The notes under the pieces are model-generated. The model saw nothing but the letters and a program-made list of their open reading frames with translations. It made no database searches and was not told where the DNA came from. This document shows positions 1 to 64,000 of a DNA stretch of 64,000 bases, piece after piece. The translations under genes were made by a program, and so were the position numbers. Source of the DNA: Promethearchaeota archaeon (GTDB lineage Archaea; Asgardarchaeota; Lokiarchaeia; Sigyniarchaeales; SOKP01); NCBI GenBank assembly GCA_030606485.1, contig JAUWGH010000001.1, positions 310,001 to 374,000 on the forward strand. The letters are read 5' to 3'. Each line of letters starts with the position of its first letter. Positions within the stretch are counted from its first letter, which is position 1.

Positions 1-1758
1 GAAACAAATGGATATCGCGGATTCATAGATGCAATTTATAAGAGAGGTAGAAATATTCCAGATTTACAAAAAGCTGCGGGTTTTAAACCACTTAAAGAAT
101 TTAATTATGCAGGCAAATCGTTCGTAGAACTAGTGGAGATGTTTTTAAATGAAATTTACCCAGATTTAAGGAAGAAGTTAAAACTACCAGAGGGGGAACA
201 CCCCAAAAAGGAAGATATTGATAAATACTATAATGGTTTACTTAAAGCACTTGGACGAATAGGTAAAACTTATAATAACCTTGCGAAAGCAGCTGGCTTC
301 ATGCCGAGGATGGAGCATAAATATATTGAAAAATCTTTTGAAGAACTCGTTGAAATGTTTAAAAATGAAATATATCCAGCTCTCGTGAAAAAATTATCAT
401 TACAGAAGAGTGTGGCTCCAACTAGAGACCAAGTAGAAAAAAATTTTCGTGGTTTTACAAATGCTTTAACCAATATGAAAAAATATTATCCTGAATTATT
501 AAGAATAGCAGGATTTGAACCGAAATATGAGCAAAAATATAGAGATATGAATTTAAAAGATTTAGTGGAATTTTTTTTAGAAGAAATATATCCATTTGTA
601 AAAACAAAACTCACAGAAAAGGGATTGAATCTTGGAGATAAAGAAGCTCCCACCGTAAAGCAAATTCGAAAATATGGATATGGCGGTTTTATTCAGAAAT
701 TATATAAAATTACATCATATAATGATTTAATAGAAGCTGTTGGGTTAGAACCTAATGTTGAATATCGATATGTAGATATGGATTTTAAAGATTTAGTCGA
801 TTTTTTCAAAACACAAATTTATCCTGATGTGAAATCCCAAATAATAATTGGAGAAAATGAAGCTCCTAGCAAATTAGAATTATGCGATTTGGGCTATACT
901 GGATTTTTTGATGCAATTTATCGAACTGGAAAAACTTATTTTCAATTAGTGAAAGAAATGGGTTTTATACCAAGACAATCAATTGGATCTGAATTAGGAA
1001 CATTAAATCATAAGGCTATTAATTTTTTAATCTCAGATTGGGTTAACCAAGATAAATCTCCTAATATAATATATTATATCGAGGTAAAATTATTCGATCC
1101 AGTGAATGAATTTAGAATTGATGGATTTTTAATTAACAACAAGATAATCCAAAACCATATAACTTACAATTTTAAAAATTGGATATATAAACAAATTGAT
1201 AATCTCTCTCAGAAAAAGCTTTTGGTTGGATTAATTGATAAAATAATCGATAAAAAATTCTATTTATTTGATTATTCCAATGCATACTTTAACCGTTTTA
1301 ATAAAGTAAATTTAAAAATGGTGGCATCAAAAATTATTAAGTATCGGAAAAATAATTTAGCGAATTTATTTCTTGTGGGGACAAAATGGCCATATCATGG
1401 ACTGTATATTATTAAACTTCCAGAATACATAAATTATGGTATTAAAAAAGTACATACCGCAAATACAATTCTTATCAGTCATGTTCTTTTTGCCAAATTG
1501 ATAGGATTGGATGGTTCATTTCTCCAAAAATTTAAAGAAATTATTTCTTGTAATCAGAAAGATGATTTAAATAATTTATTTAAAATCATTGAAGCTTATG
1601 AAAAGAAAGAAATAAGAACACATCAAACTAAGGATTTAACGAAATTCCTTAAGAAATCATCTAATGTTCAAATAAAAATAAATAGCTATTTGTCTGAATT
1701 ATTTAATTTCTATATTGATTTTACAACTTTAGATAAATGGAGGTATAGTCCTTATTAA
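1..1758 (+). CDS. Tandem-repeat protein, 5' end outside the window
   Basis: The frame is open from base 1, so the gene begins upstream; the first ATG inside the window (133) is not the real start. The visible part has five copies of a roughly 65-75 residue unit with the pattern [YF]xGFxxAxxxxxxYxxLxxxxGFxP, then an aromatic LV[ED]FF segment, then EIYPxxxxKL. The last copy lacks the EIYP half. A C-terminal region of about 220 residues follows, with acidic positions (IEVKLF, FRIDGF, YLFDYS) that loosely recall PD-(D/E)XK nucleases, but I see no convincing catalytic lysine. Its stop overlaps the convergent helicase by four bases. The repeat family is not one I recognise; repeated helical units of this size could bind nucleic acid or protein. 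Coding status is certain, function unknown. Confidence 0.85.
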   Translation, partial: ETNGYRGFIDAIYKRGRNIPDLQKAAGFKPLKEFNYAGKSFVELVEMFLNEIYPDLRKKLKLPEGEHPKKEDIDKYYNGLLKALGRIGKTYNNLAKAAGFMPRMEHKYIEKSFEELVEMFKNEIYPALVKKLSLQKSVAPTRDQVEKNFRGFTNALTNMKKYYPELLRIAGFEPKYEQKYRDMNLKDLVEFFLEEIYPFVKTKLTEKGLNLGDKEAPTVKQIRKYGYGGFIQKLYKITSYNDLIEAVGLEPNVEYRYVDMDFKDLVDFFKTQIYPDVKSQIIIGENEAPSKLELCDLGYTGFFDAIYRTGKTYFQLVKEMGFIPRQSIGSELGTLNHKAINFLISDWVNQDKSPNIIYYIEVKLFDPVNEFRIDGFLINNKIIQNHITYNFKNWIYKQIDNLSQKKLLVGLIDKIIDKKFYLFDYSNAYFNRFNKVNLKMVASKIIKYRKNNLANLFLVGTKWPYHGLYIIKLPEYINYGIKKVHTANTILISHVLFAKLIGLDGSFLQKFKEIISCNQKDDLNNLFKIIEAYEKKEIRTHQTKDLTKFLKKSSNVQIKINSYLSELFNFYIDFTTLDKWRYSPY

Positions 1759-4100
1759 AAATCTTCATCGAAAAGTAATATTTTATCATGAGATTTTTCC
1801 AAAAGATATTCTAATATATAAATTGCGCCAGGACGAGATAATGGCCGATTATTGTTGCCACATTTTGGCGAGTATGTACAACCAGGACAGCCCGTATAAG
1901 AAGTGCATTTACATTTTTTAAGTAAATCAAATGTAGCCTCGAGTAATTTTCGAATAATTGGGTATAAACTTTCAGTGATTCCAATTCCACCTTTATACCC
2001 ATCATAAACATAAATAACTGGTTGGTTATGGTATGTATCCACATCAATAGAGACTCCACCGAGGTCCCATCGATCTATCAATGCAAATATTGGAGAGATT
2101 GCAATTATTGCATGTTCTAGGGCATGAATTGAGCCCCCCAAATTATAATTAAGAGTATCTAACTCACTCTCAAGATGTTCTGGAATTAATAACCAAAATG
2201 CTTTTGTTTCAAATTCTATGGTTGGGAGGTCTAAATCGTAATAATTTAGTATCTCTTGAGTAAGTGTTTCGACTTCTCTATATGCATAATAATCATGCTT
2301 AACTTTAACATCTCCATAATAAATATGAATTTTATCATTGAAGATCTCATTGTCTACTTTAATTTGTGATATTTCGGTATGTTTTAATGATTCCGTGTAA
2401 AAATTCAAATCTGATTTTCTAATATAGACTTTTTTCTGTTCAAAGTCAATTTCTTCTACTAAATAACTCTCCGCTTCAAATAAATATACTGCACCAGTGT
2501 GTAAATCTCTAAAGATATAACTCTCGTCCTCAGATGTTAGAATTTCCTCTTTTTTTTCTCTGGATTTTAGAATAATTTTATAATTATTCTCTGACAAATC
2601 GTCAAGGTTATATCTTCCATTTGGAAAGAATCCACCTGTCCAAAAATATTTTTGACCTCTTTTATTTAGAAGTCCTTGATTTACCAGATAACTCAAAATT
2701 TCCTTAAAATATTGTTTATCTTCAATTCCAAATGATAAGTTTTCATTTTCAGATAGTGGAATTTCATTTGCTGCACAACTAAGTTGATTTCTAAGAAGGT
2801 ATTTATTAGTTAAGGTAATAAGAAGTTTCTCGTTAGGGGCTCCAAATAATTTTTCGGGATGATGAACATAAAAGAGATCGAGAGGGTTTGGCATTGCTAC
2901 GTAAGTTGCAAAAGATATATCCTCTCCTCTGCCTGCTCTTCCAATTTGTTGGCGAAAGCTCGAAATTGTGCCAGGAAATCCAGAAATTATAGTAGCATCA
3001 AGGGTTCCTATATCCATTCCTAATTCAAGTGCATTAGTTGAGCTCACTCCCAGAATTGTATTCTCTCTCAGACCTTTTTCAATTTCTCGTCTTGTTTCTT
3101 TTCTTATTCCTGCCCTATAGCTTCGCACTCTATTTTCAATTGAAGGCATTTCCAATTTAAGGGCGTTCTTAGCCCAGATGGCGTGCAATTCACTCATTTT
3201 GCGCGAAGTTGTGAAAGTTAAAGTTTGAATTCCTTTCTTTAAATGTGCTAGGTAAATATTTTTAGTCTCTTGATGGGCTGATCTATAAGAATTTAGAATT
3301 TCATTATAAGGTAAATCCCATAAAAATACTTTTTTTTCTCCAGTAGGTGAAGTATCTTTATCAATAACATTCACCTCCTCTCCAATTAGTTTCTCCATGA
3401 ATTCTTTTGCTTCTGTTCCCATTGTTGCACTTGCGAGAATCCAAATTGGTTTAATATTAAGAGTATTTAAAATTCTTTTTAATCTTCTAATCATTAAGGC
3501 AAAATTAGAGCCAAAAATTCCCCGATAAGTATGAACCTCATCAATAACAATATATTTCAGGTTTTTTATTATTCGGTTCCAACGTCTCTTGAAACTTGGC
3601 AAATATTGATGCAATGCGTAAGAATTCGTTAGGATAATGTTTGAAGTTCGAAGAATTTGATCTTTTTTTGATTTCTCTACACTACCATCATAAACACCGG
3701 CTAAAGATGGGTCTAAATTTAAATCTTTCAAAAATTCTTGGAGTTTAGACTGCTGATCCCGAGTAAGGGCTTTTCTAGGAAAAATATAGATAGCGCAGTT
3801 ATTTTGATTTTTAAGAATTGAATTCATGACGGGGATATTGTAGCATAAGGTCTTTCCTGAAGCCGTTGAAGTGATAATCGCAGTATTTTTTTTACCAAGT
3901 ATGCTATTTACTGCATCTGCTTGATGTTTCCATAAAATAATCCCTTGATTTTTTAACCAATTACTTAACTTTTTATCTATTGGTAGGTTTAGTTCTCCAA
4001 ACTCTGCCTTCCTTTTTGGAATTGTCTCAATATGGGCTATTTGTTCATCATAAAAATCTTGATGTTTTAAGTAATTTAGAAAATCAGTAAAATCAATCAT
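1755..4100 (-). CDS. DEAD/DEAH-box helicase with DUF1998-type C-terminus (MrfA/Hrq1-like)
   Basis: A superfamily 2 helicase of about 781 residues. It shows a Q-like segment (LWKHQADA), Walker A (TSTASGKT, near residue 80), motif II DEVH (near 190), motif III ASAT and motif VI QQIGRAGRG (near 395). The C-terminal third carries a cysteine set (CKC, then CPGC and a further Cys, about residues 730-747) like the four-Cys metal site of the MrfA/YprA and fungal Hrq1 family. Those proteins are 3'-5' helicases in interstrand-crosslink and mitomycin damage repair; this role is inferred from family. ATG at 4100 is preferred; a TTG two codons upstream (4106) is possible, and neither has a clear ribosome site. 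It converges with the upstream repeat protein, overlapping by four bases. Confidence 0.9.
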   Translation of the reverse strand: MIDFTDFLNYLKHQDFYDEQIAHIETIPKRKAEFGELNLPIDKKLSNWLKNQGIILWKHQADAVNSILGKKNTAIITSTASGKTLCYNIPVMNSILKNQNNCAIYIFPRKALTRDQQSKLQEFLKDLNLDPSLAGVYDGSVEKSKKDQILRTSNIILTNSYALHQYLPSFKRRWNRIIKNLKYIVIDEVHTYRGIFGSNFALMIRRLKRILNTLNIKPIWILASATMGTEAKEFMEKLIGEEVNVIDKDTSPTGEKKVFLWDLPYNEILNSYRSAHQETKNIYLAHLKKGIQTLTFTTSRKMSELHAIWAKNALKLEMPSIENRVRSYRAGIRKETRREIEKGLRENTILGVSSTNALELGMDIGTLDATIISGFPGTISSFRQQIGRAGRGEDISFATYVAMPNPLDLFYVHHPEKLFGAPNEKLLITLTNKYLLRNQLSCAANEIPLSENENLSFGIEDKQYFKEILSYLVNQGLLNKRGQKYFWTGGFFPNGRYNLDDLSENNYKIILKSREKKEEILTSEDESYIFRDLHTGAVYLFEAESYLVEEIDFEQKKVYIRKSDLNFYTESLKHTEISQIKVDNEIFNDKIHIYYGDVKVKHDYYAYREVETLTQEILNYYDLDLPTIEFETKAFWLLIPEHLESELDTLNYNLGGSIHALEHAIIAISPIFALIDRWDLGGVSIDVDTYHNQPVIYVYDGYKGGIGITESLYPIIRKLLEATFDLLKKCKCTSYTGCPGCTYSPKCGNNNRPLSRPGAIYILEYLLEKSHDKILLFDEDF

Positions 4101-4271
4101 ATTCAAAGAGATTTGAACATATTTATTTATAATATATAAGAATCACATAAATTAGAAAATTTATCCTTTTAATTATAAAAGAGACTGAAGAAATTTAAAA
4201 TTACAAATCTACTTTATTAATTTATATAAATTTTAAATCTCTATGAATTTTAATTAAATGAGGATATTGAA

Positions 4272-5294
4272 ATGGAAGATTTTACATGGAAACTGATTGA
4301 GCCAGAGCGAATAAAGAGCGAAAATTTAGGACAATATATATTGCAGAACGCACCTCCTCTATTATATACTAAAAATGATAAAGAGAAAACGTCGGTAAAT
4401 TATTTGATCTCCTTCTTTTTTATAGTTGGATTCTACCTAATCTTTCTCAGTATTTGGACTTTTATAGAAATTGATCTTGGTGGGTTTGAATTATATTTAT
4501 TTTTTTTCATTACAATCATAGTTATTGTTATTGCCTTGCCCCTATTAATACTTTATATTCGCAGAAATGTGTATAACAAGCCTATTCAATCATATTATGA
4601 ATGGTTTATTGCTCAATCTGATAATATTGAAACCATATATTCATGTTTAGTTCAATATCCGATTTTCTCGGGTAAAACTCATCCTGATAAAGGATTCAAT
4701 AGAGCTTATAAGATCTACGAAGAAACGGTGTTATCTAATACAATTGATATTACTCAAATTGAGATTTATTTTAAAATCAACAGTAAGAATCCTAATAATT
4801 TAGAATCTCTTGAACTTATCGGATATTTTTTTAAATATGGAGAAGGGCAACAATTTTTTGATGAAAATACAAATCGAGATGTATGGAGATTTTTTGAGGC
4901 GTCTAAATCAAAAGAAGATAATTTTATTTCGGTGGCGAGCTGGGATCACTTATATGAATGGAGAGATGATTTGGTTTTTGATTTTGATAAATTACATGAA
5001 TTAGCACCATGGATAATACTTCGCTGGAATAATTTAAATCTGATTCCATTAACTCCAGAAGCAAAAAAAAAATTGAGATTTGACAAAAGAAATATCACCC
5101 CCTCGCCCAAATTAAAACCATGGGCTGGAGATTTATTTAAGCAAGAATATCATAATGAAGCTGAGTATAATGATTTAAAAGTTACTCAAAATGCAATTAA
5201 AACAATTTTAGGTGATATCATTTTAAGTAAAAACTCTAAACAAATTAAGAAGAATTTTAATAATTTTAAAGAATATTTTGTAAAAAATGCCTAA
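4272..5294 (+). CDS. Two-TM membrane protein of unknown function
   Basis: A 340-residue protein with a short N-terminal soluble segment, two hydrophobic helices (about residues 43-66 and 72-96) and a long soluble C-terminal part of about 240 residues rich in aromatic and acidic residues. The arginines after the second helix (YIRRNVYNK) suggest that the large domain faces the cytoplasm. The domain belongs to no family I know. ATG is supported by a GAGG ribosome-site-like sequence about eight bases upstream. It reads in the same direction as the ArsR-like gene 60 bases downstream and could share a transcript with it. The gene is clear from length and composition; nothing in it suggests a specific reaction. 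Confidence 0.75.
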   Translation: MEDFTWKLIEPERIKSENLGQYILQNAPPLLYTKNDKEKTSVNYLISFFFIVGFYLIFLSIWTFIEIDLGGFELYLFFFITIIVIVIALPLLILYIRRNVYNKPIQSYYEWFIAQSDNIETIYSCLVQYPIFSGKTHPDKGFNRAYKIYEETVLSNTIDITQIEIYFKINSKNPNNLESLELIGYFFKYGEGQQFFDENTNRDVWRFFEASKSKEDNFISVASWDHLYEWRDDLVFDFDKLHELAPWIILRWNNLNLIPLTPEAKKKLRFDKRNITPSPKLKPWAGDLFKQEYHNEAEYNDLKVTQNAIKTILGDIILSKNSKQIKKNFNNFKEYFVKNA

Positions 5295-5354
5295 AACCTA
5301 CATTCCATCAATTAAAATCAAAATCCTAAATTAGTAAGTTTTATTATTTTTCTT

Positions 5355-5693
5355 ATGCCTTTAGAAAGAAGAGAAGATCTTTCTGAATCATGGAGTAAAC
5401 ACGATAAAACAGTTGATCAAACTCGAGAATTTCATGCTCTTTATCTAAAAGCAGTAAATCATCCTATTAGGCGTGCAATACTTGAAATTCTTAATCAAAA
5501 ACCTATGACAAAGGATGAAATATTTGAGCTTTTAAAGAAACAAGATATTTTAAATGAAAAAGATATGTTGAAATATCATCTTGACTTTTTAAAAAAGGGA
5601 TATTGCATTGAAATGATAAGTGATCAACAGACCAAAAAAATCCTTTATAAAATCACTCAGGAAGGAACAGTAGTGGATTATTTAGATAAATAA
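5355..5693 (+). CDS. ArsR-like winged-helix transcriptional regulator
   Basis: A 112-residue protein. After about 35 residues comes the typical start of an archaeal ArsR-type winged helix: AVNHPIRRAILEIL, a helix-turn-helix around MTKDEIFELLKKQ, the recognition-helix region DMLKYHLDFLKK, and a wing ending in KKILYKITQEG. The pattern HPIRRxILxIL is seen in many archaeal HTH_20 proteins that respond to metabolites or stress. No sensor domain or metal-binding cysteine pair is visible, so the ligand is unknown. It follows the two-TM membrane protein by 60 bases on the same strand and may regulate that gene. Start ATG; DNA-binding assignment is firm, target is not known. Confidence 0.8.
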   Translation: MPLERREDLSESWSKHDKTVDQTREFHALYLKAVNHPIRRAILEILNQKPMTKDEIFELLKKQDILNEKDMLKYHLDFLKKGYCIEMISDQQTKKILYKITQEGTVVDYLDK

Positions 5694-6012
5694 ATATTTT
5701 AATTAATAGATAAATTATAGACATTACTTTTAAGATAAAACAGATTCTCTATTCAATAGGAAGTTGGACCTCAGTAATTAATTCTTTTTTGGGTTTTTCC
5801 CTTGGATTTGTAAGAAAAATTTCTCTTGTAGGTCCAATTGCCTTAAAACTATTTTTAATGGCAAATTAAAATATTTTTAGGTAGTTTTAGGTATTTGGGG
5901 AACATGGGAAACACATCGCACATATTATATAGATAATGTTCAAATTATTATCGTTAAAAGGCTTATTTAAGCCATTCTTTAATTTAAATTAAAGAAAAAA
6001 AAAAAAAGAGAT
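5694..6012. other. Intergenic region with a possible coding relic
   Basis: No intact gene is seen. A frame open from about 5714 to the stop at 5869 gives roughly 50 residues with membrane-like composition (YSIGSW, then FSLGFVRK) but no ATG, GTG or TTG start at its beginning. It resembles a short phrase in the relic near 10.56 kb (LALGFVRN). It is probably the decayed 3' end of a gene. A poly-purine tract just before 6013 serves as the T-rich tail downstream of cdhD on the minus strand. Confidence 0.3.
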
Positions 6013-7218
6013 TTACTGTTTTATCACAGTTGAAACCCAATCCATATATGATTCGGGTATTACTTTTGGAGCTTCTTTAAAGAAATCATTTACGGTTTCT
6101 TTCACAAATTGAGCAGCAACTGGATGAAACATCATAGCAAGATCTAATCCCACAACAATAAGCGAGAGGGCATTATATATCTCCCAAAGAGGACCACGAT
6201 ATTCTCTTTTACCCCAATCTGGAGCTCTTTTCTCACTCATCCAGGCTTCTCTCGCACCCCAAGCGTTTGTTGTCCCTCCAGAAATTGGAAATGCAAGATT
6301 ATCCTCACCCAAAAGTCCCGCTAATCTCATACGTTGATACATTGAGAAAGAATACTCTAATCCGTAGCCCAAAGTCGCACACGTTGGATCCATTACTATT
6401 CTATCTCTTGCAAGTCCTAATTCCATGGCATCTTTATTCATCTTAATCTGGTTGTTCATATCCAAGCTTGTCCAAAGAAGACAATTATGGTCATATTTTA
6501 CGGCAAGAGGAACAACTTCTTCCCAAGTTGCCTTATCAGCTGCAGATAATAATAATCTCTCGCTTTCAGACACTTCCGCAGTGAGTTTAAACATTTCTAC
6601 ATCTTTTTCTTTATTCCCAGAACAACCAATAAGAATTGGAACCTTAACAGCTTGTAATAACTCCTCCAACATCTTCATGGAATTCTCTACGGGAGCATCT
6701 TTTAATCCTGGGTCAATTGATAAAGAATGGAATGTAATACAATCTGCACCAAATTTATCGACTGCAAATTTTGCCCATTCAACCGGATTATCAAGATAAC
6801 CTTTATATTCTACCTTTATCGGTTTAGGTAGCATCATATCAGCGCCCATATCGAATACATCATATGTTACAACAGGTGGATGCGGATTACGTTTTTCTAA
6901 ACCCAAAAAATTATAAAAGGGTGGAACGGATTGACCTCCCAGGGTAACTTTAGTCCCATTTGATCTCACAAATTCGATCGTTTCAATTGTACCGGGATAA
7001 GAAACCTCCCCAAGTTTTAAAACCGCTTCAGTCCATTCTATTGGTCCTTTCACTTTTCCAATTCCGGGTAAAGCAGCTTGAACTGCGCCTGTAACAACAC
7101 TGGGGAAAAAATCAAATTGTAATTGCTCAGCAAGCAAATCTACGTTTATTAATTCCATCTGATCTGTATCTTTCATTAATTCTGCTAATTTCTTTGATAA
7201 TTCTTCAAATTCTGACAA
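6013..7218 (-). CDS. cdhD: Acetyl-CoA decarbonylase/synthase delta subunit (small corrinoid protein)
   Basis: A 401-residue protein matching the CdhD/AcsD family: VTYDVFDMG, then a KPI...YKGYLDNP segment, LSIDPGLKD, LIGCSGNKEKD, DPTCATLGYGLEYS, ISGGTTNAWGAREAW and EYRGPLWE. CdhD with CdhE forms the corrinoid iron-sulfur protein that carries the methyl group between tetrahydromethanopterin (or tetrahydrofolate) and the acetyl-CoA synthase in the Wood-Ljungdahl pathway; the delta subunit is a TIM barrel. The start is a TTG at 7218; the next in-frame ATG would lose 14 residues. The other subunits (CdhA/B/C/E) are not in this window, so the gene is separated here from its usual partners. Family assignment is strong. 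A related role as a general corrinoid methyl carrier cannot be excluded. Confidence 0.9.
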   Translation of the reverse strand: MSEFEELSKKLAELMKDTDQMELINVDLLAEQLQFDFFPSVVTGAVQAALPGIGKVKGPIEWTEAVLKLGEVSYPGTIETIEFVRSNGTKVTLGGQSVPPFYNFLGLEKRNPHPPVVTYDVFDMGADMMLPKPIKVEYKGYLDNPVEWAKFAVDKFGADCITFHSLSIDPGLKDAPVENSMKMLEELLQAVKVPILIGCSGNKEKDVEMFKLTAEVSESERLLLSAADKATWEEVVPLAVKYDHNCLLWTSLDMNNQIKMNKDAMELGLARDRIVMDPTCATLGYGLEYSFSMYQRMRLAGLLGEDNLAFPISGGTTNAWGAREAWMSEKRAPDWGKREYRGPLWEIYNALSLIVVGLDLAMMFHPVAAQFVKETVNDFFKEAPKVIPESYMDWVSTVIKQ

Positions 7219-7327
7219 TATGAAAACTTCGTAATTTTTTATTTAATATGAATTAGTATATTTAGAAAATTGATGAAAATAATTTAAAATTTCTTTTTTT
7301 CATTTTTAAATATATTAAAAAGAAGCT

Positions 7328-7849
7328 TCATACTCGAAGTTTCCTTTTTTTGAGTATAAGAAATGTTATTGTTGATATTGTAAAAATAGTTGTTACCCAA
7401 ATAATTTCTAAAGGGTAAGAATCTATCAGCGGTAAATAATAACGTCCCAGTTCTTTATTGCTATAAATAGTAATTAGGTTGGAACTTGCATTATGTACAA
7501 TTATTTGAATGTAATATATTAAAGTTTCCTTTGCAACATAATTTAATTCGGGATACTCCCCTTCATAAAACGTTATTGATAAATTATATAGCTCTGAGCT
7601 GTATATTCCATCTGGATTTTTATAATTTGATGTTGGACGAAAATTAAATAAAAATAAAGAATAACTTAATTGATACTTACTTGAACAGGTGATATTTAAC
7701 GTTTCGCTCTTATTTAGGCTAACAAGATAGAAAATGGTGCCATTGCTTTTAACTTCTTGATTATCAGTATAAGTCAGACATTGAGGAATTGAAATAGAAA
7801 GTAGAAATAGAAAAATAGTAAGTATAATAATTATTTTAAATTTCTTCAT
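7328..7849 (-). CDS. Secreted, membrane-anchored small protein
   Basis: A 173-residue protein with a classical signal peptide (MKKFK followed by a run of Ile/Leu/Phe ending near residue 25), an extracellular part of about 115 residues with many N-x-S/T sites (for example NKSE, NLSI, NASS), and a single C-terminal hydrophobic helix (about 147-166) followed by KKRK. This topology, outside domain with a C-terminal anchor, is common for Asgard surface proteins. The extracellular part is rich in beta-type sequence (alternating I/Y/L), consistent with a small beta-sandwich, but no family is recognised. It lies alone between cdhD and the divergent dapF. Confidence 0.7.
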   Translation of the reverse strand: MKKFKIIIILTIFLFLLSISIPQCLTYTDNQEVKSNGTIFYLVSLNKSETLNITCSSKYQLSYSLFLFNFRPTSNYKNPDGIYSSELYNLSITFYEGEYPELNYVAKETLIYYIQIIVHNASSNLITIYSNKELGRYYLPLIDSYPLEIIWVTTIFTISTITFLILKKRKLRV

Positions 7850-8025
7850 AAGTTAAATAGTTCCTTTATTTTCTAATAAAATAAAACTTATATTATAAAT
7901 TTTTATGCAGATCAATTAAAATTCTTAATTTTTATAATTCCATATAGAGAAAGTTATGAGTAGATATATCTTTGCTTTAATTTAAATAACTAAACTTTTA
8001 AAAGATTAAACTCTTACAAATTGAT

Positions 8026-8907
8026 ATGAAAACAATTAAAATAAAAGAGTTCTCATTTTCTAAATATCATGGTTTAGGGAATGATTATATCATAATTAAT
8101 GATTTAATTTCAGTTGTTCCCGAAGAAAAAAAGGGAATTTTGGCTAAAAAATTATGCGAACGACGTTATTCTGTTGGAGCTGATGGATTGATTTTTGTCA
8201 GTAATTCTGAAAAATATGATATAAAGATGCGAATTTTTAATAATGATGGTTCTGAAGCAGAAATGTGTGGAAATGGAATGAGGTGTTTTTCAAAATATGT
8301 ATTTGAAAATAATCTTGTTGATAAAATTTCATTTAAAGTTGAAACTTTAAGAGGATTAATAATTCCACAATTGGTTGTAGAAAATGGAAAGGTAATTGAA
8401 GTCAAAGTTAATATGGGGATACCTATTTTGGAATGTGATAAGATTCCAGTAATTGCCGGTAAAGATCCAATGCATTGTATTAATGAGAAGATTCAAGCTG
8501 GAGATAAAAATTATAATTTTACAGCGGTTTCTATGGGAAATCCACATGCTGTTATTTTCAAAGAAGGAGATTTAAACAATCAAGAAGTGGATAAATATGG
8601 GAAAATAATCGAATCTCATGAAAGATTTCCTAATAAGACAAATGTTGAATTTGTCAAGGTAATATCAAGTCAAGAAGCGCATATAAAAGTATTTGAACGT
8701 GGTGTAGGGATTACAATGGCATGCGGAACGGGTGCTTGTGCTTCGGTAGTTGCAGGAACTATTCTTGATAAATTCAAGACAAATAAACCAGTCACAATTC
8801 ATACGGATGGTGGTGATTTAATTATTACAGCTACCGCTGATGGCGTTTATATGGAAGGCTCAGTAGAAAAAGTTTTCGATGCTAAAATTGAAAACTTCGA
8901 AATTTAA
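8026..8907 (+). CDS. dapF: Diaminopimelate epimerase
   Basis: A 293-residue enzyme that interconverts LL- and meso-diaminopimelate in lysine synthesis. The N-terminal FSKYHGLGNDYI motif, the first catalytic cysteine in MCGNGMRC (Cys81), the GNPHAVIF motif and the second catalytic cysteine in ACGTGACA (Cys233) are all present, so the two-base cofactor-free mechanism is intact. Length is normal for the family. ATG start; a CTTTTAAAAG TATA-like sequence lies about 25-30 bases upstream. It is followed 125 bases later by lysA on the same strand, and dapB/dapA lie 10 kb further on, past an accessory island. Archaeal lysine synthesis through DAP is known in several lineages. Confidence 0.96.
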   Translation: MKTIKIKEFSFSKYHGLGNDYIIINDLISVVPEEKKGILAKKLCERRYSVGADGLIFVSNSEKYDIKMRIFNNDGSEAEMCGNGMRCFSKYVFENNLVDKISFKVETLRGLIIPQLVVENGKVIEVKVNMGIPILECDKIPVIAGKDPMHCINEKIQAGDKNYNFTAVSMGNPHAVIFKEGDLNNQEVDKYGKIIESHERFPNKTNVEFVKVISSQEAHIKVFERGVGITMACGTGACASVVAGTILDKFKTNKPVTIHTDGGDLIITATADGVYMEGSVEKVFDAKIENFEI

Positions 8908-9032
8908 ACTGCTAGTTGGGAAATTTAATTAATCCATTTTATCTTCGGCTTTTAAGTTTCTTTAAATCTTTTTTAATATTAAAATAATAAATTAGTTAAA
9001 ATACCATTTCATTTTAAAAGAATGAGATTAAT

Positions 9033-10349
9033 ATGGAAAATTCTGATTGGTTAAAACGAAAGCATTTGGAATATATTAATGATCAGTTATATTTTGGCGG
9101 AATAAGAACAACGGATTTAACGAATCAATATGGAACCCCTATTTATGTTATAAACGAAGAACTCATACGAAATAGATACAGGGTGCTAAAAAAAGTAATC
9201 TCAAAAGAATATGTGAATAATAGAATACACTACTCAGTTAAAGCAAATACAAATATTGCTGTTTTAAAGATTTTAGAATCAGAAGAGGCATCTGTAGATT
9301 GTGTTTCAACAGGTGAGATTCATCTATGTCTTATTGCTGGTTTTTCTCCCGAGAGAATTGTCTATACAAGTAATAATATTACAAACGATGAGCTACGATA
9401 TGCTTTAGAGAAAAGGGTAATTATAAATCTTGATCATGGCAGTCAACTATTAAGATTGATTAAAATTGCCGATTCATTCGGTATTAATCCAAAATTCATC
9501 TCATTTAGAGTAAACCCCGAGATTGGGGGTGGATATCACGACTATTGTATAACAGCGGGAAGGAATGTTAAATTTGGAATACTTGAAGAAGATATCGTAG
9601 AAGCATATAAACTAGCAATTGAAAATGGATTTACTAATTTTGGTATTCATATGCATATTGGTTCCGGAATTCTTGAAATTCTAACATTCAAAAAGTCTAC
9701 AGAAAAATTTCTTTCTATCGTAAAGAAGGTTCGGCAAGAAACAAATATCCAATTTGATTTCATTAATTTTGGAGGCGGTCTTGGAATTCCTTATAAACCA
9801 TCAGATAATCCGCTTAATTTAAATGAGTTTTCAGCCACAGTTTTATCAATGTATAAATCAGCAATAGAGGATATGGGATTAGATAATCCAACTTTTTGCA
9901 TTGAACCAGGACGTTTCTTAACTGCTGAAGCTAGTATTATTCTTGTTGAAGTTAATACAATTAAAAAAACTAAAGAAAAGAACTTTGTTGGAACAAATGG
10001 TGGTTTTAATATCTTAATTCGACCGACTATGTATGATTCTTATCATCATATCATTAACTGCAATAAGAAAAACCGAGATAATTTGATCCAAGCGGATATA
10101 GTTGGACAAATCTGTGAATCTGGTGATGTTATTGGCAGAGATAGAAATATTATTGAACCCGAAGAGAATGATTTTTTGGCAATTTTAGATACTGGAGCAT
10201 ATGGATTTTCTATGGGAAGTATATATAATTCAAGACCTAGACCAGCTGAAATTCTGATAAATAAGGGAAAATCATATGTCGTAAGAGAACCCGGTTCATT
10301 TTATGATTTAGAAAGATCTCAACATATTCCAGATTATTTAAAAAAATAA
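9033..10349 (+). CDS. lysA: Diaminopimelate decarboxylase
   Basis: A 438-residue fold-type III PLP decarboxylase making L-lysine and CO2 from meso-diaminopimelate. The PLP lysine is in HYSVKANTN (Lys70). The HMHIGSG and NFGGGLGIPY segments of the barrel, IEPGRFLTAEA, and the C-terminal GQICESGDVIGRD with its active-site cysteine from the partner subunit are all visible. AYGFSMGSIYNSRPRPAEI is the usual LysA tail. Start ATG. It is the last step of the pathway whose epimerase (dapF) is just upstream. An arginine or ornithine decarboxylase is less likely given the CESGD motif and the gene context. Immediately downstream the sequence becomes a patchwork of relics and repeats. Confidence 0.96.
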   Translation: MENSDWLKRKHLEYINDQLYFGGIRTTDLTNQYGTPIYVINEELIRNRYRVLKKVISKEYVNNRIHYSVKANTNIAVLKILESEEASVDCVSTGEIHLCLIAGFSPERIVYTSNNITNDELRYALEKRVIINLDHGSQLLRLIKIADSFGINPKFISFRVNPEIGGGYHDYCITAGRNVKFGILEEDIVEAYKLAIENGFTNFGIHMHIGSGILEILTFKKSTEKFLSIVKKVRQETNIQFDFINFGGGLGIPYKPSDNPLNLNEFSATVLSMYKSAIEDMGLDNPTFCIEPGRFLTAEASIILVEVNTIKKTKEKNFVGTNGGFNILIRPTMYDSYHHIINCNKKNRDNLIQADIVGQICESGDVIGRDRNIIEPEENDFLAILDTGAYGFSMGSIYNSRPRPAEILINKGKSYVVREPGSFYDLERSQHIPDYLKK

Positions 10350-10557
10350 TTCTACAATCCAAAAATTATTTAATACAATTTACCCTATTTTATTATTAGA
10401 AGCAAATTGGGCTGGATACCTTCAATTTGTTTCGATGATGAGATAGCGAGTTGAAATTATTCTAAATAAGAATAATTAATGAAAGAACTTGATCTGCTCT
10501 GAAAAAGTTGAATTCAATTGAATTCGAACTTCTTTATAGGAAAAAGGTATTATTATT

Positions 10558-10743
10558 TTACACGGTTAGCGCTAGGGTTTGTAAGGAACACTGTAGATAG
10601 GGAAGTGTTTTAGCTACTGCATTGTTGCATACTATAGGAAATCTTACTTTTGAGTTTATACCAGTGACTCTTGCATCAGATATTATTCAAATAGTGATAC
10701 CGATTATGCTTATAATTATTGATCGAATGTGGAAAAAGATTTA
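10558..10743 (+). pseudogene. Relic of a membrane-protein gene, frameshifted
   Basis: One frame reads TRLALGFVRNTVDREVF up to a stop. After a shift of frame the text continues (LATALLHTIGN... ending IDRMWKKI and TAA at 10741-10743) as a convincing hydrophobic C-terminus. Neither part has a start or a ribosome site. It looks like the 3' end of an inactivated membrane-protein gene. The original family is not recognised. Confidence 0.35.
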
Positions 10744-10770
10744 AAATCTAATTAACCTTAATTCTTATAG

Positions 10771-10906
10771 GATAAAATTATAAAAAAGGAATGTTTAAGG
10801 ACTGGATACCCTTTAGACATTCTAAATGAAGAGTTGGCATTATGAAACCTGTGAATTCAGGTTAATGATAAAACTGATCTGCTCTAAGAATTTTTATAAT
10901 TTTATC
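10771..10906. repeat. Perfect 16-bp inverted repeat pair (MITE-like)
   Basis: GATAAAATTATAAAAA at 10771-10786 is the exact reverse complement of TTTTTATAATTTTATC at 10891-10906, enclosing 104 bases with no gene. The right arm is found again in the same orientation at 14856-14871, so the left arm also pairs with a copy 4.1 kb away. This is what the ends of a small non-autonomous transposable element, or of a larger unit, would look like. No target-site duplication was identified. Confidence 0.55.
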
Positions 10907-10912
10907 TTACTT
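10860..10912 (+). repeat. Direct repeat, left copy (about 53 bp)
   Basis: It runs from GGTTAATGATAAAACTGATC to TTATCTTACTT and matches 14824-14877 at about 90 percent by eye; the differences cluster just before the T-run. The pair flanks a 4 kb block holding three HEPN-like genes, one of them broken. The right 16-bp inverted-repeat arm is part of this repeat. Confidence 0.6.
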
Positions 10913-11019
10913 TTTAAGATGCTATTGAAGTGCTTAAAACTTCTGGAAGTTTATAGTAATAAGAAAATAATTTAATTTTAAATATACTTTATTAAATTAA
11001 TTTGATTAAAGATTTCGAC

Positions 11020-11244
11020 ATGCATCCAAATATGACATTTATAGAGGATTATCGGAAAATCTTACGGAGAATGATTAAGGATTATCATTGGAACGATATT
11101 CAAATCGAAATTGAATAATTTTTCAATGAAATAAAGAGAGCTAACATTCCAAGACAAGAATGCCTTAAAAGATTCATTATTTCTGAGTCCGAAATATTAG
11201 AGAAATTTTCTCTAACTCAAGAAAAGCTAAAAGATCCGCTTTAC
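11020..11244 (+). pseudogene. 5' part of an interrupted gene (in-frame TAA)
   Basis: Reading from ATG 11020, 32 codons look coding (MHPNMTFIEDYRKIL...) until TAA at 11116-11118. The same frame then continues without another stop, and without ATG or GTG, directly into the 400-residue frame annotated next. The natural interpretation is one gene from 11020 to 12447 with a nonsense mutation, a sequencing error, or a recoded stop. Confidence 0.5.
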
Positions 11245-12447
11245 TTGGATCGAATCTATAAATTACTCGAATACATAAAAGAAATTAATTTTGAATGTTT
11301 TCCGAATAATTGGTTTACCTATAAGTACCATCATCATGATCATGCTAATAAAATCAAAAGACTCCTTGAAGTAATTGATGATATTGTACAAGAACTTGTA
11401 AAATTTAAAGCAGATAAATTTGATTTATTTATTGAAAGTCAACATGGGGAAAAAGATTTCCAAACAAAAGAGAAATTTATTGATCTTAATTTTCAAGATT
11501 ATGAATTATCATATTATAACTCATATATTGATTTAATTAATGGGATTGCCTACCATCCTGATTTTCACATGATCTTACCATACTTATTGAGGTCTTTGTT
11601 TGAAAATATTCTTCACGAGATATTTTCTCAGAGTTTAGATGATTCACACGTAGATCTGTATTATCAAAAAAGGAACAGAAGGAGACAAGATTTTTCAAGG
11701 TTGATCTCCCTGCTAGATAATCTAAGAAATCAGGAGTTTGCTCATTATGTTGATCTTAAAATTACTCCAGATATGATAATTGTATTAGAAAATATAAGAA
11801 AAATAGGAAATTTATCCATTCATGACATTATTGAGAAAATAACTCCATCTTTTGCACAAGAATGTAAGGATAAAATCAGGATTACCTTAACTCCTCTTTT
11901 AATATCATATCAAAAATTAAAAGGAAAGAAGATTAAAATTGACGCTAATCGAGAATTTGTGATTAAGAAAGAACTTGGAATTATAAAAAAAGAGCATATA
12001 CAAAAGAAGAAAGTTGTATCTAAAGATAAACCTTACGAAAAGGAACTTCTGAAATATTTCGAAGATTTATTTGATCGTATCGAAGAGGTCGAGAAACCAA
12101 AAAATGATATTAATGTCAAGGATAATGTGAATTACCTTTATTTTAAATATAAAGTGAAATCGTGGGATAAAGATGAATATTTGGATAGTAATGAGCTTAA
12201 ACATTTAATAATAGATGCTTCTGATAGATTGAAAAGATTATTAGTAGAATGTAAAGTATTAAGCTATAGTGAGGTGGACGAATTAATTCATGGAAACTAC
12301 CTAAAATTACCATATTCGAGAGTAAAAATTATACCACATGTGATCTCCTTACACAGAAGTAAGGAAAATCTATTAAGTGGAAATGATCCATTTCGCGAAG
12401 TATTAAATTACTTTTTAGAAGAATTATTATCTCTTATATCTATATAA
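11245..12447 (+). CDS. HEPN/DUF4145-like protein, main part of an interrupted gene
   Basis: About 400 residues from a TTG at 11245. It is probably the downstream part of a longer gene starting at ATG 11020 (see the 5' entry), because the frame stays open back to the TAA at 11116. The middle has ILPYLLRSLFENILHEI, then a charged linker with an Arg-rich stretch (RNRRRQDF), LLDNLR, and VLENIRKIGNLSIHDII, which resembles the RxxGNxxxHD end of DUF4145/HEPN helical domains often found in abortive-infection proteins. The C-terminal 150 residues are lysine-rich and end in an LKRLLVE...LHRSKENLL helical region. Family assignment is tentative. It lies inside the repeat-flanked island and is followed by another HEPN-type gene on the same strand. 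Confidence 0.55.
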   Translation: MDRIYKLLEYIKEINFECFPNNWFTYKYHHHDHANKIKRLLEVIDDIVQELVKFKADKFDLFIESQHGEKDFQTKEKFIDLNFQDYELSYYNSYIDLINGIAYHPDFHMILPYLLRSLFENILHEIFSQSLDDSHVDLYYQKRNRRRQDFSRLISLLDNLRNQEFAHYVDLKITPDMIIVLENIRKIGNLSIHDIIEKITPSFAQECKDKIRITLTPLLISYQKLKGKKIKIDANREFVIKKELGIIKKEHIQKKKVVSKDKPYEKELLKYFEDLFDRIEEVEKPKNDINVKDNVNYLYFKYKVKSWDKDEYLDSNELKHLIIDASDRLKRLLVECKVLSYSEVDELIHGNYLKLPYSRVKIIPHVISLHRSKENLLSGNDPFREVLNYFLEELLSLISI

Positions 12448-12593
12448 TTTACTGATACTCAAAAAGAATAGCGTAGAGAGTTAGCCTTTTTATACATCTT
12501 AATAATTACTAAAAAAACTAAAGTATTTTTTTGAAAAATGATTAAAAGAGGAGATAACCTTAAAAGCAAGAAAAAGAATTATTAATGTAGAAA

Positions 12594-14021
12594 TTGACGA
12601 AAATAAATACAAAGATTCCTGATGTTAAAGACTTGTTATGGAAAATTACATTACAAGTCTTTAAAAATAAACTATTAATAAATAATCTATTTTCCACAGA
12701 TATTGGGAAACTCTTAATTGAAAAATTAGATCAAGAGACTGATATTTCGAAATTTCAATGGAATTTTAAATCTAATGGAAGTCGTAATTTATTACAATCT
12801 TATTTTATTCCACACTTTCTCGAAAAATGTATTAATATAGTTAATTCTAAATATAACGAGTTTTCGAAACTATTTGAAATTTTAGAAAAAGAAATACTAT
12901 TATCTAATGATTTCACCTATAGATTAAAAATTCCAATTTTTAGGATATGGTTTCCTGAGAATGTGAAAATTATACACTTCGATAAAAAACACCATTTAAG
13001 AGATATTAGAGAAGAAGAATTGCCATATGGAGATAAAGAACCGTTATGCAAATTCAAAGATATCCCAAGTAGTTGGTCAAGACTTAGAGAAAAACAACCT
13101 GAAGCTAGTTTCGAAATCGAGTTGAGAATCCCTAAAAGATTGAATCATGAGGCTGTTTATGAGCCAAATTTCACTCCAACAGCTCCTTTTAATCCTCTAG
13201 AGGGAACAAATCCTATTTTAGAAAAGGTTAGAAGTCTTTATGCATTTTTCTTAATTTATAATCCACTTTATAGTATTCGTCCATTTACTATTGGAGATAA
13301 ATTTTTTGTTAAATTGCCACCTTTTTCTTTGAATTATCAAGATTTCACTATTCATACTTATAATGAATTTCCTCCTCCTAGTGGCGTATTAGATTTGAAA
13401 AATAATAATAAATTGAATGATTGGAAAGATTGCTGGAAAAATAATTACTCCGCGTTCTATAAAAAGTATTATCGTTGGACTAAAGTTGATGAGGATATTA
13501 GGATTTTCAGATATGCACTTGAAGTATTAGGTACGATACCTAGTATACATTATGTAAAAATTAAGAATTTTTTAATCATTTCGACTTTAGAGGGTTTACT
13601 TTTTCACGAAAAAATTAAAAAAAAACTAAAAATTACTACAAATGAAAAAAGAAGACCTGTTATTCATGCATTCTGTAAAGTATGTGGAGATCAAAATGAA
13701 TATTGGCAATTTATTTTTCAACGTAAATTTCCACTTAAAATTAAATTAAATTCATTTAAAACTGAAAAAGAACTGAAAGAATTACTAGGATGCGCATATA
13801 ATTATAGAAATAATATTGCTCACCCCAACAAGATTAAGACCATTAAACTTAAACCAAAAAGTTTATGTCCTCCGCTTTCTAATGAATCAGATGAAAAAAT
13901 TCTAGATGGTGTTATTTCTAGTAATTTTCACTTATTTATTTTATTTCTATTAAAAACTTGGGTTAAAAAAAAGTTCAAGAATGTTGATGAATGGATGGAT
14001 TATTTATTAAAAATTTCTTGA
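12594..14021 (+). CDS. HEPN-type protein with a CxxC element
   Basis: A 475-residue protein starting at TTG 12594, directly after an in-frame stop, so it cannot start earlier. The N-terminal 330 residues match nothing I know, apart from a proline-rich stretch (FTPTAPFNPLEGTNP). Near 355-365 is HAFCKVCGDQ, a lone CxxC that may bind metal. Near 400-410 is LGCAYNYRNNIAHP, which carries the Rx4-6H signature of HEPN ribonucleases (Arg405, His410). HEPN toxins and abortive-infection proteins cut RNA with these two residues. The last 30 residues are duplicated almost exactly behind the DUF3800 gene at 19.05 kb. Sequence is more AT-rich than the metabolic genes. RNase activity is inference from the motif. 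Confidence 0.65.
   Translation: MTKINTKIPDVKDLLWKITLQVFKNKLLINNLFSTDIGKLLIEKLDQETDISKFQWNFKSNGSRNLLQSYFIPHFLEKCINIVNSKYNEFSKLFEILEKEILLSNDFTYRLKIPIFRIWFPENVKIIHFDKKHHLRDIREEELPYGDKEPLCKFKDIPSSWSRLREKQPEASFEIELRIPKRLNHEAVYEPNFTPTAPFNPLEGTNPILEKVRSLYAFFLIYNPLYSIRPFTIGDKFFVKLPPFSLNYQDFTIHTYNEFPPPSGVLDLKNNNKLNDWKDCWKNNYSAFYKKYYRWTKVDEDIRIFRYALEVLGTIPSIHYVKIKNFLIISTLEGLLFHEKIKKKLKITTNEKRRPVIHAFCKVCGDQNEYWQFIFQRKFPLKIKLNSFKTEKELKELLGCAYNYRNNIAHPNKIKTIKLKPKSLCPPLSNESDEKILDGVISSNFHLFILFLLKTWVKKKFKNVDEWMDYLLKIS
13877..13953 (+). repeat. 77-bp direct repeat, left copy, inside a gene end
   Basis: TTCTAATGAATCAGATG onward to TTTATTTCTATTA is repeated at 19052-19128 with only two substitutions that I can find. 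Here it codes for part of the C-terminus (NESDEKIL...) of the HEPN-type protein; the second copy is an orphan fragment. The two copies bound about 5.1 kb of accessory genes. Confidence 0.85.
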
Positions 14022-14277
14022 TTAAGAAACTTTTTTAGTTAATTGGACCATTTTATCTGGAGTAACTCTGTTTGTTTCAATCTACTGTCTAATTATTTGA
14101 AGTCTTTTAAATAGTCCATAAAAGAATTAGAATTTTGAATGTTAAAGAAAAGAAAGAATCGATTCACTTAAATTTATAAAAATAAAATTACTTATTTGAT
14201 AAGACAAAAATGTTATTATATTCTTGTTTTATTAAGTGGTTTAATTCTTATACTTTTGAAATGATTCAATTATTAAA

Positions 14278-14796
14278 TTACTGTGTTTTAATAATATAAT
14301 TCAATATTGGTGTAATAACTTGATCTGCAGCATTAATTACTTTTTCATTTACATCTAAGAGAGGTGCCTTTTCACCATGAAAAAGTCTACATCTAACTTT
14401 GTAAGCAATTTTTATCATATTCCTCGCTTTTAATTCTATTTTTTCCTCACAATCCAAATTTTTGAGAAGATCTCCAATTCCTCTGGTATCTTTTTTGATC
14501 TCTTTTTTAAAAATATTTTTGATAGTATCTGAATATATTTCTGCTGCGAGAATTTCATTTGTCAAGATAAAATTATTGAAAAAATATTCCATTTTTTCAT
14601 TGTCACGAGCATTTTCAGTCTTTTCTTGACCATGTTCCATTGAATATAAAACAGAATATAATCCATTGAATGATATCCATCTAAAAATGAATTTTTTTAT
14701 TTTATCTGGCTCATTATCTGCATACTTATTCCACTTTACAATTCTTGTATAAGCATTCCTTTTTCTAAATTCCTTAAAAGAAAAAACTATATTCAC
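14278..14796 (-). CDS. HEPN (Apea-like) putative RNase protein
   Basis: A 172-residue all-alpha protein. FIFRWISFNGLYSVLY is the hydrophobic helix seen at the start of many Apea/HEPN domains (F.xWxxFNxLY). The C-terminal helix pair carries YKVRCRLFHGEK, with Arg135 and His140 forming the Rx4H signature followed by G-E/K, as in HEPN RNase toxins and phage-defence proteins. The domain fills the whole protein, so this is a stand-alone HEPN. It points towards the previous island gene and its 5' side abuts the right-hand direct repeat (14824). A partner nucleotidyltransferase of the MNT/HEPN toxin-antitoxin type is not visible nearby. RNA cleavage is inferred from the motif. Confidence 0.7.
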   Translation of the reverse strand: MNIVFSFKEFRKRNAYTRIVKWNKYADNEPDKIKKFIFRWISFNGLYSVLYSMEHGQEKTENARDNEKMEYFFNNFILTNEILAAEIYSDTIKNIFKKEIKKDTRGIGDLLKNLDCEEKIELKARNMIKIAYKVRCRLFHGEKAPLLDVNEKVINAADQVITPILNYIIKTQ

Positions 14797-14823
14797 CTCG
14801 TTAATGAAATCTATATTTATTAT

Positions 14824-14877
14824 GGATTAATGATAATACTGATCTGCACTGTTAGTTTTTATAATTTTATCTTACTT
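14824..14877 (+). repeat. Direct repeat, right copy (about 54 bp)
   Basis: It matches 10860-10912: GGATTAATGATAATACTGATC through to TTTTTATAATTTTATCTTAC. The 16 bases at 14856-14871 are identical to the right arm of the inverted repeat at 10891-10906 and are the exact reverse complement of 10771-10786. It lies just upstream of the start of the HEPN gene at 14278-14796, so it may also hold that gene's promoter. Confidence 0.6.
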
Positions 14878-14979
14878 AATTATTAAATCTATTCACTCTC
14901 TTTAGAGATAACTCAAAAAAATAAACCTTTGTAAAATATTATCATTTTTTTGGGAATTTTGCATGAAAAAAAAAAGAAT

Positions 14980-15198
14980 ATGAGAAACAATTCAATTGAG
15001 AGTTTCCTCACGAGAGTCAAAGATTCCCCAACTATGGATAGATTAGGAAGGTGCACATTTTGTATGTGTACAGTTATAGGATTAACAATAGATAAAAAGA
15101 GAAGGGCTAAATTTGTAAATGTCCGTCCTACTGACCAACCCTTTAAGGAATTTAAAGATGATATTATCAATTCATTACGAGAATACCTAAGAAATTAA
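14980..15198 (+). CDS. Small cysteine-containing protein, unknown
   Basis: A 72-residue frame from ATG 14980; a TTG at 14950 would add ten residues. The sequence looks coding: mixed charged and hydrophobic residues, DRLGRCTFCMCTVIGL with three closely spaced cysteines, and an amphipathic C-terminal helix. No family is recognised. It lies between the stand-alone HEPN gene and the convergent TPR-HEPN gene inside the island. It could be a small antitoxin or regulator for one of these neighbours, but only the position suggests this. Confidence 0.45.
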   Translation: MRNNSIESFLTRVKDSPTMDRLGRCTFCMCTVIGLTIDKKRRAKFVNVRPTDQPFKEFKDDIINSLREYLRN

Positions 15199-15247
15199 AT
15201 TAGATAATTCTTTCTCATTACTTTTGATTAGTAATTATCATCATTAT

Positions 15248-18070
15248 TCAAAATATAGTCTCTATCACATTGTTAAGTAATTCAATGATTTTCGTTCTAA
15301 GAGCAATGACATACTCAATATTATGGATTTTTATGTGAGATGATGGGTTCCTTTCCTTGACCATATACTTGCAAGCATTATGAATAACTTCTAATTCAAC
15401 ATCATTAAATTTAGCAACCAAACAATCTTTATATTCCTTTAGTTCCTTGTCCATAATAGGTTTTTTAAAAGCTTTCAATATCCTAACCCAATCACCTAAT
15501 CCTATAGATTTCTTGTAAAATAAATTCCCAAACTTTTTTCGAACATCAATGGATAAACTCTTGTTAAAAAAGTGACTTTTTTGTTTACGGATAAGATCCT
15601 GAAAAATAGGAGATACACATATATGGAGCATCGCTTCCAATGATTTTCCGTATTCGATGAGGATTAATGACGCGTCAAGGGTGGACTGTGACCGCCAAAA
15701 GTTCAGATATAACATTTCAGCAGTCAACATAAGTTTTTTAATATCATCATCAGGTATCTTATCTATTAAAAGTGAATGTTTTAGCTTGATTTGAAGTGCA
15801 TTTAGCTCACCTCTGTAAAAGTTTGCATTTTCCTCATCTCTATTTTTCTGTGCAACCTTAATAGCTTTCTTAAATAAGGTTACGGCTTTAGCGAATTCTG
15901 ACATCCGTACGTAGGTTTGAGCCATATTTCTATAACAAAAAGCGTACTCAGGATTGAGTGTGACAGCCTTTTCAAAAAACTCGAAAGCTTGCCCGAATTC
16001 ATTGGTATCCGAGTATACCGTGCCGATGTTGTTGTAATATTTTGCTTTTATGTTGGTATCGTTGGTGATTTCTAATTCTTTCTTGAATAATATGACACCT
16101 ATTTCTGCAAAACCATAATTAGCGAGAATATTACCAAAATTATAGATGAGATCCCATCTCTCATCTTCCTCTACATTTTCTAATAACGAGATAAATTCCA
16201 AGAATCTTTCTCTACCAATACTATTAATAAAGTCAAGAGCAATGTTTTCTAACCCCCATTTAATCTTTTCTTTGTTGTCCTTAGCGAGCTTGCATGCTTT
16301 CGATAACATTAATTTTGCTGAATCCAACTTCCCTGAGATGAATAAAGCAAGACTGAAGTAGAGTATTGATACATAATCCTCATTTTTGATCGATAATGCC
16401 TTATCGAATGAATTTTCCATTTCTTCCCAATCTCGTAGAAGAAAGGAAGTAAAACCAAGATTTTTCCATGCTAAGAACTTGAACTGATCCTCTTTTGTAC
16501 TTTCTAGATAGGTTAAACATTTTTTTAAGAAATTAGCTGATTCTCGATGATAAAAGCATTGTTGTGCACTTTTTCCCAAGTCAAAATATAATTGAGCTTG
16601 TTGGATATTTTCGATCTCCTTTAACTTGGAAGGACTCATTTCTGTCTCTAAAAAAGCTTTTGATCTGAGATCGATATAATTCAGATAATTCATTGTTATC
16701 TTTTCTGACATTAAATCTACTGCTTTTGCTAAATGTTCTTGTTCTTGTTTGAATTGCCCCAATTGCCTGTAACTTAATGAGATATAATAATTGATAAAGA
16801 ACTTCTGTGGATCATCAAGATTTCCTCCTATTTTAATTGCTTCATTAAAATTTTCTTCCATTTTATCTTGATCACCAAGATGAGCATGGGATTCCCCAAT
16901 TATTATTAAAGCTTGAATTATTTTTTGGTCAGCGTTTTTTTGATCCTTCAGTAATTCGATGAATCTTGAGTTATTTTCAATTACTTTATCGTATTTTCTT
17001 AAAAAGTAATATAATCTCCCGAGAGCATGATAGAACTCACCTTTTTCAAAGCGGTTAAATGAGAGAAACAAGGTTTTTCTAAAATATTCCATCAAGTTCA
17101 ATGCTTCTTGAAAATATTTATTATCAAAAAGGGTATCAATTAATAACGACCACACAGATTTATCAATTGGAATATTGTGATGAATAATGAAATTAATGAA
17201 ATCTTTCACACCAAATTCCCTGTTAAGCACTTCAAGCTTTTCTTTTAAATCCAGAGTGTTAAAAAAGATCCAAGATCCTATAGCGAGTAAGTTTTGGATG
17301 AATTTGTGGTAATGTAGATACATTTCAGGAGTCTTCTCAATTTCAAATACACTAAACACTTGATTTATGATTTTCAGTTTTATAGAATGACCTAAAATTT
17401 CTTTCATGCCTTGAAGATGAGGAGCAATCTCTTCTCCAAAATTGAGATATCTGCGATAATTCTTGAGTTTTAATGTAGCATAGGCCCTCATGGTGTAATC
17501 ATACTTCTTATGTGCATCAATATTATGCGAGATTACCCGTTCAGCAAAAAATGGCGCAATTGAAAGAGTATAGCTCATAGTTGCGGTTAACTCATTGAGT
17601 TCAGCGGAGATTAGTAAGACATCTTCTAAATCACCAAGAATTAACTTATGCTTTAGTAAGTTTTCCATAAAGATGACTCTTTTCAATTGATTTGACATAT
17701 CTTTATTTCTCCGTGCCCTGAAAGTGTCATACGGCATCTTTAATTCTGCCCAAAGACCTTCCCCAGATAAAATTCTTTCAATTTCCTCTTGATCTATGAT
17801 ATAATTATATATTATTTTCGTTAGTTCCGCAAGAATTTTACGATAGTGTTTCTTATTGCTAATAATTTTGTAATAAATGAGGTTGCGAAACCCCAAGTGC
17901 ACTTGTCTTTTTAATAAGAATGGATATTCCAATCCGAGTTCTTTAGCTATCTTAACTTTTGTCTCTTCATCAGTTTGTAATATTTTTTTTCTTAAGCTCT
18001 TTCGATAATCCAGTTTCCACAAATCCCACGCATAATCGAGTTTCATCACATTAATTTGTTTCTCCTCCAT
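15248..18070 (-). CDS. Large TPR protein with C-terminal HEPN-like domain
   Basis: A 940-residue, largely helical protein. The N-terminal 240 residues are helical without clear repeats. From about 330 to 770 runs a series of tetratricopeptide repeats, clearest near 650-750 (AKYYNNIGTVYSDTNEFGQA and EYAFCYRNMAQTYVRMSEF). The C-terminal 180 residues form a separate helical domain ending in KERNPSSHIKIHN, where Arg907 and His912 give an Rx4H HEPN signature. TPR-HEPN architectures occur in prokaryotic defence and stress proteins, where the solenoid senses or docks and the HEPN part cuts RNA. Codon and base use is less AT-extreme than in the neighbours (several CGA/CCG/GCG codons), which fits separate ancestry. 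It is divergent from the DUF3800 gene, sharing a 130-base promoter region. Confidence 0.7.
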   Translation of the reverse strand: MEEKQINVMKLDYAWDLWKLDYRKSLRKKILQTDEETKVKIAKELGLEYPFLLKRQVHLGFRNLIYYKIISNKKHYRKILAELTKIIYNYIIDQEEIERILSGEGLWAELKMPYDTFRARRNKDMSNQLKRVIFMENLLKHKLILGDLEDVLLISAELNELTATMSYTLSIAPFFAERVISHNIDAHKKYDYTMRAYATLKLKNYRRYLNFGEEIAPHLQGMKEILGHSIKLKIINQVFSVFEIEKTPEMYLHYHKFIQNLLAIGSWIFFNTLDLKEKLEVLNREFGVKDFINFIIHHNIPIDKSVWSLLIDTLFDNKYFQEALNLMEYFRKTLFLSFNRFEKGEFYHALGRLYYFLRKYDKVIENNSRFIELLKDQKNADQKIIQALIIIGESHAHLGDQDKMEENFNEAIKIGGNLDDPQKFFINYYISLSYRQLGQFKQEQEHLAKAVDLMSEKITMNYLNYIDLRSKAFLETEMSPSKLKEIENIQQAQLYFDLGKSAQQCFYHRESANFLKKCLTYLESTKEDQFKFLAWKNLGFTSFLLRDWEEMENSFDKALSIKNEDYVSILYFSLALFISGKLDSAKLMLSKACKLAKDNKEKIKWGLENIALDFINSIGRERFLEFISLLENVEEDERWDLIYNFGNILANYGFAEIGVILFKKELEITNDTNIKAKYYNNIGTVYSDTNEFGQAFEFFEKAVTLNPEYAFCYRNMAQTYVRMSEFAKAVTLFKKAIKVAQKNRDEENANFYRGELNALQIKLKHSLLIDKIPDDDIKKLMLTAEMLYLNFWRSQSTLDASLILIEYGKSLEAMLHICVSPIFQDLIRKQKSHFFNKSLSIDVRKKFGNLFYKKSIGLGDWVRILKAFKKPIMDKELKEYKDCLVAKFNDVELEVIHNACKYMVKERNPSSHIKIHNIEYVIALRTKIIELLNNVIETIF

Positions 18071-18200
18071 AAAAAAACAATGTGATTAACTTTATTTATT
18101 TCTTTGGTAGAATTAGATTTGAAATGCTAAAAGAAACAAGTGTATTCTATAAATATAGTCAAAGATTAAAATAAATATTAATCGAAGTGTGTAGAATTTA

Positions 18201-19043
18201 ATGTATTTCGCATATGTTGATGAATCAGGTAATAAAGATATAAACAATAAGCAAAATAAACTCTATGTTATAGTAGCTATAATTATTCATGAACAATATT
18301 GGGATTATATTCATAAAGAATGTAAAAACCTAAAGCAAAAAATTTGGAATCTAGTCAAAAATGAAGAAGATCCGATAGATATACCAGAAGATTTTGAACT
18401 CCATATGAAAGAAATTTCTCGTAAAGAAGGATATTATGCCTCTATTGGAGATGATGATAAAAAATTACGAAAAATCTGGCAAGAAATGTATTATTTTTTG
18501 TCTAAACTTTTTATAAAAATTGTATCAATAGTAGTACATAAGGAACATTTTCTAAAACAAAATTACTTAGGAGTGGCAAATTGGGCATTTAAACTATTGA
18601 TTGAAAGATTAAACCGCTATGTTATGGATAGCAATCCGGAAAAACAGCAACATATTATGATAGTTATGGATTCGGTTGATTCCGAATTTGATGAGCAAAA
18701 ACGTCATGAAATCGAAACTTTCATAAAATATGGTACGGGACAAGGTTGGGATGAATTTCCCGAGCAAGTTATCGAAACACCTTTTATTGTTGATTCAAAA
18801 ATTCATAATGGCGTTCAATTGGCGGACATAGTAGCATATTTAGTGAGAAGGTATGCTATGAAATATTTTGGTTTAAGTCCAGGTGCCTTTTTTAATGACT
18901 ATTGTGATGATTTATTGACACTAATTGAGGATAAGTTTTATAGGCATAATAGCTATACACTTAAGGGATATGGTATGATGATCTTTCCCCGAAATTCCCC
19001 CATCGACGAACAATTTTGGAAAGTTTTTTACGGATATAAATAA
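18201..19043 (+). CDS. DUF3800 protein (RNase H-like fold)
   Basis: A 280-residue protein opening with MYFAYVDESGNKD, the hallmark of DUF3800 (YxDESGx). It continues with a hydrophobic strand (YVIVAIIIHE), IMIVMDSVDSE in the middle and the late QLADIVAYLVRRY motif; these acidic residues form the presumed RNase H-like active site. DUF3800 genes are common in prophages, defence islands and next to HEPN genes; the biochemical role is not established. ATG start; divergent from the TPR-HEPN gene. Eight bases after its stop begins the orphan copy of the 77-bp repeat, so its 3' flank is a recombination joint. Confidence 0.85.
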   Translation: MYFAYVDESGNKDINNKQNKLYVIVAIIIHEQYWDYIHKECKNLKQKIWNLVKNEEDPIDIPEDFELHMKEISRKEGYYASIGDDDKKLRKIWQEMYYFLSKLFIKIVSIVVHKEHFLKQNYLGVANWAFKLLIERLNRYVMDSNPEKQQHIMIVMDSVDSEFDEQKRHEIETFIKYGTGQGWDEFPEQVIETPFIVDSKIHNGVQLADIVAYLVRRYAMKYFGLSPGAFFNDYCDDLLTLIEDKFYRHNSYTLKGYGMMIFPRNSPIDEQFWKVFYGYK

Positions 19044-19051
19044 TCCACTTG

Positions 19052-19128
19052 TTCTAATGAATCAGATGAAAAAATTCTAGAAGGTGTTATTTCTAATAAT
19101 TTTCACTTATTTATTTTATTTCTATTAT
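19052..19128 (+). repeat. 77-bp direct repeat, right copy, orphan gene fragment
   Basis: Nearly identical to 13877-13953. It still encodes the HEPN protein's tail phrase (NESDEKILEGVISNNF) but is separated from any start. Two substitutions in 77 bases mean the duplication is young compared with the general divergence of this region. Confidence 0.85.
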
Positions 19129-19224
19129 TAAATATTATTCTTAAATAAATTGTCTTTTTATATTAATTAAATAGTTTTTATGATGGTGAAAAAATTTTTA
19201 TTTAAAATGTTTTAGGTTGTAATT

Positions 19225-19836
19225 ATGGAAGATGAGAATTCAAGGATAATATTATGTTATAAAATGAAATATACGATTGCTGATTATGAAAAGGATAAAA
19301 AGGAAGGAAACAGAAAAAGAATGGCTGAATTCATCTATGAAAGATTTAATGAGCGTTACATAGAGCCATTCGATGCAATAATAGACAAGAAGAAAAAAAA
19401 AAGCGGTTTTAGCTTAATGGCGATCTCGTGCTTGATGATTGAGGCACTAGAAACTTTTTGGCAAGGTTTAAAAGATTCAAGAGAAAAGGAAAATGGTGAA
19501 AATATAAGGGGGGGGGATTTCTTTGAAGCTTTTTTTTCGCATTGTAATGAATTAAGGGAATTCGGAGGGTTCGGAAAGAAATTCTATAAGCACATTCGAT
19601 GTGGGATTCTACACCAAGCAGAAACTACTGGTGGGTGGAAGATCAGTAGAAAGGAAGAAGTTCCACTCTTAGATAAAGCGACAAGAACCATCAATGCTAA
19701 CAAATTTTTCAACCAATTAAAGAAGTATCTGAAAAGGTACAGAACTGAATTAGAAACGCAAGAGTTAAATAGCGATATTTGGGTGAAATTTAATAAAAAG
19801 ATGGAAGCTATTATAAGCAATTGTGTTGTGGGATAG
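19225..19836 (+). CDS. HEPN-like protein with a G9 tract
   Basis: A 203-residue helical protein. SLMAISCLMIEALETFWQG is the first hydrophobic helix and FYKHIRCGILHQAETTGGW carries Arg125-x4-His130, the HEPN signature followed by a conserved-looking HQAET. A lysine-rich loop (DKKKKKSG) precedes the domain. The coding sequence includes nine consecutive G at 19508-19516, exceptional in this AT-rich DNA; a slip of one base would truncate the protein after about 95 residues, before the catalytic motif. It is the last large gene of the island. RNase activity is inferred only. Confidence 0.7.
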   Translation: MEDENSRIILCYKMKYTIADYEKDKKEGNRKRMAEFIYERFNERYIEPFDAIIDKKKKKSGFSLMAISCLMIEALETFWQGLKDSREKENGENIRGGDFFEAFFSHCNELREFGGFGKKFYKHIRCGILHQAETTGGWKISRKEEVPLLDKATRTINANKFFNQLKKYLKRYRTELETQELNSDIWVKFNKKMEAIISNCVVG

Positions 19837-19917
19837 AGTTCATATAATTAGATCAATTTAATGATCTAATAGTTTGATAAATTAATTTATAATTACCATC
19901 TTTTAATTTTTATAAGA

Positions 19918-20079
19918 TTGACTAAAGAAAGAAAAAAAGAATTTATTTATTTTGCTCGTTTAGCACTCCAAGCTACAAATAAAGATAATACAGATGCATC
20001 AGACAAATCACTACAAGAAGCTGAGATATGCAAAAAGGAATTGACATCTAACCCTAAAATTAATTTTAAATTAAAATAG
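19918..20079 (+). CDS. Small 53-residue protein, uncertain
   Basis: A frame starting at TTG 19918 (MTKERKKEFIYFARLALQAT...) and ending at TAG 20079. The N-terminal amphipathic helix and the lysine/alanine balance look coding, but there is no strong ribosome site and no known family. It lies between the last HEPN gene and the convergent dapB. It may be a small antitoxin-like partner of the preceding gene or a relic. Confidence 0.35.
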   Translation: MTKERKKEFIYFARLALQATNKDNTDASDKSLQEAEICKKELTSNPKINFKLK

Positions 20080-20135
20080 GGAAAAAAATAGTAATTTTTT
20101 ATACTATTTCTTTTGATTTCATTATTTTGTTTGTT

Positions 20136-20957
20136 TTATAGATTTAAGACATCTTTCATAGTATAGATACGATTTTTATTTTGTCTAAAAATATACTTCA
20201 TTGCTTTTATTGCTCCTTCTGCAAAACAATCTCTACTGATCGCTTTATGTTGCAATTCAATGTATTCCCCTGGACCTGCATAGAGTACTGTATGATTTCC
20301 TATAATATCGCCAGCTCGAATGCAATGTATTCCAATTTCGTTCTTTGCACCTTTCTTTCTTAAAGCTGGACCTTTTGGACGCCCATACTTAATAACATCA
20401 TCCATTTTAACTCCAAGAGTATCGCAAATTATTTTTGCTATAGTTAAACTCGTCCCTGAATAATTATCTCGTTTTCTTTTATGATGACCTTCAATTATTT
20501 CAATATCCCAATCGTTTAAATATTCAGTTAAAATTGATGCCATTTTGAATAAAATGTTTACACCCGTTGCCATATTAGGCGAAATCACTGCTGGAGCCTT
20601 CTTTGTTTTTACAAGCTTTTCGAATTCATCGAGAAAATCTTGGGTCATTGCTGTTGTTCCAATTACGCATTTAATTCCGTTTTCAACACAGATTTTGCAA
20701 TTTTTTTCTGTTGCTTTTGCCACAGTAAAATCTACGGCGACATCTGGTTTAGTTTCGTCTATAACTTTTTGAAGATAATTAACATCACTGATTTTGATTT
20801 TATTCCTATCTTTTACGGCTAGGAGCCCTCCTAATTCTTCGCCGATGTTATTTACATCGCAAGCGGCAACTATTTCAATTTCATCGTCATTTAATGCTAA
20901 TCCACTAATGAGTCTCCCCATTATACCCGTAGGACCTAAAATTAGTAATTTTATCAT
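20136..20957 (-). CDS. dapB: 4-hydroxy-tetrahydrodipicolinate reductase
   Basis: A 273-residue NAD(P)H-dependent reductase of the DAP route to lysine. The N-terminal Rossmann motif is GPTGIMGRLI; VDFTVAKAT and CVIGTTAMTQ follow. The catalytic region IIEGHHKRKRDNYSGTS keeps His158/His159, the catalytic lysine (Lys162) and the SGT substrate loop, although the usual DAPSGT reads DNYSGT. Length is normal. It starts 26 bases after the dapA stop on the minus strand, so the two form an operon for consecutive reactions. The other two lysine genes of the window (dapF, lysA) are on the plus strand about 10 kb to the left. Confidence 0.95.
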   Translation of the reverse strand: MIKLLILGPTGIMGRLISGLALNDDEIEIVAACDVNNIGEELGGLLAVKDRNKIKISDVNYLQKVIDETKPDVAVDFTVAKATEKNCKICVENGIKCVIGTTAMTQDFLDEFEKLVKTKKAPAVISPNMATGVNILFKMASILTEYLNDWDIEIIEGHHKRKRDNYSGTSLTIAKIICDTLGVKMDDVIKYGRPKGPALRKKGAKNEIGIHCIRAGDIIGNHTVLYAGPGEYIELQHKAISRDCFAEGAIKAMKYIFRQNKNRIYTMKDVLNL

Positions 20958-20983
20958 TATATTCTACCTTAAATCAAGCTTTT

Positions 20984-21886
20984 CTAAATTAATTTTAAAT
21001 TTTTTAATACTATTTTAATTTTTTCTTGATTGTCTAATAACGGAGGCGTTAGTGGCAACCTCATCCTTTTATTCATTAAACCGAGCAATTCAGCCGCAAA
21101 TTTTACCGGACCTGGATTTGTTTCAACAAATAATACTTTAAAAAGATCATAATATAGTAATTGCTGTTCCCTTGCATTATTCCAGAGATCCCTTTCCATT
21201 GTTTCGTAAAATTCGACCATTTTAAACGGGATAATGTTCGATGCGACACTAATTACTCCCTTACCACCCAGAGCCATAATATGAAAAGTTAGTGAATCAT
21301 CTCCGCTAAGGACGATAAAATCATCAGGGCATAATTTGAAAATCTTAGTGATTTGGTCAATGTTTCCACTTGCGCATTTTATCCCCACAACATTATCATT
21401 CTTTTTTGCAATAGTAGCTACCGTTTCTGGATTAATATTCCTAACCGTACGTCCCGGAACATTATACACAATTATTGGAATCTTGACTTGCTCAGCAATT
21501 GTATTGTAATGATCTATAAGTGAATGTTGAACGGGTTTGTTATAATAAGGAACAACAATTAATGCTCCATCGGCTCCAGCTTCCTCTGCTCTGGTTGTTA
21601 GCGAGATTGCCTCGTTTGTGGAATTACTTCCCGTTCCAGCTAACACAAAGGGATCTTTCCCGGTTTTTCTTGCTTCATCAACGGAAATTTTTACCGCTTC
21701 AATATGTTCCTCATGAGAGAGAGTTGCCGCCTCTCCCGTTGTACCCATAGTTAAAATATTTGCACCGTTATTAACTTGAAATTTTATAAATTCCCGATAT
21801 TTCTCTTCATCCAGAGAAAAGTCTTCCTTAAATGGCGTAATTAAAGCGGTTATCACATTTTTAAGTTTTTCTAATTTATCAGACAT
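20984..21886 (-). CDS. dapA: 4-hydroxy-tetrahydrodipicolinate synthase
   Basis: A TIM-barrel class I aldolase of 300 residues that condenses pyruvate with aspartate semialdehyde, the first committed lysine step. GTTGEAATL (near 48), the catalytic tyrosine in YNVPGRT (Tyr141), the Schiff-base lysine in GIKCASG (Lys170) and the LSGDDSL loop are all present. I start it at ATG 21886 (MSDKLEK); an ATG at 21916 would add ten residues that are not part of the conserved fold. It is upstream of and co-transcribed with dapB. A related N-acetylneuraminate lyase or 2-keto-3-deoxygluconate aldolase is unlikely because of the dapB neighbour. Confidence 0.94.
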   Translation of the reverse strand: MSDKLEKLKNVITALITPFKEDFSLDEEKYREFIKFQVNNGANILTMGTTGEAATLSHEEHIEAVKISVDEARKTGKDPFVLAGTGSNSTNEAISLTTRAEEAGADGALIVVPYYNKPVQHSLIDHYNTIAEQVKIPIIVYNVPGRTVRNINPETVATIAKKNDNVVGIKCASGNIDQITKIFKLCPDDFIVLSGDDSLTFHIMALGGKGVISVASNIIPFKMVEFYETMERDLWNNAREQQLLYYDLFKVLFVETNPGPVKFAAELLGLMNKRMRLPLTPPLLDNQEKIKIVLKNLKLI

Positions 21887-22141
21887 TGTAATCAAACTAT
21901 AACCAGTTAACATCATATAAAATTGGTTGAGAATAAGATATGTCCAATTTATTTAATAATCTTATGGAATATTCTATTAATAATAAGATAAAAATGAGTT
22001 AATTGTTCTTCTTGAAATCTAAACTCAAATGAAGCTATTTCTTCTTATTAGATAAATTAAATAAAAGAAATGATTAAATTTACCCTAATCTAATTAAAAA
22101 TAGTATTATTCATAATTATTATTTAAATAAATTTTATAAAA

Positions 22142-22438
22142 GTGGTGAAAAAAATACCAAAATTGATAATAAATATAGAAAAAGGATTTTCATTAATGCT
22201 AAATCAACACAGATGTCAAGGATGCGAAATTTGTGTTTCAGTTTGTCCTACAGGAATATTAGAAATGTCTGACCAATTGAATATGCGTGTAGCTTTTTTG
22301 CCAAAAGTGAAAGAGGGAAAGGAAAAATATTGTACTGCTTGTAAAAGATGTGAATATGCGTGTCCTATATGGGCAATATATATTGTACCAGAAATTGAGA
22401 ATGAAATTACAGTTAAAAAAGAGGAGGCAAAAATTTAG
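22142..22438 (+). CDS. korD: 2-oxoacid:ferredoxin oxidoreductase delta (ferredoxin) subunit
   Basis: A 98-residue dicluster ferredoxin. CQGCEICVSVCP (Cys25, 28, 31, 35) and CTACKRCEYACP (Cys64, 67, 70, 74) bind two [4Fe-4S] clusters, with a longer-than-usual loop between them. It is the electron exit of the 2-oxoacid:ferredoxin oxidoreductase encoded just downstream (15 bases to the next gene). The start is GTG at 22142, or a second GTG at 22145; an ATG at 22196 would leave only six residues before the first cysteine. The promoter presumably lies in the AT-rich 225-base gap to the divergent dapA. Confidence 0.9.
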   Translation: MVKKIPKLIINIEKGFSLMLNQHRCQGCEICVSVCPTGILEMSDQLNMRVAFLPKVKEGKEKYCTACKRCEYACPIWAIYIVPEIENEITVKKEEAKI

Positions 22439-22453
22439 AAAGGGTGATATTAT

Positions 22454-23632
22454 ATGAGTAATGTAAATGGTAAAAGATTCTTAAAACCTGGTAAGTATTT
22501 GATGATGGGCAATGTGGCTATGGCTGAAGGGGCTCTCTCGTCAGGTTTGAAATTTTTTGGGGGATATCCAATAACACCGAGTACAGAAGTAATCGAGCAT
22601 CTAGCAAAACGATTACCGGAAGTTGGAGGCTGTTGTATGCAAATGGAGGATGAACTAGCATCTATAAATGCAGTAATGGGTGCATCATTAGTTGGTGCTA
22701 AAGCAATGACTGCTACCTCAGGACCCGGTCTATCACTTATGACGGAAACTATTTCAATGGCAGCAAATATTGAAATTCCATTTGTTTTTTGCGATGTTCA
22801 ACGTTGTGGTCCGGGCACAGGATTTGTAACTGTTCCACATCATAACGATATAGGCTTAACCAGATTTGCTGGAAATGGAGAGTTTGAAGTAATAGCTTTT
22901 GCCCCTATGTCGTGCCAAGAATTATTTGATTTAACAATAACGGCGTTTAATTATGCGGAAACGTATAGATGTCCAATTTTCATTTTATCAGACGCTTATT
23001 TGGGACATATTCATGAAGTAGTAAATATACCTCCAAAAGAAGAAATTTTAAAAAGAGTTATTGATCGTACAATCCCAAAAGATACCAAGGGTGCAAAATT
23101 TACATATGAGGATATTAAAACTCATAAATTAACGATTCCAAAGCCTTATATCGTAGGAACTGAGTTCTGTCCTCCTTTAATCATTCATTTACCGCATAAC
23201 CAAGATGGTATACTAATGCCAGAAGAAAATTCATTAAGATTTATGAAAATTATGATTGATAAAATCAGAGATAATATAGATAAAATTAGCTTAACGGAAG
23301 AATATAAACTGGATGATGCAGAAATTATCATAATTTCATATGGTCTCCCCGTCCGGGCAAGTTATAGGGCTGTGGATTTAGCTCGCAAGAAAGGAATTAA
23401 AGTTGGAATTTTTAGGTTAATTACTGTATGGCCATTTCCAAAAGAAAAAGTTAAACAAGTCGTTGCTGGTGCTAAAGCTATAATTGTTCCGGAAATGAAT
23501 TATACTGGAGTGATTGCAGAACAAGTCGAACGAGTAACTGATCTTAATATTCCAGTTATTAAAGTACCTAAAGTAGCTACTTTACATCATCCAGATGATA
23601 TTTTAAAAGCGATTGAGGAGGTGGCGAAATAA
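22454..23632 (+). CDS. korA: 2-oxoacid:ferredoxin oxidoreductase alpha subunit
   Basis: A 392-residue pyrimidine-domain and transketolase-C-like subunit. The family pattern is clear: MGNVAMAEGAL, FFGGYPITPSTEV, MQMEDELASINAVMGAS, TATSGPGLSLMTE and RCGPGTG. The GYPITPSTE and MEDELAS signatures are those of KorA (2-oxoglutarate) type enzymes, which oxidise a 2-oxoacid with CoA to the acyl-CoA plus CO2 and reduced ferredoxin. A GGTGA ribosome site lies seven bases before ATG. The gene abuts korB with no gap. The substrate (2-oxoglutarate or a branched or other 2-oxoacid) cannot be settled from sequence. Confidence 0.92.
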   Translation: MSNVNGKRFLKPGKYLMMGNVAMAEGALSSGLKFFGGYPITPSTEVIEHLAKRLPEVGGCCMQMEDELASINAVMGASLVGAKAMTATSGPGLSLMTETISMAANIEIPFVFCDVQRCGPGTGFVTVPHHNDIGLTRFAGNGEFEVIAFAPMSCQELFDLTITAFNYAETYRCPIFILSDAYLGHIHEVVNIPPKEEILKRVIDRTIPKDTKGAKFTYEDIKTHKLTIPKPYIVGTEFCPPLIIHLPHNQDGILMPEENSLRFMKIMIDKIRDNIDKISLTEEYKLDDAEIIIISYGLPVRASYRAVDLARKKGIKVGIFRLITVWPFPKEKVKQVVAGAKAIIVPEMNYTGVIAEQVERVTDLNIPVIKVPKVATLHHPDDILKAIEEVAK

Positions 23633-24541
23633 ATGTCTGATGATGTTAGATATCCAAGTGAAAAACCAGAACATCCATATTTTGATAGTTCCTTTTCAGG
23701 AATGCTTTTAGGAACCCTTGTTTCACGATTCTGTGGAGGTTGTGGATATGGTAGTATTGGACAATTATATACAAGAGTCTTTGAAGATGAAAAGTTAGAT
23801 CCTAAATTATATCCATTAGTTATTGGGATAGGGTGTTATAGTCAAATCTTTTTCTTAGTTCATAAAAATGCTCAAAAAATGCTAACACTTCATGGTAGAG
23901 CCCCAGCAGTCGCAACTGGAATGAAAATGGCAAACCCGAAAATGAAACCGATTATCTTCTCAGGAGATGGAGATTGTTTAGGAATAGGAGGGAACCACTT
24001 TATCCATTTATGTCGCAGAAACCTTGATTGCATACTCTTTATCTTTAATAATTCTATTTATGGAATGACCGGTGGTCAAGCAGCTCCGACAACTCTATAC
24101 GGAGCTATGAGCACAACTACCCCATATAAAATGTTTGAACCACGATCAGATGGTGTAGAACTTGCTTTAGCTGCGGGTGCAAGCTATGTAGCGCGCACAA
24201 CTGTTGCCCATCCTAGGACTCTAATGAAATACTTTAAAAAAGCATTAAAACACAAGGGGACTTCAGTAATTGAGGTAATAACTCCATGTGTTACGTATTT
24301 TGGGCGGAAAAATCTTGATAATCTGGGTTCTAAAGGAGAAAAAGGGGAAATTATGGATACTGGAGGGAAAATGTTTGAGTGGATTAAAAAAAATTCTATT
24401 CATATAAATCAAGCGAAATTCATGAGTAAAGAGGAGTTATTTAATAAATATATTATAGGAGAATTCCGCTATGACCCAAGCAAGTCTGAATATTCTGAAG
24501 AATATAAAAAAATTCAAAATATCGCAATGAAAGGTGACTAA
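23633..24541 (+). CDS. korB: 2-oxoacid:ferredoxin oxidoreductase beta subunit (TPP-binding)
   Basis: A 302-residue subunit. RFCGGCGYGS (Cys34, Cys37) begins the cluster/TPP region, GDGDCLGIGGNHFIH is the Mg-TPP motif, RRNLDCILFIFNN follows and YGMTGGQAAPTT is the typical KorB phrase. With KorA it forms the catalytic core where thiamine pyrophosphate decarboxylates the 2-oxoacid. ATG follows directly on the korA stop, and a GGTGA at the end of this gene serves korC. The C-terminal 50 residues (KFMSKEELFNKY...) are a family-typical tail. Confidence 0.92.
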   Translation: MSDDVRYPSEKPEHPYFDSSFSGMLLGTLVSRFCGGCGYGSIGQLYTRVFEDEKLDPKLYPLVIGIGCYSQIFFLVHKNAQKMLTLHGRAPAVATGMKMANPKMKPIIFSGDGDCLGIGGNHFIHLCRRNLDCILFIFNNSIYGMTGGQAAPTTLYGAMSTTTPYKMFEPRSDGVELALAAGASYVARTTVAHPRTLMKYFKKALKHKGTSVIEVITPCVTYFGRKNLDNLGSKGEKGEIMDTGGKMFEWIKKNSIHINQAKFMSKEELFNKYIIGEFRYDPSKSEYSEEYKKIQNIAMKGD

Positions 24542-24544
24542 AAA

Positions 24545-25144
24545 TTGAACCGATACGAAATTAGAATTGTCGGATATGGTGGGCAAGGTATAATTACTTT
24601 GAGTAAAATGATTGCATACGCAAGTGGCATCTGTGAAGAATTATTAGTAACTCAAACTGAAGCGTATGGGGCGCAAGCAAGAGGTGGAAGAAGCTGGGCT
24701 GAAGTTGTTATCGATTTAGATAGAGAATCCAAACAGATTGATTATCCTAAAGCGTTAAAACCTTATGATCTTCTTGTTATTCTTTCGGATGCTGCAACAA
24801 AAGAGGTTAAAAAGGAAGTAATTAAAAAAGAAGAAAATACAGGACTCCTCATTTGGGATTCATCCACCATATTAGGGAAATTTCGAGCAGCAAGTAAAAT
24901 GAAAAATCTTGGTTTACCAATCCAAAAAATGGCATTAGAAAAATTTGGAGACACCGTATACGGTAATACAATCTTATTTGGAATATTTACAGTTGTAACT
25001 AAGATCTTCTCCGAAGAATCTGCAATAGAAACTATAAAACAATTTGTTCCAAGTTCAACATTAGAAAAGAATATTGAAGCTTTTAAATTTGGAAAGCAAA
25101 AGGCTGAAGAGTTTTTAACTCAATTAAAGGAGGGAATGAGTTAA
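24545..25144 (+). CDS. korC: 2-oxoacid:ferredoxin oxidoreductase gamma subunit
   Basis: A 199-residue subunit beginning RIVGYGGQGIITLSKM, followed by TEAYGAQARGGRSWAEV and GNTILFGI, all standard for the gamma domain that binds CoA and closes the catalytic core. It starts at TTG 24545, supported by GGTGA eight bases upstream and by the conserved N-terminus starting directly at that codon. A GGAGG near its own end serves the next gene, one base after the stop. It completes a D-A-B-C subunit order. Confidence 0.92.
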   Translation: MNRYEIRIVGYGGQGIITLSKMIAYASGICEELLVTQTEAYGAQARGGRSWAEVVIDLDRESKQIDYPKALKPYDLLVILSDAATKEVKKEVIKKEENTGLLIWDSSTILGKFRAASKMKNLGLPIQKMALEKFGDTVYGNTILFGIFTVVTKIFSEESAIETIKQFVPSSTLEKNIEAFKFGKQKAEEFLTQLKEGMS

Positions 25145-25145
25145 T

Positions 25146-26963
25146 ATGCAGTTCGAGAAAATCCAAAAAGGATGGAAAGAGTTAGAAGAAGAAATAATTA
25201 AAACAGGAAAATGTGTCTATTGCGGAGCTTGTAGTACGTTTTGTGAAAATATTAATTTCGATTTTGAAAAAGAAATTCCTATTGAGGATGGCTCTTGTAA
25301 AGATGTGAATACATGTAGGGATGGTTTCGGTGTCTGCTACAATTTATGCCCTAAAACCAATATTGAACAATATTCTGTCTGTAAAATGGATAAATGGACA
25401 TTTGGTAAGCAACACGATAAAATTCTTGGCCATTATAAAAAGATTTTATCAGTAAAACTCACAGATATTGCGCGAAAAAATCTACCATCAGAAACGGGAC
25501 CTATTACTGCATTGTTATCCACAGCAATGGAAGCGGGTTTAATTGATTGTGTAATAACGAATAAAAAAGATGATAATTTTCGATTCGTTCCTTTCATCGC
25601 AAAAAATAAACAAGAACTTTCTGACGGAATCGAATTTAAACCCTACCAAAGTCCTATCCTTTCAATAATAGGTAAGGCAATAAATCAAGAGTTTTCTGAT
25701 ATAGCCATTGTAGGTAATGGTTGCCAAATAGAAGCTCTAAGGAAAATGCAAAATCACCCTCGATTTGATTTTGAGGTTTTTGATTTAGTTTCTTTAGCAA
25801 TTGGGACATTTTGTTTCGGGACTTTCCACAATGAACAATTATCGGATTGTTTCAGTAAATATGGTATAAATCGTAGCGAAATATTAAACATTAAAACCGA
25901 CAAGAATAATTTTAAAATGGTCGTAACAACTAAATCTGGTAATAAAGAGATTCCTCTTAATTATCTATACGATAAATCTATACGAAATGCTTGTTTTTCT
26001 TGCTCAGATTATGTTTCTGAGTTTGCAGATATATCAGTTGGGAATGTGGGAAGCGAAGATGGATATAAAACCTTTATAATCAGGACTAAGAGAGGAAAGG
26101 AGGTTTTTAATCTAGCCATCGAAAATGGGCTCTTAGAGGCGAAACAACTTACGATAGATAACGAAGAATTAGTGTTAGATATAACTAGAAGTAGAACGGA
26201 TATAGTTAAAATTGATAAAGTTGTTGATCACTCTTCAGAAATAAAAAGCTTCCTCATAAAAAACGAAAGAATTGCCAAGGCATATAGACCTGGGATGTTC
26301 GTTATTTTATGGGTTTTAAACGCAGATTTCTTACCTATGTCAATCTCAAATGTTAATGGGAATGTAATTGAAATAACCGTACAAAAAATCGGCGAAGGGA
26401 CAGCTACACTATTTGGATTAAAGGAAGGCGATAGTATTGGAATCAGAGGTCCTTTTGGAAACACGTGGAATTGCGAAGACGCGTCAAATATTCTTATAGT
26501 TGGTGGTGGAATGGGAATTGCCGCACTTACTTCAGTTATTGAGTCTTTAAAGAAAAATAATAAAAATATATTTGCTGCAATTGGAGCTAAGGATAAATCC
26601 TCACTAATATTTGGTGATAGAATAACACTACAAATCCCTAATACACAATATGCAACTGATGATGGCTCAATTGGAAAAAAATGTTTTGTTACGGACATAA
26701 TCGAGGATATCATAGATAAAAACAACATAGATTTAATACTCACTTGTGGTCCCGAAATTATGATGAAACAAGTTTTAGAAATTGCTGAATTAAAGAAAAT
26801 TAATATTCAAGCATCTTTGGAAAGAAAAATGAAGTGTGGGGTTGGTCTGTGCGGTTCATGCTGTATTGGGGAAGAAAATAATGTTCCAGTGTGTAAAGAT
26901 GGTCCCATATTCGATTCGACCCAATTGAGAAAATTCTCTAAATTTGGAACTTATTCCAAATAA
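25146..26963 (+). CDS. FrhB-PyrK fusion: F420/FAD iron-sulfur module plus FAD/NAD(P) electron-transfer module
   Basis: A 605-residue fusion. The N-terminal half matches the FrhB/FdhB/FpoF family: CVYCGACSTFC (Cys23, 26, 29, 33), further cysteines at 51, 57, 64 and 68, ETGPITALLSTAMEAGLID, and AIVGNGCQIEALRKM. That family binds F420, FAD and [4Fe-4S]. From about residue 345 the protein becomes a PyrK-type ferredoxin reductase: YRPGMFVILW, VQKIGEGTATLFGLKEGD, GIRGPFGNTW, the nucleotide-binding ILIVGGGMGIA, CGPEIMMKQ, and the C-terminal [2Fe-2S] motif CGVGLCGSC with VPVCKDGPIF. It is joined to the Kor operon with a one-base gap. Two flavins and several clusters in one chain suggest transfer of ferredoxin electrons to F420 and/or NAD(P). 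Direction and partner are inference. Confidence 0.88.
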   Translation: MQFEKIQKGWKELEEEIIKTGKCVYCGACSTFCENINFDFEKEIPIEDGSCKDVNTCRDGFGVCYNLCPKTNIEQYSVCKMDKWTFGKQHDKILGHYKKILSVKLTDIARKNLPSETGPITALLSTAMEAGLIDCVITNKKDDNFRFVPFIAKNKQELSDGIEFKPYQSPILSIIGKAINQEFSDIAIVGNGCQIEALRKMQNHPRFDFEVFDLVSLAIGTFCFGTFHNEQLSDCFSKYGINRSEILNIKTDKNNFKMVVTTKSGNKEIPLNYLYDKSIRNACFSCSDYVSEFADISVGNVGSEDGYKTFIIRTKRGKEVFNLAIENGLLEAKQLTIDNEELVLDITRSRTDIVKIDKVVDHSSEIKSFLIKNERIAKAYRPGMFVILWVLNADFLPMSISNVNGNVIEITVQKIGEGTATLFGLKEGDSIGIRGPFGNTWNCEDASNILIVGGGMGIAALTSVIESLKKNNKNIFAAIGAKDKSSLIFGDRITLQIPNTQYATDDGSIGKKCFVTDIIEDIIDKNNIDLILTCGPEIMMKQVLEIAELKKINIQASLERKMKCGVGLCGSCCIGEENNVPVCKDGPIFDSTQLRKFSKFGTYSK

Positions 26964-26995
26964 TTTTTATATCTTTTCTCTTTTTTTTTAATATC

Positions 26996-27955
26996 TTGCC
27001 AAATGAAAATTTAAAAAAAGGTCTTTTTTATGGAATTGCTATGATTTTCTTAGTGGGACTCCAACCAATAATCGCAAATTCAAGACCTGCTGAACTTGAC
27101 TCGTATCTCTTTGCTGCAATGACTTGTATTATTGGATCCATCATATTTTTCCCTATTATAATGATAGAACGCAGAAATCTCAAGATTTCGAAAGAAAATG
27201 ACCCCGATAAAACAATCGAGATTGAGTCCCTTTTAAACGGCTGGAAAAAGCATAAACTCTTTTTAATATATCTTGGCATTAATTTTGGAGTTGCTCAAGT
27301 CTTATTTTTCATATCATATCTGCTTGCTGGAGCAATTAATGGTTCTCTTGCTCAAAAAACAACTGTGATTTTTGCTTTATTATTTGGATACATTATTAAT
27401 AAAGAATCCATTAAAAAATCTCAGGTATTATTTTCTTTTCTTTTATTATTTGGCGTAATTCTTGCTATTACGCAAGGTTCATTTAATTTACTCGAATTTA
27501 ATTTAGGTGTAATATTAATGCTAGTAACAACCGCAATTTGGATGCTAGGACACGCTATTACAAAAACAGTTTTAGATAAAAATGAAGCAACACCAATTCA
27601 ATTGGTATTTTCAAGAAATGCTTTAAGTGGAATCATCTTATTCAGCACATATTTTTTATTATTTCCTATAGAAAATTTTAATTTATTGTTTAACCCTATT
27701 AATATTTTTTATTTTCTAGCTATGGGAGTTGTTTATAGTGCTAATTTATTTTGTTGGTATAAAGTTCTCAAATATTTAGATGTATCTAAAGCATCAGTCC
27801 TCGCATCTCCCACTCCCATAGTCACCGCATTTTTTGCGATATTTCTTGGAGAGATTTTCACTGGTTTTCATCTAATCGGGTTATTCATAATTATCATATC
27901 CATATATTTTATTGTGAGAGAAAAGAAACGGAATAATATTGATGAAAAAAATTAG
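26996..27955 (+). CDS. DMT-superfamily (EamA) transporter
   Basis: A 319-residue membrane protein with about ten hydrophobic helices arranged as two similar five-helix halves, typical of EamA drug/metabolite transporters. LAQKTTVIFALLFGYIINKE closes the first half. SKASVLASPTPIVTAFFAIF and FLGEIFTGFHLIG, at the end of the second half, are the usual family phrases. It starts at TTG 26996, 32 bases after the fusion protein, with no clear ribosome site. Substrate unknown; amino acids or related metabolites are typical for the family. It may be co-transcribed with the Kor operon, but a T-rich stretch in the gap could also end that transcript. Confidence 0.85.
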   Translation: MPNENLKKGLFYGIAMIFLVGLQPIIANSRPAELDSYLFAAMTCIIGSIIFFPIIMIERRNLKISKENDPDKTIEIESLLNGWKKHKLFLIYLGINFGVAQVLFFISYLLAGAINGSLAQKTTVIFALLFGYIINKESIKKSQVLFSFLLLFGVILAITQGSFNLLEFNLGVILMLVTTAIWMLGHAITKTVLDKNEATPIQLVFSRNALSGIILFSTYFLLFPIENFNLLFNPINIFYFLAMGVVYSANLFCWYKVLKYLDVSKASVLASPTPIVTAFFAIFLGEIFTGFHLIGLFIIIISIYFIVREKKRNNIDEKN

Positions 27956-28058
27956 TTAAAAATCTTATTACTATCCTTATTTTCTATAAAATCATTATAT
28001 TAAAATATTAAATCATAAAATAGTTTTAGTAATACTCATTTTTGTAAAATTGAATGAT

Positions 28059-29048
28059 ATGGATTTTAAAGATAAGTTTATTGGAACTCTTTTAGGAACA
28101 GCAATAGGAGATACTTTAGGTGTTCCTTTTGAAGGACAAATAAGAGAACAAGTTATTAGGTATTTTGATGATTTTGATGAATTTATCGATAAGAATCACA
28201 ACATTTTCAGAACTTATAGCGATGATACTCAGCTCACAATACACACCGCAAAAGCAATAATAAGAGCTGGTGGCATTGAGGAAGAAATCTTAATAGATGA
28301 ATTTATTAAATGGTTAAATGATCCTCCCATCGGCCCAGGGTTTGGATGCTTATCAAGTATTCGAAAGTTAGCTGAAGGAATTCCATGGAAAAGTGCAGCT
28401 TCAAACTCTGGTGGGAATGGAACAGCGATGAGGATATCACCTATTGGTTTATTTTATTCTAATAATATTGAGCAGTTAAAGAAAGCAGCAAGTTTAAATA
28501 GTAATATTACTCATTCTCATCCTGCTGCAGAAGCTGGAGCAAGAGTTGTGGCTTCAAGCATCGCTTTTCTCCTATATAAAGATCCCAATAAGGGATTTTC
28601 GATTAATGAGTTTTTTCAAACTATAATTAACGTAATCTCCGATAAAAAAGATAGGATTTGGGAAGAGTTTATTGAAATTTTAAATGACTTACAGAATAAT
28701 TTGGATATGGATTTAATCGATGGACTAAAAAAATATGCTCAAATTGGCGTGAAACCTCCCTTCTACATTAAAAGTTTAGAAAATAAATGCTTTGTTCATC
28801 CTTATACTATCTCCACAGTTGTTTGTGCTCTTTTTATCTTTTTAAAAAATCTTGATTCTTTTAAGAAATGTATTTATATTTTACCAACTGCTGGAGGAGA
28901 TACAGATACATGTGGTGCTATTGGTGGATCCATTGCAGGTTCATATTTTGGTTTTAAAAATATACCTGAAAAATTAATTGCGTTAGTTCAAAACTCAAAA
29001 GAAATAATCCAATTAGGAAAGGAATTATACCAAGTTTCATTGCGCTAA
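28059..29048 (+). CDS. ADP-ribosylglycohydrolase (DraG/ARH family)
   Basis: A 329-residue all-helical hydrolase. GTLLGTAIGDTLGVPFEG opens the fold; TYSDDTQLTIHTA and AGGDTDTCGAIGG carry the metal-binding acidic residues of the binuclear magnesium centre; GNGTAMRISPIGLFY and HSHPAAEAGARVVA complete the signature. Such enzymes remove ADP-ribose from proteins, nucleic acids or small molecules. ATG at 28059 is preferred over a TTG at 28050. No ADP-ribosyltransferase partner is visible nearby, so the substrate is open. Confidence 0.92.
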   Translation: MDFKDKFIGTLLGTAIGDTLGVPFEGQIREQVIRYFDDFDEFIDKNHNIFRTYSDDTQLTIHTAKAIIRAGGIEEEILIDEFIKWLNDPPIGPGFGCLSSIRKLAEGIPWKSAASNSGGNGTAMRISPIGLFYSNNIEQLKKAASLNSNITHSHPAAEAGARVVASSIAFLLYKDPNKGFSINEFFQTIINVISDKKDRIWEEFIEILNDLQNNLDMDLIDGLKKYAQIGVKPPFYIKSLENKCFVHPYTISTVVCALFIFLKNLDSFKKCIYILPTAGGDTDTCGAIGGSIAGSYFGFKNIPEKLIALVQNSKEIIQLGKELYQVSLR

Positions 29049-29087
29049 GAAATATCTCTGGAATAAGAGATTCGCAGAAGAGATTAT

Positions 29088-29987
29088 CTATTCTATATTT
29101 ATTTCTAAATTTCCATTCTTAGTCAACTTAGCACGCAAATTAAATTTTTTCCTACATTTAGGACATTCAATCTTATAATTCACACTTATCTTTTTTTCGG
29201 CAGATTTTAAAGAAAGAGGCAATTGAATAAATTTAAATTGACAATATGGGCAAAAAAAAGTTAAATCCTCTGTAGTTCTTAAACCTTCATGAAATTCTGA
29301 GGAAAATTCTTTTGAATCAATCAAATCCTTTTCTAAAACCTCACTAGTGTCAAGATTTGTATCTAATGGACCAAATACAACAGAACCCCAAGATTTTTTA
29401 AGAAAATCATTTTTATTCAAACTAAGATTTTGTCGAAAATATTGCAGTAATTCTTGCTGACGTAAATCACCTACTGGAGCGAAAATGGAGCCACCAACTT
29501 TTAATTGAGCTAATAAATCTAGTGAAATATCTTTAATACTTGCAGTTATTATGATCCTATCCCACGGAGAATTTTCAATATCTCCCTCAAGAGGTTGCCC
29601 ATTTAGGACTTTAATTTGGTCATTTAACTCAATTCTCTCCAAATTTCTTCTGGTTTGTTCTACTACTAGAGAATTTGCATCAATAATTGAAATAAATCCA
29701 TCTGTAATAATCTTTTTGGCTAAGGCTCCGATATATCCTAATTTTGAACCGATAATTAACAACCGATCATCATAATCTAAATCTAAAAGTTCTAATAGAA
29801 TAGCATTCATATGTGGAGCTGAGATATTTCTCCCTAAATGGGGGAAAATCACTGGTGTATCAAATAAAAATCGCTCAACTTGATCTTTAGGTACAAAATT
29901 TGTAAATGGAACCTCCCTAAAAGCCTCCTCGACTTTCTTTGATTTAATGAATTTCCTTTGCTTTAAATATTGTATTAAATCTTCCAT
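29088..29987 (-). CDS. pcm: Protein-L-isoaspartate O-methyltransferase-like, with C-terminal zinc ribbon
   Basis: A 299-residue protein. The N-terminal 200 residues follow Pcm: VEEAFREVPFTNFVP, then NISAPHMNAILLELL, the SAM-binding LLIIGSKLGYIGALA and WDRIIITASIKDI. The glycine loop reads GSKLGY rather than the usual GxGSGY, and the active-site region after the sheet is less conserved, so the substrate may not be isoaspartate. The C-terminal 60 residues add a CPYC...CPKC zinc ribbon, absent from normal Pcm. It converges with the ADP-ribosylglycohydrolase. Repair of aged protein is the family role; the ribbon hints at a different or tethered target. Confidence 0.8.
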   Translation of the reverse strand: MEDLIQYLKQRKFIKSKKVEEAFREVPFTNFVPKDQVERFLFDTPVIFPHLGRNISAPHMNAILLELLDLDYDDRLLIIGSKLGYIGALAKKIITDGFISIIDANSLVVEQTRRNLERIELNDQIKVLNGQPLEGDIENSPWDRIIITASIKDISLDLLAQLKVGGSIFAPVGDLRQQELLQYFRQNLSLNKNDFLKKSWGSVVFGPLDTNLDTSEVLEKDLIDSKEFSSEFHEGLRTTEDLTFFCPYCQFKFIQLPLSLKSAEKKISVNYKIECPKCRKKFNLRAKLTKNGNLEINIE

Positions 29988-30090
29988 TTAAAATTTCAAA
30001 CTATAAATTTAATAATATGAATATAAGATTTGTTTATTTTAAATTTGAAGGTTATTTTTATGAAAATTTAATATTTTGCGTTTAAATCTA

Positions 30091-30666
30091 TCAAACTAAA
30101 TCATAATTTTTCTTAATTTTTTTACAACAACTATGACAAAGTCTTGCCGGCTTTTCATCAGTATCATCAATACAGTTAGAAAATCGCATAACACATTTAT
30201 TAATACAGTGTTTAAGTCCCAGAGTATGCCCTAACTCATGAATTGCCTCCTTGATTGCTCTATCTCTAAAAAGTACATCATTTTTCGGTAGATTATAAAA
30301 TTCTTCTTTTAATCTCTTAAAAGAAATAATAGCCGAAACACTCTCTGGAATTATTGATTGTGATGGCATAAAAGCGACACCAAAAACAAAATTCAATCTT
30401 TCAGTATATAAATCCTCTGATGTAATGGCTAATATCCTGTAATATTCTTCTTTTATTCCAATCTCTTTCACATCATCTAAAATTCTCGAAGCATTATACT
30501 GATTTCTATGTTTATTGTAATATTTTTTTAAAATCCCTTTAGAATTCTCGATAATATGTATTTCTTCAAAAATTCCGTTAAATAGTTTTATTAAGTCTAA
30601 CTGAAGATTTTCAATAATTTCGGCAATTAAAGGGTTTAATTTTATTATAATTAGATCTTTCTTCAT
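30091..30666 (-). CDS. amzA: Archaemetzincin (zinc metallopeptidase)
   Basis: A 191-residue protein with the archaemetzincin active site HELGHTLGLKH (His143, Glu144, His147, His153), the adjoining cysteines of HCINKC, the Met-turn VM (Met160) and a CHSC pair near residues 177-180 that completes a second zinc site. The N-terminal half (ISSEDLYTERLNFVFGVA-like region) is also typical: the family reads ...TxxDLYxxxLNFVFGxA. Archaemetzincins occur widely in archaea and some eukaryotes and bacteria; substrates are mostly unknown. It is the gene nearest to tRNA-Pro, which lies 100 bases upstream on the same strand. Confidence 0.93.
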   Translation of the reverse strand: MKKDLIIIKLNPLIAEIIENLQLDLIKLFNGIFEEIHIIENSKGILKKYYNKHRNQYNASRILDDVKEIGIKEEYYRILAITSEDLYTERLNFVFGVAFMPSQSIIPESVSAIISFKRLKEEFYNLPKNDVLFRDRAIKEAIHELGHTLGLKHCINKCVMRFSNCIDDTDEKPARLCHSCCKKIKKNYDLV

Positions 30667-30765
30667 TGATTTAATTAACCTATCTTATATAAAATTTAAC
30701 GTGTGACTCTTTTTATTAGTATTTTTAATTATGTATTCATTATTATAAAGAAAACATTCAAAAAA

Positions 30766-30867
30766 TGGGAAGGGAGGGATTCGAACCCCCGACCTCTAAC
30801 TCCCAAAGCTAGATTTTTGCTGAAAAGAATATCTTTATAGTATCATACCAAGCTAGACTACCTTCCC
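30766..30867 (-). tRNA. tRNA-Pro (TGG) with a 28-nt non-canonical intron
   Basis: On the minus strand the gene starts GGGAAGG (30867-30861), paired with CCTTCCC next to discriminator A at 30766. The T arm is GGGGG-TTCGAAT-CCCTC. The D region is GTC...GAT with a TAGCTTGGTAT loop, as in other tRNA-Pro. The anticodon arm CTAGC-TTTGGGA-GTTAG gives anticodon TGG (30805-30803). Between the D arm and the anticodon stem sit 28 extra bases (about 30810-30840) holding the hairpin AAAGA-TAT-TCTTT. Because CTA occurs at both edges, the splice joint lies somewhere from 26/27 to 29/30, not at the usual 37/38. CCA is not encoded, and six T follow the gene, a likely terminator. Confidence 0.92.
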
Positions 30868-31222
30868 AGAGAGATTTTATTTCAGCAATTTAATTCTTTT
30901 TATTAAATTAAAGTTTATAAAAATAATAATAATTCATCGTATTAAAATTAAATGCGAAGTGAATTATAAGTTATTTTCAAATCTTGAAGAAGTAAATTAA
31001 AGAATGATTAATTTCCTTTTTAATAAAAATGTTTATGATTTTCTTCTCAGTGTGAATAATTTTTTTTTTAAATTATGATTAAGAATATCCTTTTTTGAAC
31101 TGATTTTCGTTATAAGTCCATTTAAAATAATTATATAAATCAATATTTTTGTTATGTTTATAGAAAAACAACTGATTAATTTTTGTCGCCTTATTACAAC
31201 TAAAGAATAATTGGAATACAAA
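30868..31222. other. AT-rich intergenic region
   Basis: This 355-base gap holds the promoters of tRNA-Pro (minus) and of the HEAT protein (plus). No reliable gene, hairpin or repeat was seen. A TTG at 31211 gives a four-codon-longer reading of the HEAT protein. Confidence 0.5.
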
Positions 31223-34171
31223 ATGGAATACGGAAAAATTGCCATAAAAATAGGACAAAAGAAATATGAAAATGCTACTGATGATCTTATTGATTTAATT
31301 AATTACGCAGAATCTAAATCAGACAAAGATACTACATATAAATCTTTAGAATTGCTCAACTTAATTTGCGACAAGAATCCTTCTGTAGTTTCTAAAATTA
31401 TAAGAGAAATTGAACCATTTATCAACTATCCTGATGAATGGATAAGGCTAGTTGCATTAGAGATTCTTTATAAGATTAGTATATATCGGCCCAATGATCT
31501 TTTAGATTTACTTGATCCCATTAAAGAAAGATTATGGGATAAGGATTCTTTTGTAAGAAGCTTAAGTGTTAAAATTTTAGGGACATTGATTAATTCTACT
31601 CATTTAGATTTATCAGAAATTGGCTCAGATTTCATAACAAAATTGAATGATGTAGAATGGAGGGTAAAATTATTAACATCAAAAAGAATAGTTAAGATAT
31701 TAACCGAAAATCCTTCTAAAATCAAAAAAACCGATGCTCTTATAAAAAGTGTCGTAAATAATTTTAGAGAGGAAAATGAAGAAATAAGGGAATTTGCTGG
31801 AAAAATTTTCAAACTTTTAGGGTTTTCATCTATTATACCTAAGGAAGAATTTTTTGAATTAATTCAGAATTTATTAAAGGATAATGATTGGCGAGTTAGA
31901 GAAACTATTATTGATATTATTGGGGAAATCTGTAATAAATATTCCTCAGAAATTAAAGATCTAATTCCACAATTAATCAATTTATTAGGAGATCATAGCC
32001 ATGTTATTCAATCTAAAACAATAAATTCACTTATAAAGATTGCAAAAATCCATTTTGATGAAGTATTTTCCAATTTAATAACCAAGTTGGATACTGATAA
32101 TATTGAATTAAGAAACAATATTGAAGAAACCCTGCTTTATTTAGCACAAGAAAATATTGAAAATATATCTATTTACATTTTTGAAGAATTAAACAATCCT
32201 TTACTAAAAATAAGAACTACAATCTCTAGGGTTTTAACAAACTTATATGATGAGAATGAAAATGATATTGAAAATGAAATATTAAAATTATTCAATAAAT
32301 TTGAGTCAAAACTGTGGAGAAAACGTAAGAATTTAGTTAATCTCTTAACGGATATTGCATTAATTTTAAAAAGCGAGAAAATTTACGTTTTAATTGGTTC
32401 TGAATTAAAAAAAAAACTTTTAAAAGAAAAAGACGTAGAAGTAAAAGAAGAAATTGAAATTAATTTGATCCAATTAAAAGATGCTTATGAAAATCTTGAT
32501 ACTGAAATTGATAAAGTCCAACAGGATGTTGAGTTTTTTAATTATAATTTTTTAAGATTTACTAATTACCCAAGTGAGTTTAGAGAAATAATAAGTTCTT
32601 ATATTAGGAACCTCCAATTTGATAAGGCCGAAATCGAGTTAAATGAGAGTTTTAAAGATTTTCTTAAGCAATTAGATGATTTTGATAATGAAATTAAATC
32701 TTTTAATGTTAAACATCTTGTTGTTGATATCTTGGAAGAATGGGAGGATATTAAAATTCAACTAATTGAAGAAATTAGCATAATAAAAGAATATGAGTTT
32801 AAAAAATTAGAGAAGAAAAAAGATAATTATAAATTAAAATTAAATGATAAAATAAAAAATATTGAAGATCGCATTAAGATCTTATCAATTGAATTTGATC
32901 TCATAAAGGATTTTGATAAAAAATTAAATAGTCTAATAAAAACTCATAAGGATTTATCTTCATTTCACTCCTCTGATTTAAAGGAAAAATTTAATCAAAT
33001 CACAACTGTCCGTTCTAAACTGTTCAAATTTGAATCTGAAATTGGGCAGATGATGTTAGAAAATCTTGAATTTAAGGATTTATTTAAGGATTTAATAATC
33101 CAATGGATTGATGTTAAATTAGACGTCCAAAAAGAATTATATAATATAAATGAGAATTTATTGGCTTTTGAGGATTTAGTTACCAATCTAGATAAGATAG
33201 ATTTTAAACAAGATGTGCCTGTTAGTGAAATAAATATTAAAAGTAAATTTTCAAATGTTTTCCTAAATTCTTTAATAGCTTCTCAACTTATTGAACATCA
33301 AATTCAAAATATAACTTCTCAAGCAATTGAGAAAATTAATGAATTTTATTCAGAGTTCGAAGATCTTCATATTAAAGTTCAAACACTCCTTAAAAGTAGT
33401 GATTTTGAAAATATAACAAATATTCAAAAATTAACTTCAGAAAGAATAAAAAAATTTATTCAAGATATTGATTATGAACTTAATCATTTGATCTTTGAAA
33501 ATAAGCAATTTAAATACCAAGAACCTGTGATAAGTCAATTCAGACCTTACTTAGAAAATTGGAGTAATTCTAAATTTTTATTAGAAAAAAAGTTAAAAAA
33601 TTTTAATAACACAACTCAAGATTTTTTATTTATTGGGCGATTAAATAAATTTTTAGAAATTATGAATCCTATTTCAATTGAGCTTATAGCAACTAAATTT
33701 AATATGGATAACAAAATTCTAAAGAGTAAAATTTTCGAATTGATCAGAAATAATAAAATTAAGGGAAGAATTGTTGAAAATAAGCTTTACTCTTCAAAAA
33801 GGCAGATTTTCTTAGCGGATGAGAATAATCTATTATTATTTAAAAACATTAAACTCCTTGGAAATAAAGTTTTCTTTAATTTTAAAATCACAAATCCAAC
33901 TAATTACACTTTAAAAGATGTTATTATTCGGTTTAATCATCCAAAATATTTATCATTCTTAAAGGAAAATCCTAATCCAAAATTTTTTAGTATTGAAGAA
34001 TTTCCACCAGGTTCAGTTAAAAAATTTAAATATATTTTAAGAATTGATCGAGATAATAATGAATTTAACCAAGCAATGGATGCTCATGAAGTAAAGCTAG
34101 ATATCTATTTTCGAGACTCTCTAAAAAATTTAAAAAAAATAACTCGACGGTTAGATCTCTTATTCTCTTAA
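31223..34171 (+). CDS. Large HEAT-repeat, coiled-coil protein with C-terminal beta-sandwich-like domain
   Basis: A protein of 982 residues from ATG 31223. Residues about 20-400 are HEAT/ARM-like repeats with the pattern DxxWRVRxxxxxIIG and VRSLSVKILGTL. About 400-800 are long charged helices with coiled-coil character (KKLEKKKDNYKLKLNDKIKN). About 810-870 look like a small winged helix (SIELIATKFNMDNKILKSK). The last 110 residues form beta-rich sequence (LLGNKVFFNFKITNPTNYTL, then FPPGSVKKFKYILR), as in Ig-like ear domains. A HEAT trunk with a terminal sandwich recalls adaptin/coatomer large chains, though the central coiled coil differs and homology is not shown. It shares no operon with neighbours on the plus strand; the cinA-like gene converges three bases away. 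Confidence 0.75.
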   Translation: MEYGKIAIKIGQKKYENATDDLIDLINYAESKSDKDTTYKSLELLNLICDKNPSVVSKIIREIEPFINYPDEWIRLVALEILYKISIYRPNDLLDLLDPIKERLWDKDSFVRSLSVKILGTLINSTHLDLSEIGSDFITKLNDVEWRVKLLTSKRIVKILTENPSKIKKTDALIKSVVNNFREENEEIREFAGKIFKLLGFSSIIPKEEFFELIQNLLKDNDWRVRETIIDIIGEICNKYSSEIKDLIPQLINLLGDHSHVIQSKTINSLIKIAKIHFDEVFSNLITKLDTDNIELRNNIEETLLYLAQENIENISIYIFEELNNPLLKIRTTISRVLTNLYDENENDIENEILKLFNKFESKLWRKRKNLVNLLTDIALILKSEKIYVLIGSELKKKLLKEKDVEVKEEIEINLIQLKDAYENLDTEIDKVQQDVEFFNYNFLRFTNYPSEFREIISSYIRNLQFDKAEIELNESFKDFLKQLDDFDNEIKSFNVKHLVVDILEEWEDIKIQLIEEISIIKEYEFKKLEKKKDNYKLKLNDKIKNIEDRIKILSIEFDLIKDFDKKLNSLIKTHKDLSSFHSSDLKEKFNQITTVRSKLFKFESEIGQMMLENLEFKDLFKDLIIQWIDVKLDVQKELYNINENLLAFEDLVTNLDKIDFKQDVPVSEINIKSKFSNVFLNSLIASQLIEHQIQNITSQAIEKINEFYSEFEDLHIKVQTLLKSSDFENITNIQKLTSERIKKFIQDIDYELNHLIFENKQFKYQEPVISQFRPYLENWSNSKFLLEKKLKNFNNTTQDFLFIGRLNKFLEIMNPISIELIATKFNMDNKILKSKIFELIRNNKIKGRIVENKLYSSKRQIFLADENNLLLFKNIKLLGNKVFFNFKITNPTNYTLKDVIIRFNHPKYLSFLKENPNPKFFSIEEFPPGSVKKFKYILRIDRDNNEFNQAMDAHEVKLDIYFRDSLKNLKKITRRLDLLFS

Positions 34172-34173
34172 AA

Positions 34174-34965
34174 TTACGCAATTATTTTGCCATCCAATTC
34201 GATTATTTTCTTCTTAATTATTTCTAATACCTGATTTATAATCTCTTCAGCATTTTCAATATTGAATGCAGTAATTGATAACTCAATATCTAATTTTTCT
34301 GTAAGTTTTGGGTGGCTTTTTAAATAGATTTCAGGAAATCGCTTCTGAATTGCGGAAATCATAGGAGCAACTTCTGATTCACCTATACCTTGAAAAAATA
34401 AGGTTTTTTCCATAAATGTTCCTGCATCTTTTTTTAAAATAGGAATTACATGCAATTTAACAATGCCCTTTAATTCAGCTGGTACTCCCGGCAAGCAAAT
34501 AATTGTCGATTTTCCTTCCTTAATTTCTACTCCTGGAGCGGTTCCAACAGGATTACTTAAAGGATAAGAATTTTCTGGCAAATATGCCATTTTTTCACGA
34601 GTTTCTGTCATTCCTCCAACTGGAAGAATTCCTCTACGATGAATATTATCATACCTTCTCTTAAGCATACTATATGCCATTTTATCAAGTTTCAGTTCTC
34701 TATTTAACCCTTTTGCGATACCTTTTAATGTTAAATCCTCCCAAGTAGGACCTAAACCTCCTGAAGTAATTATAACATCAGGCGAACGGTCTAAAGATTC
34801 CTTAAGGGTTGTAGCTATTATACCTATATCGTCTGGAATCGTGGTAATCCTAGTAACTATGTGCCCAAACTTAGTTATGTGTCTGGCTAACCATGATGAA
34901 TTCGTATCTCGCGTTTTACCTATTAAAATTTCGTTTCCAATTATTATAATCTCTATCTTTTTCAT
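34174..34965 (-). CDS. CinA N-terminal/MoCF-type protein (nicotinamide mononucleotide deamidase-related)
   Basis: A 263-residue protein: IEIIIIGNEILIGKTRDTNSS, then VIITSGGLGPTWEDLTLKG, and PVGTAPGVEIKEGKSTIICL with LPGVPAELKGI, all standard for the molybdopterin-binding-like (MoCF) domain of archaeal CinA-related proteins. The C-terminal amidohydrolase domain that bacterial CinA adds is missing, as usual in archaea. The family is linked to ADP-ribose pyrophosphatase/NMN-type nucleotide repair, but the archaeal activity is not well known. It ends three bases from the convergent HEAT gene and lies 24 bases downstream of the tautomerase gene on the same strand, so these two are probably co-transcribed. 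Confidence 0.9.
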   Translation of the reverse strand: MKKIEIIIIGNEILIGKTRDTNSSWLARHITKFGHIVTRITTIPDDIGIIATTLKESLDRSPDVIITSGGLGPTWEDLTLKGIAKGLNRELKLDKMAYSMLKRRYDNIHRRGILPVGGMTETREKMAYLPENSYPLSNPVGTAPGVEIKEGKSTIICLPGVPAELKGIVKLHVIPILKKDAGTFMEKTLFFQGIGESEVAPMISAIQKRFPEIYLKSHPKLTEKLDIELSITAFNIENAEEIINQVLEIIKKKIIELDGKIIA

Positions 34966-34989
34966 TTTCGTTCATTTAATTATCTAAAA

Positions 34990-35196
34990 TTATTGAGGTG
35001 GCTTTCCACCTGGACGAGATTCTGTAGCTGGTTTTCCTGCTATACCCCAGTGTGTTTTTGGAATTTCATATACGATAACCTCTACAGCACGGGTAGGAAT
35101 GCCCATATCCACAAAAACTTTAGTTATTCCTGCTATAATTACTTTAATTTTTTCTTCCGAAATCCCTTTCCATACATTTACTTGAACAAATGGCAT
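34990..35196 (-). CDS. 4-oxalocrotonate tautomerase family protein
   Basis: A 68-residue protein beginning MPFVQVNVWKGISEEKI, so after methionine removal Pro1 is the catalytic base. The chain has the beta-alpha-beta fold pattern, with VDMGIPTRAVEVIVYEIPKTHWGIAG in the second half (a His-Trp pair where 4-OT proteins often have an active-site arginine or histidine). The tail PATESRPGGKPPQ is proline/glycine rich. A ribosome-site-like GGTGA lies before the ATG on the minus strand. Probably transcribed with the CinA-like gene. Confidence 0.92.
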   Translation of the reverse strand: MPFVQVNVWKGISEEKIKVIIAGITKVFVDMGIPTRAVEVIVYEIPKTHWGIAGKPATESRPGGKPPQ

Positions 35197-35337
35197 AAAA
35201 TATCACCTTTAATTTATTTGTTTGTTTATATTGAAATATTGATTTTTTTTTCCAATATTATATAGATTAGATTTAAAAATTTTAAAATCTTATCAAAATA
35301 AAGAAAATTTGAAGTATATTGAGATTGAAAACCCAAT

Positions 35338-35889
35338 TTGATTGAAATTGATGATTCTGGAACCGGAGATTTAGTTGGAGCAGCTTTTTTAGGTTTTTAT
35401 CGAAAAGAAACTGATCAAATGATCTTTAAAACCATACCAGTTGAGTTATTTTTTGAAGAGCCGTTTAAGAACAAGGAGCCGTTACAGAAAGCAGTAGAAC
35501 TAGTAAAAGAAACTTTTGCTGAAATGAATGTTTCTACGAATGAATTAATAAAAATATGTCGCGGAAATATATTTGATAAAGTTCGAAGTTACTTTATATT
35601 AACCAACCAAAATTATGAAGATACAAAAATAGAAGGGAAATTACAAGATGCTGTAGAAAGTAGGTATGTAAATCATCTAAGAGAATTGGGTGTAAGATCA
35701 AGAAATTTAACGATTGAAAGCGGTAAAAAACGTTTTTTTATTCTATTTGGTTGGGTTTGCAGAGATTTCTATAGACGAGAAAAATACGTAAAATCTGGAT
35801 TCAAAAGATGGCGAACTATATGGAGAGATCGAGCAATTGAAAAATATGAGATATTTCAAAAGGATAAAAAAAACAGATTAAGAAAATAA
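35338..35889 (+). CDS. RNase H-like archaeal protein, uncharacterised
   Basis: A 183-residue protein starting TTG 35338. The N-terminal IEIDDSGTGDLVGAAFLGFYR resembles the first strands and acidic active site of RNase H-like folds (D-x-S-G-T-G-D like the D-E-x-G-x-G of RNase HII). The following segments include a basic C-terminus (FKRWRTIWRDRAIEK, KKNRLRK) suited to nucleic-acid binding. No exact family was recognised. A nuclease or related nucleic-acid enzyme is a reasonable guess; a non-enzymatic role is possible. The first codon is immediately followed by the conserved strand, so the start is close to right. Confidence 0.6.
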   Translation: MIEIDDSGTGDLVGAAFLGFYRKETDQMIFKTIPVELFFEEPFKNKEPLQKAVELVKETFAEMNVSTNELIKICRGNIFDKVRSYFILTNQNYEDTKIEGKLQDAVESRYVNHLRELGVRSRNLTIESGKKRFFILFGWVCRDFYRREKYVKSGFKRWRTIWRDRAIEKYEIFQKDKKNRLRK

Positions 35890-35978
35890 ATTCATAAAAA
35901 TAATTCAACTAAAAGATTAAAATTTATTGAACTCAAATATGATAGATTTAATAATTTCTTAAAATTTTTTTAAATTAT

Positions 35979-36788
35979 ATGTCTAAGCGTAAAAATATTA
36001 GAGTACTTTTTTTCGCACCACATGCAGATGATATTGAAATGGGTGCGCCTTTTATGTGTTTAGAGGCTTTAAAACTAGGGAATAACGTAACAGAAGTTAT
36101 AATGACAAATGATGAATATGGAACTAAAAGAAATGATTTTAAAGGAGAGCGGATCAAAAGAGTCCGAATCCATGAGATGGAGAAGGCAGCAGACGTATAT
36201 AAAAAATATACAGGCAATCAAATTAAATTAATTTGGGCGGGTTTTATTGATGGTTTTCTTCCTTTAAATAAAATTTCATTAAATTTTGTTCTAGATATTA
36301 TTAGAAAAGAGAAACCAGACATTATTTTTGCTCCTGATCCTTGGTACGCTATTGATTTCCATCGGGATCATTTGAATACCGCAAGACTTGTATATTTTGC
36401 TCTTAAAAGACTAAAAAAATCCGAATTACCAAAACGAGTGTTTTTCTTTTATTCATTTAAAACAAATATATCTATTAGAATTCGATTTAAAGATGTAAAA
36501 ATCGCGATTGAATCTATGTCTCAGCACAAAAGTCAAATATCTCCCTTACATTCCAAATTGCTCTTATTTTTTAGAAGAATTTTGTTAATCCATAAATTAA
36601 TAAAAACCGGAGCATTTTTAGTTCGTTATCGAGAACTTCATTTTATTGGTGGAAAACCTGAAAAACATGCTCTAATTAAATCGATAAGGGAAAAATTAAG
36701 ATATTGTTTTTTTTTCAAATTGTCGAATCATCCCTGTGAAGAATTATATACTCCAATTCCAGAAGAATTAGGTTTAATAAGAAAATAA
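35979..36788 (+). CDS. PIG-L/LmbE-family deacetylase
   Basis: A 269-residue hydrolase. VLFFAPHADDIEMGAP (the PHxDD zinc motif) opens the Rossmann-like fold; TNDEYGTKR and REKPDIIFAPDPW follow, and DFHRDHLNTAR contributes the third zinc histidine. The family deacetylates GlcNAc-phosphatidylinositol, mycothiol precursors, bacillithiol precursors and similar sugars. In Asgard archaea a lipid- or glycan-linked role is plausible, but the substrate cannot be read. ATG start. Confidence 0.92.
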   Translation: MSKRKNIRVLFFAPHADDIEMGAPFMCLEALKLGNNVTEVIMTNDEYGTKRNDFKGERIKRVRIHEMEKAADVYKKYTGNQIKLIWAGFIDGFLPLNKISLNFVLDIIRKEKPDIIFAPDPWYAIDFHRDHLNTARLVYFALKRLKKSELPKRVFFFYSFKTNISIRIRFKDVKIAIESMSQHKSQISPLHSKLLLFFRRILLIHKLIKTGAFLVRYRELHFIGGKPEKHALIKSIREKLRYCFFFKLSNHPCEELYTPIPEELGLIRK

Positions 36789-36819
36789 GATAAGATTTTC
36801 AATTTGATTAAAAGAAAAA

Positions 36820-37449
36820 TTATCCATTACTCAACGGTGTTCCACAATGAGAACATATTTTCTCGTCAATTACAATTTCTCCACCACAAAATGGACATGA
36901 CCGAGTCGGCTTCTTTAATTTATTCTCTTTTTTTTGACTTTCTTTCTCTGAATTCACTGTAGGTTTTGTTTTATTTTTCGGTATTATAGTTTTAAAATCA
37001 TATTTTTTTGGTTTAATTTGTTTGAATCCATTTGGAATATTTTTTGATTCTTGTACTGATTTAACTTTTTGATCTGAACTTATAATATCATCCTTTATTG
37101 TTCCATTATCTACTGATGAATCCAATGTCTCAGGGTCACTAGTAGGTGTTTCTGGTAGATCATTAATTAATGTAGATATTTTATCTTCCTCAAGTTCTAT
37201 AATTCTCTGTTCTTTTTGTTGCATTTTTAATTTTAAAGATTTTACGTGATTAATGATGTTTCTTATTTTCTTTACAAGCATATTTTTATAAGTTATATCC
37301 ATCTTAGGATTTTTCGTAAATTGTAAGCAAAATTCACTGATTTCTATCCAGGCTTTTATTGACTTTTTGTAATTCTTTAAATTATCATATCCTTTTGCTT
37401 TATCAACCAAATCTTTTAATTTTTCATTAAAAGTAACAATATGACTCAA
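36820..37449 (-). CDS. Probable MIT-like domain protein with C-terminal zinc ribbon
   Basis: A 209-residue protein. Its N-terminal 70 residues (LKDLVDKAKGYDNLKNYKKS... to NHVKSLKLKM) follow the pattern of MIT three-helix bundles of Vps4/CdvC: DLVxKAxxxDxxKNYxx[AS][LI]xx[YW]. Residues 70-95 form a coiled coil, 95-185 are disordered and rich in charge, and the end is a zinc ribbon (CPFCGG...CSHCGTP). MIT domains bind the C-terminal helices of ESCRT-III proteins, which Asgard archaea possess. Homology is judged by eye and is moderate. No ESCRT gene is in the window. It is divergent from the coiled-coil membrane protein. Confidence 0.5.
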   Translation of the reverse strand: MSHIVTFNEKLKDLVDKAKGYDNLKNYKKSIKAWIEISEFCLQFTKNPKMDITYKNMLVKKIRNIINHVKSLKLKMQQKEQRIIELEEDKISTLINDLPETPTSDPETLDSSVDNGTIKDDIISSDQKVKSVQESKNIPNGFKQIKPKKYDFKTIIPKNKTKPTVNSEKESQKKENKLKKPTRSCPFCGGEIVIDEKICSHCGTPLSNG

Positions 37450-37751
37450 TTATTGAGCGCCTTGATTTGAATTATTAAGTAAATTTTAAAGATTAATTTG
37501 TTTTAAATAAAACGAATTGTTCTGATAAATGTTTTTATCTCCAATTGTTTCTATAATTTTTTTTTTTAAGAGTCGATTTTTGGTATGTTTTTATTTAAAA
37601 TAATTCATTTTAATATTTTAATCGAATTTTAACAATATTTCCATTTATAAATAATTATATAAATTTTATAATAATAATTATCTAATTATTAGTATTATAA
37701 TACGTTAAAATTAAGAATATATAATCAAACTGATTAATTAGAGCGAAATTT
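37450..37751. other. Intergenic region between divergent genes
   Basis: About 300 bases of AT-rich DNA between the MIT-like gene and the coiled-coil membrane protein. It contains TATA-like stretches (TTATAAATAATTATATAAAT near 37.65 kb) that fit an archaeal promoter for the downstream gene. No gene, repeat or strong hairpin was seen. Confidence 0.4.
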
Positions 37752-39203
37752 ATGGCTGAAGAATTCAACGAAGAAGAGAAGGAAAAAAAAATAGAGAAAG
37801 ACGTAGATCGCATTGATAAAGATCTATTACAAAAGGCTAAAAATAGTAGAGATCTTATCGATAAAAAATTAAGAACATTCGAAAATAGTATTGATATTGT
37901 CTCAAATGCGAGAAAAACCGACGTAGAGTCAGAAAAGGAAGAAGGTAAGAAGATAACTATTGAGAAAAGTGAAGAAATAAAAGAGTTAGAAAAAAGATTT
38001 GAAGTAGTTACTAAAAAAATAAATGATAAAGAAGAATATCTTATTGCTTTAGAAGAGAAGATTTCGGGATTGGAAGAAATATACAATCGAAAAATTGAAA
38101 GTTCGAATACCTTGAATGAAGAATTAGCAATAGTAATTGGAAATAAAGAAAAACTAGCAACTGAATACAATGACCTTCAGAATAGGATCATTGATCTCAA
38201 TAATGCTTATGAAGCCAGAAAGATTGATTTAACGGTACTCCAAGATAAAGTAAAAGAAAAATTAGCAAATCAAGATGAATTACGGAACCAAATTGCAAAA
38301 TTTAATCAAGTAATACAAGAAAATGAAGAAAATTTTCTTCAATTAAAAGAAGAATCTAAAACTTTAGATAATAGATTAATAAGTTTGAGAACAGAAAATG
38401 AAGGTTTAAGAGCGACTATTGATAAAAATAAAGAAGAGATTTCTAATGTAAATAATTTAATTGAAGCAAAAGAAAATGAAATAAAACTTTTGAATGGACA
38501 AATTGAGAAAAAAGAAGAGAGATTAAGTAATATTGAACTCAAATTTCAGGAGTATAATGAACAACTTCCTGAAATAGAAAGGAGAAAAGATGTTTATGAT
38601 CAAATTATTAGAAACTATATGATGCAAGTAGAAGAAAGGCAACAAAAAATATTGACTTTAGAAACAAAAATTATAGAATTAAATGAGTCAATAGATACTA
38701 TAAAAGAACAAATTTTAGGAAAAGAGAACCTCATAAGTTTAAATGAAAAAAGATTGAATGAATTAAAGGTAGAAATTGAAACAGCTATTGCTGAGCATAA
38801 TGAACGTGAAAATCTCTTAAAATCTATAACTGAAAAGTTAGAATATACAGAAAAAGAACATGAGAAATTAACTAAAGCAAAAGATACAATAGATAAAAGT
38901 ATAAATGAATCGAAAGAAATATTTCAACAGTTAAAAACCCAATTAGATGGTCAAGAAGAAGAAATTAGAGATAAAGAAAGCCGAATAAATAGATTGGAAA
39001 TATTATCTTTAATTTATAGGGCATCAAAATTTTTCGGTGGAATATTAATTGGAATGGGCATATTCTTTTTAATTATTGGATTCGGATATCTGCTCAATAT
39101 TTTCGATTTTGGAGAAGCAAACCCAATATTAATCATGCTCTTATCATTAATTGGAGCAGGTTTAATAATAGTTTCTGGTATATTCCATTTAGAAAAATCA
39201 TAA
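37752..39203 (+). CDS. Long coiled-coil protein with two C-terminal TM helices
   Basis: A 483-residue protein. Residues 1-410 are almost continuous heptad-rich coiled coil (EEKEKKIEKDVDRIDKD, EKRFEVVTKKINDKEE, LISLRTENEGLRATI). The end has two hydrophobic helices (about 421-443 and 453-473) with a short loop, anchoring a long rod to the membrane. Rod-plus-anchor proteins of this kind are frequent in Asgard genomes and could scaffold or tether membranes. No specific family. ATG start. The permease gene follows 41 bases later on the same strand, and the TPR gene two bases after that. Confidence 0.75.
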   Translation: MAEEFNEEEKEKKIEKDVDRIDKDLLQKAKNSRDLIDKKLRTFENSIDIVSNARKTDVESEKEEGKKITIEKSEEIKELEKRFEVVTKKINDKEEYLIALEEKISGLEEIYNRKIESSNTLNEELAIVIGNKEKLATEYNDLQNRIIDLNNAYEARKIDLTVLQDKVKEKLANQDELRNQIAKFNQVIQENEENFLQLKEESKTLDNRLISLRTENEGLRATIDKNKEEISNVNNLIEAKENEIKLLNGQIEKKEERLSNIELKFQEYNEQLPEIERRKDVYDQIIRNYMMQVEERQQKILTLETKIIELNESIDTIKEQILGKENLISLNEKRLNELKVEIETAIAEHNERENLLKSITEKLEYTEKEHEKLTKAKDTIDKSINESKEIFQQLKTQLDGQEEEIRDKESRINRLEILSLIYRASKFFGGILIGMGIFFLIIGFGYLLNIFDFGEANPILIMLLSLIGAGLIIVSGIFHLEKS

Positions 39204-39244
39204 ATTTTATATTAACCTGAATTACAGATTAAATGGAATAAATT

Positions 39245-41113
39245 TTGAGTGATTCTGAAGAAAAAATAATTGTTTCTGAAAGATCAACTGGAATTTCGGG
39301 TGGAATTTTATATGGGGTCGGTTGTGGTATTGGAGGGTCAATATTTACTCTCTTGGGGCCAGCAATAGATACGGCAGGTCCTGGTGTTTTAATCAGTTTA
39401 ATTTTGGGTGGTGTATTAATATTTTTAACTGCTTTGAATTTCTCTGAACTTGCAACTAGTCTCCGAATTTCAGGAGGTGGGGGATATACCTTTAGTAAAG
39501 AAGCATTAGGGGGCTTTTTGGCATATATAATTGGTTTTTTCCTTTGGATAGCAAATATGGCTGCATGTTCGTTTTCTGCACAAGCATTTGCTATTGTTAT
39601 ATATACTTTTTTTCCAATTTTAGAGGATTACTCAACATTTATTAGCATATTATCTATTTTTTTTATAGTATTCATAGTATTTAAGACAAGCCAGAGAGCA
39701 ACCAAAACATTAATATTATTAACAATTCTACTTATCCTCTTTTTAGTAATTTTTATTATTTCTGGAATTTTAATCGCACCGATTACTAATGCAACTGATT
39801 TCGATATTAATTATCTTTTATCGGGAACAAATATTTTTGGAGTAATATTTACATTTTCATCTTTATTTATCTGTTTTGCTTCTATTGTCGCCAATTTAGC
39901 ATATTTAAGTTCAGATTTGAAAAATCCTTCCAAAAACATTCCGAGGGTTAATATCATTGCTATTATTATCACTCTCTTACTTTATTTATTAATTACTTTT
40001 GTTGTATTGGTAAATATGGGAAATGATATAGAAGTAATTAGTGAATCCGATGTTCTGTTAGCAGATATTCTAAATAAAATATTGGGTCCCTTTGGATTCA
40101 TTCTTATGGGGATTGCAGCAATTATTTCAACTTTAATTGCTATGAATGCTGCGTTAGGTTCTGCAGTAAGTATTTTATTTGCTTTAGCTAGAGATAACTA
40201 TGTCTCTAAGAGATTAAAAAAAGTAAATAAAAAGACTGGAATGCCAATATATGCATTGATTATTACTGGGTTTTTATCACTCTTATTCACCGTTTTTACG
40301 GATCTAGGATTTGCCGCACAAATGACTAGTTTTATTTTCTTTTTTGGATTAGCTTTTATAAACTTTGGAGCGGTAATGTTAAGAAATAAAAGAAAAGAAT
40401 TAGATCGTCCCTTTAAAGCCCCTTTCTTTCCATATCTACCTATTTTAGTTGGTTCTATGTGTTTAATTTTTGCATTTGCATTATCAATGGAAGCAATATT
40501 GCTAGGTGTTATCATTTTTATTATTGGTATTAGTTATTATGCACTTACGATTGCTGATCGGAATTCAATAGTTTTAACAATATCTGGTTTGAAATTTTTA
40601 AGCACTTGCGTTTTGGGCGTTTTTATTTGGATTATTGCTAATTTTACTATTATTAATTCTACAATTTATGGATTTAATGTAATTTTTAGAGAGATAATTC
40701 TTCGAATTTTAATATATATTGGTATTTTTACTTTTGGAACGGTTCTTCTTGATGTAATACCACTTAGAGAAATGGTTTATTATTACATTAAGAAGGTTAA
40801 TCGAGATATGATTGCGATTGGTGATGGCCATATTATTGAACTTAAGGAAAGCAGATTAAAACTAATCCACAATATTAATTATATTACAGGAATTCTTCAA
40901 TTAATTGGCGGCTTATTTGTTTTTTTAGTTATAGGTTTAATAAGTACAGACATTATAACCCTTGAACAGATCTTATTAGGTAATACACTCATTTCTCAAC
41001 AGACTGCGGAATCTCTATCCATAATGGTTCTAACCTTATTTGGTATAGCAATTAGCGTGAGTGGGATTCTACAATTATATACAAGTCTAGAGTTATTACG
41101 ACTGAGGATATAA
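39245..41113 (+). CDS. APC-superfamily amino acid permease
   Basis: A 622-residue membrane protein starting at TTG 39245. The first helices (GISGGILYGVGCGIGGSIF and GPAIDTAGPGVLISLI) are the APC substrate-binding GSG/GIG signature region; GGGGYTFSKEALGGFLAYI and GIAAIISTLIAMNAALGSA follow, with about 12 TM helices to residue 440. After that comes an extra module with three or four further helices and a soluble loop (IPLREMVYYYIKKVNRDM), beyond normal APC length. Amino acid uptake is likely; specificity is not readable. It overlaps or abuts the TPR gene (two-base gap), so the two are co-transcribed. Confidence 0.88.
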   Translation: MSDSEEKIIVSERSTGISGGILYGVGCGIGGSIFTLLGPAIDTAGPGVLISLILGGVLIFLTALNFSELATSLRISGGGGYTFSKEALGGFLAYIIGFFLWIANMAACSFSAQAFAIVIYTFFPILEDYSTFISILSIFFIVFIVFKTSQRATKTLILLTILLILFLVIFIISGILIAPITNATDFDINYLLSGTNIFGVIFTFSSLFICFASIVANLAYLSSDLKNPSKNIPRVNIIAIIITLLLYLLITFVVLVNMGNDIEVISESDVLLADILNKILGPFGFILMGIAAIISTLIAMNAALGSAVSILFALARDNYVSKRLKKVNKKTGMPIYALIITGFLSLLFTVFTDLGFAAQMTSFIFFFGLAFINFGAVMLRNKRKELDRPFKAPFFPYLPILVGSMCLIFAFALSMEAILLGVIIFIIGISYYALTIADRNSIVLTISGLKFLSTCVLGVFIWIIANFTIINSTIYGFNVIFREIILRILIYIGIFTFGTVLLDVIPLREMVYYYIKKVNRDMIAIGDGHIIELKESRLKLIHNINYITGILQLIGGLFVFLVIGLISTDIITLEQILLGNTLISQQTAESLSIMVLTLFGIAISVSGILQLYTSLELLRLRI

Positions 41114-41115
41114 AT

Positions 41116-42990
41116 ATGTCATTAACATATTTTTCTGAAAAAGATCTGGACTTTCTAAATAAATTATTTATGGAAAAAGGTTTTAAAGATAACCTTGAAC
41201 CAACTAATAATTTTCGATATTCCATATTAGATAACAATATTATTACAATCTCAATTAAAAAACCTATTGAACTACCTCTTAGAATAAACATACCGTTTGA
41301 AATAGTATCTTTCAAATCCTCTCTTATCTTCATGATTAGAATTACAGATTTCTCCACACTAGAAAACTTAAATTATTTAATAGAAAAACTTAGAGAAATT
41401 GGAATTGAATCAAATTTAGAACATGAATTTCCTATTAAAGGAAAAGAGCCAGAGTTATTAAAAATTTTAAATCAACTCATGCCAGAAGCAATAAATAACG
41501 AGCTTGAACCGAAATGGTTAAACAGAATAAGAATATCAATTTTTAACAAACAATCACAGTTCGAACACTATAATAAAATAATTACAACCAGTGTTAATAA
41601 TTCAATTAAAAAATTAGGTATGGAATCTACAAATGATTTACCATTGGATATAAAGAATGGCATTCCAAAATTTCGGGTAAATAATGTTCTTTTCTTTAAA
41701 AATGTAGACTCTAATAATGAATATCTTATATTGGAAAAGGGGTTTCTAACCTACTTCAATGATATTATTATTAAAAACATACATATAAGGAGTTCTTGGA
41801 ATTGTTATACACCTTATGCTTTATTAGAATTATTTAATGAAGAGAATTTCAATCTTGAATTATTAATTTCTTCATGGATTAAATTCTCTCGTATGATTTT
41901 AAATTCAATTATTGGATTGATAGAACGCGAAGAAATTAATAAATTGAATTTCTTACCAGGTAATTTTAAGCAAATTGCTCTCAATTCTGAAAAAGACATA
42001 AATTTTTCTTTTATTCCTCTTAGTTATGAAAGTAAAATCGCAAAAGAATTGCATCCAGTAGAATATAAATTACTAGGCAATCCACCATCTAACTTTGAAG
42101 AAATCAATTCTATTGAATTATATCAGCGAGCTTTAGAACAATATAGCACATATAAGTTTTCTGAAGCAATTAATTTGTTTATCGAAAGCATGAAAATTTT
42201 TAACAAATTTAAACAAAGAAAAATTGTAATTTTAATTCTACTACATTTAAGTAGAATTGCCAAAATCTTAAATCAACCAAAAAAAACATTGGAATATCTA
42301 GAAAATGGATTGGAACTATGTAAAAGTGGAAATATCCCATTGGGTCTTATTATTAAATTACATAAAAAATTAGGAAAAACTTATTTATTATTTAACCAAT
42401 TAAATAAGGCTAAGACTCATTTTCATATAATCATAAACTTTCTTGAATCAAATGTAACTGATATAAATGACCAAGTAATTCTCGCTGATACATATTTGAG
42501 CCTTGCAAAAATCAACTTAAAAGAAGAAAACCTAAGTGAAGTTAAACTTCGATTCAATAAAGCATTAAATATTTCTAAAGGTTCCCTCAAAATTCAATTA
42601 AAATATTTTTATGAAAGAGCAAAATACAACAAAAAAACAGAAAAAATGGCTTATGCAATAAAGTTATTAAAACAAGCTTTAAATTTACCGGGGCTGGATG
42701 AAAACACCATTCAACAACATAAAAAGCAAATTTTGAAGATGAATAAATTATTAGCAAAAATTTTTATATATTTTCGAAAAGATGCAAAAAATGCTCATCT
42801 TGTTCTTGATAATATGAAAAAATTATTGACTTCTGATACCCTTTTTAACTTGAAAATGATGTATAAATACTATCAAATGATGGCCGATTTCCATAAATTT
42901 CTATTAAAAGATGAAAATATGTCAAATTATTTCTTAGATCAAGCTATTAATATTAAAAATCAATTAAACGTCATTGGTGTTCCAATTTAA
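41116..42990 (+). CDS. TPR-like repeat protein, unknown
   Basis: A 624-residue soluble protein. The first 310 residues show mixed alpha/beta sequence with no known domain (IPFEIVSFKSSLIFMIRITDF). From about residue 330 to 600 there are tetratricopeptide-like repeats: ALEQYSTYKFSEAINLFIES, LHKKLGKTYLLFNQLNKAK and TYLSLAKINLKEENLSEVK. It is translated directly after the permease, so it may regulate or scaffold that transporter, which is inference from the two-base spacing. ATG supported by GAGG just upstream. Confidence 0.75.
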   Translation: MSLTYFSEKDLDFLNKLFMEKGFKDNLEPTNNFRYSILDNNIITISIKKPIELPLRINIPFEIVSFKSSLIFMIRITDFSTLENLNYLIEKLREIGIESNLEHEFPIKGKEPELLKILNQLMPEAINNELEPKWLNRIRISIFNKQSQFEHYNKIITTSVNNSIKKLGMESTNDLPLDIKNGIPKFRVNNVLFFKNVDSNNEYLILEKGFLTYFNDIIIKNIHIRSSWNCYTPYALLELFNEENFNLELLISSWIKFSRMILNSIIGLIEREEINKLNFLPGNFKQIALNSEKDINFSFIPLSYESKIAKELHPVEYKLLGNPPSNFEEINSIELYQRALEQYSTYKFSEAINLFIESMKIFNKFKQRKIVILILLHLSRIAKILNQPKKTLEYLENGLELCKSGNIPLGLIIKLHKKLGKTYLLFNQLNKAKTHFHIIINFLESNVTDINDQVILADTYLSLAKINLKEENLSEVKLRFNKALNISKGSLKIQLKYFYERAKYNKKTEKMAYAIKLLKQALNLPGLDENTIQQHKKQILKMNKLLAKIFIYFRKDAKNAHLVLDNMKKLLTSDTLFNLKMMYKYYQMMADFHKFLLKDENMSNYFLDQAINIKNQLNVIGVPI

Positions 42991-43075
42991 AACCAAAAAT
43001 TTTTAATCGCTTAATGATTTTAAAATTATAACAATAATAAACAATAACCCAAAAGAAATAAGGAAAGAAAATAAT

Positions 43076-43276
43076 ATGCCCGGTTCTCATGGTTCTTTAA
43101 CGAAAGCAGGTAAAGTTAGAACTCAAACACCTAAAGTTCAAAGACGGGGTATCAATTCCCATCCAAAAAAAATCCCCCGAATCAGATATAGAGAAAACTA
43201 TAAAAAACGAATAATAAAAGGAGAATATGGTGGTCAAACGGGTTCTATTGGCGCAAAACGTAGATATAGGAAGTAA
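43076..43276 (+). CDS. rps30e: Ribosomal protein eS30
   Basis: A 66-residue basic protein. MPGSHGSLTKAGKVRTQTP is the conserved start of eS30; the protein continues with a basic middle (RIRYRENYKKR) and ends RRYRK. eS30 is a small-subunit protein shared by archaea and eukaryotes, near the decoding site. The ATG has an AAGGAAAG purine stretch upstream and a TATA-like TTAAAATTATAA about 46 bases before it. It stands alone, downstream of the TPR gene and upstream of the zinc-ribbon genes. Length is normal. Confidence 0.95.
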   Translation: MPGSHGSLTKAGKVRTQTPKVQRRGINSHPKKIPRIRYRENYKKRIIKGEYGGQTGSIGAKRRYRK

Positions 43277-43501
43277 TTCCTTTTTCAAAATCAACCAATT
43301 TTAATTAGATTTATTTCTACTTTTTAATTAATTTACTTCTCTTTTGTTCATGTTAATTCAATTACTTCAGTATTTATTTTCTCCTTTTTAAAAAAGGTAT
43401 TTTTCTCTTAAAAAAACTGGTCTAAAGATCTTTTTAATATCTTTGTTTTTTTTGTTTATTTAAAGGATTTGTTTATTAATTGCTTAATGGTGTATCTATA
43501 A

Positions 43502-43702
43502 ATGAAAATAAAAAGAAATAAAAAGATAAAAAAGTTATTAAATTCTAATAAAAGTGACATATTTGGAGATAAAATAAAATTATGCCCTGCATGTAGTGCT
43601 ACTATTTTGGATAAAAATGCAATTTTATGTCCAAATTGTAAAACAAATCTTAATAATACAAAAACTAAATATAAAATAATTAAAAATAAATTGGAGGATT
43701 GA
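43502..43702 (+). CDS. Small zinc-ribbon protein
   Basis: A 66-residue protein with one DZANK-type ribbon (CPACSATILDKNAILCPNC) between lysine-rich ends. It overlaps the next frame only if that gene begins at TTG 43699; with ATG 43711 the two genes are eight bases apart, and a GGAGG at the end of this gene can serve the next. It is likely the first gene of a short operon of zinc-ribbon proteins. Function unknown. Confidence 0.65.
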   Translation: MKIKRNKKIKKLLNSNKSDIFGDKIKLCPACSATILDKNAILCPNCKTNLNNTKTKYKIIKNKLED

Positions 43703-43710
43703 AAAAAAAA

Positions 43711-44187
43711 ATGAAAGATGATGAACGTGGAATAATTGCCGTGCGAAGTAGTGTAATTGGCGCAATTATTGGGACACTTGTATTTATCGTATTAGCTGCA
43801 TTCTTGTTTGGTTGGGGTACATGGTGGGTATATATGATCATTGGATTTATTTGGATTGGAACAGTCTCTAATGTTCTTAGATATTACATGGTAGAAAGAG
43901 TTAATTGTCCAAGCTGTGGTTCACCTGCTAATAAATATGATAAGTTCTGTAAAATTTGTGGTCATAAATTTCTCAATATGTGTCCTAAATGCCAGAAACC
44001 AGTTACAATTGGAGCAAAATTTTGTGAAGAATGTGGAACTCAACTTGAACAACCTGAAAAAGTAGAACCACCTACTCCATCTGAAGAAGTAAAAGGAGCC
44101 ATAATTAATTTTTGTCCTGGATGTGGTGAGAAGGTGGAAAATCTTGGCGCAAAGCACTGTTCTTTTTGTGGAACAGCGTTAAAATAA
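43711..44187 (+). CDS. Membrane protein with zinc ribbons
   Basis: About 158 residues from ATG 43711 (a TTG at 43699 is only one base from the GGAGG and so less likely). Two hydrophobic helices (IGAIIGTLVFIVLAAFLFGW and WWVYMIIGFIWIGTVSNVL) are followed by two or three zinc ribbons: CPSCGS...CKICG, CPKCQ...CEECG and, after a linker, CPGCG...CSFCG. Tandem ribbons on a membrane anchor suggest a protein or nucleic-acid docking role. A shorter paralogue follows at 44275. Function unknown. Confidence 0.75.
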   Translation: MKDDERGIIAVRSSVIGAIIGTLVFIVLAAFLFGWGTWWVYMIIGFIWIGTVSNVLRYYMVERVNCPSCGSPANKYDKFCKICGHKFLNMCPKCQKPVTIGAKFCEECGTQLEQPEKVEPPTPSEEVKGAIINFCPGCGEKVENLGAKHCSFCGTALK

Positions 44188-44274
44188 AAAAAAATATTTT
44201 TTCTTTTTTATAAAATTCAAAATAATTATTTTTTAATAGAATAAGATGCAAGAGTTAAAATTATGGTGTAAAAT

Positions 44275-44604
44275 ATGAAAAATTATGCGTATTCGCTAGC
44301 AAGTTCTGCTCTTGGAGCAATAACTGTAACATTAATATTTGGATTATTGGCTGAGTTTTTATTGGGATGGCAATGGTGGATCTATATGATTATTGCATTC
44401 TCTTGGATTGGCTTCGTAGGTGCAATATTACGATTTTTAATCCTTGAAGGAAAAAAATGTCCTCAATGTAATAGTAATGTTAGTAGAGATACAAAATTTT
44501 GCAAGAACTGTGGTTACCAATTTTATAAAGAATGTCCAAAATGTAGGAAAATGCTACGTTCTGGAGCGAGATTCTGTGATGAATGTGGAGCTCAAATAGA
44601 ATAA
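44275..44604 (+). CDS. Membrane zinc-ribbon protein, paralogue of the preceding gene
   Basis: A 109-residue protein with the same order as the preceding one: two hydrophobic helices (LGAITVTLIFGLLAEFLLGW, WWIYMIIAFSWIGFVGAIL), then two ribbons (CPQCNS...CKNCG, CPKCR...CDECG). It lacks the third ribbon. High similarity in the helices and ribbons shows a tandem duplication. ATG start with GGTGTAAAAT upstream. Confidence 0.75.
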   Translation: MKNYAYSLASSALGAITVTLIFGLLAEFLLGWQWWIYMIIAFSWIGFVGAILRFLILEGKKCPQCNSNVSRDTKFCKNCGYQFYKECPKCRKMLRSGARFCDECGAQIE

Positions 44605-44662
44605 TAATACAAATAAACTTAAATTTAAATTATACCTTTTTTTATTTTTTTGATTAAATAAA

Positions 44663-45475
44663 TTAACTTAATAAATCAAATATCTTCAATTTCATTCCAT
44701 CCTCTGCAGCGATAACTCTTTTTATTTCAGTTTGTTCCTGTAATTTTTTAACTTGGGAAGGTACAAAATTTCTATCTGACCTTGGGCTGTCCATATATGC
44801 TCCGAAATGTGTAATAATTAGTGTAGTTGGAGTGGGATCAATCTTATTTAAATAAGGAATTACTTCATCCGTACAAAGATGCCGTTTACAATAGATCGAA
44901 TTAGGTCTTAGAAGATTTAATACTAAGATATCGATACCATGAAACTGGTCTGGAAATTTATCAAATACCATTGTATCACTTGAAAATGCAATGGAATAGT
45001 CTTTTAACCTAAACCTTATGCCAAAACCAGGAGCTTTAGTATGAACTACTTTTGTTCCAATGATTTCTATTCCATTATAATTAAATATATCTCCCGCCTT
45101 AAATGAAATAATCCTTTCTAACATATTTTGGTGATATTGACTAATATAATTAATAACATTTTGTGGCGCAAATAATATACCTTTTTTTACGAATTTTCTC
45201 TCATTATCATAAAATCTATCACGTGAAGCCTCGATCATAACTTGAATATCATTAAAGTGATCAACATGAAAATGAGTCACAAAAAATAATTCGGTCTTTA
45301 ATGGATCTTCATTATATTGATTTATTCTTACAATTGCTCCGGGACCAGGATCTATGTGTGCTTGGATTCCATTGAATTTAAATAAAATACCTCCAGTTGC
45401 TCGATATTGCGTTCTAATATGAATACGGCCACCTCCCGATCCTAAAAAGACTATTTCATCTTCCGTGTTGCTCAT
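44663..45475 (-). CDS. Metallo-beta-lactamase-fold hydrolase
   Basis: A 270-residue protein: FLGSGGGRIHIRTQYRATGG and HIDPGPGAIVRI open the fold, and FVTHFHVDHFNDIQ is the HxHxDH metal motif; SSDTMVFD and ITHFGAYMD give the remaining ligands. The opening SGGGR and the YRATGG loop resemble the RNase Z/PhnP-like branch of MBL proteins, which act on RNA ends or cyclic phosphates. No beta-CASP domain. Substrate unknown; a nuclease or phosphodiesterase is likely. Upstream of it, on the plus strand, is tRNA-Trp. Confidence 0.9.
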   Translation of the reverse strand: MSNTEDEIVFLGSGGGRIHIRTQYRATGGILFKFNGIQAHIDPGPGAIVRINQYNEDPLKTELFFVTHFHVDHFNDIQVMIEASRDRFYDNERKFVKKGILFAPQNVINYISQYHQNMLERIISFKAGDIFNYNGIEIIGTKVVHTKAPGFGIRFRLKDYSIAFSSDTMVFDKFPDQFHGIDILVLNLLRPNSIYCKRHLCTDEVIPYLNKIDPTPTTLIITHFGAYMDSPRSDRNFVPSQVKKLQEQTEIKRVIAAEDGMKLKIFDLLS

Positions 45476-45582
45476 TAAACCTAATCACTTTTTTAAAAAC
45501 AATTAAAGATAATGTTTCATTGAAAAAAATGTTTACTTAGTAAAATTTTTTAGATTTAGATAATTTATTATTATCAAATTAA

Positions 45583-45686
45583 GGGGATGTGGCCTAGCCC
45601 GGTTTGATTCTGAGTAGTTTCAGAACACGAGAAACGGCGCCAGCCTCCAGAGTTGGTGATCATGGGTTCAAATCCCATCATCCCCA
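45583..45686 (+). tRNA. tRNA-Trp (CCA) with an intron in the D arm
   Basis: Acceptor GGGGATG (45583-45589) pairs with CATCCCC (45679-45685), with discriminator A at 45686. The T arm is ATGGG-TTCAAAT-CCCAT. The anticodon arm CCAGC-CTCCAGA-GTTGG gives anticodon CCA (45647-45649), so this is tRNA-Trp. Between the D-stem halves GCC (45592-45594) and GGC (45636-45638) there are about 28 bases too many, holding a perfect hairpin TTCTGA-GTAGTT-TCAGAA (45608-45625). The intron lies about 45607-45635, inside the D arm rather than at 37/38. CCA is not encoded. Confidence 0.92.
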
Positions 45687-45697
45687 TTTATAAAACC

Positions 45698-45955
45698 TTA
45701 AATATCAAATACCTTAATTTCAATTAATTTATCAGCTTTATGCTCAAGATTTTCATAAGTTAGATCTTTTTTAGAATATCGCCCTTTTAAAAATTCAAGG
45801 GGGTTTTTTATAATAATTAATTCAACTCTTTCCGGTTCTTTATAGATACAATATAATTTATCTCCTTTTTTAATATTGAATTTTTTTTGAATTTCTTTAG
45901 GAATTGTGGTTATTCCTTTATCTCCTACGATGGATTCAATATTAATTTTTATCAC
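45698..45955 (-). CDS. AbrB/SpoVT-family DNA-binding protein
   Basis: An 85-residue protein whose first 50 residues follow the swapped-hairpin AbrB pattern: DKGITTIPKEIQKKFNIKKGDKLYCIY. The C-terminal tail (EFLKGRYSKKDL...EHKADKLIEIKVF) is the kind that binds a toxin in VapBC-type systems, but no VapC (PIN) gene is next to it, so it may be a solo regulator. It starts at GTG 45955, in which the GGTGA could also act as a ribosome site. It lies tail-to-tail with tRNA-Trp. Confidence 0.75.
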   Translation of the reverse strand: MIKINIESIVGDKGITTIPKEIQKKFNIKKGDKLYCIYKEPERVELIIIKNPLEFLKGRYSKKDLTYENLEHKADKLIEIKVFDI

Positions 45956-46012
45956 CTATTTGGAAATATTAAATATTATTAAAATAAAAATTTAAAATTA
46001 AAATATAATAGT

Positions 46013-46183
46013 TTAAGCGGGAAACCAATGCCTACAAACAATGCACTGACATATTCTCTGTTTTCTCCCGTTTTTTAATATCATTACACGGTTAACGATT
46101 ACACTCCCGCACTTTTCGCATAATTGCAAACCTGTTTTATCACTTAATATGGTTTGTTTATTTCTCAAATCTGTAGAAACCAT
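46013..46183 (-). CDS. Small zinc-ribbon protein (56 residues)
   Basis: A frame of 56 codons from ATG 46183 to TAA at 46013. The second half reads LCEKCGSVIVNRVMIL, then RICQC and CRHWFPA: a CxxC pair and a second CxC...C set 20-odd residues later, as in a zinc-ribbon/zinc-finger miniprotein. The spacing and composition are clearly protein-like, and it fills an otherwise empty 510-base stretch. Family not recognised; Asgard and Thermococcus-type small zinc proteins often act in transcription or translation. Confidence 0.6.
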   Translation of the reverse strand: MVSTDLRNKQTILSDKTGLQLCEKCGSVIVNRVMILKNGRKQRICQCIVCRHWFPA

Positions 46184-46467
46184 TCTTATACCTAGTAAGT
46201 ATAATAGTTTTTTTTACTAATATAACTGCTTTTTTTTAGAATTTTCTTCAGATTTTTATTTTTTTCACAAATAATTCTAATGTTTTTCAACTATACTCTC
46301 TTTAATTGCATTAGAGCGACTCAATAATATCATTCTTTTAATGAATTTATTAAATGTAGAATGATTTTCATTGAGTAAAAAATAAAATCCAAATCGTATC
46401 AATAGATTTTATAATCTTTAAAAGATTATTTTACTTATTACAGAGCAAATCACAATTTTCAAGCCCC

Positions 46468-47244
46468 ATGTTATTTAATTATATAATTGGACCAGCAGGA
46501 AGCGGAAAATCCACATTGGTTGCTCAGCTAAAAGATTACATCTCTATGAGAGATTCAGAAATAACTGTAATTGCAATTAATTTAGACCCAGGTGCGTTAG
46601 ATTTAAAGTTTAATGCAGATATTGATATAAGGGATTATATCACCTTAGATGAAGTTATGAGGAAGTATAATTTAGGTCCAAATGGAGGAATGATATTAGC
46701 TGCAGATTTAATGATAAATTATATAGAAGATCTCAAATATGAGATAAATCAATATCAACCTGATTGGGTTTTAATTGATACTCCAGGTCAGTTAGAATTA
46801 TTTGCTTTCAGGGAAGTGGGTCCAATTATCGCAAGTTCCTTAGGTTTCGGTGGTGTTCAGAGATCGACAACTTTTTTATTTGATTCATATATGGTAAAAC
46901 GACCGAATGGATTTATATCTACCCTGCTATTAGCTGCTTCAGTTCAATATCGATTTCTAAATATTCCACAAATTAACGCTCTTTCTAAAATCGATTTATT
47001 AGATGATGATTTAATTGATATGGTCCTCGAATGGAGCACAGACTTTCAAAAATTAAGTGAGGCTACCAATGAAAGGGAAAAAGGTTTAATACGTGAATTA
47101 TCTCTTTTAGTATCCGAAGTATTTTCTCAACTAGGCTCTACCTCTGAATTAATTCCAATCACAACGGTAAGAGAAGATGGTTTGGACATTTTATTTGGGA
47201 CCCTTCAACGCATTTTTGATTCGGATAAATCAGAGTTTTATTGA
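46468..47244 (+). CDS. GPN-loop GTPase
   Basis: A 258-residue GTPase. Walker A GPAGSGKSTL lies near the start, the GPN motif itself is present (NLGPNGGMI), the switch region VLIDTPGQLELFAF follows, and ALSKIDLL supplies the G4-like motif. GPN proteins (archaeal PAB0955, eukaryotic GPN1-3) dimerise through the GPN loop and help assemble RNA polymerase II or other complexes in eukaryotes. ATG start. It precedes a nucleotidyltransferase by 137 bases but has no obvious functional link to it. Confidence 0.95.
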   Translation: MLFNYIIGPAGSGKSTLVAQLKDYISMRDSEITVIAINLDPGALDLKFNADIDIRDYITLDEVMRKYNLGPNGGMILAADLMINYIEDLKYEINQYQPDWVLIDTPGQLELFAFREVGPIIASSLGFGGVQRSTTFLFDSYMVKRPNGFISTLLLAASVQYRFLNIPQINALSKIDLLDDDLIDMVLEWSTDFQKLSEATNEREKGLIRELSLLVSEVFSQLGSTSELIPITTVREDGLDILFGTLQRIFDSDKSEFY

Positions 47245-47381
47245 ATAAAAATAGTTTTAAATTTTAAAGATTTTTTTATTTATTAACTAGAGTTCATATT
47301 AAAGAAATATTAAAGCAATCTGAAATTAAATTTATTAATGAATACAATTCTTTATCAGAAAGTGAGAGATTTTTATTAGAC

Positions 47382-48506
47382 ATGAAGATAATTGGTCCTA
47401 TAGCTGGAAGCGGGTCGCGATTGCGTCCTTTCACGTTTAAAAAACCTAAAGCTTTTATTAAAGTTGCAGGTAAAACAGTTTTGGACCATATTTTAGGCAA
47501 ATTAAAGGATACATTCGATCAAAATACCGAATTAATATTAATCGTTGGTTATAAGAAAGAGCAAATAATTGATTATATAAGTAAAAATTACTCAAAGGAT
47601 TTCAAATTAACGTTTATAGAACAAATACCCAGAGGTTTTGATGGAGATGTACCATATTATTGGGGTCTCGGCGAAGCTATTTATCTTGCCAAGGAACAAT
47701 TCAATTTTCAAGAAGATGATTTGAACAAGAAAAGTATAAATGAAAAAAAAGATGGATGTTTGATTTTCTTAGGTGACATGGTTCTACTTGATGAGTACTC
47801 ATATATTTTATATCGATATTATGAATCAGATGTGGATGGAATAATAACCGTTATGAGAGTTCCAAAGGAAGAAGCTAGTTCTTATGGAATTGTGTCTGTT
47901 GATGATAATATGATCATCAAGAATTTAGTCGAGAAGCCTAAGGAATTTATCTCTGACCTAGCAATCGCAGGAATCTATGCATTTAGTAGAAAAACAACGA
48001 ATGCTTTATTTAACAACATAAAAAAATATTTGGACAACAAATCTGAAGATTCTGGTGAAATTTATATGACTCCAGCACTTCAAGATTTGATAGATCAAAA
48101 CTACAAAATCGCTGCAGTCGAATTGAAAAAAGGGATTTTGGATTTTGGGAGAACTACCGAACTTTTGAAAGGCAACCGCTATATATTAGAGCATATGGCT
48201 CAAATAAATGAAAAATCTTCAACACAAAATGTAAATTTCAAGTATAGTGTAATTAATACACCAGTAAATATTGAAGAAAACACTGAAATTACTCATTCTA
48301 TTATTGGGCCATATGTATCTATTGGTAAAAATTGTAAATTAAAGAAATGTATATTAAAAAATTGCATAATCGAAGATGGTGCATATCTCTCAAATATAAT
48401 TACAGAAAATTCAATTATTGGGAGTTATGTTAAAATTGACAATCTCTCTAAAGATAATTTGATGATTGGAGATAAATGCCAACTAGTTTTAAATAATGAC
48501 AAATAA
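47382..48506 (+). CDS. Sugar-phosphate nucleotidyltransferase with left-handed beta-helix tail
   Basis: A 374-residue protein. GSGSRLRPFTFKKPKAFIKVAGK is the nucleotide-binding motif of RmlA/GlmU-type pyrophosphorylases; FLGDMVLL and LVEKPKEF are the other family motifs (D-x-V-L, EKP). The last 90 residues show hexapeptide-type repeats (NTEITHSIIGPYVSIGKNC, IIEDGAYL) forming a short beta-helix. It activates a sugar phosphate (glucose-1-P, GlcNAc-1-P or similar) with an NTP for surface glycans or glycolipids. Substrate not readable. It is followed by the GIFT-like gene. Confidence 0.9.
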   Translation: MKIIGPIAGSGSRLRPFTFKKPKAFIKVAGKTVLDHILGKLKDTFDQNTELILIVGYKKEQIIDYISKNYSKDFKLTFIEQIPRGFDGDVPYYWGLGEAIYLAKEQFNFQEDDLNKKSINEKKDGCLIFLGDMVLLDEYSYILYRYYESDVDGIITVMRVPKEEASSYGIVSVDDNMIIKNLVEKPKEFISDLAIAGIYAFSRKTTNALFNNIKKYLDNKSEDSGEIYMTPALQDLIDQNYKIAAVELKKGILDFGRTTELLKGNRYILEHMAQINEKSSTQNVNFKYSVINTPVNIEENTEITHSIIGPYVSIGKNCKLKKCILKNCIIEDGAYLSNIITENSIIGSYVKIDNLSKDNLMIGDKCQLVLNNDK

Positions 48507-48625
48507 GTATATGCCAGAAATGAAATAAAATTTTAAATTAAATAAAAATAAAGATTAAAGCAAGAAGATTTATTGATTATTTATATAATTTTTATTTTTT
48601 ATAGAAAAAAGGTGACTCTTAACAA

Positions 48626-50008
48626 TTGGTTGGGAATTTTATTGCCTGGGATGAAAGTAAAAAACCACGCGGAAGAATTGATATTAACTACAAAACAATA
48701 AAACAACTCTTGGATTCTCAAGGTTTTGAATCATATCAATTTTCGGAATTTCCAATTATTCATGAATCTCTAAAACCTTATGATATTTTGGTGTTTGCTT
48801 GTCCTGATTTTGCAAAAATTACACCTCAGGAAATAAATGAGATTGAGAATTGGGTGAGAGAAGATGGTGGTGGATTATTATTATTAAGTCATGCTGGAGG
48901 TGATAAGGGTCGTCAAACAAACCTTTCCGCTCTAGCTGAACGGTTTGGAATTACATTTGAAAATGATCAAGTGCTTTCACCTAATAATTATGGTATGGAA
49001 AATTTACCAAAGGTTTCTACATTTACACCACCTCATCAAATCAATGAAGGAATTAATGAAATTTGCTATCGTGCAGGTTGTTCTCTTACGACAATTGGGG
49101 GTTCTATTCCAATTGCTATGAGTGATCCAGACGCGGATCCCTTCTCAGTTCCTTTGATAGTTGTATCAGAAGCTGATAATGGGTTAGTATGCGTAATTGG
49201 TAGTTATGAAATCTTTAGAGATGAAATTGGCTGTGGAATTGAAAATGAACAACATCAAAAACTCGCTCTAAATTTATTTAATTGGTTGATTTCTGCACAT
49301 CGATTGAAATTAAAGGAAAAAGGAATTTCTACAATACCATCCAAAAAACCTGGACTGGCATATGGTTCAAGCTTACATCCTGCATTTTCTGATGCTGATG
49401 AAAAAGTTGGTACTCAACCGTATTCACCAATTACTGTGAAATCAGAAATTAAAATCTCCTCAAAAAGTGACCTTATACAAACTCTTTATTCAGTATTAGA
49501 TGAATTAAATGCTTTAAGTGATGTTGTAAATAAATTGATAGATTCAGTAATCGGTTCAGAAGATGAAATTATTGAATTACAGGCAATCAAAGAAATGCAA
49601 GAAAAGATTCAGCAGCCACCACAGTTAGAAGAACCCCCAGATCTTGGAATAGATTTTGAGAAATTAAAAAAAGAAGTTGAAGCCGAAACCGCTGAAGAGG
49701 ACAAAGAACTTACAGATTTAACTGAATTACCCAAAAAGCCATCTACTAAAAAACCGTTACCTCCAAGACCGAAAGGGATGCCTCCTCAAAATAAGAAACA
49801 GTCTAAAGAAGAATTAGCTGCGGAATTAGAAGGATTAGAGGGTAAAGTAAAAACAGTTAATAATTTAATTACATTCCTGAAGAAAAAGAAAAGAAACGGA
49901 AAAATTAAACAAAATGATTACAATAAGCAAATGAAAAAATTAAAGTATGATTTAGAAAATGCTATCAATAAAATAGATGAGTTAAAAAAATTATTTAACA
50001 AAAAATAA
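48626..50008 (+). CDS. GIFT/IFT52-like domain protein with coiled-coil tail
   Basis: A 460-residue protein from TTG 48626, supported by GGTGA nine bases upstream. Residues 1-230 form a Rossmann-like domain: GRIDINYKTIKQLLDSQGFE, LKPYDILVFACPD, IENWVREDGGGLLLLSHAGGDKG and NLSALAERFGITFEND. This pattern is that of the GIFT (GldG/IFT52) and amidotransferase-like domains; the G-G-G-L-L-L-L-S-H turn is in place, but no catalytic cysteine is. After a proline-rich linker comes a coiled coil (about 400-460). In eukaryotes IFT52 is part of the intraflagellar transport B complex, but this domain is widespread, so no ciliary role follows. Confidence 0.7.
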   Translation: MVGNFIAWDESKKPRGRIDINYKTIKQLLDSQGFESYQFSEFPIIHESLKPYDILVFACPDFAKITPQEINEIENWVREDGGGLLLLSHAGGDKGRQTNLSALAERFGITFENDQVLSPNNYGMENLPKVSTFTPPHQINEGINEICYRAGCSLTTIGGSIPIAMSDPDADPFSVPLIVVSEADNGLVCVIGSYEIFRDEIGCGIENEQHQKLALNLFNWLISAHRLKLKEKGISTIPSKKPGLAYGSSLHPAFSDADEKVGTQPYSPITVKSEIKISSKSDLIQTLYSVLDELNALSDVVNKLIDSVIGSEDEIIELQAIKEMQEKIQQPPQLEEPPDLGIDFEKLKKEVEAETAEEDKELTDLTELPKKPSTKKPLPPRPKGMPPQNKKQSKEELAAELEGLEGKVKTVNNLITFLKKKKRNGKIKQNDYNKQMKKLKYDLENAINKIDELKKLFNKK

Positions 50009-50030
50009 GCTTAATCAAGCATTTTATTTT

Positions 50031-51611
50031 TTATCCTTTTCTCTTTGCTTCAGTTAAAGCTTTTTCTGCTAATTTTGTAGCTTTATTTGCCTTTTCTTTT
50101 TGTTTTTTAAATTTATCTTTCCATATTTTTACTTCAGAATCTAATTCTTTTATTTTTTTTGTTAAAAGTGCTATTTCTTTAGCCGATTTTTGTATATCTT
50201 TTCCAGCAAAATATTTTTGAAAGAGAGATTCCGCTTCTACCAATTCACCTTCTGATTTGGCTTCTAATATTTTAAGTCTCTTCTTCTTTAAATCTTCAAT
50301 AGTTTCTTTAGAAAGAAAATCGAGAGGATTAAATCCTATGCCTCCATGTTCTGTTTTTCGTTTTCTAATTTTTAGAAATAAAGGTGCGATCTTAACGGCA
50401 TCACCACAAATTATACATTCACCTGGGTCTAATCTTTGAATTTCTTCTTTATATTCTGGACCTAAATCTTCAGCACTTGAAATAGTTATATCAACATCTC
50501 TTATATCAGTTAATTGATGTATTATCCATGTTCCTGCCTGACCTCTTATCGTAACATCTAATAGTTGGGGTTTTTGAGTAGATATAACGAGATTTGCACC
50601 AAATTTTCTTCCTTCTTGAGAAAATAGTTTTACAGTTTCTGATATGTCTGTTTTCTTTTTACCTGCAAAAAGATGAGCCTCATCTATGAAAAGATAAAAG
50701 GGTTGAATTTGTTTGGAGGTGCTCGCATTATATAATTTCATAAGAATATTATTGGCAATAACCTCTTGAAGTTCCAACGGTAAACCTCTAAAATTTATAA
50801 TTGTACATAAATTTGAAGCTACTAAATCAGTTGCATCTAAAGAAAAAATATATTTTATGTCCACATCCGCTCCCTCATTCAAATTTAAATCAGCAAATTC
50901 TATTATTTTTTCAACAAATTCACTAGGAGATATTTTATCCTTTTCTAATTCCTCAATTGGAATTTCCGCTTCGGAATCTGAAGGAATACTTGGTAATTTT
51001 TCAATTGGTTCTGAAGATTTACTTATATCCCAATATTCAAGTTCTGGCTCTTCATTAGGAATTTCTTCATCAGTTTCTGAAATTTCTCTAGAAATTTTTA
51101 AACTAGAATATTCACCATGTCGATCAAAAATGACTATAGGAATTCCTTTTTCTAGGAATTCCTCAATTAACACTCCCATCGTATACGATTTACCCGAACC
51201 AGATTTACCCGTAATAAAAATTCTACCAAAATTCTTTACTAATAAACGCACATCATATTTAGAATAACCAAGTAGAGTCCCAAAATGTATTGAATCTTCT
51301 TCGGGATTATCAATCCCAAAAGTTTCTATAATTTGCTCCCTTTTAGCAAGATAAACTTCACTTCCGATCTTAAATGGTCTTTTCGGCATATGACCAAGAA
51401 CTTTTATTGTTGCCATTAATCCTTGTTTATCATTCCAGATATCACTTATCTTAAATAAATAATAATCTTTCTCTTCATTACTATCAGAATCAGTATAAAT
51501 CACTAAATGATCGTTTCGCCCTAGATTTTTATCCACAATTAAAAAATTAACCGTGTGTGTTGTTGTTTTACCGATTAACTTTCCAGCAATTATATCTTCT
51601 TGTTTAGACAT
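50031..51611 (-). CDS. HerA-like ATPase
   Basis: A 526-residue ATPase. An N-terminal beta-barrel (HAS-like, residues 1-110) precedes the RecA-type domain. Walker A GKSGSGKS (135-142), IVIFDRHGEYSSL, the Walker B LFIDEAHLF, ISTQKPQLLD and a terminal arginine-finger region follow. A 200-residue insert-containing middle (SSEPIEKLPSIPSDSEAEIP is acidic) and a charged coiled-coil C-terminus (LDSEVKIWKDKFKKQKEK) are additions. HerA translocates DNA with NurA in end resection; no nurA is seen here. It lies alone on the minus strand. Confidence 0.9.
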   Translation of the reverse strand: MSKQEDIIAGKLIGKTTTHTVNFLIVDKNLGRNDHLVIYTDSDSNEEKDYYLFKISDIWNDKQGLMATIKVLGHMPKRPFKIGSEVYLAKREQIIETFGIDNPEEDSIHFGTLLGYSKYDVRLLVKNFGRIFITGKSGSGKSYTMGVLIEEFLEKGIPIVIFDRHGEYSSLKISREISETDEEIPNEEPELEYWDISKSSEPIEKLPSIPSDSEAEIPIEELEKDKISPSEFVEKIIEFADLNLNEGADVDIKYIFSLDATDLVASNLCTIINFRGLPLELQEVIANNILMKLYNASTSKQIQPFYLFIDEAHLFAGKKKTDISETVKLFSQEGRKFGANLVISTQKPQLLDVTIRGQAGTWIIHQLTDIRDVDITISSAEDLGPEYKEEIQRLDPGECIICGDAVKIAPLFLKIRKRKTEHGGIGFNPLDFLSKETIEDLKKKRLKILEAKSEGELVEAESLFQKYFAGKDIQKSAKEIALLTKKIKELDSEVKIWKDKFKKQKEKANKATKLAEKALTEAKRKG

Positions 51612-51744
51612 TGAAATCTCTTACAAAAATAATGAATACTAAATATTTAATAAAAAATTACACATAAATTTTTAACTATTTATTATAATTCTTATGATAA
51701 TTGTTTATTAAAACCATCTTTTAACGAGAAAAGTAATAATAATA

Positions 51745-53082
51745 TCATTCTATTCTTTCATTTTTTTTTTTTGGCTTAAATTCATCAGGTACATATGGCT
51801 GGGCATATTTATTAACAATTTTAAAAAAATCTTTATCAGAGACTCCCTTCGCTATCTTATCTAACTCTTTCTTTATTATTTGAAAACTTTTTTGCACATC
51901 TTCCTTACTCGATTCTTCATGGGCTGCTTTTACTGCAGCTACAATCTTTTTAATAATCTCATCAGGAATATTTAAATCAAGTACTTTTATCTTCTCTTTA
52001 ATTGCATTAATAATTGAATGAGACCCACTTCCCTTTCCAAGATAAAATTTTCGTCGTCTTCCAATTATTTTTGGATTTATCGGTTCATAACTTAAAGGAT
52101 GTGCTAATATTCCTGCGATGTGAAGTCCGCTTTCATGACTAAAGGCATAACGTCCAACAATTGCTTTATTTAAAGCTAGAGGTTGGCTAAAATATTTCTC
52201 CGTTATTTCACTTAACTCCATTAATTTGTCCATTTTTATACCAGTATCAATTCCATTCCTTTCCAATATTAAAACAACCTCTTCAAGAGCTGCATTTCCT
52301 GCTCTTTCACCATAACCGTTTACACATGTATGAGGATAGACACAACCCTCAAATACGCCTACGATGGTATTACATGTGGCTAATCCAAAGTCATCATGAC
52401 AGTGTATTCCAATATCTGCTTTTTTTTTATTTTTTCTTAATACATTTTCCATAATTTGGTTGACAAGGAATTTTGTTGAATATGGAGTTAATACGCCAAC
52501 AGTGTCGCCTATTATAATGCGATCCGCACCAGTATCTATTGCTGTGTTGAACACATTAAAAATATGATCTAATTTTGCTCTTGTACAATCTTCAGACACC
52601 CAATTTACCTTTAAACCGTGATCTTTAGCACAAATTATCGCTTCTTCGATTATTGACAATTCTTTCTCTTCATCTAATTTTAGAAGTTTCATAAAAAAAT
52701 CGGAAATTGGCATAAAAATTACAATTTCTTTTGCATCACAATCGATACAAGCATCAATATCTTCTTTTTTCGGTCTTGCAATAGCTAATATTGACGCATT
52801 ATCATGTTTCTCTTTCATTAATGCCCTAACAATATCTTTTTCCGATTTGGAAACAGCCGGAAAACCAACAGCTATCAATTTTACTCCAGCTTCATCAAGA
52901 AGTTTTGAAAGATGGATTTTTTCATCCAATGTAAGGAAGACTGCAGGAGATTGCTCACCATCACGTAAAGTTTCATCCCAAATGTATACTTTTGATGGTT
53001 TATATGTGGGCAGCACATCTTTTAGGGAATTATAATCAAAAAGTAATTTTGATAATTCCTCTTTTGTGAATTTATAGCTCAT
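51745..53082 (-). CDS. Homocitrate synthase/isopropylmalate synthase-family enzyme
   Basis: A 445-residue enzyme. WDETLRDGEQSPAVFLTL (DxTLRDGEQ) carries the catalytic arginine and metal ligand, GIHCHDDFGLATCN gives the H-x-H metal pair, VNGYGERAGNAALEEVV is the LeuA/HCS hallmark and SHESGLHIAG follows. It lacks the C-terminal leucine-binding domain (LeuA_dimer), which favours homocitrate, citramalate-like or AksA-type enzymes over isopropylmalate synthase. With the DAP lysine pathway present here, an AAA lysine role is unlikely; a coenzyme-B/homocitrate-like or Re-type condensation is possible. Solo gene; the Lrp regulator next to it may control it. Confidence 0.85.
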   Translation of the reverse strand: MSYKFTKEELSKLLFDYNSLKDVLPTYKPSKVYIWDETLRDGEQSPAVFLTLDEKIHLSKLLDEAGVKLIAVGFPAVSKSEKDIVRALMKEKHDNASILAIARPKKEDIDACIDCDAKEIVIFMPISDFFMKLLKLDEEKELSIIEEAIICAKDHGLKVNWVSEDCTRAKLDHIFNVFNTAIDTGADRIIIGDTVGVLTPYSTKFLVNQIMENVLRKNKKKADIGIHCHDDFGLATCNTIVGVFEGCVYPHTCVNGYGERAGNAALEEVVLILERNGIDTGIKMDKLMELSEITEKYFSQPLALNKAIVGRYAFSHESGLHIAGILAHPLSYEPINPKIIGRRRKFYLGKGSGSHSIINAIKEKIKVLDLNIPDEIIKKIVAAVKAAHEESSKEDVQKSFQIIKKELDKIAKGVSDKDFFKIVNKYAQPYVPDEFKPKKKNERIE

Positions 53083-53208
53083 TTTAATTTATAGATGATT
53101 TCTAACTGTTAAAATAGAAAATATTTTATTATTTTTATCTTTTATAAAACAAGCTGTAATTAAAATAAAAGAAATAGACATAAAAATTGAATTGGATATT
53201 GAGTAATC

Positions 53209-53658
53209 CTAAAGAAATTTACTTTTTATCTCTTGTGTGATAAAACATGTTTCTTTAATAGATATTCCATCAATTTGTGAGATTTTTGTTTCGATTAATG
53301 GATTAAATTTCTCTATAGAATCAATTTCAACTTTTAAAAAGATACCACAATCTCCACTTAGGCGCCAGATATCAGTAACCTCGTCAATTTTCGAGAGTGC
53401 TGCACAAATTTCTTTTATCCTCTTAAAATCTGGCTCAATTTTTACAGTTGCCTTTATTTTGGGTTTACTATCTGCTTCATATACAATTGTAAACCTTTTT
53501 ATTACTCCAGCCTCTTTCAATTGATTAACTCTTCTTCGAACAGTTGCCTCAGTTCTACCAACACTTTCCGCAATTTCATTAAATGACTTTCTAGAATTAT
53601 CTTTTAATTCTTCTAAAATTCTTATATCAATTGGGTCCATTTTTTTAACAACTTCCAT
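53209..53658 (-). CDS. Lrp/AsnC-family transcriptional regulator
   Basis: A regulator of about 149 residues from ATG 53658 (ATG 53640 is also possible; an ATG at 53715 would add a hydrophobic leader not typical for the family). MDPIDIRILEELKDNSRKSF and IAESVGRTEATVRRRVNQL form the winged helix; an RAM ligand-binding domain follows (KATVKIEPDFKRIKEICA, VTDIWRLSGDCGIFLKVE). Such proteins sense amino acids. The neighbouring homocitrate-synthase-family gene downstream on the same strand is a possible target. Confidence 0.9.
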   Translation of the reverse strand: MEVVKKMDPIDIRILEELKDNSRKSFNEIAESVGRTEATVRRRVNQLKEAGVIKRFTIVYEADSKPKIKATVKIEPDFKRIKEICAALSKIDEVTDIWRLSGDCGIFLKVEIDSIEKFNPLIETKISQIDGISIKETCFITQEIKSKFL

Positions 53659-53854
53659 TTTTATTATGTTATTTTTTGATAACCTATCTAATACTATGGA
53701 AAATAAAATTAACATTCTATATAAAAATTTTCAGTTACATAAATGAAAAAATAAAATTTTAAAAATAATGTATATCAAATAAGTAAAAATTGTGAAATTA
53801 AATAGTTAGAATATATTTTTTTATTAATTCAATAATAAATATTGTTATCTTTTT

Positions 53855-55039
53855 TTATATATTTCTTTTTTTTGATATTTGAGCTTTATATCCAGAATCC
53901 ATGAACATTTTAAGTGGATTTTTTGGTATATTTTTATCCTCTCTGTATTTTATTAATATTGAACTGACATCTGTAAAAAAAGCTTCTTTTAAACATGATT
54001 CTGCTCTGATAATATCTTGATTTTCCTGGGCTTCTTCTAAATATTTATTATCAATTGTAAGAGCTTTTGTATATATCTCTTGTGTAGAAATTACTGATTG
54101 AATCATTGCTTCGATCTTTGGTTTAATATTATGACTTTGATCCAACATAAATGCGGTCTTTCTGTAATCATCAGCATTCCCTTTAATTAATTCCTGAAAG
54201 ATTAGAAATAATTCATATATATTCAATGAACCTGTTGTTAAATCGTCATCACCATATTTTCTACAATTTAAATGAAATCCTCCTAATATATCTTCATCTA
54301 TTAGATTTGCAACAATGAATTCAATATTTGTTCCTTGAGGATGGTGTCCCAAATCCACTAAAACCTTTGCTCTTTCTCCTAGATTCTTACAAAATATATA
54401 GGATTGTCCCCAATCTGGTAAATCCGTGTGATAAAATGCAGGTTCAAAAAATTTATATTCTAATAACATGCTCATAAAATCAGGCATTGCTGAATAAACC
54501 TCTCGAAGTGATTGTAACATCCACTTTTTTCTTTTTATAAAATCTCCCTGACCGGGAAAATTTGTTCCATCGGCGAACCAAAGACTTAGATAAGGAATCC
54601 TTAAAATTCGACCAATATCAATACATTCCATAATATGACCAATTGCCTTCTCTCTAATCTCTATTTTAGAATTGGTTATGCTTCCAAATTTATATTCTTC
54701 TTCTTGAAATAAGTTTGGGTTTATAGCAGTTATTTTTAGACCTAAATTTTGAGAATAATCGGCAATCTCATTGAATGTATCAACTTTATCCCATGGTATA
54801 TGAATTGCAACCTCTGGTGCAATCCCTGTAAATTTATTCACCTGTGCTGCATCTTCCAACCTCTCCATTAAATCTCTTGCTGCAATTTTATCCCGAAATA
54901 CATGAAATCTGGTTCCACCTTCTGAATAACCCCAAGAAGGCGTTGCAATCTTGAAATTTTCTAGTTTTTGAAAAATTGTTTCAATTTTAATATTTCTTTC
55001 CTCTAATTTTTTTGTTAAAATATCTAACTCATCAACCAT
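53855..55039 (-). CDS. L-rhamnose isomerase-like sugar isomerase
   Basis: A 394-residue TIM-barrel protein of the xylose-isomerase-like fold, similar to the Pseudomonas stutzeri L-rhamnose isomerase group: ATPSWGYSEGGTRFHVF, LWFADGTNFPGQ, LLEYKFFEPAFYHTD (metal Glu), VLVDLGHHPQGTNIE (metal Asp and His) and GGFHLNCRKYGDDDL. The family acts on L-rhamnose and several rare aldoses and ketoses, so the real sugar is open. No rhamnulokinase or aldolase gene is next to it. It is divergent from a TrmB regulator, with an inverted repeat between them. Confidence 0.9.
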   Translation of the reverse strand: MVDELDILTKKLEERNIKIETIFQKLENFKIATPSWGYSEGGTRFHVFRDKIAARDLMERLEDAAQVNKFTGIAPEVAIHIPWDKVDTFNEIADYSQNLGLKITAINPNLFQEEEYKFGSITNSKIEIREKAIGHIMECIDIGRILRIPYLSLWFADGTNFPGQGDFIKRKKWMLQSLREVYSAMPDFMSMLLEYKFFEPAFYHTDLPDWGQSYIFCKNLGERAKVLVDLGHHPQGTNIEFIVANLIDEDILGGFHLNCRKYGDDDLTTGSLNIYELFLIFQELIKGNADDYRKTAFMLDQSHNIKPKIEAMIQSVISTQEIYTKALTIDNKYLEEAQENQDIIRAESCLKEAFFTDVSSILIKYREDKNIPKNPLKMFMDSGYKAQISKKRNI

Positions 55040-55250
55040 ATCTCATTACATCTTTTAATTTCTCTAAATGAAATTTATTTTATGACCTTTTAAATCTAAT
55101 TCCTTTATGATTAAAGCAATAAATCGCTCTCTCGTTATAATTCCATAATATATCTCAATATTAAATCTATCAACAATACTGAGTTATTACAATTACTCTT
55201 AAATAATAAAGTGATGAACTTTTAATAATACAGAAAAACTATTAATATCT

Positions 55251-55274
55251 GATTAATTTATTTTTGAATTAATC
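55251..55274. promoter_or_regulatory. Putative operator, 8-bp inverted repeat
   Basis: GATTAATT (55251-55258) is the exact reverse complement of AATTAATC (55267-55274), eight bases apart. It lies 45 bases before the TrmB-family gene and about 210 bases before the start of the divergent sugar isomerase. A dyad of this size at this place fits a binding site for the TrmB protein. AT-rich dyads also arise by chance. Confidence 0.35.
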
Positions 55275-55318
55275 TTAACAAAAAATTAGCATTACCTTTA
55301 AAAAAAAGGCTGTAAAAA

Positions 55319-56122
55319 ATGGAGCAAGAAGAAAGAGGAATTCCAGAAAATGTCAAAGTAAGTCTAAAGAGAATTGGTTTGACGGATTATGAGATCTCCA
55401 TCTATTTAGCACTTGTTTCAGAGGGAGCTATGGATGCACGCAAACTTTCTGATGTATCTGGCGTTCCATATTCCCGAATTTATAATATTTTAAGTATTTT
55501 GGAAAAAGAAAAATCTTTTATTATAAAAGAAGAAGAATCTAGGCCCTCAAAATATCATGCAAAATCACCTGATGAAGCCTTATTAATTGCCAAACAGGAA
55601 ATGTTAAAAGATTATGAAGAAGATTCTAATCTTGTTATTAGAGAGTTAAATCCAATATATCAAAGCCAAAAAAGTCCAATTAAAATAGCACTTTATATAC
55701 ATAGAGGTAAGGAAACTTGTTTAAATACTGTTTTAAGTCTATTTAAGCTAGCAAAAAAATCGATATCTTTTGCTTCTCCAGACTTGGAATTTTTAGTAGA
55801 TTGTTATGAAGCAATAAAGAAGGCTCGCGCAAGGGGTGTTATTGAAATCAAACTATTAGTTGAAGAAAAATCAATTAAAGATAGTTCTTATAAAGAGATT
55901 TTAACAAAATACACTGAAATTGCAGAAGTTAGAGCAAGAGATCAAATATTTGGAAATGGCATTGTTATTGACGGTGGAAAACACGCATTCTTAATCTTTT
56001 CTCAGCAATTCTTTGAAAAGATTTCATATTTTGGAATAGTAACAGACCACCTCGCCTTTGGCCCTGCGGCTACATATTATTATACCTACTTATATAATAC
56101 GGCTAAAAAAATAAATCTCTAA
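55319..56122 (+). CDS. TrmB-family sugar-responsive transcriptional regulator
   Basis: A 267-residue protein. LKRIGLTDYEISIYLALVSEG and SDVSGVPYSRIYNILSIL form the TrmB winged helix, with the coiled-coil region after it (KEKSFIIKEEESRPSKYHAKSPDEAL). The C-terminal half (from about 110) is the effector domain seen in TrmB-like regulators of archaeal sugar uptake. Being divergent from the sugar isomerase makes that gene and itself likely targets. ATG start. Ligand not known. Confidence 0.88.
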   Translation: MEQEERGIPENVKVSLKRIGLTDYEISIYLALVSEGAMDARKLSDVSGVPYSRIYNILSILEKEKSFIIKEEESRPSKYHAKSPDEALLIAKQEMLKDYEEDSNLVIRELNPIYQSQKSPIKIALYIHRGKETCLNTVLSLFKLAKKSISFASPDLEFLVDCYEAIKKARARGVIEIKLLVEEKSIKDSSYKEILTKYTEIAEVRARDQIFGNGIVIDGGKHAFLIFSQQFFEKISYFGIVTDHLAFGPAATYYYTYLYNTAKKINL

Positions 56123-56151
56123 TTTCTATTTCATAATAATAATGATATCAT

Positions 56152-56967
56152 ATGGCACGCCCGTTATGGTTTGTAAAAATTCTAAAAAAGACATTTCCTC
56201 ATATAATTATTATTGCTAAGTTGACAAGGTTTCCAATCATAGGAAAATTAATCGAGAAGATACTCTTTGAGGGCGATGATATAATCTTTTTGCCCAAGGA
56301 TAAAGTAATACAAATTAATGAAAGCTTGAAACCTCAAGATGAAATAATATTACCATCTAAAATAGTTGAATATTTCATTGAAAAAGCAAATTATCATTGG
56401 GTCATGAATTTCTGTATATGTCGAGATTCCATGAAATGTAAAGATTATCCTATTAATCTAGGTTGTCTCTTTCTTGGAGAAGCTGTAATGGGCATCAATC
56501 CACAATTAGGACGTCGTGTTACAAAAGAGGAAGCATTAGAACATGTGAAACGCTGTCGAGAAGCCGGTCTTGTTCATTTAATAGGCAGAAATAAGTTGGA
56601 TTCGTCTTGGCTTAATGTTAACCCAGGAAATAAGCTTTTAAGTATCTGTAATTGTTGCCCATGCTGTTGTCTTTATAGAATATTACCTCATGTGACATCA
56701 GAAATTGGAGAAAAATTTACAAGAATGCCTGGTGTCTCCATTAAGGTAACTGAGAAATGTATAGGTTGCGGAACATGCACTAAAAATATATGTTTTGTTA
56801 ATGCAATCAAATTGATTAATAAACATGCCACTATTAGTAATGAATGCAGAGGATGTGGAAGATGTGTTCTAATTTGTCCTCAAAATGCGATTGAATTAAA
56901 AATAGAAGATAGTACATTTTTAGATACTACAATCAGTAGAATAACAAAATTGGTTGATGTGTCATAA
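56152..56967 (+). CDS. Multi-cysteine 4Fe-4S protein
   Basis: A 271-residue protein. The C-terminal 70 residues are a dicluster ferredoxin: CIGCGTCTKNICF and CRGCGRCVLICP. The N-terminal 190 residues carry more cysteines: FCICRDSMKC near 95 and ICNCCPCCC near 165, a dense set that could bind further clusters. Two hydrophobic helices near the start (PHIIIIAKL and FPIIGKLIEKILF) suggest membrane contact. It follows the TrmB gene by 30 bases on the same strand. A redox role is clear; partner and pathway are not. Confidence 0.75.
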   Translation: MARPLWFVKILKKTFPHIIIIAKLTRFPIIGKLIEKILFEGDDIIFLPKDKVIQINESLKPQDEIILPSKIVEYFIEKANYHWVMNFCICRDSMKCKDYPINLGCLFLGEAVMGINPQLGRRVTKEEALEHVKRCREAGLVHLIGRNKLDSSWLNVNPGNKLLSICNCCPCCCLYRILPHVTSEIGEKFTRMPGVSIKVTEKCIGCGTCTKNICFVNAIKLINKHATISNECRGCGRCVLICPQNAIELKIEDSTFLDTTISRITKLVDVS

Positions 56968-56990
56968 TCTTTTCCGTTTTATATCTCATT

Positions 56991-58040
56991 TTAAGATTTT
57001 AATTCATTAAGCGAGACTATAGCCTTACTCATATCATAAAAGGTTTTATCAATATTTAACCCCGTTAAAGCAGATGTCTCTACATAATCCATATTCAAAT
57101 CATTTGCGAGTTTATGTATCTCATCTATACCTACTCTTCTCTCAACACGTAAATCTCTTTTGTTTCCTAATAAAAAACCTACAAAATCATCCTTTAATTT
57201 TAATTTAATATCTTTATGCCAATTAAATATATTCAGAAAAGATTCGTGACTTGTTAAATCAAACATCAAAAATACACCTTCAGCTCCAGTATAGAAATGT
57301 TTTCTCATAGATTGGAATTTTTGTTGCCCAGCAATATCCCAAATCATAAAAGCAATTTCCATGTTAAATTTTTTTAATTGAACTTTTTTCTCGCTTATAT
57401 TTACCCCAATTGTTGGAAGATAAGTTCTTTTAAACGCTTTATCCGTGAATCTCAAAACAGCTGAGGTCTTTCCAACCTCTGGATCGCCGCAAATAATTAA
57501 CTTAAATTTAAAACCTCTAAATTTAGATATATCTTCTTTAGTTTCAGGAAATTCCTCTCCATGGAAAGTGGAAATTTCCTCATCTCGCAGTTCTTTTATT
57601 AAATTCAATAAATCAATTTTAAAAATCTTTATTTCTCCTGCAATCAATTTTATATCGGCTCTTGATTTTTCTAATTGAGTTATTTTTTTAGTAATTTTCT
57701 TAAAAACTGATTCAAAATTTCTATGATACTTGTAAAAAATAACATCCTCAATATCATTGAAAAGTAAATTAATCGCAGTGATTCGAAATCCTCCCGGATA
57801 ACTTTTATCTTTAATATGTAAATATTTTACAATACTTTTTAGGTTAAAGGATGGGAATGGAATGATAATTAACGATTTGGGAATAAATCCTCTTTCTCCT
57901 CTTAATAGAGAAATTGATTTATTATTAACTAATCTTTTTATATCTTCAGATAAATCATCAGGTTCCCATAACAGTGTTGTTGGACCTTCGGTTTCTTGGA
58001 ATTGCGAATAAATAATTCCTTCAATAGGGCTTTTTTCCAT
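56991..58040 (-). CDS. Longin-like domain fused to a Ras-superfamily small GTPase
   Basis: About 349 residues from ATG 58040 (a TTG at 58049 is possible). The N-terminal 130 residues (IEGIIYSQFQETEGPTTLLW and later GGFRITAINLLFNDI) have the look of a longin/roadblock-type alpha-beta domain. The C-terminal half is a complete small GTPase: G1 GDPEVGKTS, G3 WDIAGQQKF, G4 GNKRD, G5 ETSALT. No C-terminal prenylation cysteine is present. Asgard archaea encode many Rab/Arf/Rag-like GTPases, and longin plus GTPase combinations point to trafficking-like regulation. Effector and membrane target unknown. Confidence 0.88.
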   Translation of the reverse strand: MEKSPIEGIIYSQFQETEGPTTLLWEPDDLSEDIKRLVNNKSISLLRGERGFIPKSLIIIPFPSFNLKSIVKYLHIKDKSYPGGFRITAINLLFNDIEDVIFYKYHRNFESVFKKITKKITQLEKSRADIKLIAGEIKIFKIDLLNLIKELRDEEISTFHGEEFPETKEDISKFRGFKFKLIICGDPEVGKTSAVLRFTDKAFKRTYLPTIGVNISEKKVQLKKFNMEIAFMIWDIAGQQKFQSMRKHFYTGAEGVFLMFDLTSHESFLNIFNWHKDIKLKLKDDFVGFLLGNKRDLRVERRVGIDEIHKLANDLNMDYVETSALTGLNIDKTFYDMSKAIVSLNELKS

Positions 58041-58209
58041 CCTTATCAAAAATATCGATTATTTAATATCTCTCTTTATTCGAATTAATTTTGTCTTAAT
58101 CGGCTTTAATCTATTAATAACTCATCTAGTATAAATACTTAAACAATAAAAAGTCCAAGAGATAAAAATTATCTTTAAATAAAGTTAAACCCAACAGTCT
58201 TTTGTTCAA

Positions 58210-58262
58210 TAAAAAAAAACCTCAATATCTTAGTTTTATTTAAATAATATTGAGATTTTTTT
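58210..58262 (-). terminator. Hairpin plus T-run terminator behind the M24 peptidase
   Basis: CTCAATAT (58221-58228) and ATATTGAG (58247-58254) form an 8-bp stem with an 18-base loop, and the minus strand carries a run of T (plus-strand A at about 58211-58219) next to it. It begins three bases after the stop of the minus-strand peptidase. A T-run also exists on the plus strand, so the element could work in both directions. Confidence 0.6.
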
Positions 58263-58264
58263 CA

Positions 58265-59371
58265 TTAATAATGCTTAATCTCTGATTTAGATAAACACTC
58301 AAAACCATTTTCTTTAACAACTATTAAATCCTCTGTACGAGCACCACCTTTTCCAGGGATGTAAATTCCTGGTTCGACTGTTACTACCATATTTTTTTTT
58401 AAAACGAATTTTGAGGTTGCGTTTAAATAAGGCTCTTCATGAATATCAATACCTACTCCATGTCCCAATCCATGAATGAAATACTCTGCAACCCCATCCT
58501 CCTTAAATGAATCACGTGCAATGCGGTCCATTTCTGAACATTTCTCACCTGCCTTAATAACGTCTAAAACAGCTTGTTGTGCCTTATTAACAAAATTAAT
58601 AATTTCCGCTTTCTCATTAGTAATCTTTCCATGAATAAAAGTTCTCGTCATATCAGAGCAATATCCATCATATACTGCTCCAATATCTATAGTAATTATA
58701 TCCCCATCTTTTATCTTACGCGAAGTCGAGGTTCCGTGAGGAAGCCAAGATCTTTCACCTGAAGCAACTATTGTTTCAAATGCTGCCTTACTTGAACCAT
58801 TTTTTCTCATATGATATTCAGCCTCCGCGGCAAGATCCAATTCAGTAATTCCATCTTTAATATATTCAATCGCAGCCTTAAGACCAATATCTCCTAATCT
58901 GGCAGCTTCCTTTATTTTTATGATCTCATCTTCATCTTTACTCATGCGCGCTTCTTGGATTATGTCAGATATTCCTATAAACTTAGCACCTTTAAATTTT
59001 TGTATTAAATCATTATAGTTTTTATATGTTACAAACCCATCTTCAAATCCTAATTTTTTTAACTTTAATTTACCTACTTCATTTTTGATAAAATCCAGAT
59101 ATCCCTTAGGTATCTTTACCAACTCTAACTTCTCTGAAATGTCTAAATCCTTAAGCTTCGAATGAGCCATCTCATAATCTAATTCTGTAACAAAAAATTT
59201 TGGTATGCTAAAATTTTCAAAATCCACATTTGGTATTAGTAAAAGTGAATCGGTTTCAATTTTAAAACCTAATAAGTATAATAAATTCTCTGGTTTCTTT
59301 ATATAAAAGGCATCAACCTTTATTTGGTTAGAAGTAAATTTCTCATTCAATAAAAGTTTATTAATTCTCAT
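58265..59371 (-). CDS. M24-family aminopeptidase (Xaa-Pro type)
   Basis: A 368-residue metallopeptidase. The N-terminal 130 residues form the creatinase-N domain; the pita-bread domain then shows DIGAVYDGYCSDMTRTF (two metal Asp), HGLGHGVGIDIHEEP (metal His) and VTVEPGIYIPGKGG (metal Glu) with RTEDLIVV. It cleaves an N-terminal residue before proline or acts as a related aminopeptidase. Start ATG 59371. Followed by its own terminator-like hairpin. Confidence 0.94.
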   Translation of the reverse strand: MRINKLLLNEKFTSNQIKVDAFYIKKPENLLYLLGFKIETDSLLLIPNVDFENFSIPKFFVTELDYEMAHSKLKDLDISEKLELVKIPKGYLDFIKNEVGKLKLKKLGFEDGFVTYKNYNDLIQKFKGAKFIGISDIIQEARMSKDEDEIIKIKEAARLGDIGLKAAIEYIKDGITELDLAAEAEYHMRKNGSSKAAFETIVASGERSWLPHGTSTSRKIKDGDIITIDIGAVYDGYCSDMTRTFIHGKITNEKAEIINFVNKAQQAVLDVIKAGEKCSEMDRIARDSFKEDGVAEYFIHGLGHGVGIDIHEEPYLNATSKFVLKKNMVVTVEPGIYIPGKGGARTEDLIVVKENGFECLSKSEIKHY

Positions 59372-59919
59372 ATTTATTATAAAAGTGAGATATCAAATAA
59401 AAATCTAGAAAAAAGTAGTATTCATATTTTTTATTAATATAATAAATTAGACTTTTCAATTAAGAAGAAAAATTAAATTTGTCGGCGTTATAAGGAAAAG
59501 GGAGTATATTCGGTTTGAAGAAATAATTTAAAAACTATTCTAGAATGAGGGAGATGTAGTTTCTAACAATAGGGTTAAGGGTTGAGGTATAAGAATACAT
59601 TTTTATTTCTCCAGTGTCCGAATATTAAATAAAAAGTTTTTAACTTCTTAAGTTCTATATGAATCCTAATTGTATATAAAGTTTTCGTTTGTCCCGAGAA
59701 AAACGGGAAAATCGAAAATGTACATATTAATGTAAAAAAAACTTAAATTTGATGCCAATTTTAGAAAAAAATCATTAATTTATTATTAAAATATCACTAA
59801 AGATAATTAAATTAATGTAAATATTTTGCTGATTTTTTTTTAAATTTTTTTTATTTGAAGGATTTTTTTTTAGATATACTCTTTTTTTAGTAATTATTAA
59901 GTTTATATTTTTTTTTGTT
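59372..59919. other. Long intergenic region with a stem-loop
   Basis: A 548-base gap between two minus-strand genes with no reliable coding frame. It holds the imperfect 15-bp hairpin at 59682-59718 (separate entry), several T/A-rich tracts, and a stretch near 59.47-59.60 kb (GTCGGCGTTATAAGG... to GGGTTAAGGGTTGAGG) that is less AT-rich than the rest. The region could carry a small RNA or just the 3' trailer of the deacetylase gene. Confidence 0.4.
59682..59718. other. Stable imperfect stem-loop
   Basis: TTTTCGTTTGTCCCG and CGGGAAAATCGAAAA can pair in 13 of 15 positions around the loop AGAAAAA. It sits about 200 bases past the stop of the deacetylase gene on the minus strand and 310 bases upstream of the M24 start. 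Candidate 3' processing signal, terminator or part of a small RNA. Confidence 0.4.
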
Positions 59920-61134
59920 CTAAAAATTCAACTTTTTTACGGCGTTTTTTAAATTTGGAATATATTTTTCACGACTAACTTTAATTAGCATGTTATAATA
60001 ATCCATCATTCTTTTTTTCAATTCAGTATGGGAAAAAAGTTCTAATACCAACTTATCATTTTTATCGAACATTGTTGTTGGAGCAATTTCATCTGAAGCA
60101 TTTATATGACATTCTTTTTTCCATTCTTTAGGAAGGTCGTTATCGAGCTCAACGTCAAGCATTTCTGCAAGAAAAATAGACCAAGCCCGAGGAACAACTG
60201 TTACTAAATAGCCTCCTCCGCCAACGGCGAGCCATTTATTTTTGCAATATTTTTTACTATATTGATGTATTTCTTTAGCAATTTCACGATAGCCTGAAAG
60301 AGATAAACCTAATTGAGTAAGAGGGTCCAAATTATAAGCATCTACACCAAGTTGTGTAACTAAGACATCTGGTTTATATATATTTAGGATTTCTGGAATA
60401 ATGTTTCTGAGAAGATTGAGATATAGATAATCATAAAAGCCAGGCAATAACGGAAAATTAATAGAGAAGTATTTCCCATCTCCATCTCCAATTTCATTTA
60501 CATCGCCAGTTCCGGGGAATAGATACCTTCCACTTTCATGAAAAGATATAGTTAAAACATTAGGATCTTTATAATAAAACCATTGTACACCATCTCCATG
60601 GTGTGCATCAATATCTAAATATGTTATTCGTATATTGGGTTTTAATAACTTCATTTTCTTGATAGCTAGAGCCACGTCATTAAAAATGCAAAACCCTGAC
60701 GCTTGATCTTTATGTGCATGATGTAAACCTCCAGCAGGATTGAAAATTATATTATATTTTTCAGATTGATTCATGATCATTTCAGCAGCTTTAATACTTG
60801 CACCAGCGATTAAAGCAGAAGCTTCGTACATCCCTTTAAAAATTGGATTATCTCCCGGACCTAATCCATATTTCCAACCTTTGGCGGTTGGATTAGCTGG
60901 ATCTTCACTTAATTTTTTTACAGTTTTTACATATTCTTCCGAATGTAGCATCATCAAATCTTTCTCGGTAGCCATTTCTGGAGCAATAATCTCAATCTTA
61001 GGGTGGGACATAAGACCAAGCTCCTTAAATAATTTATAAGTTAACTCTAATCTTATTGGTTTTAGAGGGTGTGTTTTACCGAAATTATATGTTATGAAGT
61101 CTTCAGAATAAAGTAATCCAACCTTTTTTTCCAT
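59920..61134 (-). CDS. AcuC/class II-type histone deacetylase-family protein
   Basis: A 404-residue deacetylase. THPLKPIRLELTY opens the fold, NPAGGLHHAHKDQASGFCIF carries the tandem His (charge relay), TYLDIDAHHGDGVQ the zinc Asp and His, ISFHESGRYLFPGTGD follows, and TQLGVDAYNLDPLTQL and VGGGGY close the site. The catalytic set of AcuC/HDAC enzymes is thus intact. Substrates could be acetyl-lysine in proteins (acetyl-CoA synthetase in bacterial AcuC) or polyamines. Asgard genomes encode histones, so a chromatin substrate is possible but not shown. ATG start. Confidence 0.93.
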   Translation of the reverse strand: MEKKVGLLYSEDFITYNFGKTHPLKPIRLELTYKLFKELGLMSHPKIEIIAPEMATEKDLMMLHSEEYVKTVKKLSEDPANPTAKGWKYGLGPGDNPIFKGMYEASALIAGASIKAAEMIMNQSEKYNIIFNPAGGLHHAHKDQASGFCIFNDVALAIKKMKLLKPNIRITYLDIDAHHGDGVQWFYYKDPNVLTISFHESGRYLFPGTGDVNEIGDGDGKYFSINFPLLPGFYDYLYLNLLRNIIPEILNIYKPDVLVTQLGVDAYNLDPLTQLGLSLSGYREIAKEIHQYSKKYCKNKWLAVGGGGYLVTVVPRAWSIFLAEMLDVELDNDLPKEWKKECHINASDEIAPTTMFDKNDKLVLELFSHTELKKRMMDYYNMLIKVSREKYIPNLKNAVKKLNF

Positions 61135-61174
61135 AAATAATCATATGTTTTGTTTTATTATAAATTGATTTTTA

Positions 61175-62659
61175 TTATGAAGTTTTGATTGTTTTCGACA
61201 AATTCTTACCTTTAACTCTGTATTTATTGATAAGTAATACAATTATAATTACTCCAATAAGAGATATTATGCCGGTTATTATCCAAATCATATTTTTGAC
61301 AAATAAAGGTTGAAAAGTAAAATAGATATCTTCATTGATATAAAATATTAACGCATTAGTTTTCCACAATCTAGTTGTATTACTTAGAAATCCCGGGGGG
61401 TCGTAAATTGTTCCATTTTTTTGAATAAACTCTATATATCCCTCATTAAATTCATCAGAACTCTTTTTATACATATAATTACCCAAAAAATTGATTACTT
61501 CTGTGGCTGTAGTTAAATATTTCTCTTGTTCGGATGCCTTAAATAATTCCATTAAACTATATGCATAGAGCGCATTCCCATATCCTTCTTTAATATTTGC
61601 ACCTATTCCTGAAGTTGAGTTAAACCATACAACAGCTCCCCCCTTTTCAGAATCAATAAAATAGGGTTTTATAATATTAACGATAACATTTTCTGCTTTA
61701 TCAATATAAACCACATTTCCAGTGGCTTGATAAAGTCTTGCATAAGATAATAATGATAGAGCCTGTGTTCTGAAGATTATTTTATCTGTTGATGCATTAC
61801 TATATTCTTTAAACCCTTTTCCATTAATAAATAATACATCTTCAAGATATTTCATCGTTTTCTGAGCATCGTTAAGAGATGCATTAAAAATTTCTTGCTC
61901 AACATCGATTGAGGATTCTCTAACCAACAATCCATAATTTAGCATACCTGCAATAGCCCATAAAGAGGTATTTGCTAGACAATATTGAAGATTCGGATCT
62001 CCTCCAGATGTATATTTATAATAGGAATTAAGTCCTGTTTCATAGCCTTCTCCTTTAATTGCAGTCCAGAACGCTAAATGATAAGATTGAGATGGACCTT
62101 GATATTTGGGCGTATTATTTGCTTTCATAGATTCTCGCTGAATGAATAAAGGGTCCAATAATTGGTTTTTAATAATATTATTTTGAGAATCACGATATGC
62201 ACTTGTTAAAAATTCTAAAGCAATCATGCTATCAATCGTAAAATATATACTCTTATTTTTTTCACTTTCCGCTCTCAAAATTTTATGATACTTCGAAAAA
62301 TTTGATTGTAATGTTGTTAATAGCTCATTTTCTGCCCATGCATATGTCATCGTAGTTCCTGATATAACATATCTATGATAAAACGCAGCTAATGTAAAGA
62401 TCTTTTCTTGAGCATATGAATTTATTTGCGCTTCAATATCAATTAACCCACTATAATCATCATATCCAACTCCTTTTAATCCGTTTTCTATTTCATGCAG
62501 AAATAATTTGGTCTGTAGAAAAATATTTTTTGCTCTTACATTTGCTATTGTCTCATTAATTGTTTCATTCTCATTTGCATAGACTAAATAATTTCCACCA
62601 ATTAAGACATTGAAACACAGTAGAATAATAAACAAAAGAGAATTTGTATATTTTTTCAT
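61175..62659 (-). CDS. Secreted alpha/alpha-toroid-like protein with C-terminal anchor
   Basis: A 494-residue protein with a signal peptide (MKKYTNSLLFIILLCFNVLIGG), an extracellular domain of about 430 residues rich in repeated helices, N-glycosylation-type sites and aromatic residues, and a single C-terminal TM helix (WIITGIISLIGVIIIVLLI) with a basic tail. The repeated helix pattern (YARLYQATGNVVYIDKAENVI, YAYSLMELFKASEQEKYLTTA) recalls the (alpha/alpha)6 toroid of AGE- and DUF255-type enzymes that act on glycans. It could thus be a cell-surface sugar-active protein; catalytic residues were not identified. Confidence 0.65.
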   Translation of the reverse strand: MKKYTNSLLFIILLCFNVLIGGNYLVYANENETINETIANVRAKNIFLQTKLFLHEIENGLKGVGYDDYSGLIDIEAQINSYAQEKIFTLAAFYHRYVISGTTMTYAWAENELLTTLQSNFSKYHKILRAESEKNKSIYFTIDSMIALEFLTSAYRDSQNNIIKNQLLDPLFIQRESMKANNTPKYQGPSQSYHLAFWTAIKGEGYETGLNSYYKYTSGGDPNLQYCLANTSLWAIAGMLNYGLLVRESSIDVEQEIFNASLNDAQKTMKYLEDVLFINGKGFKEYSNASTDKIIFRTQALSLLSYARLYQATGNVVYIDKAENVIVNIIKPYFIDSEKGGAVVWFNSTSGIGANIKEGYGNALYAYSLMELFKASEQEKYLTTATEVINFLGNYMYKKSSDEFNEGYIEFIQKNGTIYDPPGFLSNTTRLWKTNALIFYINEDIYFTFQPLFVKNMIWIITGIISLIGVIIIVLLINKYRVKGKNLSKTIKTS

Positions 62660-62958
62660 AATTTATTCTCAAAGATTAATAAAGCATAATATCATTCAAT
62701 AGAAATGAATTGACTATATTTGCATAATAATATTTACTTTAAATTCCATTTTAAATTTAAATAAATTTACTTATCAAAAAAATATTCAAAATTCGTAACA
62801 AGAAGATAAAAAAAGGCATAATATATTATTTTCATATTATACCTAAATATAAAATCAAAAAAATAAAATTTAATAGATCTTAATAGGTGTTAACATAAGA
62901 GGCAAGTTCTAACTATCAAAAAATATATTAAAAATTAACTTAATTTATCAAGAAAATT

Positions 62959-63513
62959 ATGTCCGTTCGCTTTAAGCAATTTTTATTACGAGTTGGAAAA
63001 GATTGTGAGTTTAAACCAATAGAGAATAAGCTATTATTATTTTTAAAAAAAGAAAGCGAACAAAAGAGAAAAAATTATCCCCGATTATTTGAAGCTATGA
63101 GAGAGCATTGGCCAAAATATGCTGAGGGGTTTAAAATCTCTCATCTCTTAAAAAATCATTATCGTGAATTTTTTAATTTTTATTTATCTACACTTTTTCC
63201 TTTTCGAAAATCTGACCTTTCATATGATGATCCTGAAGCTCCAACTCCTGTAGATTTCAAACTTGTATTTTCTTATAAATATAACGAAAAAGAAATTGAG
63301 GTATTAAGAGAGGTCTTAAAGGAATTACATCTTGATGTTTCTGTCGAGAGTATCTTCAAACGACTTTTTATTTTTACAATAAGCTCCTATGGATATATGG
63401 TCGAACAAATCTTTAATCGGCCATTTGCATTTCAATTTTTTTCAATTGACGGAGAAAAGATAAATGATAATAGTTATAAAGTAACTGCAATTATTTCAGG
63501 AAGAGAGCAATAA
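62959..63513 (+). CDS. Conserved-looking protein of unknown function
   Basis: A 184-residue soluble protein with high aromatic and basic content (FKQFLLRVGKDCEFK, LFEAMREHWPKYAEGF, LKNHYREFFNFYLS). The middle (EIEVLREVLKELHLDVSVE) is helical, and the final third is beta-rich (PFAFQFFSIDGEKI, YKVTAIISG). The composition is that of a real, well-expressed gene, but I do not recognise the family. It converges with the PDCD5 gene 26 bases later. ATG start. Confidence 0.65.
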   Translation: MSVRFKQFLLRVGKDCEFKPIENKLLLFLKKESEQKRKNYPRLFEAMREHWPKYAEGFKISHLLKNHYREFFNFYLSTLFPFRKSDLSYDDPEAPTPVDFKLVFSYKYNEKEIEVLREVLKELHLDVSVESIFKRLFIFTISSYGYMVEQIFNRPFAFQFFSIDGEKINDNSYKVTAIISGREQ

Positions 63514-63539
63514 TTAATGTATTTTTTTTAAAAATCCAT

Positions 63540-63959
63540 CTATTTTAGATAAGATGATAGGTCAACAGCTTCCTCATCTCGTCTTTTAACTTTAATTGAT
63601 ATCTTTGTCCCTTTAAACTTTCTTTCTAGATATAAAATAGTCTCGAGAGGCATTCTTCTTAATATAGCACTTCTTTCATTGATTATCATTAATAATAAAT
63701 CAATCTTTTCTATTACACTTGGAGTCACTAATGTATTAAAGATCGCCCAATAAATTTTTGGATCTGAATTTTTTAAATTAATTAAATGATTATAAGCATC
63801 GGGGCTGAGTATTGCACGAAATACCACATCAATTTTATCATAAATCTGTTTTTGTTGTACATTTTGAAATTCATGCATCTTTTGTTTTTCCAACATCATT
63901 TTTAATTTATTCATTCGAATTGTCTCCAATTCATGTTCCTCTTTTTCATCTTCAGGCAA
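63540..63959 (-). CDS. PDCD5 (TFAR19)-family DNA-binding protein
   Basis: A 139-residue protein matching PDCD5: an acidic N-terminus, a long first helix (LETIRMNKLKMMLEKQKMH), the core with IDVVFRAILSPDAYNHLINL and DPKIYWAIFNTLV, and the C-terminal LERKFKGTKISIKVKRRDEE, the counterpart of the conserved KFxxxx KRRK-type end. Archaeal members bind DNA; the eukaryotic homologue is an apoptosis-linked co-chaperone of TRiC. It starts at TTG 63959; an in-frame TAG just upstream excludes a longer protein. Confidence 0.85.
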   Translation of the reverse strand: MPEDEKEEHELETIRMNKLKMMLEKQKMHEFQNVQQKQIYDKIDVVFRAILSPDAYNHLINLKNSDPKIYWAIFNTLVTPSVIEKIDLLLMIINERSAILRRMPLETILYLERKFKGTKISIKVKRRDEEAVDLSSYLK

Positions 63960-64000
63960 TTTCTAATTCACTAGTTCTACAAAAAATTTATCAATATTTA

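What the first reader, a model, noticed from the sequence alone, without database searches (positions are those of the whole stretch)
22142..26963. Kor operon joined to an FrhB-PyrK fusion: possible ferredoxin:F420/NAD(P) electron hub
The subunits KorD, A, B and C are followed one base later by a single chain joining an F420-dehydrogenase beta module (about residues 1-340) and a PyrK-type FAD/[2Fe-2S] reductase (about 345-605). Both modules are known separately, but I do not know this fusion as a described enzyme. Placed with a ferredoxin-reducing oxidoreductase it could form one complex that moves electrons from 2-oxoacids to F420 and NAD(P), perhaps by bifurcation or confurcation.
Basis: partly seen in the sequence, partly recalled or inferred. 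Interest (0 to 1): 0.8.

Follow-up and report, generated by a model that had tools for sequence, protein, structure and literature searches.

The report
2-oxoacid oxidoreductase with built-in NAD(P) reductase
Lokiarchaeia, which are Asgard archaea related to the ancestors of eukaryotes, encode a 2-oxoacid-oxidising enzyme whose operon always ends in a fused electron-transfer protein that probably passes the electrons straight to NAD(P) instead of ferredoxin, while the part that resembles an F420 enzyme has a remodelled cofactor pocket and may serve only as a wire.

Summary
KorD, KorA, KorB and KorC (22142-25144) are followed one base later by a 605-residue FrhB-PyrK fusion. An 84-sequence AlphaFold2 model (pLDDT 87.5, pTM 0.84) matches the F420 subunit of CO dehydrogenase (8riu_B) and PyrK/NfnS. 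I found the fusion in 47 of 228 Asgard genomes (Lokiarchaeia and Sigynarchaeota) and in none of about 1,180 genomes from three other archaeal phyla. Wherever the contig allowed a check it directly follows KorC. Sister lineages have KorDABC without it. The cell has a separate pyrD-pyrK, so this is not its PyrK.

The F420 and bifurcation parts of the interpretation are weaker. The PyrK module keeps its FAD, NAD and [2Fe-2S] motifs. The FrhB module keeps all cluster cysteines, but its FAD pyrophosphate loop (QDGG) and F420 turn are replaced and no longer specially conserved, unlike eight of nine FrhB paralogues in the same genome. No bifurcating flavin module is present.

Best reading: a ferredoxin-bypassing 2-oxoacid (probably 2-oxoglutarate):NAD(P)+ oxidoreductase in which the FrhB module is mainly an iron-sulfur wire (about 0.5). 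F420 or dual F420/NAD(P) use remains possible. Nothing here was tested biochemically.

The parts
22142..22438 (+). KorD (delta): 2x[4Fe-4S] ferredoxin-like subunit, 98 aa, GTG start
   Evidence: Pfam Fer4_7 and others; best NCBIfam hit OorD, below its cut-off
22454..23632 (+). KorA (alpha): POR_N + PFOR_II, 392 aa
   Evidence: PF01855 3.7e-55; NF006412 401 bits, just under the cut-off of 411
23633..24541 (+). KorB (beta): TPP-binding subunit, 302 aa
   Evidence: PF02775; best NCBIfam hit 2-oxoglutarate:Fd oxidoreductase beta, below cut-off; the only close KorB in the genome
24545..25144 (+). KorC (gamma), 199 aa, TTG start
   Evidence: PF01558
25146..26963 (+). FrhB-PyrK fusion, 605 aa
   Evidence: AF2 model pLDDT 87.5, pTM 0.84; Foldseek 8riu_B TMt 0.81, 5jca_S 0.82, 5ksw_B 0.83
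25146..25415 (+). N-terminal ferredoxin-like domain of the fusion (residues 1-90): Cys 23, 26, 29, 33, 51, 57, 64, 68, room for two [4Fe-4S]
   Evidence: all 8 Cys invariant in A1; the same domain in 8riu_B anchors to CODH and holds two clusters (PMC11493965)
25425..26180 (+). FrhB core (residues 94-345) with [4Fe-4S] ligands C193, C223, C283, C286
   Evidence: PF04422/PF04432; Cys invariant in f1, f2 and f4
25485..25508 (+). Remodelled FAD pyrophosphate loop of the FrhB core (residues 114-121, PSETGPIT; canonical xQDGGxxT)
   Evidence: role of the loop in FrhB from PMC3930138
26199..26957 (+). PyrK module (residues 352-604): FAD and NAD(P) domains plus [2Fe-2S]
   Evidence: NF000796 above cut-off; conserved sites; tree
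26502..26516 (+). NAD(P)-binding loop GGGMG (residues 453-457)
   Evidence: the four Gly are invariant in 36 fusions
26835..26894 (+). [2Fe-2S] ligands C564, C569, C572, C583
   Evidence: PF10418; invariant in 36 fusions

Best explanation
KorDABC and the FrhB-PyrK fusion most likely form one soluble enzyme, a CoA-acylating 2-oxoacid (probably 2-oxoglutarate):NAD(P)+ oxidoreductase that bypasses free ferredoxin. KorAB/TPP oxidises the 2-oxoacid and the electrons pass to the two [4Fe-4S] clusters of KorD. Instead of a soluble ferredoxin, the ferredoxin-like N-terminus of the fusion docks there. Electrons run through its clusters and the FrhB [4Fe-4S] cluster to the PyrK [2Fe-2S], then PyrK-FAD, which reduces NAD(P)+. 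The FrhB module is mainly a structural and iron-sulfur bridge whose FAD/F420 pocket has been remodelled. Shown: gene order, domains, co-inheritance, intact ligand and PyrK motifs, altered FrhB loops. Inferred: physical complex, electron order, acceptor and substrate.
For: The operon KorDABC-fusion is conserved with translational-type spacing. In f1/f2/f4, 44 genomes have both genes; the six exceptions are contig breaks or a fragment, plus one degraded locus (G121) that lost both KorC and the fusion. Sister KorDABC operons in f3/f5/f7 lack it, so it is an added subunit. The cell has its own pyrD-pyrK, and the fusion PyrK modules form one clade of PyrK paralogues (98/88) whose standalone relatives mostly sit beside pyrD. 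PyrK FAD/NAD motifs: 94% (f1) and 97% (f4) of residues also occur in standalone PyrKs, and their conservation rank (0.71) is the same as in standalone PyrKs. FrhB FAD loops: only 58% (f1) and 40% (f4) of residues occur in F420 enzymes (own paralogues 85%); QDGG conservation rank 0.92 in F420 enzymes, 0.86 in own paralogues, 0.38 in fusions; the four cluster Cys are fully kept. The N-terminal domain plus FrhB core match CODH zeta (8riu_B), which docks through that domain where ferredoxin would (PMC11493965).
Against: Within f1 the remodelled FrhB loops are still fairly conserved (AGP, GYKPSQ, FCFGT), so a flavin or another ligand may still bind. The single f2 sequence keeps a near-canonical pocket (QAGG, AGTKW), and FrhB loop 3 is as conserved as in F420 enzymes. 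No biochemistry exists. NAD and NADP cannot be told apart from sequence.
Confidence: 0.5

Rival explanations
1. Dual outlet: the FrhB module still binds FAD and F420, so the complex delivers 2-oxoacid electrons to both F420 and NAD(P) and can transhydrogenate F420H2/NAD(P), replacing Fno.
For: F420 synthesis genes cofE and cofD are present; no f1 genome reaches the Fno cut-off; near-canonical pocket in f2; FrhB loop 3 conserved; the closest structures are F420 reductases fed by CODH and Fwd (PMC11493965).
Against: QDGG replaced in all f1 and f4 fusions, F420 turn lost, bulky E/K/R at S209 in many. Other FrhB paralogues with intact pockets exist in the genome.
Confidence: 0.25
2. The fusion is a separate soluble ferredoxin:NAD(P) (or F420) reductase, co-transcribed with Kor but coupled to it only through free ferredoxin.
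For: Its N-terminal ferredoxin-like domain could accept electrons from ferredoxin; co-transcription is not complex formation.
Against: Strict one-to-one inheritance with this Kor, no second full fusion found in the genomes searched, and precedents in which such N-terminal domains dock directly (PMC11493965).
Confidence: 0.12
3. 2-oxoacid:F420 oxidoreductase: F420 is the real acceptor and PyrK is auxiliary.
For: Homology to CODH zeta and FwdI.
Against: The FrhB pocket is altered while the PyrK sites are intact.
Confidence: 0.06
4. Flavin-based electron bifurcation or confurcation between 2-oxoacid/ferredoxin, F420 and NAD(P).
For: Two potential flavin sites and many clusters in one chain.
Against: No NfnB/GltD, HdrA, Etf or NuoF module in the operon; donor potential already below both acceptors, which are nearly equal. 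The genome carries a better candidate elsewhere (FrhB-NfnB fusion beside NfnA, L017).
Confidence: 0.04
5. The fusion is the cell's dihydroorotate dehydrogenase electron-transfer subunit placed by chance next to Kor.
For: NF000796 is above its cut-off.
Against: A complete pyrD-pyrK pair exists elsewhere in the genome, and the Kor linkage is conserved in all loci that could be checked.
Confidence: 0.01

Closest known systems
ACDS zeta subunit and FwdI of Ca. Ethanoperedens thermophilum (8riu_B, 8rja_E; PMC11493965)
   Same: N-terminal 2x[4Fe-4S] domain + FrhB core attached to a normally ferredoxin-linked enzyme; best sequence and fold match
   Different: They have no PyrK module, are attached to CODH or Fwd rather than Kor, carry a canonical FAD loop, and reduce F420 experimentally
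PyrK of dihydroorotate dehydrogenase B (1ep1, 5ksw) and NfnS/NfnA (5jca, 4ylf)
   Same: FAD + [2Fe-2S] NAD(P) reductase fold and motifs
   Different: Fused to FrhB, not beside pyrD or NfnB
KorDABC/OorDABC 2-oxoglutarate:ferredoxin oxidoreductase
   Same: All four subunits in the order D-A-B-C
   Different: Extra fused reductase subunit, absent in sister Asgard lineages
NAD(P)-linked 2-oxoacid oxidoreductases: phenylglyoxylate:NAD+ oxidoreductase (Pad) and Euglena pyruvate:NADP+ oxidoreductase (recalled from general knowledge, not tested)
   Same: A 2-oxoacid:ferredoxin-type core wired to a flavoprotein that reduces NAD(P)
   Different: Unrelated reductase modules
Fsr, FpoF, F420-dependent glutamate synthase
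   Same: N-terminal ferredoxin domain + FrhB, fused to or working with another redox module
   Different: Canonical F420 pocket and other partner modules

Membership tests
2-oxoacid:ferredoxin oxidoreductase (KorABCD type) | alpha POR_N/PFOR_II, beta TPP, gamma POR, delta 2x[4Fe-4S] | tested here: met
2-oxoacid:ferredoxin oxidoreductase (KorABCD type) | substrate 2-oxoglutarate | tested here: inconclusive
   Best NCBIfam hits are mostly 2-oxoglutarate equivalogs but below cut-off; one relative has MM-CoA mutase and an isocitrate/isopropylmalate dehydrogenase next door
FrhB / F420 dehydrogenase beta | PF04422 + PF04432 fold | tested here: met
FrhB / F420 dehydrogenase beta | four [4Fe-4S] cysteines | tested here: met
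FrhB / F420 dehydrogenase beta | FAD pyrophosphate loop QDGG | tested here: not met
   SETG here; A/T/V at G26 in 33 of 33 f1 fusions; average conservation only
FrhB / F420 dehydrogenase beta | F420 turn IGKGK and small residue at S209 | tested here: not met
   TDKNN here; N/E/K/R at 209 in most f1 fusions. FwdI also lacks a perfect turn and some F420 enzymes have N at 209, so this is weak
FrhB / F420 dehydrogenase beta | F420 reduction or oxidation | not testable with these tools
   needs assay
PyrK / DHODB electron-transfer subunit | sequence family cut-off | tested here: met
   NF000796 257 > 224 bits
PyrK / DHODB electron-transfer subunit | [2Fe-2S] Cys x4, FAD and NAD motifs | tested here: met
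PyrK / DHODB electron-transfer subunit | partner PyrD | tested here: not met
   No pyrD in the operon; a separate pyrD-pyrK exists
ACDS zeta / FwdI type F420 adaptor subunit | Fd domain + FrhB core, encoded with a low-potential dehydrogenase | tested here: met
Flavin-based bifurcating enzyme | known bifurcating flavin module (NfnB, HdrA, EtfAB, NuoF) | tested here: not met
Stable KorDABC-fusion complex | physical association | not testable with these tools

The most novel reading that the evidence does not exclude
One enzyme complex in Lokiarchaeia oxidises a 2-oxoacid and feeds both F420 and NAD(P), also acting as the F420:NAD(P) transhydrogenase in lineages without a recognisable Fno, so that 2-oxoacid oxidation, F420 and pyridine-nucleotide pools meet in one protein.
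Probability: 0.22. Interest if true: 0.75.

Novelty: new variant of a known kind. Interest (0 to 1): 0.56.

Why it matters
Models of Asgard metabolism, and of the syntrophy from which eukaryotes may have arisen, assume that 2-oxoacid oxidation yields reduced ferredoxin that leaves as H2 or formate (Imachi 2020, PMC7015854). If this Kor hands its electrons directly to NAD(P), the electron budget of this branch of Lokiarchaeia changes and 2-oxoglutarate oxidation becomes a source of NAD(P)H. It would also be a case of an F420-type module kept as an iron-sulfur wire after its own cofactor site changed, and a warning against reading every FrhB domain as F420-active.

Tried and rejected
DHODB role for the fusion: rejected (own pyrD-pyrK). 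Chance or assembly artefact: rejected (37 distinct full-length homologues). First AF2 model with 10 sequences was poor (pLDDT 64.7) and was replaced by the 84-sequence model. Reading S209 alone as a test of F420 binding: dropped, because FdhB-type F420 proteins also vary there. Plasmid search gave nothing covering the fusion. Literature searches found no description of a FrhB-PyrK fusion, but most subscription papers and preprints are not held.
Full report
What is there. Pfam and NCBIfam assign the expected domains. The fusion has three parts: an N-terminal ferredoxin-like region (8 invariant Cys, residues 23-68), an FrhB core (94-345) with the four [4Fe-4S] cysteines C193, C223, C283 and C286, and a PyrK module (352-604) with a GGGMG NAD(P) loop and [2Fe-2S] cysteines C564, C569, C572 and C583. 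A good AlphaFold2 model (pLDDT 87.5, pTM 0.84) matches 8riu_B, the F420-reductase subunit of CODH from Ca. Ethanoperedens (TM 0.81 on the target), 8rja_E (FwdI), NfnS (5jca_S) and PyrK (5ksw_B, 1ep1_B).

How widespread and how tightly linked. The window belongs to an archaeal genome of 3.75 Mb. Fusion homologues come from records titled Lokiarchaeota, Lokiarchaeia and Sigynarchaeota. In the window's phylum, 47 of 228 genomes have the fusion; a 48th match, G004, is PyrK only. A matching KorB is found in 52 genomes, and 44 have both. In families f1, f2 and f4 the exceptions are: G141 and G144, where the contig ends inside korB; G105 and G142, truncated at contig ends; G150, which shows only a C-terminal fragment; and G121, where korB is truncated and korC and the fusion are gone. 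I found no intact KorDABC without the fusion in these families, and no full fusion away from Kor. Spacing between KorC and the fusion is -20 to +9 nt in 42 of 45 loci. Genes outside the operon vary: EamA transporters, CCG + LUD-type proteins, RidA and a D-serine dehydratase-like enzyme, altronate dehydratase, aconitase-type enzymes, methylmalonyl-CoA mutase. In families f3, f5 and f7 eight KorDABC loci end at korC with no fusion (L161-L168). The fusion is therefore an added, lineage-specific fifth subunit. No fusion was found in 1,182 genomes of three other archaeal phyla.

Origin of the PyrK half. The genome has a separate pyrD-pyrK pair, so the fusion is not the cell's dihydroorotate dehydrogenase subunit. 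In a tree the fusion PyrK modules of f1 and f4 form one clade (98/88) near archaeal PyrKs and apart from the cell's own PyrK. Most standalone relatives sit next to pyrD.

Does the FrhB half still use FAD and F420? F420 is made: CofE (264 bits, cut-off 181) and CofD lie together. In FrhB of Methanothermobacter the FAD pyrophosphate is wrapped by 24QDGG, loops 71-77 and 131-138 also surround FAD (PMC3930138), and the turn 163IGKGK and residues 209-210 are near the F420 position proposed in 2013 (PMC3591093). The later, better map found that pocket empty, so the F420 contacts are less certain than the FAD contacts. I compared 19 F420-type FrhB proteins (14 from methanogen and ANME-type genomes, five from solved structures), nine FrhB paralogues of the same Asgard genome, and the fusions. 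QDGG ranks at 0.92 of the conservation scale in F420 enzymes and 0.86 in the paralogues, but 0.38 in 33 f1 fusions (random-set p = 0.79). Over all FAD loops, residues seen in F420 enzymes make up 85% in paralogues, 58% in f1 and 40% in f4. G26 is replaced in every f1 fusion, T/S74 becomes Y, Y76 becomes P, and the F420 turn is lost. The four cluster cysteines are kept in all. This pattern fits retention of the iron-sulfur path with a changed or lost flavin/F420 site. It is not proof: the f1 replacements are themselves fairly uniform, loop 3 is conserved, and the one f2 sequence is near-canonical.

Does the PyrK half still work? By the same measure, FAD and NAD motifs rank 0.71 in both standalone PyrKs and fusions, and 94-97% of motif residues are ones seen in standalone PyrKs. 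NAD versus NADP cannot be decided.

Mechanism. Best reading: 2-oxoacid + CoA is oxidised at KorAB/TPP; electrons go via KorD to the ferredoxin-like N-terminus of the fusion, which docks as the corresponding domain of CODH zeta docks to CODH (PMC11493965), through the FrhB cluster to [2Fe-2S] and FAD of PyrK and to NAD(P)+. The domain order and ligand sets are shown; docking, electron order and acceptor are inferred. Bifurcation is not needed, since the donor (about -0.5 V) lies below both acceptors (F420 -340 mV in PMC11493965; NAD(P) about -320 mV, general knowledge), and no bifurcating module is present. The substrate is probably 2-oxoglutarate (best family hits; methylmalonyl-CoA mutase and an isocitrate/isopropylmalate dehydrogenase beside the operon in L180), but scores are below the curated cut-offs.

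Comparison with known systems. The anchoring principle is that of ACDS zeta and FwdI; the outlet is that of PyrK/NfnS; the concept of a 2-oxoacid oxidoreductase wired to NAD(P) is known from other, unrelated reductase modules (general knowledge). The FrhB-PyrK combination attached to KorDABC seems undescribed in the literature I could search, which lacks most subscription papers and preprints. I rate it a new variant of a known kind.

Noticed in passing
L017 8918-9838 and 9831-12569 (G000:C8, about 107.9-111.6 kb): NfnA/SudB-like gene overlapping a 912-aa protein that joins an FrhB module with canonical QDGG to an NfnB/GltD-type flavoprotein (Fer4_20 + Pyr_redox_2). It is a better candidate than the given finding for F420/ferredoxin/NAD(P) bifurcation.
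   Followed up: partly
L015 5664-7664 (G000:C7): Adjacent but separate FrhB and PyrK-like (DHODB_Fe-S_bind) genes downstream of HdrA/MvhD-type genes: a split analogue of the fusion in an Hdr context; its PyrK-like gene is not closely related to the fusion's module.
   Followed up: partly
L169 4203-6289 (G121:C1, single-contig genome): korD, korA and a truncated korB, with korC and the fusion missing: apparent decay of the whole operon.
   Followed up: partly
L023 7911-8855 (G000:C11): Orphan 314-aa FrhB-like protein with a CODH-zeta-like N-terminal ferredoxin domain but no QDGG loop: another FrhB with an altered flavin site.
   Followed up: partly
L177 1020-3435 and L072 8776-10760 (genus g6): korC appears truncated (144 aa); in L177 small ORFs, one of them RHH-like, lie between it and korB.
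   Followed up: no
L064 1760-3798, L061 1942-3982; also in L058, L059, L066, L171, L178, L179: A CCG-domain protein and a LUD + Fer4 protein (possible 2-hydroxyacid oxidation pair) often lie beside the Kor-fusion operon, in L061 in the same direction just upstream of korD.
   Followed up: partly
Family f1 genomes: No f1 genome has an F420:NADP reductase (Fno) above the family cut-off, although F420 synthesis genes are present in the window's own genome; how F420 and NADP pools are linked there is open.
   Followed up: partly
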